Assembly (NCBI GenBank): GCA_913048175.1
Contig: CAJWVX010000012.1
Location: 1-41,663, forward strand
Direction: 5' to 3'
DNA length: 41,663 nucleotides
From: an uncultured Flavobacteriales bacterium
GTDB taxonomy: Bacteria > Bacteroidota > Bacteroidia > Flavobacteriales_E > Vicingaceae
Shown: positions 1 through 41,663 of the stretch, piece after piece
How the letters are laid out: every line of letters begins with the position of its first letter
Numbering within the stretch: position 1 is the stretch's first letter
Position numbers and translations under genes: made by a program
Notes under the pieces: generated by a model
The model's database searches: none
Told to the model about the DNA's origin: nothing
The model's input: only the letters and a program-made list of their open reading frames with translations

Positions 1-520
1 TCATTCCTGTACCTCCAAACACTTCTTTACCTAAAACAACTGCAAAAGCAACTGCGACAGCTAACATAGCCCATGGAATATCAACAGGTACAATTAAAGG
101 AATTAACATTCCAGAAACTAAAAACCCTTCTTGTATTGGATGTTTGTTAATTGCAGCAAATACAAATTCAATTCCTAATCCTACCCCATAAGAAATGATA
201 ACTAAAGGTAGAACTTTTATTGTTCCAAAAATAATTTTATCTAAAAAGCTATAAGGGATTCCATCTATTGGATTTAGTGCTAAAAAGTGCTGATGACCAA
301 CATTAAAAATTCCAAACAATAAACAAGGAATTAAAGATAGTACAACAATAATCATTGTTCTTTTTAAATCCACACTATCTCTAATATGAACTCCATTTTT
401 GTTCGTGTGCCCAGGAACAAATAGAAAGGTATAAGTACCATCCCATACCGCATGAGCTATAGGAAATTTCCCATCACTCTTCGGTTTCATTTTCTGCATA
501 AACTCTTCTAATGCCTTCAT
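1..520 (-). CDS. nqrB: Na+-translocating NADH:quinone reductase subunit B (partial, N-terminal part)
   Basis: This is the first ~173 codons of an integral membrane subunit of the Na+-NQR complex, which moves electrons from NADH to quinone while pumping sodium out of the cell. The translation starts MKALEEFMQKMKPKSDGKF and has at least two long hydrophobic segments (roughly residues 55-75 and 100-120). It ends at the window edge in VFGGTGM, a stretch typical of NqrB just before its conserved core. The covalent FMN-attachment threonine lies beyond the window and cannot be checked. The gene runs off the left edge and follows nqrA after a 69-base gap, the usual nqrABCDEF order. The start was chosen as the ATG that begins the conserved N-terminus. 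The assignment is secure from the sequence match and gene order. Confidence 0.92.
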   Translation of the reverse strand, partial: MKALEEFMQKMKPKSDGKFPIAHAVWDGTYTFLFVPGHTNKNGVHIRDSVDLKRTMIIVVLSLIPCLLFGIFNVGHQHFLALNPIDGIPYSFLDKIIFGTIKVLPLVIISYGVGLGIEFVFAAINKHPIQEGFLVSGMLIPLIVPVDIPWAMLAVAVAFAVVLGKEVFGGTGM

Positions 521-589
521 TTATCTATTATATCAATTTGTCAATAAATCAATGTCCCAATTGTTACATTGTTTAATTGGTTAACTATT

Positions 590-1942
590 CTAGCTCGTTT
601 CTTTTCGTACTAAATCTAATGCTTCCCTTACTATTTTTTGTGTTTCTATTTTAGAAGTACAAGCATATTCACATAAAGCAAAATCTTCTGGTGCTACTTC
701 GTAAATCCCTAAATTTTCCATTAAATCAATATCTTTATAAATCATAGACTTAACTAAATGAACTGGAAAAATATCCATTGGAAAGTACTGCTCATATTGA
801 CCAGCCATTACGAAAGCTCTTTCTTCTCCATTTATATTTGCGTCTAAATCTCTTTCTTTATTAGGAGATAAGAAAGATAATGAGGTTCTAGATAAACTAA
901 ACCCATTAAATCCAAAGAAAGGAAACCAACCAAAAAATCTTGGTTCTCCACCAGCGGGGATTGCAGTTACTTGATAATTATAAAATCCTAAATGCCCATT
1001 TTCTTGAACTTGATTTCCTGTTAAAGGATTTCCACTTATTATTCGAGCACCTTCCTCTAAATTTCCTTTAAGAATGTCTTTAATATTAGCACCCATTACA
1101 GTTTTAACATATTTTGGAGTAGTTATCTTAGAACCTACAACAGTAATAGCTCTTGAAGCATCAAACTTCCCCTCTTTAAACAATTTACCAATTGTTAAAA
1201 CTTCTAAAGCATTTAATGTCCAAACTACATCTCCTTTATTAATAGGATCGATGTGGTGAATTTGAATTCCAACATTACCTGCGGGATGTGGACCTGAAAC
1301 TTTATTGATTTGAACATTTTTAGCTCCAGTAAATGCCTCATCAGCATTAGCGTTACCTGTAATATTTAAATGAACAGTTCCTGAAGTTAATTTTGATAAA
1401 GCATCTAAACCAACTTGCAATTCACTTCCTTGTCCGTGAGCAACAAAACCGAAGTCAGGTGCTAAAGGAGAAGTATCAAAAGCCGTTACATGAATTGCCT
1501 TTGGTGTAACCATTGGGTTAGCAATAATATCAAAAGGTCTTTGGCGAATAAAAGGCCAAACTCCACTTTTTAACATAGTAGCCAGAACTTCTTCTTTAGC
1601 CATGTTAGTAGGATCTCCTTGTTTAAAGCTTTCATAAGAATTAGCACCGTCAGCCTTTACTTTAACCTCTAGTATCCTCCTTTTCTCTCCTCTTGTTATC
1701 TCTGTTACTTCACCACTAATTGGTGAAGTAAACATTACGCTATCAATTTCTTTATTGTAAAAAAGTGGAGATCCAGCCTTAACTTTATCACCAATCTTTA
1801 CAGTTAGTTTTGGAGTTAATCCAGCGAAATCGGTAGGCTTTATAACAACATCAGAAGTAGAAGCAGCATCAGCATAAAGTCTTTCGGCAACACCTTTTAA
1901 CTTAATATTAACACCTTTTCGAATTTTTACATCTTTTGACAT
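590..1942 (-). CDS. nqrA: Na+-translocating NADH:quinone reductase subunit A
   Basis: NqrA is the large cytoplasmic subunit of the sodium-pumping NADH:quinone reductase and is implicated in quinone binding. The protein is about 450 residues, the usual family length. It begins MSKDVKIRKGVNIKLKG, a standard NqrA N-terminus, with a barrel-sandwich-like section near residues 35-95 (PKLTVKIGDKVKAGSPLF). The open frame continues 19 codons upstream of the chosen ATG, but that extension is Tyr/Phe-rich and unlike the family, so the internal ATG was chosen. nqrB follows 69 bases downstream and the two are probably cotranscribed. The upstream spacer has a TATTTTTG element in promoter position and a 19-bp palindrome that may be an operator. 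Confidence 0.95.
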   Translation of the reverse strand: MSKDVKIRKGVNIKLKGVAERLYADAASTSDVVIKPTDFAGLTPKLTVKIGDKVKAGSPLFYNKEIDSVMFTSPISGEVTEITRGEKRRILEVKVKADGANSYESFKQGDPTNMAKEEVLATMLKSGVWPFIRQRPFDIIANPMVTPKAIHVTAFDTSPLAPDFGFVAHGQGSELQVGLDALSKLTSGTVHLNITGNANADEAFTGAKNVQINKVSGPHPAGNVGIQIHHIDPINKGDVVWTLNALEVLTIGKLFKEGKFDASRAITVVGSKITTPKYVKTVMGANIKDILKGNLEEGARIISGNPLTGNQVQENGHLGFYNYQVTAIPAGGEPRFFGWFPFFGFNGFSLSRTSLSFLSPNKERDLDANINGEERAFVMAGQYEQYFPMDIFPVHLVKSMIYKDIDLMENLGIYEVAPEDFALCEYACTSKIETQKIVREALDLVRKETS

Positions 1943-1968
1943 GTATCTTTTTTTGTTGAATATAGGTA

Positions 1969-1976
1969 CAAAAATA
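1969..1976 (-). promoter_or_regulatory. candidate -7 element for the nqr operon
   Basis: Read on the minus strand this is TATTTTTG, an exact match to the Bacteroidetes -7 consensus TAnnTTTG, 26 bases upstream of the chosen nqrA start. No convincing TTTG box is visible about 20 bases further upstream, so the match is suggestive only; such strings are frequent in AT-rich DNA. Confidence 0.35.
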
Positions 1977-2032
1977 AAATAATATGTTTTTTTTTCCATT
2001 CAGTTTTTAAAAAATAAACGATACAACAGCTA

Positions 2033-2051
2033 ATTTAGAATCATTCTAAAT
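2033..2051. promoter_or_regulatory. perfect 19-bp palindrome between nqrA and the T9SS plug gene (possible metalloregulator operator)
   Basis: ATTTAGAATCATTCTAAAT has two 9-base arms that are exact reverse complements around a single central C. Length, odd symmetry and the TTTAGA/TCTAAA ends resemble operators of DtxR/TroR-type metal-dependent repressors. It lies in the divergent spacer, about 57 bases upstream of the candidate nqrA -7 element. No second copy was noticed in the window. The link to a metalloregulator is inference from motif shape. Confidence 0.4.
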
Positions 2052-2182
2052 AGTACTCATTATGACAAAAAAAAATTCATCGATTAAATTCTCATACTCA
2101 TTGTTAATAAAGATTAATTACTCATTGATTTGATGTGAAAAACAGAAAAAAAAATAGTGGAATTTTGCTCGGTCCAATATCG

Positions 2183-2190
2183 TATTTTTG
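2183..2190 (+). promoter_or_regulatory. candidate -7 element for the T9SS plug gene
   Basis: TATTTTTG matches TAnnTTTG and lies 17 bases before the ATG at 2208, which would leave a very short leader. A TTTG at 2164-2167 lies 15 bases upstream, shorter than the usual ~19-21 base spacing, so the -33 match is imperfect. Confidence 0.38.
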
Positions 2191-2207
2191 GCAAATAAGA
2201 TCAGTTT

Positions 2208-3527
2208 ATGAAACTCAACACTTTAAATATTTCGATACTATCTACTCTAATTTTAGGTTCTATTTTTTTTATCTGTAGTTCCCATCAAATTATTGAAGAT
2301 GATTATGCCTTAGAAAACTATATTCGCTATGATGATTATATATATGATGATAGTATAAAAACAGTTTTACTACACAAATTTGGCTCTCAAATGAGCTATC
2401 CAATCATAAATATTAGAGCAAAAGAGTTTATTAAACTAAGTTTTGATGATTTAAGACGAGATAATAGCATTTACAACTACACTGTTGTTCATTGCGATGC
2501 TAATTGGGAACCGTCTGACCTAGAACAAAATGAATATATTGAAGGTTTTTTTGAAGATGAATTATTTGATTTTGAATATTCAAGTAATACAGATTTATAC
2601 TACACACACTATAACTTAACTCTTCCTAACGAAAATATGAAAATGACCTTATCCGGTAATTATATTATTATGGTTTATAAGGTTAACGATGCAGCACATC
2701 CAATTCTGACTAAACGTTTTATGATGTATGAAAGTAATGTATCTGTTGAGATGAACATTAAAAGGGCAACGGATGTAAATGAAAGTTATTTTAGACAAGA
2801 AGTAGATTTTAAAATTAACCATGATGGTTATGATATTAAAGATCCTTTTGGTAGATTAAATGTTGTTTTGATGCAAAACTATCGTTGGGATAATGCCATA
2901 TCTGGTCTAGAACCAAAATTTATTAAGGATACCGAACTGAACTATGACTTTAATAATGGTGAAAATGTTTTTGATGCTAACAATGAATTTAGAGCGTTTG
3001 ATTTAAAAAGCATTCGATACAATACCATCAGAGTAAAAAAAATTGAATTCAGTATTTTTGATAAAATGCAACATGCCTACTTACTAAATGATGAGAGACG
3101 CTCTTTTAAACAATACTATTCTAAAGTAGATTTAAATGGCAACTTTTTAATTAAACGTAATGAAGGTGATAACAGTGAAATTGAAGCCGATTATGTTAAA
3201 GTACATTTTACACTACCCTACTCTACTCCAATTAACGATGGTAGCCTTTATTTGTTTGGTAAATTTTGTGATTGGAAATTTAAAGAAGAGCTCAAATTAG
3301 ATTACGATACCGTTAACCGACAATACACCAAAGAAGTTTTACTTAAGCAAGGTTATTACAATTACCTATATTGCTTCGTTAAAGATGGCTCTAAAAACAC
3401 TGGAGATATTGCAATGGTTGAAGGTTCTCATTACGAAACCAAAAATGAATACTCTATTTTAGTTTACTATAGAGAAATAAACGACAGTTATGATAGACTG
3501 GTTGGATTTGCTGCTTCGAGTAATTAA
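2208..3527 (+). CDS. type IX secretion system Plug protein (DUF5103 family)
   Basis: Plug proteins close the periplasmic side of the SprA/Sov translocon of the T9SS when no cargo is passing through; this family was formerly annotated DUF5103. The 439-residue protein has an N-terminal hydrophobic export signal (residues 8-24). It then shows family hallmarks: KTVLLHKFGSQMSYPI, a LSFDDLR stretch, and VVHCDANWEPSDLEQNEYIEGF near residues 93-115. The rest is beta-rich, consistent with successive Ig-like domains. It is transcribed alone, divergent from nqrA, with a perfect hairpin downstream. A Cys follows the signal (FFICSS) but does not form a good lipobox. Assignment rests on motif recognition; a genome with PorT and a sorting-domain cargo protein supports it. 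Confidence 0.85.
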   Translation: MKLNTLNISILSTLILGSIFFICSSHQIIEDDYALENYIRYDDYIYDDSIKTVLLHKFGSQMSYPIINIRAKEFIKLSFDDLRRDNSIYNYTVVHCDANWEPSDLEQNEYIEGFFEDELFDFEYSSNTDLYYTHYNLTLPNENMKMTLSGNYIIMVYKVNDAAHPILTKRFMMYESNVSVEMNIKRATDVNESYFRQEVDFKINHDGYDIKDPFGRLNVVLMQNYRWDNAISGLEPKFIKDTELNYDFNNGENVFDANNEFRAFDLKSIRYNTIRVKKIEFSIFDKMQHAYLLNDERRSFKQYYSKVDLNGNFLIKRNEGDNSEIEADYVKVHFTLPYSTPINDGSLYLFGKFCDWKFKEELKLDYDTVNRQYTKEVLLKQGYYNYLYCFVKDGSKNTGDIAMVEGSHYETKNEYSILVYYREINDSYDRLVGFAASSN

Positions 3528-3642
3528 AACTGATCCGTCATTATAAGTTGTATTTCTCATCATATTGATGGATATTATCCTGAGCCTACAGAAAGATCTA
3601 AAAAATTAAAACGAAGTAAATCACATTCATTTTCTTTTTCTG

Positions 3643-3664
3643 GTTCCCCAATTTATTGGGGAAC
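3643..3664. other. perfect 10-bp inverted repeat in the convergent plug/tolC spacer
   Basis: GTTCCCCAAT and ATTGGGGAAC are exact reverse complements separated by TT. It is GC-rich for this genome and sits between two convergent genes, where a bidirectional terminator is expected. Neither side has the T-run of an intrinsic terminator, so it may instead be a protein-binding or REP-like palindrome. Confidence 0.5.
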
Positions 3665-3701
3665 GAATACTCTATACTTAACTTACAATAACAATAAGAT
3701 A

Positions 3702-5033
3702 TTACTCAGCTACAAAAGGGATTCCATAATAAAACTCTAATACTTTAAGTTTAAACATAAAGTCATACTTGCTTCGTATTAATTGAGATTGTGAACTAAC
3801 CAAGTTATTTTTCGTTTGATTAAAATCAAAAGAATTAATTCCTCCAGATTTAAAACGCTCTTGAGAATAATCGAATGCTCTAGTTTGAGCCTCAACAGAA
3901 ATTGTAGCCGCATCATAAGATTTAGATGATGCTAAAGCATCTGTATAAGCATTCTGAATAGTTTGTTTTAAACGTAAACGCTCACTCTCTAAATTGTATT
4001 CAATTTTTTGATAATTGATTTTAGACTTGTTTACTGCACTTCTAAATTGGTAACGATTAAAGATCGGAATGTTTAAGCCTACTGAAATAGATTGCCCTAA
4101 ATTAGCATCAATTTGATCACTAAATAAATAAGGAGAAATATCAGTTGAACTTTGCCTGTGTTGATATGCTGTATTCATTCCAAAACTTAAAGATAAGGAA
4201 GGATAATAATTTGCTTTTGCAATTTGGATGCTTTTATCTGCACTTAAAATATTTAACTCTGCTAATTTAATTTCCGGGAAAGTCTCATTTGCCTTATTAT
4301 AAATAGCAAAAACATCATTACTAAGTATAGCTTGATTTTGAACATCAACACTAACATCCTCTACATCAATATCGGTAGTTGCTAACTGAAGTAATTGAGA
4401 TAGATTTAAACGAGTAATTAATATATTGTTTTCTGCAACTACCAAACTCTGATTATCATTCGCTAAAGTGGATTTAATATTCAATAAATCTCCTTGAGGC
4501 AAAACTCCTGCTTCTACCAACTCTCCTATTCTATTAACCTGTTCTTCACTTATTTTTAATTGAGATTGAGCAACTTTAAGCTGCTCTTTGGCAAACAATA
4601 TTTGTAAATAAGAATTTACAACATTTAAAGCAATATCATTTTTCATTTTTGCTATTGCAGCATCTTGAATTTGAACTCCAATTTTTGATTGCTTTAAATT
4701 TTCGATATTCGCAAAACCATCAAATAAATTAACTGTTGAATTTACACCAAAATTATTTGATCTAAAATCTGCAGGAATTCTAGCTCCCGAAACTCCAATT
4801 GAAGAACCAAAATTAAAATTCTGTGAAGCCGAAGCATTTAAGTTTGGTGCAAAATTCCATTTAGCAGTCTTTACATCTTCTAAAGAGCTGTTCTTATCTA
4901 ATTCTGATTGTTTAACAGAAATGTTATTTTCCAAAGCGTATTCTACACACTCTTTTAGATTCCACACTTTAGTATCTTGAGCAGAAACGCTACTCAATAA
5001 TCCTAAACTTATTATTGATAATAAAATTTTCAT
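3702..5033 (-). CDS. TolC-type outer membrane efflux protein
   Basis: This is the outer-membrane channel of a tripartite ABC exporter. The 443-residue protein starts MKILLSIISLGLLSSVSAQD, a clear signal peptide ending at A-Q-D. It then has WNLKECVEYALENN, the standard opening of outer membrane efflux protein repeats. Long heptad-like helices alternate with strand segments such as FNFGSSIGVSG and ISVGLNIPIFNRY, matching the duplicated OEP architecture. The frame continues 13 codons upstream through an Arg/Lys-rich stretch that overlaps the adaptor gene; the internal ATG in front of the signal peptide is the better start. That ATG lies only 4 bases after the adaptor's stop codon, so the two are almost certainly cotranscribed and perhaps translationally coupled. 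The substrate cannot be told from the sequence. Confidence 0.9.
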   Translation of the reverse strand: MKILLSIISLGLLSSVSAQDTKVWNLKECVEYALENNISVKQSELDKNSSLEDVKTAKWNFAPNLNASASQNFNFGSSIGVSGARIPADFRSNNFGVNSTVNLFDGFANIENLKQSKIGVQIQDAAIAKMKNDIALNVVNSYLQILFAKEQLKVAQSQLKISEEQVNRIGELVEAGVLPQGDLLNIKSTLANDNQSLVVAENNILITRLNLSQLLQLATTDIDVEDVSVDVQNQAILSNDVFAIYNKANETFPEIKLAELNILSADKSIQIAKANYYPSLSLSFGMNTAYQHRQSSTDISPYLFSDQIDANLGQSISVGLNIPIFNRYQFRSAVNKSKINYQKIEYNLESERLRLKQTIQNAYTDALASSKSYDAATISVEAQTRAFDYSQERFKSGGINSFDFNQTKNNLVSSQSQLIRSKYDFMFKLKVLEFYYGIPFVAE

Positions 5034-5037
5034 ATTC

Positions 5038-6177
5038 TTAGTTATTTTTTTTCTTCTTCTTTTTATCCTCATCAGATTTTTTCTTAAAAGGCTCTGTAAT
5101 GTTCCAAACTTTAACTTTGTCAGCCTCAGTTAATCCATCAACAATTTCAACCATAATACCATCAGAAATCCCCAATTCAATATCTCTACGTTCAAACTCT
5201 TGATCTCCTAATTCCAATTCTACAAAAGGCTCATCAGTTTCCTCATCAAACTGAACTAAAGCTTCTTTAATTGCTAATACATTATCTTTTTGTCCAATTA
5301 TGATCGTAGCATTTGCACTATAACCTGCTCTAACAAAAAAGTTTGTATCCAAAACAACATTTGCCTCAATCTTAAACTGAACCGCTCCTTGCTCCTCTAT
5401 TCCTTGTGGAGCCACAAAACGTAACTTAGCATCAAATGTTTTATCATTTATAGCGCCTAAACTAATCAGCAAAGGCATGTCCATAATCAACTTACTTACT
5501 TCTGCCTCATCAACCTGACCTTCAAAAATCATATCCGTTAAATCAGCAATAGTAGCTACTGTTGTTCCTGGATTAAAATTATTACTCTCAATTACCTGAT
5601 CTCCTTTTTTTACCGGAACTGTTAATACTGTTCCAGAAACCGTAGCTCTAATATTTGTATTGGCTGCTCCTTTTCCTGCAGTACCCATTTTTATAATTTT
5701 TAAATCATTCCCTGCATTCTCTAATTCTTGTTTAGCTTGCTTATATCTTAACTCAATAGCAATAAAATCTTGGTTAGACACAATACCTTTATCATAAAGA
5801 GTTTTATTTCTATTAAAATCAATTTCACCATTAGCTAATGAAATTTTAGCATTTTCTACTCTACCAATTGCACTATTCAATGCTTGCTCATTTGGAACAA
5901 CTTTAATAGTTGCTATTAAGTCTCCAGAAGTTACAACCTCTCCTTCTTTAACAAAAACGGCATGTACAATTCCGGAAATTTGAGGTTTAATCTCAACTTC
6001 ATCTTCAGGAACAACTTTACCCGTTGCCACTGTTTTCTTTTCAATGGTTGTTTTTGCTGGATTTTCCGATTCGTATTGAATTGGGTCTTGATTATTAGTC
6101 GTTATAAAGAAATTTGTTGCAAACACAACTCCTAATATTGTTACAATAATTAAAACGTACTTAACTGCCTTTTTCAT
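5038..6177 (-). CDS. HlyD/MacA-type periplasmic adaptor (membrane fusion protein)
   Basis: The 379-residue adaptor links the inner-membrane ABC permeases to the TolC-type channel. It has one N-terminal membrane anchor (about residues 7-26). Lipoyl-like half-motifs are at about 68-92 (GIVHAVFVKEGEVVTSGDLI) and 175-195 (VSGTVLTVPVKKGDQV). A short coiled-coil hairpin lies between them and a beta-barrel region follows (FEGQVDEAEVSKL). The C-terminus is an unusual lysine-rich tail, KKKSDEDKKKKKKNN, which is probably periplasmic and disordered. It sits between the permease genes and the tolC-type gene in the same direction. The short helical hairpin is MacA-like, which fits the neighbouring MacB-type permeases. 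Confidence 0.9.
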   Translation of the reverse strand: MKKAVKYVLIIVTILGVVFATNFFITTNNQDPIQYESENPAKTTIEKKTVATGKVVPEDEVEIKPQISGIVHAVFVKEGEVVTSGDLIATIKVVPNEQALNSAIGRVENAKISLANGEIDFNRNKTLYDKGIVSNQDFIAIELRYKQAKQELENAGNDLKIIKMGTAGKGAANTNIRATVSGTVLTVPVKKGDQVIESNNFNPGTTVATIADLTDMIFEGQVDEAEVSKLIMDMPLLISLGAINDKTFDAKLRFVAPQGIEEQGAVQFKIEANVVLDTNFFVRAGYSANATIIIGQKDNVLAIKEALVQFDEETDEPFVELELGDQEFERRDIELGISDGIMVEIVDGLTEADKVKVWNITEPFKKKSDEDKKKKKKNN

Positions 6178-6340
6178 AGTTTATTTTTTAATAAAATAGA
6201 TAAAAGAACATTTGACTAAAAGAGAAAAGACTTCTTATCTATTCTACAAATTATTTCTTCTCTATTCTGAATTTATTTTACTCGTTATTAGTCTATTTTT
6301 TAGTTATTTATTCACTACTTAAATCATTCTAACATTAAGG

Positions 6341-7600
6341 CTACTCCTCTCTTAATGCATCTATTGGCTTTATACTAACTGCTCTTTGTGCAGGTATTAG
6401 CCCTATTAATGTTCCTAAAATTACCATTGTAAATAATGCGCCTAAAACAAACGGAATTGGAACTGTTGGGTTTGTATATGGAATATCTGCTCCTTCACTA
6501 GCAATAGATATTCCTTTTAGAGCAAACGAGCCTAGTATTATTCCGAAAACTCCCGCTATCATAGTAAGAAATACAGACTCTAGTATAATCTGTCCTCTTA
6601 CCTCACTTGGTGTTGCCCCTAAGGCTCTTCTTACTCCCAACTCTTTTGTTCTTTCTTTTACAGATATCAATAAGATGTTTCCTATTCCAATAACTCCAGC
6701 TAAAATTGTAGCAATACCAACTACTAATGATAAAAAAGTTAAGCCTTTAGCAAAACCACTAATCTTAGTAAATATCTCCCCTAAATTAAATGAACCTATT
6801 GCCCTATCATCTTCTGGAGAGATTTGATGAATTTTCTTCAATACCTTTTTAACATCCTGCTCTACTTTCATTACATCTGCATCGTCATAAGCTGCGATTG
6901 CTAACCAGCCCACATCATCCCCTGTGTTATACAACTTTCTGTAGGTTGAAAATGGAATTGTAATATCTCCATCATCTCCAAAACCTCCACCGTCTTCAAA
7001 CTTTTTAACCCCGATAACCTTAAAAAAAACATTATCAATTCTTATAAATTCACCAATTGGATCTGTGTCTTTCGCAAATAACTCTTTTCTAGTTCTTTCA
7101 CCTATTACACATACTTTTCTGTGCTCTTTTATATCTCCCTCATTTACAAACCGACCTCCGATATATATCTTTTGAGCTGCTATTTTTGATAATACAGGAA
7201 AGTCTCCATAAATACTATAATAACCTGTTCTCTGACCATAAATAACTCCACCTGATTCTCCTCCAAAAGCTCCTTTTACGATTCTTGGGGCAATAAATTC
7301 AATTTCTGGAACACGTGAGACCAATGTTCTTACATCTCCTAATTTTAATTGTATAGGTCTTCCTGTTTTAAAACCTGCGTAAGGAACACTTGTAGTTTGT
7401 GCCCAAGCAAACATACTGTTCATTGCAATATTTTCAAAACGTTCTTCAAAACCATTATCCAAACCTTTTGCCGCTCCTGACAATACGATATAAATAAAGA
7501 TACCCCAAAGCACACCAATAACAGTAATTATAGTTCTAGCCTTATTCTTTTGAATAGAACCAAAAATCTCTTGCCATGTATCTCTGCTTAGTATTAACAT
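6341..7600 (-). CDS. MacB-type ABC transporter permease (second permease)
   Basis: This 419-residue inner-membrane permease has MacB/FtsX topology. A first membrane helix (about 20-42, ARTIITVIGVLWGIFIYIV) is followed by a large periplasmic MacB_PCD domain (about 45-285). Three C-terminal helices form the FtsX domain (about 290-415), with the cytoplasmic loop KERTKELGVRRALGATP that couples to the ATPase. It ends SIKPIDALREE, the usual family terminus. It is a paralogue of the permease encoded upstream; the two share the opening RD(S/T)WQEIF and the loop motif. In MacB proper the ATPase is fused to a permease that dimerises; here a separate ATPase and two different permeases suggest a heterodimer. 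Confidence 0.92.
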   Translation of the reverse strand: MLILSRDTWQEIFGSIQKNKARTIITVIGVLWGIFIYIVLSGAAKGLDNGFEERFENIAMNSMFAWAQTTSVPYAGFKTGRPIQLKLGDVRTLVSRVPEIEFIAPRIVKGAFGGESGGVIYGQRTGYYSIYGDFPVLSKIAAQKIYIGGRFVNEGDIKEHRKVCVIGERTRKELFAKDTDPIGEFIRIDNVFFKVIGVKKFEDGGGFGDDGDITIPFSTYRKLYNTGDDVGWLAIAAYDDADVMKVEQDVKKVLKKIHQISPEDDRAIGSFNLGEIFTKISGFAKGLTFLSLVVGIATILAGVIGIGNILLISVKERTKELGVRRALGATPSEVRGQIILESVFLTMIAGVFGIILGSFALKGISIASEGADIPYTNPTVPIPFVLGALFTMVILGTLIGLIPAQRAVSIKPIDALREE

Positions 7601-7735
7601 ATTTTTTTTATAATAGAACGCTCAGCTTTAAGATAAAAAGAACATAGACTCTAATATTTATCTTTTTTCTAATCTCTAGCATCTACTCTCTCTTTGTTTT
7701 AAATTAAAAATTCATAACTCAACATTCATAATTCC

Positions 7736-8965
7736 CTACTCATCTCTTAAAGCTACAATTGGTTTAATCCGGGCAGCTCTCCTTGCAGGAACATAACCTG
7801 CAATTCCACCAAATATAATTAACAATACAGTTGCAAAAATTGCTGTACCCATATTGATATAAGGATTCTTAATAAAATAATTATCTAATGAATCTTCAAT
7901 GGAATTTAAAAGGAAAATTCCTCCAAACAAACCAATATAACCTGCAGCTGTTGTGATAAAAATAGATTCTTGAAGAATCATAGCAATTACTGAGCGTGGA
8001 GTTGCTCCAATTGCTTTTCGTATACCAAGTTCTTTTGTTCTTTCTTTTACTACATAAACCATAATATTACTGATCCCAATTATTCCTGCTATTAATGTTC
8101 CTATACCCACAAAAGTCACTACCATCTGAAGTAAACTCCCAAACTGTTGATTTTGCTCTAAGTCTTCAGCTACATTTCTTAAATAAATGGCCCCTTCATC
8201 TTTAGTACTTATATCATGCCTTTTTTTCATGAAAGTCATTAATTCTGCTTCAAATTTCATTGCTCCTTGATAACCAATAATAGGCTTAAAGGCTACTATT
8301 AACTGACCAAGCTTATCTGTGTTTTTTTCAATGAGCTGATTTGTGGTGTATGGTATATATACAAATCGTTCCTCATTGTCTCCTCCGTCATCTTGAAAAA
8401 CACCTACAACCTTAAAAGATCGTTTTCCTATATCAATAAACTGCCCTAAGGCATCTTCTCCTTTAAAAAGATCTATCTCAACTAAACGGCCAATTACTGC
8501 GTATTTTGTTTTATTCAAAACATCTTGATTATTAATGAATCTTCCTTTCATCATAATCGTTTTTTCTGCATGCTGATGACCAGACGCGACCGCTCTTAAT
8601 CCATAGTTATTAGATTTGTTTTTATATTTTATAGTATAATTCCTCTGAATACGAGGTGTTATATACTGTAATTGAAAAGCAAAGTTTTTTTGAATAGCAA
8701 CTAAATCAGCATTATCAAACTCAATATCTCTACCAGATTTAAAACCATTATGAGGTATAGTAGTTCTTCCTGGAAAAAGCCTAAAAATATTTGTAGCATC
8801 GTCCATAAAAAACTCTTGAAACGAATTTTTTAAGCCATTTCCAAAACCAAAAAGGATTACAAAAATAAAAATACCCAAAGCCACCGTAAATCCAGAAAGA
8901 AAAGTTCTTAGCTTATTCTTCGAAATTGTTTCAAATATTTCTTGCCAGCTATCTCTGTTAAACAT
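7736..8965 (-). CDS. MacB-type ABC transporter permease (first permease)
   Basis: A 409-residue permease with the same layout as its downstream neighbour: first helix at about 21-44, periplasmic MacB_PCD domain, then three C-terminal helices with the coupling loop KERTKELGIRKAIGATP and the end RIKPIVALRDE. Its start overlaps the 3' end of the ATPase gene by 8 bases, a strong sign of coupled expression. The 135-base gap to the second permease is AT-rich and holds a degenerate stutter-like sequence, not an obvious promoter. MacB-type pumps export peptides, lipopeptides, siderophores or drugs from the periplasm; nothing here identifies the cargo. Confidence 0.92.
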   Translation of the reverse strand: MFNRDSWQEIFETISKNKLRTFLSGFTVALGIFIFVILFGFGNGLKNSFQEFFMDDATNIFRLFPGRTTIPHNGFKSGRDIEFDNADLVAIQKNFAFQLQYITPRIQRNYTIKYKNKSNNYGLRAVASGHQHAEKTIMMKGRFINNQDVLNKTKYAVIGRLVEIDLFKGEDALGQFIDIGKRSFKVVGVFQDDGGDNEERFVYIPYTTNQLIEKNTDKLGQLIVAFKPIIGYQGAMKFEAELMTFMKKRHDISTKDEGAIYLRNVAEDLEQNQQFGSLLQMVVTFVGIGTLIAGIIGISNIMVYVVKERTKELGIRKAIGATPRSVIAMILQESIFITTAAGYIGLFGGIFLLNSIEDSLDNYFIKNPYINMGTAIFATVLLIIFGGIAGYVPARRAARIKPIVALRDE

Positions 8966-9659
8966 GATCTGAAGCTCTTACCTGATTTACTTTTTTATCA
9001 TCTATTATTACTCCATCTTTCAAAAGTACAATCCTCTTACACATTTGAGCTATATCATCTTCATGAGTAACAACTAAAATGGTCTTCCCTTCATCATTAA
9101 TATCTTGTATTAATTGCATTACTTCATAAGATGTAGTTGAATCTAAAGCTCCAGTAGGTTCATCTGCTAAAAGAACTTTTGGTTGAGCTGCTAATGCTCT
9201 AGCAATAGCTATTCTTTGTTTTTGACCACCAGAAAGTTCACTTGGAAGATGAGATGACCAATCTTCTAGGCCAACTTTTGCAAGATATTGCATTGCTTTT
9301 TCTGTACGTTCTGCACGACCTACTTTTTGATAATAAAGAGGCAGAGCTACATTTTCTAAAGCTGTTTTGTAATTAATTAAGTTAAATGATTGAAAAATAA
9401 ACCCTAAAAATTTGTTTCGATACTTTGCTGCTTTAGTTTCATCTAAGTCTTTAATAGGAAAGTTATCTAACATATACGATCCTTTATCAGCAACATCTAA
9501 CATACCTAAAATATTTAGTAATGTAGATTTTCCAGAGCCCGAAGACCCCATTATGGCAACTAACTCCCCTTCCTCAATATTAATGTTAATACCTTTTAAA
9601 ACGTGAAGTAAATTCTTTCCTATTTTGTACGATTTATGTAAATCTTTTATCTCTATCAT
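8958..9659 (-). CDS. ABC transporter ATP-binding protein (MacB/LolD-type)
   Basis: This is the cytoplasmic ATPase that powers the exporter encoded downstream. From the chosen start, MIEIKDLHKSYKIG, the 233-residue protein has Walker A GSSGSGKST (38-46), a Q-loop (FIFQSFNLI), the signature LSGGQKQRIAIARAL, Walker B VLLADEPTGALDS and the switch histidine in VVTHEDD. All residues needed for ATP hydrolysis are present. The open frame extends three codons further upstream, but MIEIK is the conserved beginning. It is the first gene of the five-gene exporter run and overlaps the first permease by 8 bases. Confidence 0.95.
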   Translation of the reverse strand: MIEIKDLHKSYKIGKNLLHVLKGININIEEGELVAIMGSSGSGKSTLLNILGMLDVADKGSYMLDNFPIKDLDETKAAKYRNKFLGFIFQSFNLINYKTALENVALPLYYQKVGRAERTEKAMQYLAKVGLEDWSSHLPSELSGGQKQRIAIARALAAQPKVLLADEPTGALDSTTSYEVMQLIQDINDEGKTILVVTHEDDIAQMCKRIVLLKDGVIIDDKKVNQVRASDHV

Positions 9660-9900
9660 TCTGTACAAATATTAAATTCTTAAACAAAACTAATCTTCTT
9701 AACAATGCTAAGATGTTAATATTTTATAAAAGGAAATTTAAAATGATAGATGGTAAAAACACTAATTAATCCTAGGCAAACACATACTTTATATTTTTCT
9801 TGGTTAAATCTAAAAAAGGGCTGATTAAACATTTTTTTTTAATAGCTTTTATCAATTCTATTGTCTCTATTTATCAGCGAAAAATATGAATTTAAACTGC

Positions 9901-10014
9901 CTAATTAACTTTTTTTTTTTTCGAATCATAATCTTTTCCTTTGTTATAAGCCCAAAAGAAAATGATTGCCAAACCTACTACTGTTGCGATTCCGATAATA
10001 ATTGAAGAGTCCAT
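9901..10014 (-). CDS. small single-pass membrane protein (37 residues)
   Basis: A short open frame reads MDSSIIIGIATVVGLAIIFF followed by WAYNKGKDYDSKKKKVN and a TAG stop. It has a short N-terminus, one hydrophobic helix (about residues 5-21) ending in a Trp-Ala-Tyr belt, and a basic lysine-rich tail, a classic N-out/C-in small membrane protein. The layout recalls CcoQ/FixQ subunits of cbb3 oxidase, but no oxidase genes are nearby, so this is only a resemblance. Four consecutive lysine codons are read from a 12-base homopolymer (9910-9921), making the frame sensitive to a single-base sequencing error. It is divergent from meaB. Function unknown. Confidence 0.55.
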   Translation of the reverse strand: MDSSIIIGIATVVGLAIIFFWAYNKGKDYDSKKKKVN

Positions 10015-10169
10015 AATTAAAGTATTTTAGGTTAAGTGATTGAAAACCTGTTTACTCAAACTTCAATCACACTACAAGTATAACGTAAACAACGACTAAA
10101 AGGTTGTTTTTGTCGATAAGTTTTTTAACACAACAATGTTAATTTGGTTACTTTTAATTTTAATAAATT

Positions 10170-11189
10170 ATGAAAAAGAGTATTAATAAAATAAGCATTC
10201 AAAAGAGAAATGAGTTCACTCCTGATGAGTATTTTGCAGGTATCAAAAAAGGAAATAGAACAATCCTTAGCAAAGCAATCACACTTATTGAAAGCTCAAA
10301 TTCTAAACATCAGAAAATTGCAGAACAGTTAGTTGAACTATGTTTACCTTTTTCTGGAAATAGTATTCGGATAGGAATTACAGGAGTTCCAGGTGTTGGA
10401 AAAAGTACATTTATTGAATCCTTAGGTTCCTATTTAATAGACACTAAAAATAAGAATATTGCTGTTTTAGCTATTGACCCCAGTAGTAAAAAAACTGGAG
10501 GAAGTATTTTAGGCGATAAAACTAGAATGAATAAACTCTCCGTTAATTCTAATGCTTTTATTCGCCCTTCGCCCTCCTCTGGAACTCTTGGAGGTGTTGC
10601 AAAAGCGACAAGAGAAACAATTATTTTATGTGAAGCTGCTGGTTTTGAAACTATACTAATAGAAACTGTTGGTGTTGGTCAATCTGAGATTGAAGTTAAG
10701 TCTATGGTTGATTTCTTTTTATTACTTATGCTAGCTGGAGCTGGTGATGAATTACAAGGAATAAAAAGAGGAATTATGGAAATTGCAGATGGTATTTTCA
10801 TTAATAAAGCTGATGGAAATAATATGATAAAAGCTAAAATAGCTATTCGAGAATATAAAAATGCCATTCATCTTTTTCCTGCTAACAATAATAATTGGAT
10901 TCCGAAAGTTTCTTCTTGCTCAGCTATTGAAAACGAAGGAATTTCTGAAATTTGGGAGGTAATCGAGAGTTTTAAGAATTTAACGATTCAAAATAGTTCT
11001 TTTTATGAGAATAGAAAACAGCAAGCAAAATTTTGGTTAGAGCATACAATAAACATCTCTATTAAGGAGGAGTTTTATGCCAACGATAATGTGAAAAATA
11101 AATTGACAGAGCTAGAAAGTAAAGTTATTGAAGGTACTTTGAGTCCATTTAAAGCTGCTAAGGAATTGCTTGATATCTTCAAAAGCTAA
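10170..11189 (+). CDS. meaB: methylmalonyl-CoA mutase-associated GTPase MeaB
   Basis: MeaB (ArgK/MMAA family) is a G3E GTPase that loads and protects the B12 cofactor of methylmalonyl-CoA mutase. The 339-residue protein has the P-loop GVPGVGKST (72-80), the family stretch VLAIDPSSKKTGGSILGDKTRM (about 105-126), the G3 region ETVGVGQSE, and NKADG as the base-recognition motif. Length and motif order are normal. The mutase subunits are not in this window, so it is separated from its partner here. A 57-base gap leads to the outer-membrane protein gene downstream, which may be cotranscribed. Confidence 0.93.
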   Translation: MKKSINKISIQKRNEFTPDEYFAGIKKGNRTILSKAITLIESSNSKHQKIAEQLVELCLPFSGNSIRIGITGVPGVGKSTFIESLGSYLIDTKNKNIAVLAIDPSSKKTGGSILGDKTRMNKLSVNSNAFIRPSPSSGTLGGVAKATRETIILCEAAGFETILIETVGVGQSEIEVKSMVDFFLLLMLAGAGDELQGIKRGIMEIADGIFINKADGNNMIKAKIAIREYKNAIHLFPANNNNWIPKVSSCSAIENEGISEIWEVIESFKNLTIQNSSFYENRKQQAKFWLEHTINISIKEEFYANDNVKNKLTELESKVIEGTLSPFKAAKELLDIFKS

Positions 11190-11246
11190 CCAAAATAAGT
11201 ATCTATTAAAATAATTCAAGGTAACTTCGCTTTTTAATTATTAATA

Positions 11247-12080
11247 ATGAGATTAAGTCCTACAATATTGCTATTACTTTTTTGCGCTACAAGTTTTGCT
11301 CAAGAAACTGAAAAAACTCATTCTAATAAAGGAAAAATTTATGCTTTCTGGGGTTGGAACCGAGGTTGGTATTCTAATTCAGACATTAATTTTACTGGTG
11401 ATAATTACGATTTTACATTAAATGAGGTAGAAGCTACTGATCGTCAATCACCACTTGATATGGGGGTTTATTTCGGTATTACAACTATTACAATCCCTCA
11501 AACTAACTTTAGATTAGGTTATTTTATTAATGATAATATTGATATTTCTTTTGGAGTTGACCATATGAAATATGTAATGGTAGAAACTCAAGATACCGAA
11601 ATTTTGGGGAAAATTGATACTGACAGTGATTATGATGGGATTTATAATGGTGAAACACTTACTACTAGTCAACAGTTTTTAAAATTTGAACATACTGACG
11701 GACTTAACTATCTCAACTTTGAGATTACATACAATAAAAATATTTTAGATCTTTTAAAAGTTAAAAATAATCCTACCAAAATTGAATTAAATTACTTAGT
11801 AGGATTTGGATTGGGGGCAATGATGCCTAGAACAAATGTTACTTTTATGGGAAGAACAAGACATGACGAGTTTCATTTTGCTGGATATGGTTTTGGAGCA
11901 AAAATTGGCTTAAACGTTACTTTCTTTAAATTCTTTTTTCTTCGTTCTGAATATAAAGGTGGGTTTATTGATATGCCAGATATTAGAACAACTCCTGACC
12001 CAATTGACAGAGCAAGTCAACACTTTTTCTTTACGCAACTAAATTTCAACTTTGGATTTGCCATCAATCCTTTTAATTAA
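11247..12080 (+). CDS. predicted outer-membrane beta-barrel protein of unknown function
   Basis: A 277-residue protein with a signal peptide (MRLSPTILLLLFCATSFAQE). Alternating aromatic/glycine strands follow, such as KIYAFWGWNRGWYS, FRLGYFINDNIDISFGVDH, YLVGFGLGAMMPR, FHFAGYGFGAKIGLNV and FFFTQLNFNFGFAINPFN. The last segment ends close to an aromatic residue, as outer-membrane barrels often do. The middle (about 110-150) holds an acidic loop with DTDSDYDG that could bind calcium, which is speculation. No named family was recognised. Its stop overlaps the convergent gene's stop by 4 bases. Confidence 0.7.
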   Translation: MRLSPTILLLLFCATSFAQETEKTHSNKGKIYAFWGWNRGWYSNSDINFTGDNYDFTLNEVEATDRQSPLDMGVYFGITTITIPQTNFRLGYFINDNIDISFGVDHMKYVMVETQDTEILGKIDTDSDYDGIYNGETLTTSQQFLKFEHTDGLNYLNFEITYNKNILDLLKVKNNPTKIELNYLVGFGLGAMMPRTNVTFMGRTRHDEFHFAGYGFGAKIGLNVTFFKFFFLRSEYKGGFIDMPDIRTTPDPIDRASQHFFFTQLNFNFGFAINPFN

Positions 12081-12598
12081 AACAACTGTCTAATTTCTTT
12101 TTTAAGAATAAGAATAGCTATTTGAGCAGGCGATTTTTCTAAGTTCACCATAATTTCAAATATTTTTTGTCCTAATTGAACAGCATTAGCATCTGGACTA
12201 ACTTTAGAAGCAGCAATTCTTACAATCTTTAAAGATTCATCTTTAGCTTGAGTAACGTTCTCCCAAGAAGAATTAGAAATATATAATTGTTGAGTTAAAT
12301 TATGCTCAAATTCTTGCTGAATGGTTATTAACAACTCTGATTTTAACATTTTAGCACTCATTCCTGATTTAGAAACTCTAAGCACCAATTTATCCATTGA
12401 AATTCTCTCCAAAAACAATACTAGTCGCTCATAAGCCTGTAATCTTAATGGAGTAGTTACTGTATTATTTTCTTTTCGTAACATCATTAATTGCTTTCTA
12501 TGCTCGGTTTCTAAAAAGCGATTCATAACAAAGTAAAGTGCTACAAACATTACAAGTGATGGTAAAATGTATTTTAAAATTTCTAAGAAAGTATCCAT
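12077..12598 (-). CDS. conserved Bacteroidetes membrane-anchored protein (DUF7935-like)
   Basis: A 173-residue protein starting MDTFLEILKYILPSLVMFVA has one N-terminal membrane helix (about 5-27), a charged linker, and a helical cytoplasmic domain with LRLQAYERLVLFLERIS, the most recognisable motif of this Bacteroidetes-only family. I believe the family is DUF7935 but recall the number only loosely. The frame extends 17 codons upstream (MIRSFYFLFLPPLLNS); the shorter form places the membrane helix normally and was preferred. Function unknown. It is transcribed towards meaB's neighbour and its last bases overlap that gene's stop codon. Confidence 0.7.
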   Translation of the reverse strand: MDTFLEILKYILPSLVMFVALYFVMNRFLETEHRKQLMMLRKENNTVTTPLRLQAYERLVLFLERISMDKLVLRVSKSGMSAKMLKSELLITIQQEFEHNLTQQLYISNSSWENVTQAKDESLKIVRIAASKVSPDANAVQLGQKIFEIMVNLEKSPAQIAILILKKEIRQLF

Positions 12599-12690
12599 AA
12601 AACTGTTTAATAAAGGTGGTAAAAATAAAAAATAAAAAGAACGTATCATTTTTTATAAAATAGAATCTTCATTTTATTAAACACCCACTC

Positions 12691-12724
12691 TATTCAACAT
12701 GACAAAAGTTTATTCATAATGACA
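12691..12724. repeat. two 14-base direct repeats upstream of the aminotransferase gene
   Basis: TATTCAACATGACA (12691-12704) and TATTCATAATGACA (12711-12724) match at 12 of 14 positions and are spaced exactly 20 bases apart, about two helical turns. A related TACTCATTATGACA is at 2054-2067 in the nqrA/plug spacer. The repeats could be regulator half-sites; the evidence is position and similarity only. Confidence 0.3.
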
Positions 12725-12783
12725 CTATTCGAGATACTTAATCGGTACAATTTCATTAATTTCGCTATCTATTATTATTAACA

Positions 12784-13980
12784 ATGAATAATCAAATATC
12801 AAATACATTAAACAATCTTAGCGAATCTGAAACTCTTGCTATGACAAGATTAAGTAGAGAGTTAATCGCTGAGGGAAAAGATGTAATAAGCTTAAGTATT
12901 GGAGAACCAGATTTTGATACTCCTGAATTTATTAAGGATGCTGCAAAAAAAGCTATTGATGACAATTATACCCACTACACTCCTGTACCTGGTTACTCTG
13001 AACTTAGAAACGCAATTTCTACTAAGTTTAAACGTGATAATAATTTAGATTATTCACCCGATCAAATTGTTGTCTCTACTGGAGCAAAACATTCTCTTGC
13101 AAATATTTCTATTAGTCTTTTAAATCCAGATGATGAAGTAATTCTTCCTGCACCCTACTGGGTTAGCTATAGAGAAATTGTGAAAATACCTGGTGCAAAA
13201 CCAGTTGAAATACCTAGCTCTATTGATCAAGATTTTAAGGTTAGTATTGCCCAGATAAAAGCAGCAATTACTGATAAAACAAGAATGATTTGGTTTAGTA
13301 CACCCTGCAATCCTAGCGGATCCGTTTACTCGAAAGATGAACTACGAGATATTGCTGAATTAATTAAGGAATATCCTAATATCATAATTGTATCTGATGA
13401 AATTTATGAACACATAAGTTTTACAGGCAAACATGAAAGTATTGCTCAATTTGATTTTATCAAAGATCAAGTAATTACCGTAAATGGTGTTTCTAAAGGT
13501 TTTGCAATGACTGGTTGGAGAATTGGTTATCTAGGCGCTCCAAAATGGATAGCTGACGCTTGTATTAAAATGCAAGGTCAATTTACTTCAGGAACTTGTA
13601 GTATTTCACAAAAAGCTGCTCAAGCTGCCTTGGAAGCTGATCCAGTCTGTACTTTGAAAATGAAAAAATCATTTGAAAAAAGAAGAGAATTAGTACTTTC
13701 TTTAATGAATGAGATCCCTGGAATAAAATTAAATTTCCCGAAAGGAGCTTTTTATGTTTTTCCAGATGTCTCTAATTATTTTGGCAAATCTGACGGAGAA
13801 ACAGTAATTAATAACGCTACGGATTTAACAATGTTTTTGTTAAACAACGGTTTAGTTGCTCTGGTTACTGGAGAAGCTTTTGGTGACCCAAACTGCATCA
13901 GAATTTCATACGCTGCATCAGAAGAGGTTTTGATTGAAGCAATTAAAAGAATCAAAGAAACATTGGCATTATTAAAATAA
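12784..13980 (+). CDS. class I PLP-dependent aminotransferase (aspartate aminotransferase-like)
   Basis: A 398-residue fold-type I aminotransferase. Visible motifs are SIGEPDFDTPEFI near 38-50, YTPVPGYSELRNAI (65-78), the aromatic PLP-stacking stretch PAPYWVSY (122-129), CNPSGSVY (175-182), VSDEIYEH (203-210), and the Schiff-base lysine in NGVSKGFAMTGWRIGY (Lys238). The C-terminal arginine that binds the substrate carboxylate is in CIRISYAAS. The type I-gamma architecture is normal for AspC/AspB of bacteria and is consistent with aspartate:2-oxoglutarate transamination, though related members act on aromatic or prephenate substrates. The stop is 2 bases before the next gene's ATG, so the two are cotranscribed. 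Confidence 0.88.
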   Translation: MNNQISNTLNNLSESETLAMTRLSRELIAEGKDVISLSIGEPDFDTPEFIKDAAKKAIDDNYTHYTPVPGYSELRNAISTKFKRDNNLDYSPDQIVVSTGAKHSLANISISLLNPDDEVILPAPYWVSYREIVKIPGAKPVEIPSSIDQDFKVSIAQIKAAITDKTRMIWFSTPCNPSGSVYSKDELRDIAELIKEYPNIIIVSDEIYEHISFTGKHESIAQFDFIKDQVITVNGVSKGFAMTGWRIGYLGAPKWIADACIKMQGQFTSGTCSISQKAAQAALEADPVCTLKMKKSFEKRRELVLSLMNEIPGIKLNFPKGAFYVFPDVSNYFGKSDGETVINNATDLTMFLLNNGLVALVTGEAFGDPNCIRISYAASEEVLIEAIKRIKETLALLK

Positions 13981-13982
13981 CA

Positions 13983-14981
13983 ATGATGAATAAAAACGAA
14001 ATAGTTAATCTTTTTAAGAGTTTCAATAACATTAATGTATTGATCATTGGAGATGTTATGATTGATTCATACTACTATGGTGAAGTTAATCGAATTTCAC
14101 CTGAAGCTCCTGTACCTATTGTTTCTGTAAACAAAAAAGATAATCGTTTAGGAGGAGCGGCTAATGTTGCCCTCAATATAAAAGCATTAGGAGCTAATCC
14201 TATTTTATGCTCTGTTATTGGAAAAGATAGTGCTTCTGAAAAATTTAAAGAATTATTAAAAAAAGAAGCTCTAAGTGCTGAGGGAATTACTGAAAGTAAT
14301 GAGAGGATTACAACCGTAAAAACGAGGGTAATCGGAAATAAGCACCAAGTTCTTCGTGTAGATTCTGAAATTGATACTCCCCTATCAGAAACTGAAAACA
14401 CAAAATTAAGCACTGCTATTAAATCATTAGTTGATAACAATAAAATTGATGTTGTAATTTTTCAAGATTATGACAAAGGTGTTATTACGGAGAGTCTAAT
14501 CGAAGAAATAATTTCAATCTGCAATTCTAAAAATATTCCTACAGCAGTAGACCCTAAAAAAAGAAACTTTAGTTTTTATAAAAAGGCGACACTTTTCAAA
14601 CCAAATCTTAAAGAATTAAAAGAAGGTTTAAATATTGAAATTGACCCTTCAAAATCTGATGAGGTTGAAAAAGCTATTGAACAATTAAATGCTTCTCAAA
14701 ACAATAAAATTAACTTTATTACACTTTCTGAATACGGAGTTTTAATAAAAGACGAATCAACACAAAAACAGATACCAGCACACATCAGAAGTATTGCTGA
14801 TGTTTCTGGTGCAGGAGACACTGTCATTAGTGTTGCATCGCTTTGTTTAGCATTAAATCAACCAATATCAATGATTGCTGAAATTGCTAACCTAGCTGGA
14901 GGCCTAGTTTGTGAAAGTGTTGGTGTTATCCCAATAGATAAAGACCAATTATTATCTGAAGCAATAAACAACTTAATATAA
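13983..14981 (+). CDS. hldA: D-glycero-D-manno-heptose-7-phosphate kinase (RfaE1/HldA-type, PfkB family)
   Basis: This sugar kinase would make heptose 1,7-bisphosphate on the way to ADP-heptose for LPS. The 332-residue protein has the ribokinase-family pattern: IIGDVMIDSYYYGEVNRISPEAPVP (21-45), the substrate-binding RLGGAANVA (55-63), QDYDKGVIT (161-169), and the catalytic anion-hole GAGDT (276-280). The RISPEAPVP string is characteristic of the HldE kinase domain. The adenylyltransferase half of HldE is absent, so a separate HldC-type enzyme is expected elsewhere. Two ATGs are adjacent at the start and either may be used. It lies 2 bases from the aminotransferase stop and 6 from ubiE. Confidence 0.85.
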   Translation: MMNKNEIVNLFKSFNNINVLIIGDVMIDSYYYGEVNRISPEAPVPIVSVNKKDNRLGGAANVALNIKALGANPILCSVIGKDSASEKFKELLKKEALSAEGITESNERITTVKTRVIGNKHQVLRVDSEIDTPLSETENTKLSTAIKSLVDNNKIDVVIFQDYDKGVITESLIEEIISICNSKNIPTAVDPKKRNFSFYKKATLFKPNLKELKEGLNIEIDPSKSDEVEKAIEQLNASQNNKINFITLSEYGVLIKDESTQKQIPAHIRSIADVSGAGDTVISVASLCLALNQPISMIAEIANLAGGLVCESVGVIPIDKDQLLSEAINNLI

Positions 14982-14987
14982 TCTTAA

Positions 14988-15710
14988 ATGACAGTAATTC
15001 CATACAAAGACAATTCGGAAAGTAAAAAAGAACAGGTTGCTACTATGTTCAATAACATTTCTAAGAAGTATGATTTTTTAAATCATTTCCTCTCTCTGGG
15101 TATTGATATCCTTTGGAGAAAAAAAGCGATTAAGTTGCTTCAAGAATCGCAACCTAAGCAAATTTTAGATATTGCTACAGGAACAGGTGATTTTGCAATT
15201 GAAGCACTAAAATTAAACCCAAAAAAAGTTACTGGAATTGACATTTCTGAAGGAATGCTAAGTGTTGGGAAAGAAAAGATCAAGAAAAAGGGATTGCAAG
15301 ATATAATCGAGTTGAAATTAGGAGATTCTGAAAACTTAGAATTTCATAGTAATACTTTTGATGCTTACACAGCTGCTTTTGGTGTTAGAAATTTTGAAAA
15401 CTTAGAAAAAGGACTAACAGAAATGTTAAGGGTTTTAAAACCTGGAGGAACTTCAATTATTTTAGAATTCTCTAAACCAACAGCATTTCCAGTTAAACAG
15501 CTTTATAACTTCTATTTCAACTATATGCTACCTGGTATTGGTAAGTTAGTATCAAAAGATGGTAGCGCTTACACTTATTTACCTGAATCTGTTGATGCTT
15601 TTCCTGATGGAAATAAGTTTGTATCTATTCTTGCTAAAGTGGGATATAAAGACATTAAAGAAATAAGGTTAATGTTTGGTATTGCTTCTATATATAAATC
15701 AAACAAATAA
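14988..15710 (+). CDS. ubiE: demethylmenaquinone methyltransferase (UbiE/MenG)
   Basis: This SAM-dependent methyltransferase carries out the last step of menaquinone synthesis, supplying the quinone used by Na+-NQR. The 240-residue protein has the family opening [24 protein letters not shown] (17-40), SAM-binding motif [12 protein letters not shown] (60-70), and the UbiE signatures [26 protein letters not shown] and [17 protein letters not shown]. Everything expected is present. The ubiE-porT order that follows is a recurrent arrangement in Bacteroidetes. A short perfect palindrome (15712-15728) lies between its stop and porT. Confidence 0.94.
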
Positions 15711-15747
15711 AAACGATAATTTATCGTTATACTCCTGAAAAAAGGAA

Positions 15748-16470
15748 ATGTTAAGAATTAAAATAATCATATTAGCCCTTTCATTAGGTTTGTTTACTAA
15801 AGCTTTCGGACAAAGGCCAACTACCAAAAACTTGGCTAAGTTCGATCACCGTTTTATGCATTTTGGTTTTTTATTAGGCATCAATAATGCCTACTTTATT
15901 GCTGATCGGTTTCCTCCGACTGTTGCAGGTTCAGATAGCTTATTTGTTTTAGATGCAAAATCAGCTACTGGTTTTAATTTAGGTATTATATCATCGATGC
16001 ATCTTAGCCCTGCATTCAGTCTTAGATTTACTCCTAATTTAGCTTTCTCCTCAAGAAGTTTAATTTATCAGTTTAAAACTTATGAAGGAACAAAAGAATA
16101 TACTAAAGTTATAGAGTCAACATTAATTAATTTTCCACTTAGTATCAAATACAAATCGGTAAGAGTTAATAATTTTAGCGCTTACATTTTAGCAGGGGCC
16201 GCGTATAGTTTAGATTTAGCTTCTAATGCTGGCTATGAAAACACATCTACAGACCCTAACGATATAATTGTTGCCCTTAAAAAAGGTGATTATTTAGGTG
16301 AAATTGGTTTTGGAACCGACTTCTATTTAGAATATTTTAAATTCGGTTTAGAATTAAAAATGTCCTATGGTCTTAAAGACTTATTAGATCATGATGAAAC
16401 TCAGTTCTCTTCCCCAATAGATCAATTAAGATCTAAAATGTTCCTTCTTTCTCTTACCTTTGAGGGATAG
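15748..16470 (+). CDS. porT: type IX secretion system outer-membrane protein PorT/SprT
   Basis: PorT is an outer-membrane beta-barrel required for T9SS function and, in gliders, for motility. The 240-residue protein has a signal peptide (MLRIKIIILALSLGLFTKAFGQ) followed by the family opening NLAKFDHRFMHFGFLLGINN. Amphipathic strands then alternate (FSLRFTPNLAFSSRSLIYQF, LGEIGFGTDFYLEYFKFGLELKMSYGL) and the C-terminus is short and aromatic. Length matches known PorT proteins. Its place immediately downstream of ubiE is the conserved Bacteroidetes context and strengthens the call. The 37-base gap to ubiE suggests cotranscription. Confidence 0.88.
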   Translation: MLRIKIIILALSLGLFTKAFGQRPTTKNLAKFDHRFMHFGFLLGINNAYFIADRFPPTVAGSDSLFVLDAKSATGFNLGIISSMHLSPAFSLRFTPNLAFSSRSLIYQFKTYEGTKEYTKVIESTLINFPLSIKYKSVRVNNFSAYILAGAAYSLDLASNAGYENTSTDPNDIIVALKKGDYLGEIGFGTDFYLEYFKFGLELKMSYGLKDLLDHDETQFSSPIDQLRSKMFLLSLTFEG

Positions 16471-16546
16471 CCTTGAGATTATAAATTTTAAAGGTTGAAT
16501 TCTAAATAATTTAAAACTTAACACTTAACATTCCCAATTTCTACTT

Positions 16547-18094
16547 ATGGAAACAATTCAACTTTCAGTTTTACCTGAAATAGCGGCCAGTAAAGAACTT
16601 TTAAAAGAGCTATTATCAGAAGAGTTTAACACTTCTGCTTTTGATTTTAAAATTCTTAAACGTTCTATTGATGCGAGAAGAAAGCCAGTTACTATTAGCT
16701 TAAAGGTAGAAGTATATCTTGATGGAGAAAGTATTCCTAAAACAGTTATTGAAAAAAAATACCAAGATGTTAAAGATTCAGAATCGATTATTATTATTGG
16801 TTGTGGTCCTGCAGGAATGTTTGCAGCGCTTAAACTTATTGAATTAGGTTTAAAACCCATCATTATAGAAAGAGGAAAAGATGTAAGAAGTAGAAGAAGA
16901 GATTTAGCAGCGATAACTAAAAAACATATTGTAAACTCAGAATCTAACTATTGCTTTGGAGAAGGTGGCGCAGGAACTTACTCTGATGGAAAACTCTATA
17001 CACGTTCTAAAAAAAGAGGTGATGTAAATGCTATTTTAGCAACTTTAGTTGAACACGGAGCTCCCGAAGAAATTATGGTGGATGCACATCCACACATTGG
17101 AACTAATAAATTACCAAATGTTGTTACTGCAATTAGAGAAACTATATTGGAACATGGTGGTGAAATTCGCTTTGATACTAAGCTTACCGATATTATTATA
17201 ACTGATAATCAAGTTGAAGGTATAATTACCCAGGATGATGAACAGATACTTTCTAAAAATGTTATTTTAGCTACAGGTCACTCAGCAAGAGATATTTTTT
17301 ACTTACTAAATGATAAAGGTATTGCTATCGAAAAAAAACCTTTTGCTTTAGGAGTTAGAGTTGAACATCCTCAAACCCTTATTGATTCAATTCAATATCA
17401 TTCTAAAGAAAAAAGTGACTTATTACCTCCTGCTTCATATAAATTAGTACAACAAGTAAAACAGCGTGGAGTATTCTCATTTTGTATGTGCCCAGGAGGT
17501 ATTATAGCTCCATGTGCAACTGCTCCAGGTGAGATTGTAACTAACGGATGGTCTCCATCAAAAAGAAACAACCCTTATGCCAATTCGGGAATAGTAGTTA
17601 CTGTTGAAGATCTAGATTTAGAGCCTTTTAAAGCATTTGGAGAATTAGCTGGATTAGAGTTTCAAAAATCAATAGAAAGAAAAGCTTTTGAAGCTGCAGG
17701 CAATAAAGAAAACAATGGACAATTTGCCCCTGCACAACGATTAACAGATTTTATTAATGGAAAAGTATCTACAGATTTACCTGAATGTTCCTACACTCCT
17801 GGAATAGTAAGTGCTCCAGTTCATGATATTTTACCAAAAGCTATTACAAGAAGACTACAAGAAGGTTTTACAATGTTTGGGAATAAAATGAGAGGCTACC
17901 TTCATCCCGATGCCATTGTTGTTGGTGTAGAAAGTAGAACTTCATCTCCAGTTAAAATCCCAAGAGATAAAGAAACTCTTCAACATACTGAAGTTAAAGG
18001 ATTATTCCCTTGTGGCGAAGGTGCAGGTTATGCAGGAGGTATTGTTTCGGCTGCAATTGATGGAGAAAAATGTGCTGAAGCTGTTGTTATATGA
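16547..18094 (+). CDS. uncharacterised FAD-dependent dehydrogenase (COG2509 family)
   Basis: A 515-residue cytoplasmic flavoprotein. An N-terminal ~75-residue alpha/beta domain (METIQLSVLPEIAASKELLK) precedes the dinucleotide-binding motif IIIIGCGPAGMFAALKL (81-97). An acidic/basic FAD ribose-binding stretch IIIERGKDVRSRRRD follows. Further family motifs are NYCFGEGGAGTYSDGKLYTR (about 134-153), ATGHSARDIF, FSFCMCPGGIIAPCAT and, near the C-terminus, CGEGAGYAGGIVSAAIDG. This is the standard layout of the COG2509 'FAD-dependent dehydrogenase' group, whose physiological substrate is unknown. It lies 76 bases after porT; that gap holds an AT-rich stutter-like sequence. A hairpin terminator follows. 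Confidence 0.85.
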   Translation: METIQLSVLPEIAASKELLKELLSEEFNTSAFDFKILKRSIDARRKPVTISLKVEVYLDGESIPKTVIEKKYQDVKDSESIIIIGCGPAGMFAALKLIELGLKPIIIERGKDVRSRRRDLAAITKKHIVNSESNYCFGEGGAGTYSDGKLYTRSKKRGDVNAILATLVEHGAPEEIMVDAHPHIGTNKLPNVVTAIRETILEHGGEIRFDTKLTDIIITDNQVEGIITQDDEQILSKNVILATGHSARDIFYLLNDKGIAIEKKPFALGVRVEHPQTLIDSIQYHSKEKSDLLPPASYKLVQQVKQRGVFSFCMCPGGIIAPCATAPGEIVTNGWSPSKRNNPYANSGIVVTVEDLDLEPFKAFGELAGLEFQKSIERKAFEAAGNKENNGQFAPAQRLTDFINGKVSTDLPECSYTPGIVSAPVHDILPKAITRRLQEGFTMFGNKMRGYLHPDAIVVGVESRTSSPVKIPRDKETLQHTEVKGLFPCGEGAGYAGGIVSAAIDGEKCAEAVVI

Positions 18095-18202
18095 TTAAAG
18101 AACTAAATAAACTAAGTTAATTCAAGGCCTAAAGTAACCTCATTTTCAAAAAATAAGATGTACTAAAACGTTCCTTTTTTGCAATAAAAAAACTTTTTAC
18201 AA

Positions 18203-18231
18203 AAAAAGCGAAGACAAAATCATCGCTTTTT
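18203..18231. terminator. bidirectional intrinsic terminator between the COG2509 gene and gldH-like gene
   Basis: AAAAAGCGA (18203-18211) pairs with TCGCTTTTT (18223-18231) around an 11-base loop. The A-run on one side and T-run on the other allow termination in both directions, matching its place between two convergent transcription units. Confidence 0.75.
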
Positions 18232-18263
18232 ATTTATGTTAATCTACAAATAGTAGAGATCAA

Positions 18264-18734
18264 TCACAATTTAATCTTGTCTAAAATAACACCTATTTCC
18301 ATTGCAAAATTTAATGGATCTACAGGAGTGTTCTGCTCAATAACATAAGTGTATATTCCTGTTTCTTCATATTTCTTATTTGCTGCAACCAAATGTTCAC
18401 TGTCCCAAATATCTAACCCAGGTTCTCCAATATAATCTCCGTTGGCTGCTCTTATTTTTAAATCGTATTCTTTAATTAACTCTTTACCACTTGGGCTTAT
18501 TTCAGTTACTTTTACATTAGCAGTTTGGTATTGATATCCTGAAGCAAATCTAAATGACAAACTCATATTATAAACAACACTCTTATCTTCAACAGGAACT
18601 TTAAATGTTCTTACATCATTTTTTAACCATTCTAATTCTGGAGATAAATCTTGATGCTCAATGAATACTCTATTCTCTGGTTTACATGATATTAAACATG
18701 ATATTAATGCAATAATCGTTAGTGTTTTTTTCAT
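18264..18734 (-). CDS. gldH: GldH-like gliding-motility-associated lipoprotein
   Basis: A 156-residue lipoprotein with lipobox LISC and lipidated Cys17 (MKKTLTIIALISCLISCKPE). The mature part resembles GldH in order and spacing: W-L-K-N-D-V-R-T-F near 36-44, an acidic-then-YNMSLSFRFASGYQYQTANVKV segment (55-76), P-S-G-K, G-D-Y-I-G-E-P-G-L-D-I-W, and a terminal EIGVILDK. GldH is needed for gliding and stabilises the GldK/L/M/N T9SS complex in flavobacteria. Similarity is moderate and judged from memory, so a generic Bacteroidetes lipoprotein is possible. It is the last gene of the six-gene minus-strand run, 12 bases after the M48 gene. Confidence 0.5.
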   Translation of the reverse strand: MKKTLTIIALISCLISCKPENRVFIEHQDLSPELEWLKNDVRTFKVPVEDKSVVYNMSLSFRFASGYQYQTANVKVTEISPSGKELIKEYDLKIRAANGDYIGEPGLDIWDSEHLVAANKKYEETGIYTYVIEQNTPVDPLNFAMEIGVILDKIKL

Positions 18735-18746
18735 TTTTAGGTAATA

Positions 18747-19556
18747 TTATTGAGCCTTAATGTAGTAAGATTCAGCGTTAGGTAGCCATTCTTTTATTCT
18801 TTCAATTCTAATATCTTCACTAGGATGTGTTCTCATAAATTCGGGTGTTCCACCACTACCACCAACAGCCTTCATTCGGCCCCAAAATGGAATTGCTTCA
18901 GCTGGTTGATAACCTGCCATTGCCATAAATACCATTCCTAATTTATCTGCTTCGCTTTCTTGATTTCTTCCAAATGCTAACATCCCAACTTGAGAACCTG
19001 CACCTATTGCACCCATAAGGACAGTTTGCATCAGAACTGAATTTTCTTTCATTGCTATAGCAGCACCTGTTGATATTCCTTGAGCAACCATTCCTTGGCT
19101 CATCCTTTCATTCCCATGTCTAGCAATCGCATGCGCTATTTCATGCCCCATAACAACTGCTAATCCTTCTTCTGTTTTTGTTATTGGTAATATTCCTGTA
19201 TAAACCACCACCTTTCCACCTGGCATACACCAAGCATTTACAGTGTTTTCATCAATCAAATTAAACTCCCATTTATACCCTTTAATTCTACCAGACATTT
19301 TATTGTCTTTCATGTATTTCTCTACAGCAAGAGCAATTCTTTGACCTACCCTCTTAACCATTTTAGTTTGGTCCATATTATCTGCAACTGGAGGATTTTC
19401 TGATAAAAAAGATTGATACTGTGTTAAGCTCATACTCATCATCTGACTTTCTGGAAATAAACTTATTTGTCTTCTGCCAGAAATTGGAACTCTTGCACAA
19501 GACCACATTATTAGTGCGATAATTAGTATTGGAAATATTCTTTTTAATGTCTTCAT
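18747..19556 (-). CDS. M48-family metallopeptidase lipoprotein (LoiP/YcaL/BepA-like)
   Basis: A 269-residue zinc protease of the periplasm. The N-terminus MKTLKRIFPILIIALIMWSC carries a lipobox-like end with Cys20 as probable lipidation site. The zinc-binding HEIAH lies at 138-142, and the third zinc ligand is in ESEAD (200-204), followed by GMVFMAMAGYQPAEA and a THPSEDIRIERI end motif, all standard for M48C peptidases. Such enzymes trim misassembled outer-membrane proteins. It lies 31 bases after clpS and 12 before the GldH-like gene, so its natural role here may be quality control of the envelope proteins made nearby (inference). Confidence 0.9.
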   Translation of the reverse strand: MKTLKRIFPILIIALIMWSCARVPISGRRQISLFPESQMMSMSLTQYQSFLSENPPVADNMDQTKMVKRVGQRIALAVEKYMKDNKMSGRIKGYKWEFNLIDENTVNAWCMPGGKVVVYTGILPITKTEEGLAVVMGHEIAHAIARHGNERMSQGMVAQGISTGAAIAMKENSVLMQTVLMGAIGAGSQVGMLAFGRNQESEADKLGMVFMAMAGYQPAEAIPFWGRMKAVGGSGGTPEFMRTHPSEDIRIERIKEWLPNAESYYIKAQ

Positions 19557-19587
19557 CGATTGATTTAAATCTTCTACTTTTTCAGGT

Positions 19588-19860
19588 TTAATTTATCTCT
19601 ACAGTTAAACCACTATCCCCTAAAAGTTCAGCCATTAATTCTAAATCTTTAAAGTTTCCCTTTTTAACAGCGCACTTACCTGTGTGATGGACTAATGTAG
19701 CACACTGTTCAGCCTGTAGAGCCTCATGTTTACAGACTTTAACTAATAAGTCTATTACATGGTCAAATGTATTTACATTATCATCAAACAATACCAAAAT
19801 ATGTTCTTTAACAACTTGTTCTTTTAAGTCTACAACTTCCTCAAATAATGTTTCTGTCAT
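19588..19860 (-). CDS. clpS: ATP-dependent Clp protease adaptor ClpS
   Basis: ClpS delivers N-end-rule substrates to ClpAP. The 90-residue protein has an acidic flexible N-terminus (residues 1-15) then LVLFDDNVNTFDHVIDLLVKV (22-42), equivalent to the NDDYTPM-type pocket, and LVHHTGKCAVKKG (56-68), with the conserved histidine that lines the N-degron pocket. Length is normal. It is separated from the stop of the 2344-residue gene by one base and precedes the M48 peptidase gene, so a cytoplasmic degradation adaptor sits inside an otherwise envelope-directed gene run. No clpA is visible in the window. Confidence 0.9.
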   Translation of the reverse strand: MTETLFEEVVDLKEQVVKEHILVLFDDNVNTFDHVIDLLVKVCKHEALQAEQCATLVHHTGKCAVKKGNFKDLELMAELLGDSGLTVEIN

Positions 19861-19861
19861 C

Positions 19862-22800
19862 TTATTGATTTTTTTTTATTAGTTCAAGAGCCTTATCTAC
19901 TCCAATTTTAACTCCTTTTTGAAACGCTATAGTTTTAGGGTTTTTAACACCCATGTCTTTCATTTCTATCTGTAAGTCTAAAGCCGATTGATAATCAGAG
20001 AAAGATCCAATCGTATAAACAGTTTTATCTTCTACTTCATAGTTTTCAACACCCCTACTATTAAGCTTTAAGAACAATCCTACTTCATCAATAGGAACGT
20101 CTTCTGAATACTCCCCTAACTGTACTTTAAACTCTAAGCCTAATTCTTTACTTACTTCACTAGGCTCTTTTTTTGGAGTAATTTGTAATTCAATATCATT
20201 CTCTAACAGGTCAGATTTAACTGAAATTTCTTCTTCAGAAGTCTCTATAAGTGGTGTTTCTTTATCTAGTCTTATTTCTTCAGGAATAATAGTTGTTTCA
20301 AGAATAGAAGTAACAGTTGCAACTGTTACTTTATTTCCGTCTTTATAAGCAACTACAAATGCATCAATAATTCCTAAGCCTCTAATTCTATCTTTAGCAA
20401 CATTTGCCTCAGCCAAAGTTTTATGTACTCCAGAAGTATACCTAATTAAACCGCTAGCAGTTCTTTCGCTATTTAATGGTGATACATTATTAAATTGTCC
20501 CTCAGTAACCTCCTTAGAGTATACACCAACTTGAATTGCATAAAATGCACCATCAATATTTCTTACATCTGTAGAAACACCATCTTTTACTTCTTCAGTT
20601 GTAATTGGTTCCGATTCCTCTAACGAAGGTTTAGTGTTGTTGTAATTATTTTCAGTTTCAACATTTGTTTCTGTTGAATTAAATTCAGGATTTGAGTTAC
20701 TTGCAATAGACTCTTTAACCACCGGTTTCTTATCTAATATTGCACGAGCCTCAGTCATACTTATTCGTTTACCATTAAAGAATCCGACCACAAATGCGTC
20801 ATTGTACCCAATGTCTCTAATCATTTTTTTAGCTTCATTAGCAACGTTAAACGATTTAAATAACCCAGCAGTATATCTTGTTATTCCACGCCCTGCATCT
20901 TCAGCTAAAATAGGTGCAAAACCTCTAAAGTGATCTTGTGGTATTGGGTTTCTAAATGCTCCAATTTGTACTTTAAATACTAACCCTTCAGGTAACTTAG
21001 AAGAAACTGGTATTCTTCTACTGTTACTATAAGCTGCTTTATTGTTATTGATAACAAAAATAGATTCACTAAGAACTGATGGAATAGCATCAATATCTTC
21101 AGGAATAGAACTACTAATTACTGATTCTTCAATGTTGGTAACAGGTTCTTCTTCTAATAGTTCTTTGATAATAGTATCATCAATATTAGAAATTTCTACT
21201 TCATTTAAAACTAGCTCTTCAGCAGTTATGTCTTTATTATTCGATTCTTCCAAAGGATTAACAATCCCTTCTTCATTTAGAGCATCCTCTTCCGAACTTA
21301 TAATTAACTCATCCACAACAGGCTCCTCAATACTAACAGTTTCTTCTTCAATTTTCTGTTCGCTTGAAATTGGATCTTCACTACTTGATAGTTCCTCTTC
21401 ATTTATTGACTCATCAGTATTCAACTCTACGTTTGCTTCAACTAGTTCTTCATTCATATTTTCAGCTTCTTCTGCTAAAGCTATAGTTTCTTCTTCAACA
21501 ATATTTGAAGCAGTTCTAGTCATTACTTTATCCATAAAATCTTGATCATATGTTTCTATTTTTTCTATAACGGTATAATTATTTGCTTCATTTTCACCAG
21601 CATTAATTAAAATAAAATCTGATTTATCAGCAGCTTCTTTTGCTTGATCTTCTTTATTTGCAGCACTCATTTTTAACTCTGCAGATTTAGTTTCATTATC
21701 AGTAATCATCTTCTCTAATTTTTCAATTTGAGCAGTTTTTTTAGCTTTATCTTCTTCCGATGACGCTCCCTCAGCCATTGCTCTCAAACTTATACCTAAT
21801 TGGCCTTGATCTTTAGCTTCCTCTTCAAATTTTTGAGCCTCAACATATTCAACTTCTGCCTCCTTTTCTAATCTTCTTTTTTTAGCCTTTAACTCTGAAA
21901 ATTCTATATACTCTTCTGAATTTTTAATTGATGTAATTTCAACTGGCTGAAGTTTTAGAAGAACTTCTTGATCTTCTGAAGAAATTAGGCTGTTTGAAGC
22001 AATAAGCAATTCAACATCTTCAATTACATTATTTGCTAAAGAACTCTCTTCATTCAATTGACTAGATTCTTCATTCACTTCTAACAATTCTTCACTTAAT
22101 TCAGTTTCTTCTAACACAATAGCATTTATGCTATTGTCTGCTTCTGATGAATTTACAACTGTAACTGAAGCTTCCGTTAATGTTAATCCTGATAAAGCAT
22201 AAATTGCCATCACTTGTTTTTCAATAGCCTTCATTTCTAATTCGTATGCTTTTTGTAGCGCTCTTTCTTTTAGAACAAAGGTTGAAGCATTTTTAGCTTC
22301 CTCTCTTTTAATCTTAGCTTGATCATAGTAATTGTCTGATTCTTCAGTAAACATTTCAGCTCTTAAAACTTCATCAGAATTAGATTCTGAAATAGTTGAT
22401 CTTAACTCAGATGTTACTGCTTGATTGTTGTAATATTCATTTCTATTAGCATTTTCATAAATTTTAGCTACTTTTTCTTGCTTTCTTTGAGATTGCTCAA
22501 TTAAATTGTTAACTTCATTAAATGCATCCTCTTTGTCATCTTCAGAAGAAATTTCGTTGGCGACAATCAATTTTGTTTCTGCTTTCTCATTTAAACTTCT
22601 TGCTTTTTCTTTTAATTCATTTACGTTAATCAATTCTATTTTAGATTGAGTAGAAGTATAATTAAATTTATTGTTATACTTCAAATTAGAAAAATCATCC
22701 TCGGGACTATCTAAATTGTTTTCTGTCAAATCTTCCTTTAGTAATTTATTGCCAATTAAAGTTCTATTTGAAACAACTTCTTCAGTATTATTAGAAGTTT

Positions 22801-25800
22801 CATTAATATTCGTTTCCTCAACAGTTGGCTCTTCAGAAGTAGTGCTAGATAGGTCAATCTGAGTCGTTTCTTCTATCCTTGCTATAGGTTCCTCTGAAGA
22901 AATTGATTCTTCTGGAAGCATAGTTTCCGCTTGCATTTTATACAATCCAGAAAACTCTTGTTGCTCAATTAAATCACTTTCTAAAACAGCAATTTCATTG
23001 GCAATATCATTTTTCTGATCATTATCTACTGTTGTCAGTATAGATTTTCTCTCTTTTATTTTTGATTCTATTGTTTTTTCCCAATTATTATGAATAGCAA
23101 CCTTTTGCATCGTTGTTTCATAATTATCTTCCTTATTAACAGCATCTAATTTAGTTTTGTAATTATCTTTATAATCAGTCCCTTTATAAACTTCACTACT
23201 TGAAATAGCTTCCTCATTATTCGCAATTGACTCTTCAGTGTTAGACTCTAATTCTTCTATTGAGTTATTATCCTCTTCATTACTTTTAACTTCTTCAGAA
23301 CTCGCAATTGACTCTTCATAATTTTTTACAGTTTCTTCATTATTTGTTATCACTTCTTCTGAAGTTTCAGTTTCATTAGTAGCTAATGGATCTAAAGTTG
23401 AACTTTCTGTTGGTGAAAACGATTCTGCTTGCATAGCATATAGAGCTGAAAATTCTTGTTGCTCTAATAAATTACTTTCTAAAACAGCAATTTCATTTTC
23501 AATCCCATCTTTATCAGCAACATCAGCTTCAGCTAATTCCATTTTTTTAATCAGAATTTCTTGCTCAGTTGCACTTGCCCAATTTTCATGAACTTTAGAT
23601 TTTTTTATATAAGATTCAAAATCATCTTTATCTTCAATCTTTTCTAATTCAGAAGTATATTTAGATTCATAATCAACAATACTAACAGATGTATTTATTT
23701 CTTCATTATCTGGTATCACTTCTTCTGAAGTTTCAGTTTCATTACTAGCTAATGGATCTAAAGTTGTGATTTCTGTTGGTGTTATCGATTCTGCTTGCAT
23801 AGAATATAGAGCTGAAAATTCTTGTTGCTCTAATAAGTTACTTTCTAGAATAGCAATTTTATTTTCAATGCCATTTTTTTCTTCAGAATTAGCTTCAGCT
23901 AATTCTATTTTTTTAATCAAAATATCTTGCTCTGTTGCAGTTGCCCAATTCTCATGAACTCTAGATTTTTTAGAATAAGATTCAAAATCATCTTTATCTT
24001 CAATTGTTTTTAGTTCAGAAGTATATTTAGATTCGTAATCAATTAGTCCTCCATCTGCATTCATAATATTAACTTCTTCTTTACTGTATTTATCAAGAAC
24101 TTCATTAGTAGATTTTGTAACAGATAAACTCTCTTCAATAAGAGTAGATGTATCATTTATTGTTAAGTTATTTGCAGCTACTAATTCTTCAAGCGCTATA
24201 AATTCTTTTTGCTTCTCTAGCTTTAAAGCTTTTAAAACAGTACTTTTTTCTTCTAAATTAACTTTCTTACCTAAATCTGTTTCTGATACTATTTGAATAT
24301 CTCTTATCGTAATTTCCTCATCAATATCCTTTATCCAACGCTCATTAATATTCATAATAATTACTGAACGCTCATCTTCAGTCATATCATTACCAGCATC
24401 AGCTAACTCAGAACTATACCTTGTGTTATAGTCAATAATCTTTCCTGATTCATCAATAATTTTAAATTCATCTTTGTGATCTTCTATTTTATAAATTTCC
24501 GAAGAAGAAACTATTTCATTTGTCACATTTTCTTCAGTATATAATCCAACTAACCCTTCTTTTTCAAAATAAACAACATCCTTTTCTAATTTCAATTTAG
24601 TTGCAGGTTCTACAGTCTTTCCTATATTAGAAACCTCATTTAAAGAAGCTATTACAGACTGAGTTGAAGCTACTTTATTTTTAGCTATAAGATAACTTTC
24701 ATTAGATTTAATTAGTTTAGATTTAGTTCTATCTAAATCAAATTCAGTATCTTCAACATCAATTTTTAAAGCCTCAATTCTTTCTTCTAAATCTGATTTT
24801 TCACTTTTCTTTTTGGTAACTTTTTTAAGATCTTCTAGCTTATTGATTGTTTCTGTTAACTCATAAGCTCTATTTTTCAACTCTACAACATCATTCCTAT
24901 CGTTATTATAAATAATTTGTTTTGCTGATAGATCATTAGTTAAAATGTCTTCCTCAGTATTTAGAGCAGATTCACTATGGTATGTTGCAGAAGTAATCTT
25001 ATCTAAAGCTGATAAATTAGTTTCAGCTTCAGTTCTATCTCCATTGTCAATATCATTATTAACTGCTTCTTGTAAAGATTTAACCTTTTCTATATCACTC
25101 TCTCTCTCTACAACCTCATTATCTAATGTTTTCGCTAAAGCAATCGCAGCAACAACCTCATTTATCAAATTAACTGCTTCTATTTTTTTAAGTTCAGCCT
25201 CTTTCGAATTACCGTTATCAGAAAGTGCTTTTGACTCATTAAAAATTTCTTTTGCCTTAATACTTTTTGTGCTTGCTATTTGGTAAGAATTATTTGCTTT
25301 TTCTTTTGATTTTGCCGCTTGTTCAATAATTCTTGAAGCTGTTTCATCTGTTTTGTTTACAATTTGATCATCAGTCAAATCTGTATACTTAGATTTAATT
25401 TCTGATTCATTTTCTGAATTACTTGCCAAACTATTATTAAACTCCTCTAAACTTGTATTTACATCAAGCTTGGCTTTTTGCTTTAATAAATTCTGAACAA
25501 TTAAAGGATCACTCATGTCAAAAACATCAGATTCATCAAACAAGTTTTTTACAACTAATTTTTCTTCATCACCTACTCCAACTAACCTTAACTCTTGTTT
25601 TAACGCTCTAAAGCCTTCTAATTTAGGTAATTCTATAGTAGCAGAATGAACTGGTGCATCATCCGTAGTTTCAACTAATAATTTAAATTTACCTCCATTC
25701 TTAGGAAAAACAAGTAAATATTCTCCTGATTCATTATTACTTGTATACACGCCATATTTCCTATCATTATCAATACCTTTTATTGTTATAGTTACAGATT

Positions 25801-26896
25801 TTACATCGGGGTTAGATTCAGAGACAAAAAATCCTTTAATTACAGAATTCCCTGTTGGTTCAGGATCAACTTTAACACGATAAACTGTAATTTCTCCTTG
25901 TTTACTTGCTCTAGAAGATGCAAAATAAGCTAGTTTATTATCTAAATCAGATATATAAAGGATATCGTCATCTGGTGTATTAATTGGAAAATCTAAATTT
26001 ACAGGGAAAGACCACTGACCAGAGGCATCTTTCGTAGATTTAAATATATCATACCCTCCCATACTATTAAATCCTTTAGAACTAAAATAAAGAGTTCTTC
26101 CATCAGGATGTAAAAAAGGATAATCCTCGTCAAATTCAGAATTTACAAAACCACTTATTAACACTGGTTTACTCCATTCACCAGAAGGTAACTTTATAAC
26201 TCTATAAATATCTTTTCCGGTAGCCCCTGATTTCCCATAAGAAGAGTAAACCACCATATCTTTTTTTTCTCCTAAATAAATTACCGAGTGTTCATTATTA
26301 TTAATATCAAATTTTGTTTTAAAATCATCTGGTTTAACAATTACTTTCCCTCCAATTCCATTTAGATTATAGGATCTAAAAAAATCAGATTCTTTGATTT
26401 CTTTTTTACTTAAAACACCAATATCAACTATACTTTTTATTAGTTTTTGACCATTTTCACACATTTCAATCTCTCGATCTACTTTATACTTTTTAAGTTC
26501 TTTAGATGTCGCTTTTTCTTTAAATTTATTGTAATGAACTATTGCAGCAGCAAACTCATAATTATGATGATAAGCTTTTGCTAAAAAATAGTAAGCAACT
26601 GGATCAACATTAGGACTCGTAATAGAGAATTTTAGATAATTAAGTGATTTTTCTTTATCTCTTGATCCAAATAAAACACAAGTGCCATATTTATAATTAT
26701 AACTTGGATCTTTAGGGTAATTACTTAGTAATTGAGCAAAAAGTTTTACTCCATCCACATAATTAGCCTGCTCAAACATTTCGTTTGCAGCCACTTTTAA
26801 ATCCTCCTCACTAGAATACTGTGCCCTAGAGGTAAATACAATTGACATTAATAACGTTACTGTCAGTATTATTTTATGTGTATTTTTATTTATCAT
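19862..26896 (-). CDS. giant TPR / PD40-propeller / CRD / coiled-coil / triple-SPOR protein (PorE-like N-terminus)
   Basis: A 2344-residue exported protein with a signal peptide (MINKNTHKIILTVTLLMSIV...RAQ). Domains in order: TPR-like helices (about 35-150); PD40/WD40-type propeller blades (about 195-345, e.g. HPDGRTLYFSSKGFNSMGGYDIF near 262); a carboxypeptidase-regulatory-like fold (about 348-425); an enormous acidic, Glu/Ser/Asn-rich coiled-coil region (about 430-1960) containing a tandem 122-residue repeat; and three SPOR-like domains (about 1968-2055, 2115-2200, 2250-2341), each with a (F/A)xVQ(I/V/L)G motif. The first three match the order in PorE, a T9SS protein that anchors to peptidoglycan through an OmpA_C domain; here SPOR-like domains, which typically bind denuded peptidoglycan, take that place. 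Role in T9SS is inference. It lies 68 bases after the unknown 1484-residue gene and 1 base before clpS. Confidence 0.75.
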   Translation of the reverse strand: MINKNTHKIILTVTLLMSIVFTSRAQYSSEEDLKVAANEMFEQANYVDGVKLFAQLLSNYPKDPSYNYKYGTCVLFGSRDKEKSLNYLKFSITSPNVDPVAYYFLAKAYHHNYEFAAAIVHYNKFKEKATSKELKKYKVDREIEMCENGQKLIKSIVDIGVLSKKEIKESDFFRSYNLNGIGGKVIVKPDDFKTKFDINNNEHSVIYLGEKKDMVVYSSYGKSGATGKDIYRVIKLPSGEWSKPVLISGFVNSEFDEDYPFLHPDGRTLYFSSKGFNSMGGYDIFKSTKDASGQWSFPVNLDFPINTPDDDILYISDLDNKLAYFASSRASKQGEITVYRVKVDPEPTGNSVIKGFFVSESNPDVKSVTITIKGIDNDRKYGVYTSNNESGEYLLVFPKNGGKFKLLVETTDDAPVHSATIELPKLEGFRALKQELRLVGVGDEEKLVVKNLFDESDVFDMSDPLIVQNLLKQKAKLDVNTSLEEFNNSLASNSENESEIKSKYTDLTDDQIVNKTDETASRIIEQAAKSKEKANNSYQIASTKSIKAKEIFNESKALSDNGNSKEAELKKIEAVNLINEVVAAIALAKTLDNEVVERESDIEKVKSLQEAVNNDIDNGDRTEAETNLSALDKITSATYHSESALNTEEDILTNDLSAKQIIYNNDRNDVVELKNRAYELTETINKLEDLKKVTKKKSEKSDLEERIEALKIDVEDTEFDLDRTKSKLIKSNESYLIAKNKVASTQSVIASLNEVSNIGKTVEPATKLKLEKDVVYFEKEGLVGLYTEENVTNEIVSSSEIYKIEDHKDEFKIIDESGKIIDYNTRYSSELADAGNDMTEDERSVIIMNINERWIKDIDEEITIRDIQIVSETDLGKKVNLEEKSTVLKALKLEKQKEFIALEELVAANNLTINDTSTLIEESLSVTKSTNEVLDKYSKEEVNIMNADGGLIDYESKYTSELKTIEDKDDFESYSKKSRVHENWATATEQDILIKKIELAEANSEEKNGIENKIAILESNLLEQQEFSALYSMQAESITPTEITTLDPLASNETETSEEVIPDNEEINTSVSIVDYESKYTSELEKIEDKDDFESYIKKSKVHENWASATEQEILIKKMELAEADVADKDGIENEIAVLESNLLEQQEFSALYAMQAESFSPTESSTLDPLATNETETSEEVITNNEETVKNYEESIASSEEVKSNEEDNNSIEELESNTEESIANNEEAISSSEVYKGTDYKDNYKTKLDAVNKEDNYETTMQKVAIHNNWEKTIESKIKERKSILTTVDNDQKNDIANEIAVLESDLIEQQEFSGLYKMQAETMLPEESISSEEPIARIEETTQIDLSSTTSEEPTVEETNINETSNNTEEVVSNRTLIGNKLLKEDLTENNLDSPEDDFSNLKYNNKFNYTSTQSKIELINVNELKEKARSLNEKAETKLIVANEISSEDDKEDAFNEVNNLIEQSQRKQEKVAKIYENANRNEYYNNQAVTSELRSTISESNSDEVLRAEMFTEESDNYYDQAKIKREEAKNASTFVLKERALQKAYELEMKAIEKQVMAIYALSGLTLTEASVTVVNSSEADNSINAIVLEETELSEELLEVNEESSQLNEESSLANNVIEDVELLIASNSLISSEDQEVLLKLQPVEITSIKNSEEYIEFSELKAKKRRLEKEAEVEYVEAQKFEEEAKDQGQLGISLRAMAEGASSEEDKAKKTAQIEKLEKMITDNETKSAELKMSAANKEDQAKEAADKSDFILINAGENEANNYTVIEKIETYDQDFMDKVMTRTASNIVEEETIALAEEAENMNEELVEANVELNTDESINEEELSSSEDPISSEQKIEEETVSIEEPVVDELIISSEEDALNEEGIVNPLEESNNKDITAEELVLNEVEISNIDDTIIKELLEEEPVTNIEESVISSSIPEDIDAIPSVLSESIFVINNNKAAYSNSRRIPVSSKLPEGLVFKVQIGAFRNPIPQDHFRGFAPILAEDAGRGITRYTAGLFKSFNVANEAKKMIRDIGYNDAFVVGFFNGKRISMTEARAILDKKPVVKESIASNSNPEFNSTETNVETENNYNNTKPSLEESEPITTEEVKDGVSTDVRNIDGAFYAIQVGVYSKEVTEGQFNNVSPLNSERTASGLIRYTSGVHKTLAEANVAKDRIRGLGIIDAFVVAYKDGNKVTVATVTSILETTIIPEEIRLDKETPLIETSEEEISVKSDLLENDIELQITPKKEPSEVSKELGLEFKVQLGEYSEDVPIDEVGLFLKLNSRGVENYEVEDKTVYTIGSFSDYQSALDLQIEMKDMGVKNPKTIAFQKGVKIGVDKALELIKKNQ
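22880..24430 (-). repeat. tandem 122-residue (366-base) repeats inside the giant SPOR protein
   Basis: Two nearly identical units begin at Tyr954 and Tyr1076, exactly 122 residues (366 bases) apart, each opening DYESKYTSEL and containing VHENWA, LLEQQEFSALY and SNETETSEEV or TNETETSEEV. A diverged copy begins at about residue 823 (IIDYNTRYSSEL) and another at about 1242 (DYKDNYKTKL, later IEQQEFSGLYKMQAE). The high DNA identity of the two central units points to recent unequal crossing-over, so copy number may vary between strains. The pattern is coding, not CRISPR. Confidence 0.8.
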
Positions 26897-26964
26897 ATAG
26901 GGCTCAAGCCGATAGGCGAAGTTAAGAATATATTAGATGGATACAATAAATAGATTTACCCTAA

Positions 26965-29900
26965 TTAATTTTCAAACTTCCTTAAAAAATCTTTCTTCTT
27001 TTTTGCTGAAGAATACATGTACTGATAGGATTCTTGCTTTTTTAAACCTTTAGATTTTCGCTTATCAGATTTTGTTTCTGTAATAGCAGAATTAAAGTCT
27101 GCATTAGAAGAAATTGCCTGCATAATCCCACGAGTATAAGTAAAGAAATACCAATTATTTCTATCAACCTCTATATATACAGTTAGAATATCTCCACTTC
27201 TCTTTTTTATCAACTCAACTTTACCATCTACATACTTATTAATTTGCTTATTCTGAATATTACTCAATCCTATTTTTCCAAAAGATTTAAACGATTTACC
27301 TTCATCATCCCACCTCATTTTTAAATCATTAAACACTAAAGTTTTTTCTAAAGATTTAGGCACCTTCTTAAATTCTCCATTTAAATTTGCTTGAGCAATT
27401 AACTTATCGCCTTCTACGGAACCAACAATTTCTCTTAAACCTTTTTCAAAGGTTGGTCTATCCAATTTAGCAGGATCTAAAGAACTTGCCTCTTCCAATT
27501 GTTTAGTCATCTTTTTTAGAGCATCATCACTAAAGAAGAAATCTACAACAACTACCATATCTAAAATTATTTCTCCATCTAATTGATTATGCTCAACTAC
27601 CCCAGCCGTTGTTAAAGTAACTTGACCTGTTTTGTTTCCTAAATTAATGTCACCTTCACCGTAAGCTTTACAGTTTTTTGTATTTAAACTCAAATAGTTA
27701 CCACCAAATGACATTTCTTGTAATTTATCTTTATTAGATATTTGATATTCCTCTTTTTCCTTATCGTAGTATAAGAATCCTTCAGCAGGCATTACAGGTA
27801 TATGACTATACTTCTTCTTATTGTTAATAAAAGAAGTGTATACACCTAATGAATCTGGACTTAAGAAGACACTAACTGATAAAGGGTTACCATTAATATC
27901 TTTTGTAGTACTATCTACAGGTATATATATACTTGAAGGATTTATTTCCGACTCGAAACTAAACCAGTTTCTTGCTAATAAATCGCATTCATGAAATATT
28001 CTGGAATATCCATCAAAAGTTAGGTATTCATTATTAGCAAATAATTTAACCTTACCATAAAACTCATAATTCGGACTCAATGTAAACTTATCAGTATTTT
28101 TCAATTCTGCTGTAGCATAAGTCTGTCCCGTTGTATCAACACCAATATTATCTAAGTAAATAGCTTGTCTTTGTTCGATTTCATCTGTGTAATCAATATA
28201 ACCACTTCCTGCAAACTTCCTTTTACCAAATACATTTAATGATGCACTATAAATATTATGATTTTGAGTTATAAAACTTGCAACAACTCTAGTATTATTA
28301 AGTGTTCGCATTTTTGCTTTTTTATCTATTGTTACATCCCCACTATCCGGATATAACATTGCATCTGCAATATTCATAAACTTAACACCTTTAGCATAAA
28401 TCACTTTTTTCTTCAAATCATACTTTGCTTTGGATGAGAAAAAATTTAAAGAATCCTGTTCTGGATGAACTGATATAAACTGTGCTCCCTCAAGTTTAAC
28501 ACCAGAAGCATCTGTAGCTTCAGATTCACCAGCAGAAAGTTCAATATCATCATTGTCCATATACCACTTAAACTCCTCCATAAAACAGATATACTGCATA
28601 GGGTCAAAGTTAATAAACGATCCTCCACCGTTAGACCTAAACTGTCCAAACCGTTCGGTAAAAGTCACATAGGCGTTAACGTTTACGGTAGAAAAAGCAA
28701 GAGCATCTTCATCTTCACTATCTGTATCTTTCAACCTGAAATCAGCCGTATCAGCCTGAAAATCTTTAAACTTAAAACTTATCAAATCAGACTCTAACTC
28801 TGCCTTTCGGAATTCAAATACCCCCCGACCTGATAGTCCATCAGGCTCTATCATTGTTTGACCATGCATAAACGATTTCATATCATACATTGCAATTGGC
28901 TTACTTCTTTCCCTATGAATCATGATATTTTTCTTTGGATACCATCTTGTCATAACATCTTCGCCTTCTACTGGTGGAAATTCTACTGCAACAGGGTTTT
29001 CTTCTACATTAAAGTTCTGAGCTATTGCATTCATTGAGTCAGGTAAGAACACGAAATCATCAGAGTATGTTGTAGATGTAATGTATTCTAAATCACCACT
29101 ACCTCTTAAACCTTCATTACTCATTTTAATAGTATCGTTAAAAGTTCCTTTACCACCATACATTGGGTATCCATCTTTTGGTGTTGTTTTAACAAATCCT
29201 AAAGAGTGATCAGGTTGTAATGTAAGTGTTTCTTCAAAGTCCGGAAAAATTCCAGCAGAAAGCATTGTACCTTTAAATTTTAGTTGATCATTATCAAAAT
29301 TATCCAGACTATCAATTGTAAAAGGCTCTAAGTGAAAGTGAAAATTGTCTTTCTTATAAACACCGCCTTGAATAGATCGTTTATTGTAAAAAACATAAGA
29401 ATCTCTGTCACTATTCAATATCGGATATTCATCTGCAAGTTTTACTCCTGATTTATTGTTTGGTTTATCAATTAAAAGATTTCCAGTTATTTTCTCTATA
29501 ACTGTTTTTACAGGTGTTACAACTGGATCACCATGCTTATCTATTCTCCCATCTTCGGCATAAATTCGTAAAGAATCAACGTTAGGCATATCAATTTTAA
29601 ATTCGTCATATTTAAAAGAAAAATTGTGGCCCATAATATCAAACCTTCCTGCTTGAATTGCTCCACTAAAATCAAAATCTCTATTCTTTTTTAACGTTAT
29701 TTCTCTACGAGAAGGATAAATTATTACCTCTTGAGAATCACTTACATTAACACTATTAATTCCTTTCATGAACAAATCATAATTCAATAAACTTAATGTT
29801 GCGTTACTTTCCCCTTTCATATTAGATAAAAAACCAATAACATCATAATCTACATTACCACCACTAGCCTTCACCCATGCTGTTAACTTGTCTTTCATAA

Positions 29901-31419
29901 TGAAAAATTTACTCTCATAATTATAATTAATGAACCCCTTATTAGATAGATTCAACAACATAGATTCTACAGAAGAATATGACATAAGCGAGAATTCAGC
30001 CAATTGATCATTAGTAATGTAGTTAGTATCTAACTTTTCGGATAACTTATAAATAGTATAAAGTGGATGTTTATCAGACATCCCCATTAACCTTAAGTAT
30101 GAATCCTTTCTAAAATAATTTGATGAAATAAAAGTTGCATCCGTCTTTGTTCCTCCCGGAAGATTTCTAAATTCTATCATTGGAGAATCTATTTTCCAAT
30201 CCAATGTCTCAAAATTCATATCAACTTGGTGATATGAATTAAAATAAGGTGTTATTGCAATACCTTTATTATCTCTAATTAAAGATACCTTTCTATCGTT
30301 AATGAAAAATTTAAATGATAAACCTGGGTGATAGATAGAATCTTCTTTAATATATAATGTAGACGAGGCCATTTTAGCAACAATTCTCTCTGGTTTTATT
30401 ATGAATGTTTTGGAGGCCATTTTTAAGAATGGAACATTTTTTCTTTTAAAGATTAAATAAGCATCTTGCTTATCTGTTCCTCTACCAAATACTTTTCTTC
30501 CATAAAGTGAAAAAGCTCCGATATAATCTACCCCCTTTGCAATGTCTTCTATCTCAAATAATGCTTCATAAGAATCAAATCTTGGATAGGTAGCTTTTTC
30601 CATTTTCACATTTGCCAATACTTTTTCAAATAAAACGCCTTTCATTGGCTCATCAAAATAATAGTAATCGTAAAATGTAACATCCTTTATTTCATAGTTA
30701 GGCGATTTTACACTAAAAGAATAATTATTGATATCCGCATAAACAGAATCCACCGGTAATCCAGCTCGCTCCCATGTAACCCTACCTCCTTCGCCAATCC
30801 ATTTAGCTTCTGTAGGATAATAAACTCCTTTTGTATTTTTAATTACAGAACTATCTCCTTTAGAATAACAAGTTAAATTTAATGCTTCAAATTCAATAGT
30901 TGGTAGACTATCATAACCAAATTTATAATTACTGTTATTAGCTGCCCAAGAATTAGAAGCTGACTTGTACATTAGATTTTCTGTAAACAAATTGTTACAA
31001 GCTTTTAAATAGTCTGTAAAATGTTTTTTACTTTTTCCATTAATTAACTTTATTAAAATATTTTGCCAACTTTCAAAACTCTTTTCTGTTTGATATTTAC
31101 TATTAACAAATTGAGAAACTGTAAATAAATAATTCTTAAAATCAGGGAAAGCTTTTTTTCTCTTTTTTAACATCAGGTTAGAAACCTTATAAACCCCTTG
31201 CCTTTCCTTCTCAGAAAATATACCTTCAAACCAAGACCATGAAAACTCATCCATTACGGCAACACCATCTTGCTTTCTAGAATGTGTTAAAAACTGTTCC
31301 ATCTCTTTAAAAAAGAGAGAAGAATCAGACGAAAAGTGTTTTATTTTATCTTGTGAGTATCCCGTTAGAGATAATAATAAAAAAAATATTACGATAATAT
31401 GCTTTAAAAATTTATTCAT
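26965..31419 (-). CDS. very large exported protein of unknown function (1484 residues)
   Basis: I do not recognise a named family. The protein has a signal peptide (MNKFLKHIIVIFFLLLSLTGYSQ) and no later hydrophobic helices, so it should be periplasmic or surface-located. A helical N-terminal part (30-180) is followed by long beta-rich stretches with repeated short strands (e.g. WIGEGGRVTWERAG near 215, YPMYGGKGTFNDTIK near 755), reminiscent of stacked jelly-roll or LptA/AsmA-like folds, though that is only an impression. A helix-rich insert near 450-515 (HPLYTIYKLSEKLD...KLTAW) could form a winged-helix-like module. The C-terminus is basic (SDKRKSKGLKKQE). Its ATG overlaps the prmA stop by 4 bases and the giant SPOR gene follows after 68 bases, suggesting one transcript. 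No T9SS sorting domain is visible. Confidence 0.8.
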   Translation of the reverse strand: MNKFLKHIIVIFFLLLSLTGYSQDKIKHFSSDSSLFFKEMEQFLTHSRKQDGVAVMDEFSWSWFEGIFSEKERQGVYKVSNLMLKKRKKAFPDFKNYLFTVSQFVNSKYQTEKSFESWQNILIKLINGKSKKHFTDYLKACNNLFTENLMYKSASNSWAANNSNYKFGYDSLPTIEFEALNLTCYSKGDSSVIKNTKGVYYPTEAKWIGEGGRVTWERAGLPVDSVYADINNYSFSVKSPNYEIKDVTFYDYYYFDEPMKGVLFEKVLANVKMEKATYPRFDSYEALFEIEDIAKGVDYIGAFSLYGRKVFGRGTDKQDAYLIFKRKNVPFLKMASKTFIIKPERIVAKMASSTLYIKEDSIYHPGLSFKFFINDRKVSLIRDNKGIAITPYFNSYHQVDMNFETLDWKIDSPMIEFRNLPGGTKTDATFISSNYFRKDSYLRLMGMSDKHPLYTIYKLSEKLDTNYITNDQLAEFSLMSYSSVESMLLNLSNKGFINYNYESKFFIMKDKLTAWVKASGGNVDYDVIGFLSNMKGESNATLSLLNYDLFMKGINSVNVSDSQEVIIYPSRREITLKKNRDFDFSGAIQAGRFDIMGHNFSFKYDEFKIDMPNVDSLRIYAEDGRIDKHGDPVVTPVKTVIEKITGNLLIDKPNNKSGVKLADEYPILNSDRDSYVFYNKRSIQGGVYKKDNFHFHLEPFTIDSLDNFDNDQLKFKGTMLSAGIFPDFEETLTLQPDHSLGFVKTTPKDGYPMYGGKGTFNDTIKMSNEGLRGSGDLEYITSTTYSDDFVFLPDSMNAIAQNFNVEENPVAVEFPPVEGEDVMTRWYPKKNIMIHRERSKPIAMYDMKSFMHGQTMIEPDGLSGRGVFEFRKAELESDLISFKFKDFQADTADFRLKDTDSEDEDALAFSTVNVNAYVTFTERFGQFRSNGGGSFINFDPMQYICFMEEFKWYMDNDDIELSAGESEATDASGVKLEGAQFISVHPEQDSLNFFSSKAKYDLKKKVIYAKGVKFMNIADAMLYPDSGDVTIDKKAKMRTLNNTRVVASFITQNHNIYSASLNVFGKRKFAGSGYIDYTDEIEQRQAIYLDNIGVDTTGQTYATAELKNTDKFTLSPNYEFYGKVKLFANNEYLTFDGYSRIFHECDLLARNWFSFESEINPSSIYIPVDSTTKDINGNPLSVSVFLSPDSLGVYTSFINNKKKYSHIPVMPAEGFLYYDKEKEEYQISNKDKLQEMSFGGNYLSLNTKNCKAYGEGDINLGNKTGQVTLTTAGVVEHNQLDGEIILDMVVVVDFFFSDDALKKMTKQLEEASSLDPAKLDRPTFEKGLREIVGSVEGDKLIAQANLNGEFKKVPKSLEKTLVFNDLKMRWDDEGKSFKSFGKIGLSNIQNKQINKYVDGKVELIKKRSGDILTVYIEVDRNNWYFFTYTRGIMQAISSNADFNSAITETKSDKRKSKGLKKQESYQYMYSSAKKKKDFLRKFEN

Positions 31420-32246
31420 TTTTTAATTAAATGTAATATGGTCCAATCATTTTTACTTTCTGTATAAATCAATTCTAAGTTTAACTGAGAAGTAGCTTCC
31501 AATAAAACCTCTTTATCGGAACTAAAGAAGCCACTCAATAATAAACTTCCATCTTTTTGTAAAGCTTTAACATAAATTGCCAAATTATTCAATAAAATAT
31601 TTCTGTTAATATTAGCTATTATAACGTTAAACTCCTTATCAATTTTTTCTGCCCCTCCCATTTTAACAATAATATCTTCGCAATTATTATTCCTAATATT
31701 TTCTATTGTGTTATTATAAGCCCACTCATCTATATCTACCGCTTCAACTATCTCTGCATTTTTCATTTTTGCCAATATTGCTAAAACCCCAGTTCCACAC
31801 CCCATATCTAACACTTTTTCACGTGTTAAATCTAACGATAGTAAACGCTTAATCATTAGGTAGGTAGTTTCATGATGCCCTGTACCAAAAGACATTTTTG
31901 GGTCTATTATAACATCAAATTCAACATCATCTATCTTGTTATGAAAAGGTGCTCTTATTACGCATTGATTTTCTACATTAATTAAATCAAAATTTTTCTC
32001 CCACTCTGCATTCCAATTCTGATCGGCAATTAACTTTGTAACATAAGTAATTGTAAAGTCAGTATTAGCAATTATAACCATAGAAGATATTAAGTCTTCT
32101 TTAAAATCATCTTTTTGAATATAAGCTTCTACTCCTGTTTCAGTCTCTACAAAACTTTCAAAACCAATATCAGCTAATTCTGCAATTAAAATATCTCTAC
32201 CAACCTCTAAAGGGGTAATTTCTGCTTTAAATTCTAAGTATTCCAT
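31416..32246 (-). CDS. prmA: ribosomal protein L11 methyltransferase
   Basis: PrmA uses SAM to trimethylate lysines and the N-terminus of ribosomal protein L11. The 276-residue protein has the N-terminal substrate-recognition domain (1-100), the family motif DPKMSFGTGHHETTYLMI (about 121-138), SAM motif I VLDMGCGTGVLAILA, VDIDEWAYNNTIENI, and IIANINRNIL, the PrmA form of the catalytic motif. It is complete. Its stop overlaps the next gene's start (ATGA-type), so the unknown 1484-residue protein is probably translated by coupling. It is the first gene of the six-gene minus-strand run. Confidence 0.92.
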   Translation of the reverse strand: MEYLEFKAEITPLEVGRDILIAELADIGFESFVETETGVEAYIQKDDFKEDLISSMVIIANTDFTITYVTKLIADQNWNAEWEKNFDLINVENQCVIRAPFHNKIDDVEFDVIIDPKMSFGTGHHETTYLMIKRLLSLDLTREKVLDMGCGTGVLAILAKMKNAEIVEAVDIDEWAYNNTIENIRNNNCEDIIVKMGGAEKIDKEFNVIIANINRNILLNNLAIYVKALQKDGSLLLSGFFSSDKEVLLEATSQLNLELIYTESKNDWTILHLIKK

Positions 32247-32417
32247 AAGTCAATTCAATTCATTATAAAAAAACGAAAAATATTAATGACGAACTAATTA
32301 ATTCCCACTTTTATAGTTTATTGGCTATAGCAATTTAAATATTCACTCTTTTTGTTAAACATTATAAGATTTGTTTATTTTTCATTAAATTCGCTTAAAA
32401 TAGTTAAATACTTAAAA

Positions 32418-33080
32418 ATGAAAGCTACTCATGTAATTGTTGAAGAAATTATTAAAAAATCTCCTTTTTTAGAGGAAGCTTTAGCGGAAGGAATTATCAA
32501 TTTATCATCTTTATCAAGACAAATAAAACCAGAAATTGATGAAGAATTACAAAAGGATGTCCAAATTGGAGCTATTGTTATGGCACTTAAAAGATTATCT
32601 CCAAAATTTGATCCCAACCTTAAAATTAGAGTTAAAAAGGTAATTAATAAGTTGGGAGATATTACAGTTCGTTCAAAAATCACTTATTATACTTTTGCTA
32701 ATTCTGACACAATCATAGATAAACAGGCAGTTCTTCTAAAAGGTCTTAAAGGAAAAAAAGATACGTTTTTTGCCTTTACTCAAGGTGTTTATGAAACAAC
32801 TATTATTTTAAGTGATTCAGAACATAGTGATGTGGACAATATATTTAGAGGGGAAACACTAATTCAAGACACCAGCGGATTATCATCTATTACAATAAAA
32901 CTACCTAGTGAGAATGCTGATGTTTCTGGTATTTACTATTTTATTCTAAAGAAAATTGCTTGGGAAGGTATAAATATTTCAGACATTATATCTACAATGC
33001 ATGAGTTTACAATTATTGTAGACGATGAATATATCGATAGAGCATTTTCTATATTAAAGAATTTGAATAAGAACATATAA
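32418..33080 (+). CDS. conserved ACT-like domain protein
   Basis: A 220-residue cytoplasmic protein. The chosen start MKATHVIVEEIIKKSPFLEE gives a helical N-terminal region (1-65) with PFLEEALAEGIINLSSLSRQIKP and VQIGAIVMALKRL, followed by a beta/alpha part and an ACT-like end (about 160-218: SSITIKLPSENADVSGIYYF then KKIAWEGINISDIISTMHEF and IDRAFSILKNL) resembling regulatory ACT domains of aspartokinases. No catalytic domain is present, so it may sense a small ligand; ligand unknown. The frame extends 22 codons upstream but the extension is hydrophobic and not conserved-looking. It is divergent from prmA and ends 5 bases before the convergent flavoprotein gene's stop. Confidence 0.7.
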   Translation: MKATHVIVEEIIKKSPFLEEALAEGIINLSSLSRQIKPEIDEELQKDVQIGAIVMALKRLSPKFDPNLKIRVKKVINKLGDITVRSKITYYTFANSDTIIDKQAVLLKGLKGKKDTFFAFTQGVYETTIILSDSEHSDVDNIFRGETLIQDTSGLSSITIKLPSENADVSGIYYFILKKIAWEGINISDIISTMHEFTIIVDDEYIDRAFSILKNLNKNI

Positions 33081-33085
33081 AGAAG

Positions 33086-34639
33086 TTAATCCTCACCACT
33101 TTCATGATAGTGTTTTGCTACTTCTTCAAATTTCATTCTTTTTTCTTCATCAATTGTGTTTAATGGTGTCTCAACACCATCTTTAAATCTGTAACATTTT
33201 AATTTATCCTTAAAAACTGCAGATTTATAAATAGATTTTCCGAGCAACATTCTTGCGGCCTCTTGCACTCCCTCTACAATTGATGGGTGTGGATGAATCA
33301 TATGTGCTAATTCATCAATTCCTTTATTCATGTGCATCAATAAAGCGATACTCTGAATCGCGGAAGAAGCATGTGCTCCTACAGCTCTCATTCCTATAAC
33401 TTTCATGTCATCATCATCAGAAACAATCAATTTAAAAAAGCCTTCAGGCTTGCCCATTGATATAGCCCTAGCTATTGTTGAATAATCAACTTTAGCTATT
33501 CTGTAAGGAATATTTTGTTCTTGCAATATCTTTTCATTTGCACCTACTGAAGCCACAACAGGATCTAAAAACATTATTGTAGATACATTTTCGTAATTAA
33601 TTGTTTTTACTGGAAAATCACCAAACATCATTACAACAGCATGCCTAGCTTCTCTCTCTCCAACATTAACCAAAGGAATTCTTCCCGAAACATCTCCTAC
33701 TGCATAAATATGAGGGATATTAGTCCTTGTATCATCCTCTCCAATATGAACACCTCTTTTACTCATTTTAACACCTGCATTTTCTATCTTTAAAGATTTA
33801 ATATTAGGTGTTCTCCCTATTGATAGCAAAGCTTTATCTACAACAATAATCTCTCTCTCTCCATTTTCAGTTTCAATTTCATACTCTACTTTTCCATCAA
33901 TAATTTCAATTCTTTTTAATTGAGATTTTCGGTGTACAATCACACCCTTTTTCTCCATATTTTTTGAAATCAAATCAGAAATATCTCTGTCTTCAAATGG
34001 AAGAATACGTTCTGCTCTATCAATTAAATGAACCTTTGTTTTTCCGAAATTTGAAAAAATTGTAGCGTACTCACAACCAATTACACCAGCTCCAACAATA
34101 ACTAAACTTTCAGGAAACTCATCCATATGTTCAATACCATCACTTGTCATTATAATTTTCTCATCAACCTCAACATCCGGCAAACATCTAGGTCTACTAC
34201 CACTAGCTATAATCGTATTTTCTGCATAAATATGTTTTTCAACACCGCCCTCTTTTATAATTTTTATTTCTTTATCCGAAACAAAACTGGCAACACCCTT
34301 TTCATAGGTAATCATATCAGTTTCTGCATGAATAATTCTTAAATGACTCGTTAATTGAAATTTTCGATCAAAAACAGACTCTTCAATAGAGTTTCTAACA
34401 TCTTCAAAAGCGATATCTAAATATTGTGTTTTTTCTCCATCTAAATCTTCTTTCACCTTCCTAAATCTTGTAGAAAGTTCCCACATTGTTTTTGAAGAAA
34501 GTGCTCCATTATAGATTCCTGCCCCTCCTAATTTTTCTTTTTCAATTAAGATAACTTTTTTATCAAAATCAATCGCTCGCATAGCAGCTGCATACCCTGC
34601 AGGACCACCACCAATCACACATAAATCGTACTTTTCCAT
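33086..34639 (-). CDS. dihydrolipoamide dehydrogenase-like flavoprotein lacking the redox-active cysteines
   Basis: A 517-residue FAD/NAD(P) oxidoreductase of the class I pyridine nucleotide-disulfide family. It has the FAD motif CVIGGGPAGYAAAM (7-20), an NAD(P) motif VIVGAGVIGCEYA, the second FAD motif IYAVGDVSG, and the C-terminal dimerisation domain with HPHPSIVEG (His449/His451). The place where lipoamide dehydrogenase has GGxCxxxGCxPSK reads GGAGIYNGALSSK (38-50): both cysteines are replaced (Gly41, Ala46). It therefore cannot use a disulfide relay and may work more like a soluble transhydrogenase or with a quinone or ferredoxin partner. The chosen start drops a 22-codon extension. It is convergent with the ACT gene. 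Confidence 0.85.
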   Translation of the reverse strand: MEKYDLCVIGGGPAGYAAAMRAIDFDKKVILIEKEKLGGAGIYNGALSSKTMWELSTRFRKVKEDLDGEKTQYLDIAFEDVRNSIEESVFDRKFQLTSHLRIIHAETDMITYEKGVASFVSDKEIKIIKEGGVEKHIYAENTIIASGSRPRCLPDVEVDEKIIMTSDGIEHMDEFPESLVIVGAGVIGCEYATIFSNFGKTKVHLIDRAERILPFEDRDISDLISKNMEKKGVIVHRKSQLKRIEIIDGKVEYEIETENGEREIIVVDKALLSIGRTPNIKSLKIENAGVKMSKRGVHIGEDDTRTNIPHIYAVGDVSGRIPLVNVGEREARHAVVMMFGDFPVKTINYENVSTIMFLDPVVASVGANEKILQEQNIPYRIAKVDYSTIARAISMGKPEGFFKLIVSDDDDMKVIGMRAVGAHASSAIQSIALLMHMNKGIDELAHMIHPHPSIVEGVQEAARMLLGKSIYKSAVFKDKLKCYRFKDGVETPLNTIDEEKRMKFEEVAKHYHESGED

Positions 34640-34741
34640 AAAAGAAATATTAGGCTTTATTATTTGGAATTTAAAAGTAATAAAAAGATTAAAACCCGAA
34701 TGCAATATTCTTAATAAAATTAACTATCAGCTAACACTATT

Positions 34742-35707
34742 CTATATTTCATGAAGTGAACAAGGGTATATAAACTTACAATTCTTGTAAATTATCTTAT
34801 CTAATTCAATTAACGATGCTAATGCTAATTGAGAATAGTTTTGAGAAGCATTTCTAAAACTCCCCACTTCTGTTTGCCATAATGTTGTAATTAACTTCAT
34901 ATTTCCCTTGGTTGGATTTATTTGGTTTACCGCATTTTTAACATTACCTGCACCTGCGTGGTAGCTGTGTAAAACTAACAACTTATACCACAAATCGTCT
35001 GGATTGTATGTTATTCCTTTTGCATCTAAAATTTTATTAGTCTCTGGAATACAAATTGTTCTAATTAATTTAGCAGATGCCCATGCCGATTTATCAAAAT
35101 CCTTACGCTCATCAGTTTGCCTATTTACTTTTAACCCTAGGTTAATTGCAACACCTTTCATTATCTGAAAAGAACCGTAAGCTCCTACAGGAGATTTTTG
35201 CATTTTATTTGGACTTTCAATCAGTAAAATTGCTTGAGCAAAAAATGGATCAACATCATTATCATTAAATATTTTAATTCCCTGCCCAATACTTGGTATT
35301 ACTTTATCAAAATCGTAAAAAGCTTTTTTTCCTGAAGTCATATAAACGTGATCATCATCAGGTAATCCATAATGATTTTTAACACTATCTCTAATAGCAT
35401 CTTTTCTATCATCAGTCATTTTATTCCAATCCTTAACAGCAACTTTTCTTATTATTTGGCGGGTACTTCCTATATTTATTAAAGCAGAATCGTTTCCCAT
35501 TGTCATTAGAGTTCTCCAAAAATTTGGTTGCTCTAACTTATCCCAACCTTGACTATAAAGTTGTTTATTTTGAACAAATTGGTAGTTTAAAGAATCGTTA
35601 AGTCCGGAAACCTCTACTACTATATCATCTTCTAAATATGGTTGTGTATAAGCTATAGACATAAGTCCGATAGTAGCAGAAAGTAAAATTGTTTTTAATC
35701 TAATCAT
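34742..35707 (-). CDS. lytic transglycosylase (SLT-domain) protein
   Basis: A 321-residue exported protein (MIRLKTILLSATIGLMSIAY signal). The C-terminal half is an SLT-like lysozyme fold: AILLIESPNKMQKSPVGAYG with the probable catalytic Glu164, then GSFQIMKGVAINLGL, and the substrate-cleft tyrosine region LHSYHAGAGNVKNAV. Such enzymes cleave peptidoglycan glycan strands to 1,6-anhydro products. The 'ESPN' context departs from the usual 'ESxF/ESRF' and the GSFQI step replaces GLMQI, so it is a divergent member, like many in Bacteroidetes. The 13-codon upstream extension was dropped because it precedes the signal peptide. It follows the small zinc-finger gene by 72 bases. Confidence 0.8.
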   Translation of the reverse strand: MIRLKTILLSATIGLMSIAYTQPYLEDDIVVEVSGLNDSLNYQFVQNKQLYSQGWDKLEQPNFWRTLMTMGNDSALINIGSTRQIIRKVAVKDWNKMTDDRKDAIRDSVKNHYGLPDDDHVYMTSGKKAFYDFDKVIPSIGQGIKIFNDNDVDPFFAQAILLIESPNKMQKSPVGAYGSFQIMKGVAINLGLKVNRQTDERKDFDKSAWASAKLIRTICIPETNKILDAKGITYNPDDLWYKLLVLHSYHAGAGNVKNAVNQINPTKGNMKLITTLWQTEVGSFRNASQNYSQLALASLIELDKIIYKNCKFIYPCSLHEI

Positions 35708-35779
35708 ACAACAAAGAGAACGACAAAAACCATTTAATTGTTTCATAACAAATCAATATTGTAAACATTGGTTTGTTAT

Positions 35780-36130
35780 TTAATCTTTTTTAACCAGCAT
35801 ATACATTTCATTTTCCAAAACAGAATATCCTTGATCATAACAGAAATAATATATTTTTCCAGCTTTTGTCGTATATATTTCTGTAATATAATTAAAATCA
35901 AACCCATTCATATCTAGCTTCTTTTTACTAACAGTTCCTTTACCTTTAGGATTTAGTTCTTCTAAAATTCTCCAATTTTTACGTAAACGATTATTAATAT
36001 TTCTAATTAAGTTTTTTCCATCTTTGTTTATTTTATTGTTGTAAGAGTTTCTACAATAGTCTGAACAAAACTTCTTATCCACTCTTCCTACAAAGGATTC
36101 TGGACATTCTAAACACTTTTTATTTTCCAT
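35780..36130 (-). CDS. small zinc-finger-like protein of unknown function
   Basis: A 116-residue protein opening with KKCLECPESFVGRVDKKFCS and then DYC: four cysteines (6, 9, 22, 26) arranged CxxC-x12-CxxxC, a zinc-ribbon-like knuckle recalling MYM/DUF2116-type fingers. A basic helical part follows (NNKINKDGKNLIRNINNRLRK, 31-51), then an alpha/beta C-terminal half with YYFCYDQGYSVLENEMYMLV. The basic stretch suggests nucleic-acid binding. It is found divergent from ssb; no named family was recognised with certainty. Confidence 0.7.
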   Translation of the reverse strand: MENKKCLECPESFVGRVDKKFCSDYCRNSYNNKINKDGKNLIRNINNRLRKNWRILEELNPKGKGTVSKKKLDMNGFDFNYITEIYTTKAGKIYYFCYDQGYSVLENEMYMLVKKD

Positions 36131-36249
36131 AAACCAAAAATACCAATTAATAATTACAAACGACTACAAATGACAATACCCGACTATAAACGAAAACAAA
36201 CATTTAGTAACCGAATAAACTTTCTACCCCTTCCTTACTTTGCCTCATC

Positions 36250-36270
36250 AAATCTGAACGAATCAGGTTT
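36250..36270 (+). promoter_or_regulatory. hairpin in the ssb leader
   Basis: AAATCTGA (36250-36257) pairs with TCAGGTTT (36263-36270), one G-T wobble, around loop ACGAA, about 31 bases upstream of the ssb start. It could influence mRNA stability or translation; no known riboregulator was recognised. Confidence 0.25.
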
Positions 36271-36301
36271 ACCAAATAAACTTTTTAAAACCATTTACAT
36301 T

Positions 36302-36640
36302 ATGAACAATTTAAAAAACAGAGTACAGTTAATCGGAAACTTAGGAATGAACCCAGAAATTAAAAATTTAGAATCAGGAAAAAAGTTAGCAAAATTCTCT
36401 ATTGCAACAAACGAATCTTACAAAAACGCTAAAGGAGAAAAAATTGAAGACACACAATGGCACAATTTAATTGCATGGGGAAAAACGGCTGATATCATAG
36501 AAAAGTATTTACAAAAAGGAACTGAAGTAGCTGTGGAAGGGAAACTTACGAATAGAAGTTATGATGACAAGGATGGAAATAAACGTTATGTTACAGAAAT
36601 TGTTGTAAACGAAATATTAATGCTAGGAAATAAGAACTAG
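36302..36640 (+). CDS. ssb: single-stranded DNA-binding protein (short, without acidic tail)
   Basis: A 112-residue SSB beginning MNNLKNRVQLIGNLGMNPEI. The OB fold is complete, with VQLIGNLG (8-15), FSIATNES, the aromatic DNA-stacking TQWHNLIAWGKTADI (about 52-66) and GKLTNRSYDDKDGNKRY. It stops at EILMLGNKN directly after the OB fold: the flexible linker and the acidic C-terminal tip (DDDIPF-like) that recruits partner proteins in housekeeping SSBs are missing. It may be a second, specialised SSB. The frame is open 44 codons upstream, but this extension overlaps a stutter-like AT-rich spacer and is not SSB-like. A strong terminator follows. Confidence 0.92.
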   Translation: MNNLKNRVQLIGNLGMNPEIKNLESGKKLAKFSIATNESYKNAKGEKIEDTQWHNLIAWGKTADIIEKYLQKGTEVAVEGKLTNRSYDDKDGNKRYVTEIVVNEILMLGNKN

Positions 36641-36648
36641 AAATTTTT

Positions 36649-36685
36649 ATAAAAGAGCAGGTGATAATATCATCTGCTCTTTTAT
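36649..36685. terminator. bidirectional terminator between ssb and the T9SS cargo gene
   Basis: An 18-base stem (36649-36666 with 36668-36685, one G-T wobble) around a one-base centre: ATAAAAGAGCAGGTGATA pairs with TATCATCTGCTCTTTTAT. It lies 9 bases after the ssb stop and 3 bases from the convergent gene's stop, with A/T runs on both flanks. Confidence 0.85.
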
Positions 36686-36687
36686 AA

Positions 36688-39600
36688 TTATCTTTTTATA
36701 ATACTTTTTGTAACAATCTGCTTACCCGAAATTATTTTAACAGAGTAAAAACCAGAGATAAAATTGTCTAACTTAATTATCTCACTCTCCCCAAATTCTT
36801 CACTATAAACTAATATACCTATCGAATTAAATATTGAAACTTTTATTTTTTCACTTTTATCATAACCAATAATTGTAATTTGATTCTCAAATGGATTTGG
36901 ATAAATACTGATAATTGGTTTTTCAACTTCTTTAATCCCTAAAGGTTGATCTACAATATTTATATTATCCAGATAAATTGAATTCCCGTAACCAGAATTA
37001 TTTTCAAAATAAAACTCAACTGAACCTAAGCCAATAACAGCATTTAAATTAACCGATTCATTTCTCCATTCATCAGCTTCTGGAATAAAGAAAGAAGGAG
37101 TATTAAATGCTGTCAATAAAGTATTTCCATCCTTAGACCAAAGTAAATTTTTGGTAACACCACAATCAGAAGAATAATAGACCGATAAGGTATCTCTTCT
37201 TGGTGCCCAATGTGGTGCATGAGCAACATCAAATGTCAATTCAGGATTACTAGTTCCAATAAAACTATAAGCTGGAGTAACTAGATAATCTTTTTCTCCA
37301 GTAAAGTCAGTAGAATTGTTATCTATAACAACACTTGCTGCACTCAAGCCATGACCTCCTACAACTGAAGATAACTCCCAAGTAACACCATTATCAAAAT
37401 TTATTAATGACCAATCTGAGGGTGTAACAGATCCACTTTCAAAACCTTCAGACAGAGGTAAGGGTAAACCAACCAACCCTAATTGAACATGAATGTAATC
37501 TTGAACAAAAACAGAATCAGACCCAGTAGGATTTGATGCAACTAATGAAACATTATAATTTCCTGTATTTGGATAACAAATAACAGGGTTTAAATCAACT
37601 GAAGTACTCGGTATTCCTCCTGGGAAATACCACTGCCATTGTTGTCCTAAATCAACTGTCTCATTAATAAATTGAGTACAGTTACCTGGACAAATATTCG
37701 TATCGCTTGCACTAAATTGAACAGTCGGAGCTGAAGCAATAAACAAATCAGATTCCCAAAGGCCTCTTCCATAAGTTGCAGCTCTTAGCTTTCCCGTAGG
37801 GTAATATATTTCAAGCTCATTCACCATAACATTTGGTAATCCTTCCATAAAGGATTGCCAATTTAAAAGGTCATCATTTTTGTAATAGATCCCTATATCT
37901 GTTCCAACATAAATACCATTATTCGATCCATTCTCATAAACAACACAGTTAATTGGTAGGTTAGGTAAATTACCAGAAACATTAATCCAATTACTCCCTC
38001 CATCAATTGTCTTATATACTTTAGCTGTATTACTAAATCCAGACAGACTCACCCAAAAAGTATTTGGATCAGTATTATTAACTGTAATGTAAGTAATTGA
38101 GGCTCCAGATAAGATTGGAGTAATATTTGTCCAATTAGCACCTCCATCAATTGTTTTCTTTAAAGAAGTTAAAGTTGCTGCATAAATTATATTAGAATTA
38201 GACGGAGCAACCACTAAAGAACGTATTGTGGCTGAATTAGATCCAAAACTTGAAATAGTATTCCAAGTTCCTCCAGAATTAGTAGATTTCCAAACGTTAG
38301 AATAGCCTGCATAAATTGTACTGCTATTATTAGGGTCTAAAGTATATGGAGTGACCCAAGCACCATCCTCAACACTAGTAATACTGCCACTTATCCCATT
38401 AAAAGAAGCACCTCCATTCGTAGATTTATAAATACTTCCATTTTGAGATGTTGAATATATAATATTATTATTTGCATAATTTACTATACATTCCATACCA
38501 TCTCCTCCGGTAACATGAGTCCAAGTTCCATTTTTCAATAATGTACAACCATTATCTTGAGCTCCTGTTATTATCGTTCCTGAATTTGTTGCACTTGCTC
38601 CAAGTCTATAAAACTGAGAATTCTGAATTCCTGAGGTAATATCAGAGAAATTACCTCCATTATCAGTTGATTTGAATATACCTCCATCTGAACCAACAAA
38701 AAGTGTGCCCCCATAAAAATCTATTGTGTGAATATCAGCATGAACGTACTCATAACCTCCGGTTGGCCAACTCCACTTAGATAAAGCAGTTAAAGATAAT
38801 CCTCCATTCGTAGATTTCCATACATTAACACCTCCGGTATAAACTTCATTTTTATTAGTTGGCGAAACGGCCAAAGCCATATCATACCAACTCTGTCCAC
38901 CTGTATCACTACCATCTGTTGCATACCCAAATACATTCGGAGTATTTGTTCTTAAAATAAAACTGTTTCCTCCATTTGTAGATCTATACAATCCAAAGAA
39001 ACCATTATCATCAGAATCTCCAGCCAATAAATAAACATAATTAGCATCATCAGGTGTAACAGCTATAGATAATCTACCTACACTCCCAGATGGAGTACCA
39101 TTTAAAACACTAGCAAAAGATCCAGAAGCCCCTCCTGATGTTGACATATAAAAAACAGAACTGGTACAGGCATAAATAATATCTGTGTTTGCTGTATTCA
39201 TTTCTACATCTCTTATAGAACCTATTAAAACATTTTCCCAATTGACTCCTGCATCCGTTGTTTTCCATAACCCGTTATTTGTAGCTACCCATAATATGTT
39301 TCCATTTGTTGGATGAATAATAATTCTTCTCATCGTTCTACTTTGTGAGGTTGCCCAATTTAGACCTGTAGAATTCCAAGTAACTCCTCCATCTATGGAT
39401 TTCATAATTCCAATACTGTAAGTGTCATTTCCATCACCATCTCCTGTAGCTAAATAAACTATATTAGAATTATTAGGATCAATTGCAATACCTGAAACAC
39501 CTAACGAAGAAAAATCATCGGTTAATGGCACCCATGACACTCCATTATCAACAGACTTCCAGCAACCTCCTGCCGGAGTTCCTACATATATTATGTTACT

Positions 39601-40008
39601 ATTATTTGGATCAACCGTTACAGCATTTACTCTACCAATACCTGGATTCCAACCGATAGAACTCCAACTTGTTGGTCCTATTGGAGACCAATTTGCGGCC
39701 TGTTTATTTGAACTTTCTTTTTGGAGTCTATATTTTTTTTTAAATTTTTGGTGTTCTAACCATGGTAAACTAGGGTTTGGTATTATTCCATCTTCATTTA
39801 CCCTAGACTCCATAAAATACTCCCAACGCTTAAACTGCTTCCACCCCTTACCTTTTACATAATCTTTTCCTTCCCAATAATTTTCAAAAGCTTCTTTAAC
39901 CTCATTAAAATTAGAATTCTTTTCTCCCATTAATCGAACATAATCTTGAGCACTATTCTGACTAATTACAAACAAAAAAATGAATGTGGTTATTAAAATA
40001 TGTTTCAT
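36688..40008 (-). CDS. T9SS-secreted propeller protein with PKD domain and type A sorting domain
   Basis: A 1106-residue secreted protein. After a signal peptide (MKHILITTFIFLFVISQNSA) comes a charged N-terminal segment (KGWKQFKRWEYFMESRV). A long array of sortilin/VPS10-like BNR (Asp-box) repeats spans about 115-755, with repeated units such as KSVDNGVSW, KSIDGGVTWNS, KTTDAGVNWEN and KSTNGGASF, giving one or two beta-propellers. A PKD-like domain (about 760-840) and a jelly-roll-like region with GLSAASVVIDNNSTDFTGEKD (about 865-1010) follow. The last ~75 residues (ISIYPNPFENQITI ... SGKQIVTKSIIKR) are the T9SS type A sorting domain that directs export and surface attachment. A 9-codon upstream extension was dropped. 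Substrate of the propeller unknown. Confidence 0.9.
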   Translation of the reverse strand: MKHILITTFIFLFVISQNSAQDYVRLMGEKNSNFNEVKEAFENYWEGKDYVKGKGWKQFKRWEYFMESRVNEDGIIPNPSLPWLEHQKFKKKYRLQKESSNKQAANWSPIGPTSWSSIGWNPGIGRVNAVTVDPNNSNIIYVGTPAGGCWKSVDNGVSWVPLTDDFSSLGVSGIAIDPNNSNIVYLATGDGDGNDTYSIGIMKSIDGGVTWNSTGLNWATSQSRTMRRIIIHPTNGNILWVATNNGLWKTTDAGVNWENVLIGSIRDVEMNTANTDIIYACTSSVFYMSTSGGASGSFASVLNGTPSGSVGRLSIAVTPDDANYVYLLAGDSDDNGFFGLYRSTNGGNSFILRTNTPNVFGYATDGSDTGGQSWYDMALAVSPTNKNEVYTGGVNVWKSTNGGLSLTALSKWSWPTGGYEYVHADIHTIDFYGGTLFVGSDGGIFKSTDNGGNFSDITSGIQNSQFYRLGASATNSGTIITGAQDNGCTLLKNGTWTHVTGGDGMECIVNYANNNIIYSTSQNGSIYKSTNGGASFNGISGSITSVEDGAWVTPYTLDPNNSSTIYAGYSNVWKSTNSGGTWNTISSFGSNSATIRSLVVAPSNSNIIYAATLTSLKKTIDGGANWTNITPILSGASITYITVNNTDPNTFWVSLSGFSNTAKVYKTIDGGSNWINVSGNLPNLPINCVVYENGSNNGIYVGTDIGIYYKNDDLLNWQSFMEGLPNVMVNELEIYYPTGKLRAATYGRGLWESDLFIASAPTVQFSASDTNICPGNCTQFINETVDLGQQWQWYFPGGIPSTSVDLNPVICYPNTGNYNVSLVASNPTGSDSVFVQDYIHVQLGLVGLPLPLSEGFESGSVTPSDWSLINFDNGVTWELSSVVGGHGLSAASVVIDNNSTDFTGEKDYLVTPAYSFIGTSNPELTFDVAHAPHWAPRRDTLSVYYSSDCGVTKNLLWSKDGNTLLTAFNTPSFFIPEADEWRNESVNLNAVIGLGSVEFYFENNSGYGNSIYLDNINIVDQPLGIKEVEKPIISIYPNPFENQITIIGYDKSEKIKVSIFNSIGILVYSEEFGESEIIKLDNFISGFYSVKIISGKQIVTKSIIKR

Positions 40009-40112
40009 AATAATTAAGTAATAATTGTTGTACAACGTAAAGATATCGAATAATCAGAAAGAACAACCTAATTATTTAACAAACGGATTGGATTCTAATT
40101 TAAAGGCATAAA

Positions 40113-40140
40113 AAAAGCGACTATAAAAATAGTCGCTTTT
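40113..40140 (-). terminator. intrinsic terminator of fabD
   Basis: AAAAGCGACTAT (40113-40124) and ATAGTCGCTTTT (40129-40140) form a perfect 12-base stem with loop AAAA. On the minus strand the stem is followed by a U-run (six A on the plus strand from 40111), 21 bases after the fabD stop: a textbook terminator. Confidence 0.88.
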
Positions 40141-40160
40141 AACATTAATTTTATTTACAA

Positions 40161-41039
40161 TTAAGCACTTGCCGTATCTAATTGCCTGTTCACTTTTTTA
40201 AATAAACCTTGCAATACTTTCCCTGGTCCTACTTCAGTAACTGAAGATGCTCCATTTTCTAGCATTTTCTCCATTGTCTGAGTCCATCTTACAGGAGCAG
40301 TTAATTGAGCAATTAAATTAGATTTAATAACTTCTGGATCAGTAACTGCGTCTGCAGGTACATTTTGGTATATTGGGCAAATTGGAGTATTAAAAGATGT
40401 AGCACTAATAGCTGCTTCTAATTCTTCTTTAGCTGGCTCCATTAATGGAGAATGAAATGCTCCACCTACTGGCAAAACTAATGCTCTACGTGCTCCTGCA
40501 GCAGTTAACTTTTCGCATGCTTCATTGATTGCGCTTACAGTTCCTGAAATTACTAACTGCCCTGGACAGTTATAATTTGCTGGCACCACAACACCATCAA
40601 TTTCACCACAAATACTTTCCACAACAGCGTCATCTAAACTTAAAATAGCAGCCATTGTAGAGGGTACAACTTCACAAGCTTTTTGCATTGCTAACGCTCT
40701 TGCAGAAACTAACCTTAACGCATCTTCAAAGTTTAATGTTCCATTTGCTACTAAAGCAGAAAACTCACCTAAAGAATGACCAGCAACCATGTCTGGCTTA
40801 AAATCATCACCTAAAGTTTTTGCTAATATTACCGAATGTAAAAATATAGCTGGCTGAGTGACTTTCGTTTGTTTTAAATCTTCTGCTTCGCCATCAAACA
40901 TTATATCTGTAATTCTAAAGCCTAATATTTCATTGGCTTTTTCAAACATTTCTTTTGCTAATTCAGAACCTTCATAAAGTTCTTTTCCCATTCCTACAAA
41001 TTGAGATCCTTGACCCGGAAAAACGAATGCGCGCGCCAT
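40161..41039 (-). CDS. fabD: malonyl-CoA:ACP transacylase (5' end probably chimeric)
   Basis: FabD transfers malonyl from CoA to acyl carrier protein for fatty acid synthesis. The 292-residue protein has FPGQGSQFVGMGKEL (7-21), the nucleophile elbow GHSLGE with Ser89, Arg114 in SARALAM, and the catalytic His196 in VGGAFHSPLM. The body uses AT-rich codons like the rest of the window. The first codons, ATGGCGCGCGCATTCG, are GC-rich and run directly into alphaproteobacterial-type DNA, so the true flavobacterial N-terminus is probably replaced by that of another organism over the conserved FVFPGQGSQ segment. Residues from about 10 onward can be trusted. An intrinsic terminator lies just downstream. 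Confidence 0.9.
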   Translation of the reverse strand: MARAFVFPGQGSQFVGMGKELYEGSELAKEMFEKANEILGFRITDIMFDGEAEDLKQTKVTQPAIFLHSVILAKTLGDDFKPDMVAGHSLGEFSALVANGTLNFEDALRLVSARALAMQKACEVVPSTMAAILSLDDAVVESICGEIDGVVVPANYNCPGQLVISGTVSAINEACEKLTAAGARRALVLPVGGAFHSPLMEPAKEELEAAISATSFNTPICPIYQNVPADAVTDPEVIKSNLIAQLTAPVRWTQTMEKMLENGASSVTEVGPGKVLQGLFKKVNRQLDTASA

Positions 41040-41177
41040 CGCTCCTACCTCACGCTCCTACTTCATTTCCTCGCCGCCAGCCCGTGCGAAACGCCACTTT
41101 GCGGGGCCTGAAGCGGCCTGCCGGCCAATGCTGGTCCGCGTCCCTTGGTATTACGCCGTCAAGCGTCGCGCAACCGC

Positions 41178-41205
41178 TTGCGTGAGCCGGATAAACCAGT
41201 ATAGT
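41178..41205 (+). promoter_or_regulatory. candidate sigma70-type promoter for rpsF (foreign segment)
   Basis: TTGCGT (41178-41183) and TATAGT (41200-41205) are separated by 16 bases. The -10 matches consensus at 5 of 6 positions, the -35 at only 3 of 6. Its proteobacterial form contrasts with the TAnnTTTG elements elsewhere in the window. Confidence 0.3.
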
Positions 41206-41323
41206 GCGGCGCCTTGAATTTAGGCGTGCCGCGGCTTCGTCGTGATGGGCCGTCCTCCAGGGGTCGGGTCGTTATTGACGTGCGGATGCGCCGTTTGCCG
41301 TTGGCACTCCGAAATTACCGGTT

Positions 41324-41329
41324 GAGGAG
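41324..41329 (+). promoter_or_regulatory. strong Shine-Dalgarno of rpsF
   Basis: GAGGAG lies 6 bases before the ATG at 41336. Genes in the AT-rich part lack such sites, which supports a different source organism for this end and fixes the rpsF start. Confidence 0.7.
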
Positions 41330-41335
41330 CCGTTC

Positions 41336-41663
41336 ATGCCGCTCTACGAGAGTGTTTATATCGCGCGCCAGGATATCCCCGCGCAAGAAGTCGAGGCGCT
41401 TACCGAGCGTTTCGAGGGAATCGTCTCCGAGCAAGGAGGCAAGGTCGCGCGCCGCGAATATTGGGGGCTCAAAAACCTCGCTTATCGCGTCAAGAAGAAC
41501 CGCAAGGGTCACTACACCATGTTGCACCTCGATGCGCCGTCGGAAGCGGTGCAGGAGATGGAGCGGAATATGCGGATCAGCGACGATGTGCTGCGTTACC
41601 TGACCATCCGGGTCGATGAACACAGCGAAGAGCCCTCGATCATGATGCAGACCCGATCGGGCC
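41336..41663 (+). CDS. rpsF: 30S ribosomal protein S6 (partial, alphaproteobacterial type)
   Basis: S6 is a platform protein of the small ribosomal subunit that binds with S18. The 109 visible residues begin [20 protein letters not shown]. Family hallmarks are [25 protein letters not shown] (about 34-58), [21 protein letters not shown] (about 59-79), and [15 protein letters not shown] (about 81-95). The N-terminal MPLYE and the [20 protein letters not shown] wording are alphaproteobacterial rather than Bacteroidetes style, and codons are GC-rich. The gene runs off the right edge. In alphaproteobacteria rpsF is commonly divergent from fabD, which explains why this DNA adjoins a fabD start. It almost certainly does not belong to the organism encoding the rest of the window. 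Confidence 0.93.

Follow-up and report, generated by a model that had tools for sequence, protein, structure and literature searches.

PorE, as described in PMC7192894, is built from TPR, propeller, CRD and a peptidoglycan-binding C-terminus in this order, and its five-bladed propeller spans residues 167-435. PMC5053529 counts 424 proteins in the phylum whose domains follow a PG1058-like order, and per species, in some cases, 2 to 13 homologues of PG1058. Consequently, a TPR-PD40-CRD module alone does not mean a role in the T9SS. CHU_0125, a protein of 656 amino acids with an OmpA_C end, supports outer-membrane integrity according to PMC5891637. The parts of the wall recognised by SPOR and by OmpA_C differ. 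SPOR is the domain of the septal proteins FtsN, DamX, RlpA and CwlC; in PMC6895207, the RlpA residues Q270 and R309, the latter belonging to a basic patch, equal Q251 and R285 of FtsN, and roles in glycan contact are described for them. In the Tol-Pal system the TolB propeller is joined to the OmpA_C domain of Pal.

The window analyzed here is a stretch of 41,663 nucleotides from an uncultured Flavobacteriales bacterium of the Vicingaceae (contig CAJWVX010000012.1). It encodes a giant protein of 2344 amino acids. The plus strand of positions 19862-26896 is closed by many stops, and the open reading frame lies on the minus strand. With this correction of the strand, the architecture put forward in the original prediction was confirmed: a signal peptide, a TPR-PD40-CRD module, an acidic spacer and three SPOR units. 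The features of the gene are as follows (residue numbers refer to the protein).

19862..26896, minus strand: giant open reading frame, 2344 amino acids, ATG start (open-frame reading; relatives at 73 loci)
26822..26896, minus strand: signal peptide, residues 1-25, without lipobox, SPI-type by inspection
26447..26815, minus strand: TPR-like helices, residues ~28-150 (sub-threshold TPR_14; hhalign to PorE-like TPR regions of the same genome)
25856..26404, minus strand: PD40 propeller region, residues ~165-347, shorter than that of PorE (PD40 22.9 bits)
25577..25849, minus strand: CRD-like domain, residues ~350-440 (hhalign to the CRD region of PorE-like proteins)
20996..25456, minus strand: acidic spacer, residues 481-1967 (composition, length, regional conservation)
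24194..24424, minus strand: W-type helical unit 1, residues 825-901 (repeat profile)
23804..24031, minus strand: W-type helical unit 2, residues 956-1031, near-copy of unit 3 (repeat profile and DNA tandem repeat)
23438..23665, minus strand: W-type helical unit 3, residues 1078-1153 (repeat profile and DNA tandem repeat)
22940..23164, minus strand: W-type helical unit 4, residues 1245-1319 (repeat profile)
22421..22624, minus strand: A-type helical unit 1, residues 1425-1492 (repeat profile)
22193..22360, minus strand: A-type helical unit 2, residues 1513-1568 (repeat profile)
20741..20995, minus strand: SPOR unit 1, residues 1968-2052, glycan-contacting residues conserved
20312..20560, minus strand: SPOR unit 2, residues 2113-2195, glycan-contacting residues conserved
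19883..20146, minus strand: SPOR-like unit 3, residues 2251-2338, basic residue lost

The giant proteins form a real and conserved family. A scan of genome contigs yielded 73 related loci, with record titles including Flavobacteriales, Vicingaceae, Fluviicola and Brumimicrobium. Many genomes contain relatives about as long, so the giant protein is no assembly artefact. For several relatives the first ATG following a stop was taken as the start, or the start is truncated by the contig end. SPOR units were counted with a profile seeded on the three units of the window protein. Among 58 stop-terminated relatives, three units were present in 35, as in the window protein, two in 18 and none in five; at another 15 loci the contig ends within the gene. 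The open reading frames without SPOR are L020, L029, L045, L047 and L074. The next open reading frames of L020, L045 and L074 cluster together, that of L020 resembling the giant spacer, and L047 and L074 contain unread bases. The 18 two-SPOR relatives include L056, L059, L062, L078 and their kin (Fluviicola, Brumimicrobium and similar), in which a third SPOR unit was not recognised; in L062, the member read through to its end, unit 2 is followed by nearly 200 residues of another kind. L059 (CP034120.1) is titled Glaciecola amylolytica, and Glaciecola is a gammaproteobacterial genus. Its giant protein and neighbours are Fluviicola-like, and the title looks wrong.

Using the SPOR unit 1 profile at 1e-20, the giant protein was detected in 41 of the 46 genomes of the window's order, and in 31 of the 32 with a completeness of 90% or more and a contamination of 5% or less. 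The match lies in an open reading frame of at least 1700 codons in 37 of the 41 carriers and in one of fewer than 800 codons in the other four. An even sample of the phylum contained the giant open reading frame in at least 2 of 395 genomes, its own and one other, with at most 13 candidates scored per genome; the protein is therefore not a general division factor. Among the matches listed from the open-licence PMC literature, no title or abstract beginning described a SPOR-tailed TPR-PD40 protein of Bacteroidota. We regard the family as a new variation on the envelope proteins with a TPR-PD40-CRD module. A Chryseobacterium genome paper (PMC10710014) reportedly mentions a SPOR domain.

No lipobox-like motif was found in any of 71 relatives with an in-frame upstream stop (first 40 amino acids from the chosen ATG, some of these ATGs being clearly internal). 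No NCBIfam model scored above its cut-off on the giant protein, and nothing notable was matched when the window protein alone was compared with the PDB. In Pfam, TPR_14 reached a sub-threshold 14.6 bits at residues 34-71 (cut-off 23.5), and PD40 matched a single stretch at residues 251-285 with 22.9 bits (cut-off 20.9). For the CRD-like domain, the family profile matched carboxypeptidase M in the PDB (E 7.5e-4). A family profile of the N-terminal module, built from the window protein and 57 of the 73 loci, was compared with an alignment of 11 TPR-PD40(-CRD) proteins of the same genome. The hhalign match had a probability of 100 and an E value of 1e-77 and ran through TPR, propeller and CRD, which supports the predicted membership of the module in the PorE superfamily. 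In the propeller segment of the hhalign alignment 65 residues of the giant protein stood opposite 154 of the PorE candidate of its own genome. Thus, about 89-90 residues are absent, and the propeller probably has fewer blades than that of PorE.

The giant gene is part of a same-strand run of six genes in the order prmA, 1484-residue protein, giant protein, clpS, M48 protease and GldH-type lipoprotein. Its partners in this run are listed below.

31416..32246, minus strand: prmA, first gene of the run (Pfam PrmA; 37 of 73 loci)
26965..31419, minus strand: large secreted-looking protein, 1484 amino acids, directly upstream of the giant gene (38 of 73 loci)
19588..19860, minus strand: clpS, whose start codon lies 1 bp beyond the stop of the giant gene (Pfam ClpS 54.3 bits)
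18747..19556, minus strand: M48-family metalloprotease, BepA/LoiP-like (16 of 73 loci)
18264..18734, minus strand: GldH-type lipoprotein (Pfam GldH_lipo 60.2 bits, cut-off 27; 1 of 73 loci)

A PlsY-type open reading frame was among the two nearest upstream in 34 of 71 loci, and a ClpS-type one among the three nearest downstream in 26 of 57. These names rest on one member of each cluster, and the neighbour counts are lower bounds, as flanks are often short. The GldH-type lipoprotein stays below its NCBIfam cut-off (55.6 versus 78.7 bits). The 1484-residue protein gave Pfam matches only below cut-off. It is 78-82% identical in L019-L023 and 30-43% identical further away. Among the genomes of the phylum 14 hold this protein, 12 of them without a detected giant protein and two with it (at most 13 giant candidates scored per genome), which rules out an obligatory functional pairing of the two. 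Elsewhere in the window, genes for the T9SS plug protein (2208-3527) and for PorT/SprT (15748-16470) scored above their NCBIfam cut-offs. A scan of the window gave 81 promoters versus 75 expected (sd 8.9) and 8 terminators versus 4.6 expected (sd 1.9).

The original prediction saw in the giant protein a PorE with a swapped anchor. This view was not upheld. The best-scoring named NCBIfam model was that of CHU_0125 (NF053607) with 108.4 bits at a cut-off of 620, and the PorE model (NF052230) gave 66.8 bits at a cut-off of 600, over positions 293-450 of 648 only. The own genome contains 41 matches to the PorE model. The best of them, a PorE-type OmpA_C protein (G000:C43:185-2107), covers positions 7-647 of 648 with 530 bits, a score below the NCBI cut-off of 600; it favours the PorE over the CHU_0125 model by 530 to 391 bits. 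Two of the three observations named in the original prediction as speaking against it were thereby made, or nearly so. The missing lipobox does not discriminate here, because this PorE candidate likewise has no Cys in its first 50 residues.

A PorE-type OmpA_C protein of at least 500 bits was found in 45 of the 46 order genomes, among them 40 of the 41 carriers of the giant protein. The cut-off of 600 was reached in 4 of the 46; of the remaining 42, one lacked a match to the PorE model at E 1e-100. The set of outside carriers comprised 20 genomes, of which those of L019, L021 and L024 already belonged to the order set. Among the 17 further genomes 12 reached 420 bits and none reached 600. The other five (L078, L084, L086, L087 and L052) lie at 291-372 bits, and coexistence with PorE is not established there.

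A tree of 30 rows, which took in 14 of the 73 relatives and the window protein and was calculated without a reference PorE sequence, placed the 15 giant proteins on one side of a branch with support 92/89. Together with two paralogue units from contig C140 they formed a group (100/100) apart from 13 other paralogues including the PorE candidate. These two units belong to L098:1400-4354 (G000:C140), a protein of 985 amino acids with two copies of this type of N-terminal module and no Pfam SPOR match, which is the best match to the module in the own genome. In view of the coexisting PorE-type protein and the position of the module in another clade, we reject a replacement of PorE. The giant protein seems to accompany PorE rather than to replace it, and is best explained as a putative paralogue of PorE and CHU_0125 within the TPR-PD40-CRD superfamily. 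It shares with PorE the domain order and differs in having three SPOR units for OmpA_C, a spacer of ~1490 residues, a propeller shorter by ~90 residues and no lipobox. From CHU_0125, whose model fits it best, it differs in the C-terminal domain and in length.

These results also bear on a proposed T9SS or gliding anchor, in which the N-terminal module would bind T9SS parts in a PorE-like manner and the SPOR tail would fix some machines at particular peptidoglycan sites, alongside the PorE-type protein. We consider this improbable. The superfamily of the module, SprA in 45 of 46 order genomes, a GldH gene nearby in the window and in L021, and the T9SS plug and PorT genes of the window are consistent with it. 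Against it stand the higher score of the module with CHU_0125, the separate clade, the coexistence with a PorE-type protein and the restriction of GldH to 1 of 73 loci (many flanks being short), as well as the abundance of such proteins, both in the own genome and in the 2 to 13 homologues per species cited above. The only ties to the T9SS are the T9SS-bearing genomes and the nearby GldH gene.

The C-terminus was predicted to carry three SPOR-like units instead of OmpA_C. Both statements were borne out at the sequence level. Pfam detected no OmpA match in the giant protein at E 5 and SPOR in its place, with 21.1 bits for the whole protein at a cut-off of 21. Unit 1 was the sole unit of the window protein to pass by itself (23.2 bits); unit 2 remained sub-threshold (13.6 bits, E 0.09) and unit 3 gave no Pfam SPOR match. 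When all six frames of the genome were searched with Pfam SPOR at E 0.001, four other places were listed and the giant protein was not. The units were aligned for the window protein and 25 of the 53 SPOR-bearing relatives. At E 0.1 Pfam SPOR matched unit 1 in 26 of 26 aligned sequences, unit 2 in 9 of 26 and unit 3 in 13 of 18. The family profiles of units 1, 2 and 3 found the SPOR structure of CwlC (1X60) with E values of 6e-5, 0.018 and 3e-5, respectively; for unit 3, pentatricopeptide designs outranked 1X60 through summed weak repeats. The profile of unit 1 matched unit 2 with 99.9% and unit 3 with 99.7% probability. By sequence profile, all three units thus look like SPOR.

The residues equivalent to those in glycan contact were placed by hand on the conserved SPOR motifs. 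All 26 sequences of unit 1 and all 26 of unit 2 have Gln at the position of RlpA Q270/FtsN Q251 and Arg or Lys at that of RlpA R309/FtsN R285. Unit 3 has the Gln in 13 of 18 sequences and a basic residue in none of the 18. Consequently, units 1 and 2 are likely glycan binders. The giant protein shares the SPOR family and, in two units, the conserved Gln and basic residue with FtsN, DamX, RlpA and CwlC. It differs from them in having three units and a TPR-PD40 front end, and no enzyme or transmembrane domain was found in it.

SPOR units of this type also occur in other proteins of the genome, namely two TPR-PD40 proteins, two barrel-like proteins and one amidase. The TPR-PD40 proteins, L092:5936-8833 and L093:788-2752, are shorter paralogues with two and one terminal SPOR units, respectively. 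They have the TPR-PD40 front end and the SPOR tail in common with the giant protein and differ from it in their lengths of 966 and 655 amino acids, their short spacers and their position in the tree, where they are not its sisters. L097:367-2433 (G000:C2) combines a DUF6089 barrel-like region and a TSP3-like stretch, both sub-cut-off, with three SPOR units; OmpA/OprF-type proteins carry OmpA_C at this place. L094:668-2542 (G000:C84) contains a stretch 51% identical to the SPOR unit 2 region of the giant protein, and its C-terminal OMP-barrel-like match is sub-cut-off. L096 is an Amidase_3-SPOR protein, in which SPOR is sub-cut-off in Pfam and matched at E 5e-19 by the family profile. This protein, whose SPOR domain is related, might produce denuded glycan.

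The occurrence of such units in L092:5936-8833, L093, L097 and L094 would suit a general, non-septal envelope strut, in which SPOR serves as a plain peptidoglycan anchor in place of OmpA_C and the outer membrane is held to the wall all round. This explanation is rather doubtful, as the spacer looks too long for it and as, in PMC6895207, denuded glycan is placed at the septal ring and the peptide stem would block SPOR binding.

The spacer comprises 1487 amino acids with 17.3% Glu, a pI of 4.28 and a charge of about -191, in agreement with the giant acidic spacer of ~1500 residues claimed before. Profiles seeded from the window protein's own units revealed four W-type units of ~79 residues and two A-type units of ~68 residues. 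A DNA tandem repeat with a period of 366 bp and 89% matches takes in two of the W-type units. In the PDB the spacer matched myosin, SMC and tropomyosin, which we read as helical composition only. Across relatives the copy number of W-type and A-type units ranges from 0 to 6 each; in the 18 two-SPOR relatives W-type units occur in none and A-type units in one.

Identity was determined by region. Compared with the three close relatives L019, L021 and L023, identity is 65-81% across TPR, propeller and CRD; SPOR unit 1 is 80-84% identical to four relatives. The linkers of the spacer are rich in indels and reach 11-59% identity with four relatives (18-59% with L019, L021 and L023). The repeat units are 41-68% identical and gap-free in comparison with L019, L021 and L023, save the third W-type unit, all or most of which is absent from L019 and L023. 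In the more distant L024 this unit is absent, the fourth W-type unit has a 14-residue gap and three repeat units have small gaps. The spacer is the least conserved part of the protein. It reads as folded beads on a disordered string whose length would change by unit duplication.

The length of the spacer ranged from 1022 to 2242 residues with a median of 1332 in 50 sequences, window included. It is variable and never short, and the spread rules out a strict length ruler. Such a spacer seems far longer than the distance from outer membrane to wall, and its length is therefore not accounted for by simple bridging. The spacer might itself be the working part, a helical-hairpin array binding clients, ions or envelope proteins, which the N-terminal module and the SPOR tail only locate. 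Gap-free repeat units between indel-rich acidic linkers, the variable copy number of both unit types and the strong negative charge are in line with this idea; the low conservation of the spacer and the near absence of either unit type from the two-SPOR relatives render it distinctly improbable.

With moderate confidence we propose that the giant protein is a soluble periplasmic tether whose SPOR tail would dock on septal glycan and place the TPR-PD40-CRD module there for a coupling similar to that by Pal and TolB. The original prediction had named a marking of septal peptidoglycan as one option; as an option it is supported, and it is the best of the readings considered. The architecture, conservation, distribution and PorE-type coexistence reported above are read from the sequences themselves; from them we infer glycan binding, septal position, partner, reach and role. 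The signal peptide suggests export by Sec. SPOR units 1 and 2 would then bind glycan stripped of peptides by amidases at the division septum, as their conserved contact residues suggest, and unit 3 may stabilise this binding or take another ligand. The modular helical spacer might give the anchored protein a reach of tens of nanometres, so that the TPR-PD40-CRD module at the far end could keep a partner from the outer membrane or the periplasm in place at the division site. The protein would thus act as a one-piece Pal/TolB that couples the outer envelope to the septal wall in constriction and separation.

This septal tether is favoured by the three CwlC-related SPOR units with conserved contact residues in units 1 and 2, by the high identity of SPOR unit 1 next to poorly conserved linkers, by the amidase L096 as a possible source of denuded glycan in the same genome, and by the presence in 41 of 46 order genomes and nearly all of those of good quality. 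The better-scoring named model, CHU_0125, supports outer-membrane integrity according to PMC5891637 and points in the same direction. Like Tol-Pal, the giant protein joins a propeller to a wall-binding domain, and analogous work is proposed for it; it differs in being a single chain without a TolB or Pal match over cut-off. None of the 46 order genomes has TolB over cut-off (10 have sub-cut-off matches). In the own genome no Pal lipoprotein passes the cut-off, and the Pal model gives 15 OmpA_C matches below it. This leaves room for a Pal/TolB-like role of the giant protein. The models for TolB and Pal could have been adjusted for other phyla, and the own genome's OmpA_C proteins could do such work, which counts against the tether. 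Also against it, prmA, PlsY in relatives, clpS and M48 are not division genes, the spacer exceeds what bridging would need, unit 3 has lost its basic residue in all 18 aligned sequences, no more than two units are recognised in 18 of the 53 relatives with SPOR, and the phylum sample yielded few carriers.

As to naming, a TPR-PD40 protein should bear the name PorE only if it also has an OmpA_C part and orthology. The giant protein is a concrete candidate for coordinating outer-membrane constriction with the wall in Bacteroidota without a canonical TolB-Pal pair, and its presence in cultured Fluviicola and Brumimicrobium strains makes it testable. A further-reaching view, unlikely as it is at present, is that in such lineages the single giant chain does the work of TolB and Pal; exchanges of OmpA_C for SPOR in several other envelope proteins of this genome would then widen this into a general rewiring of wall attachment. 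In this view, a shortened PD40 propeller module, an expandable helical spacer and tandem SPOR units reading denuded septal glycan would let outer-membrane constriction follow amidase activity directly.
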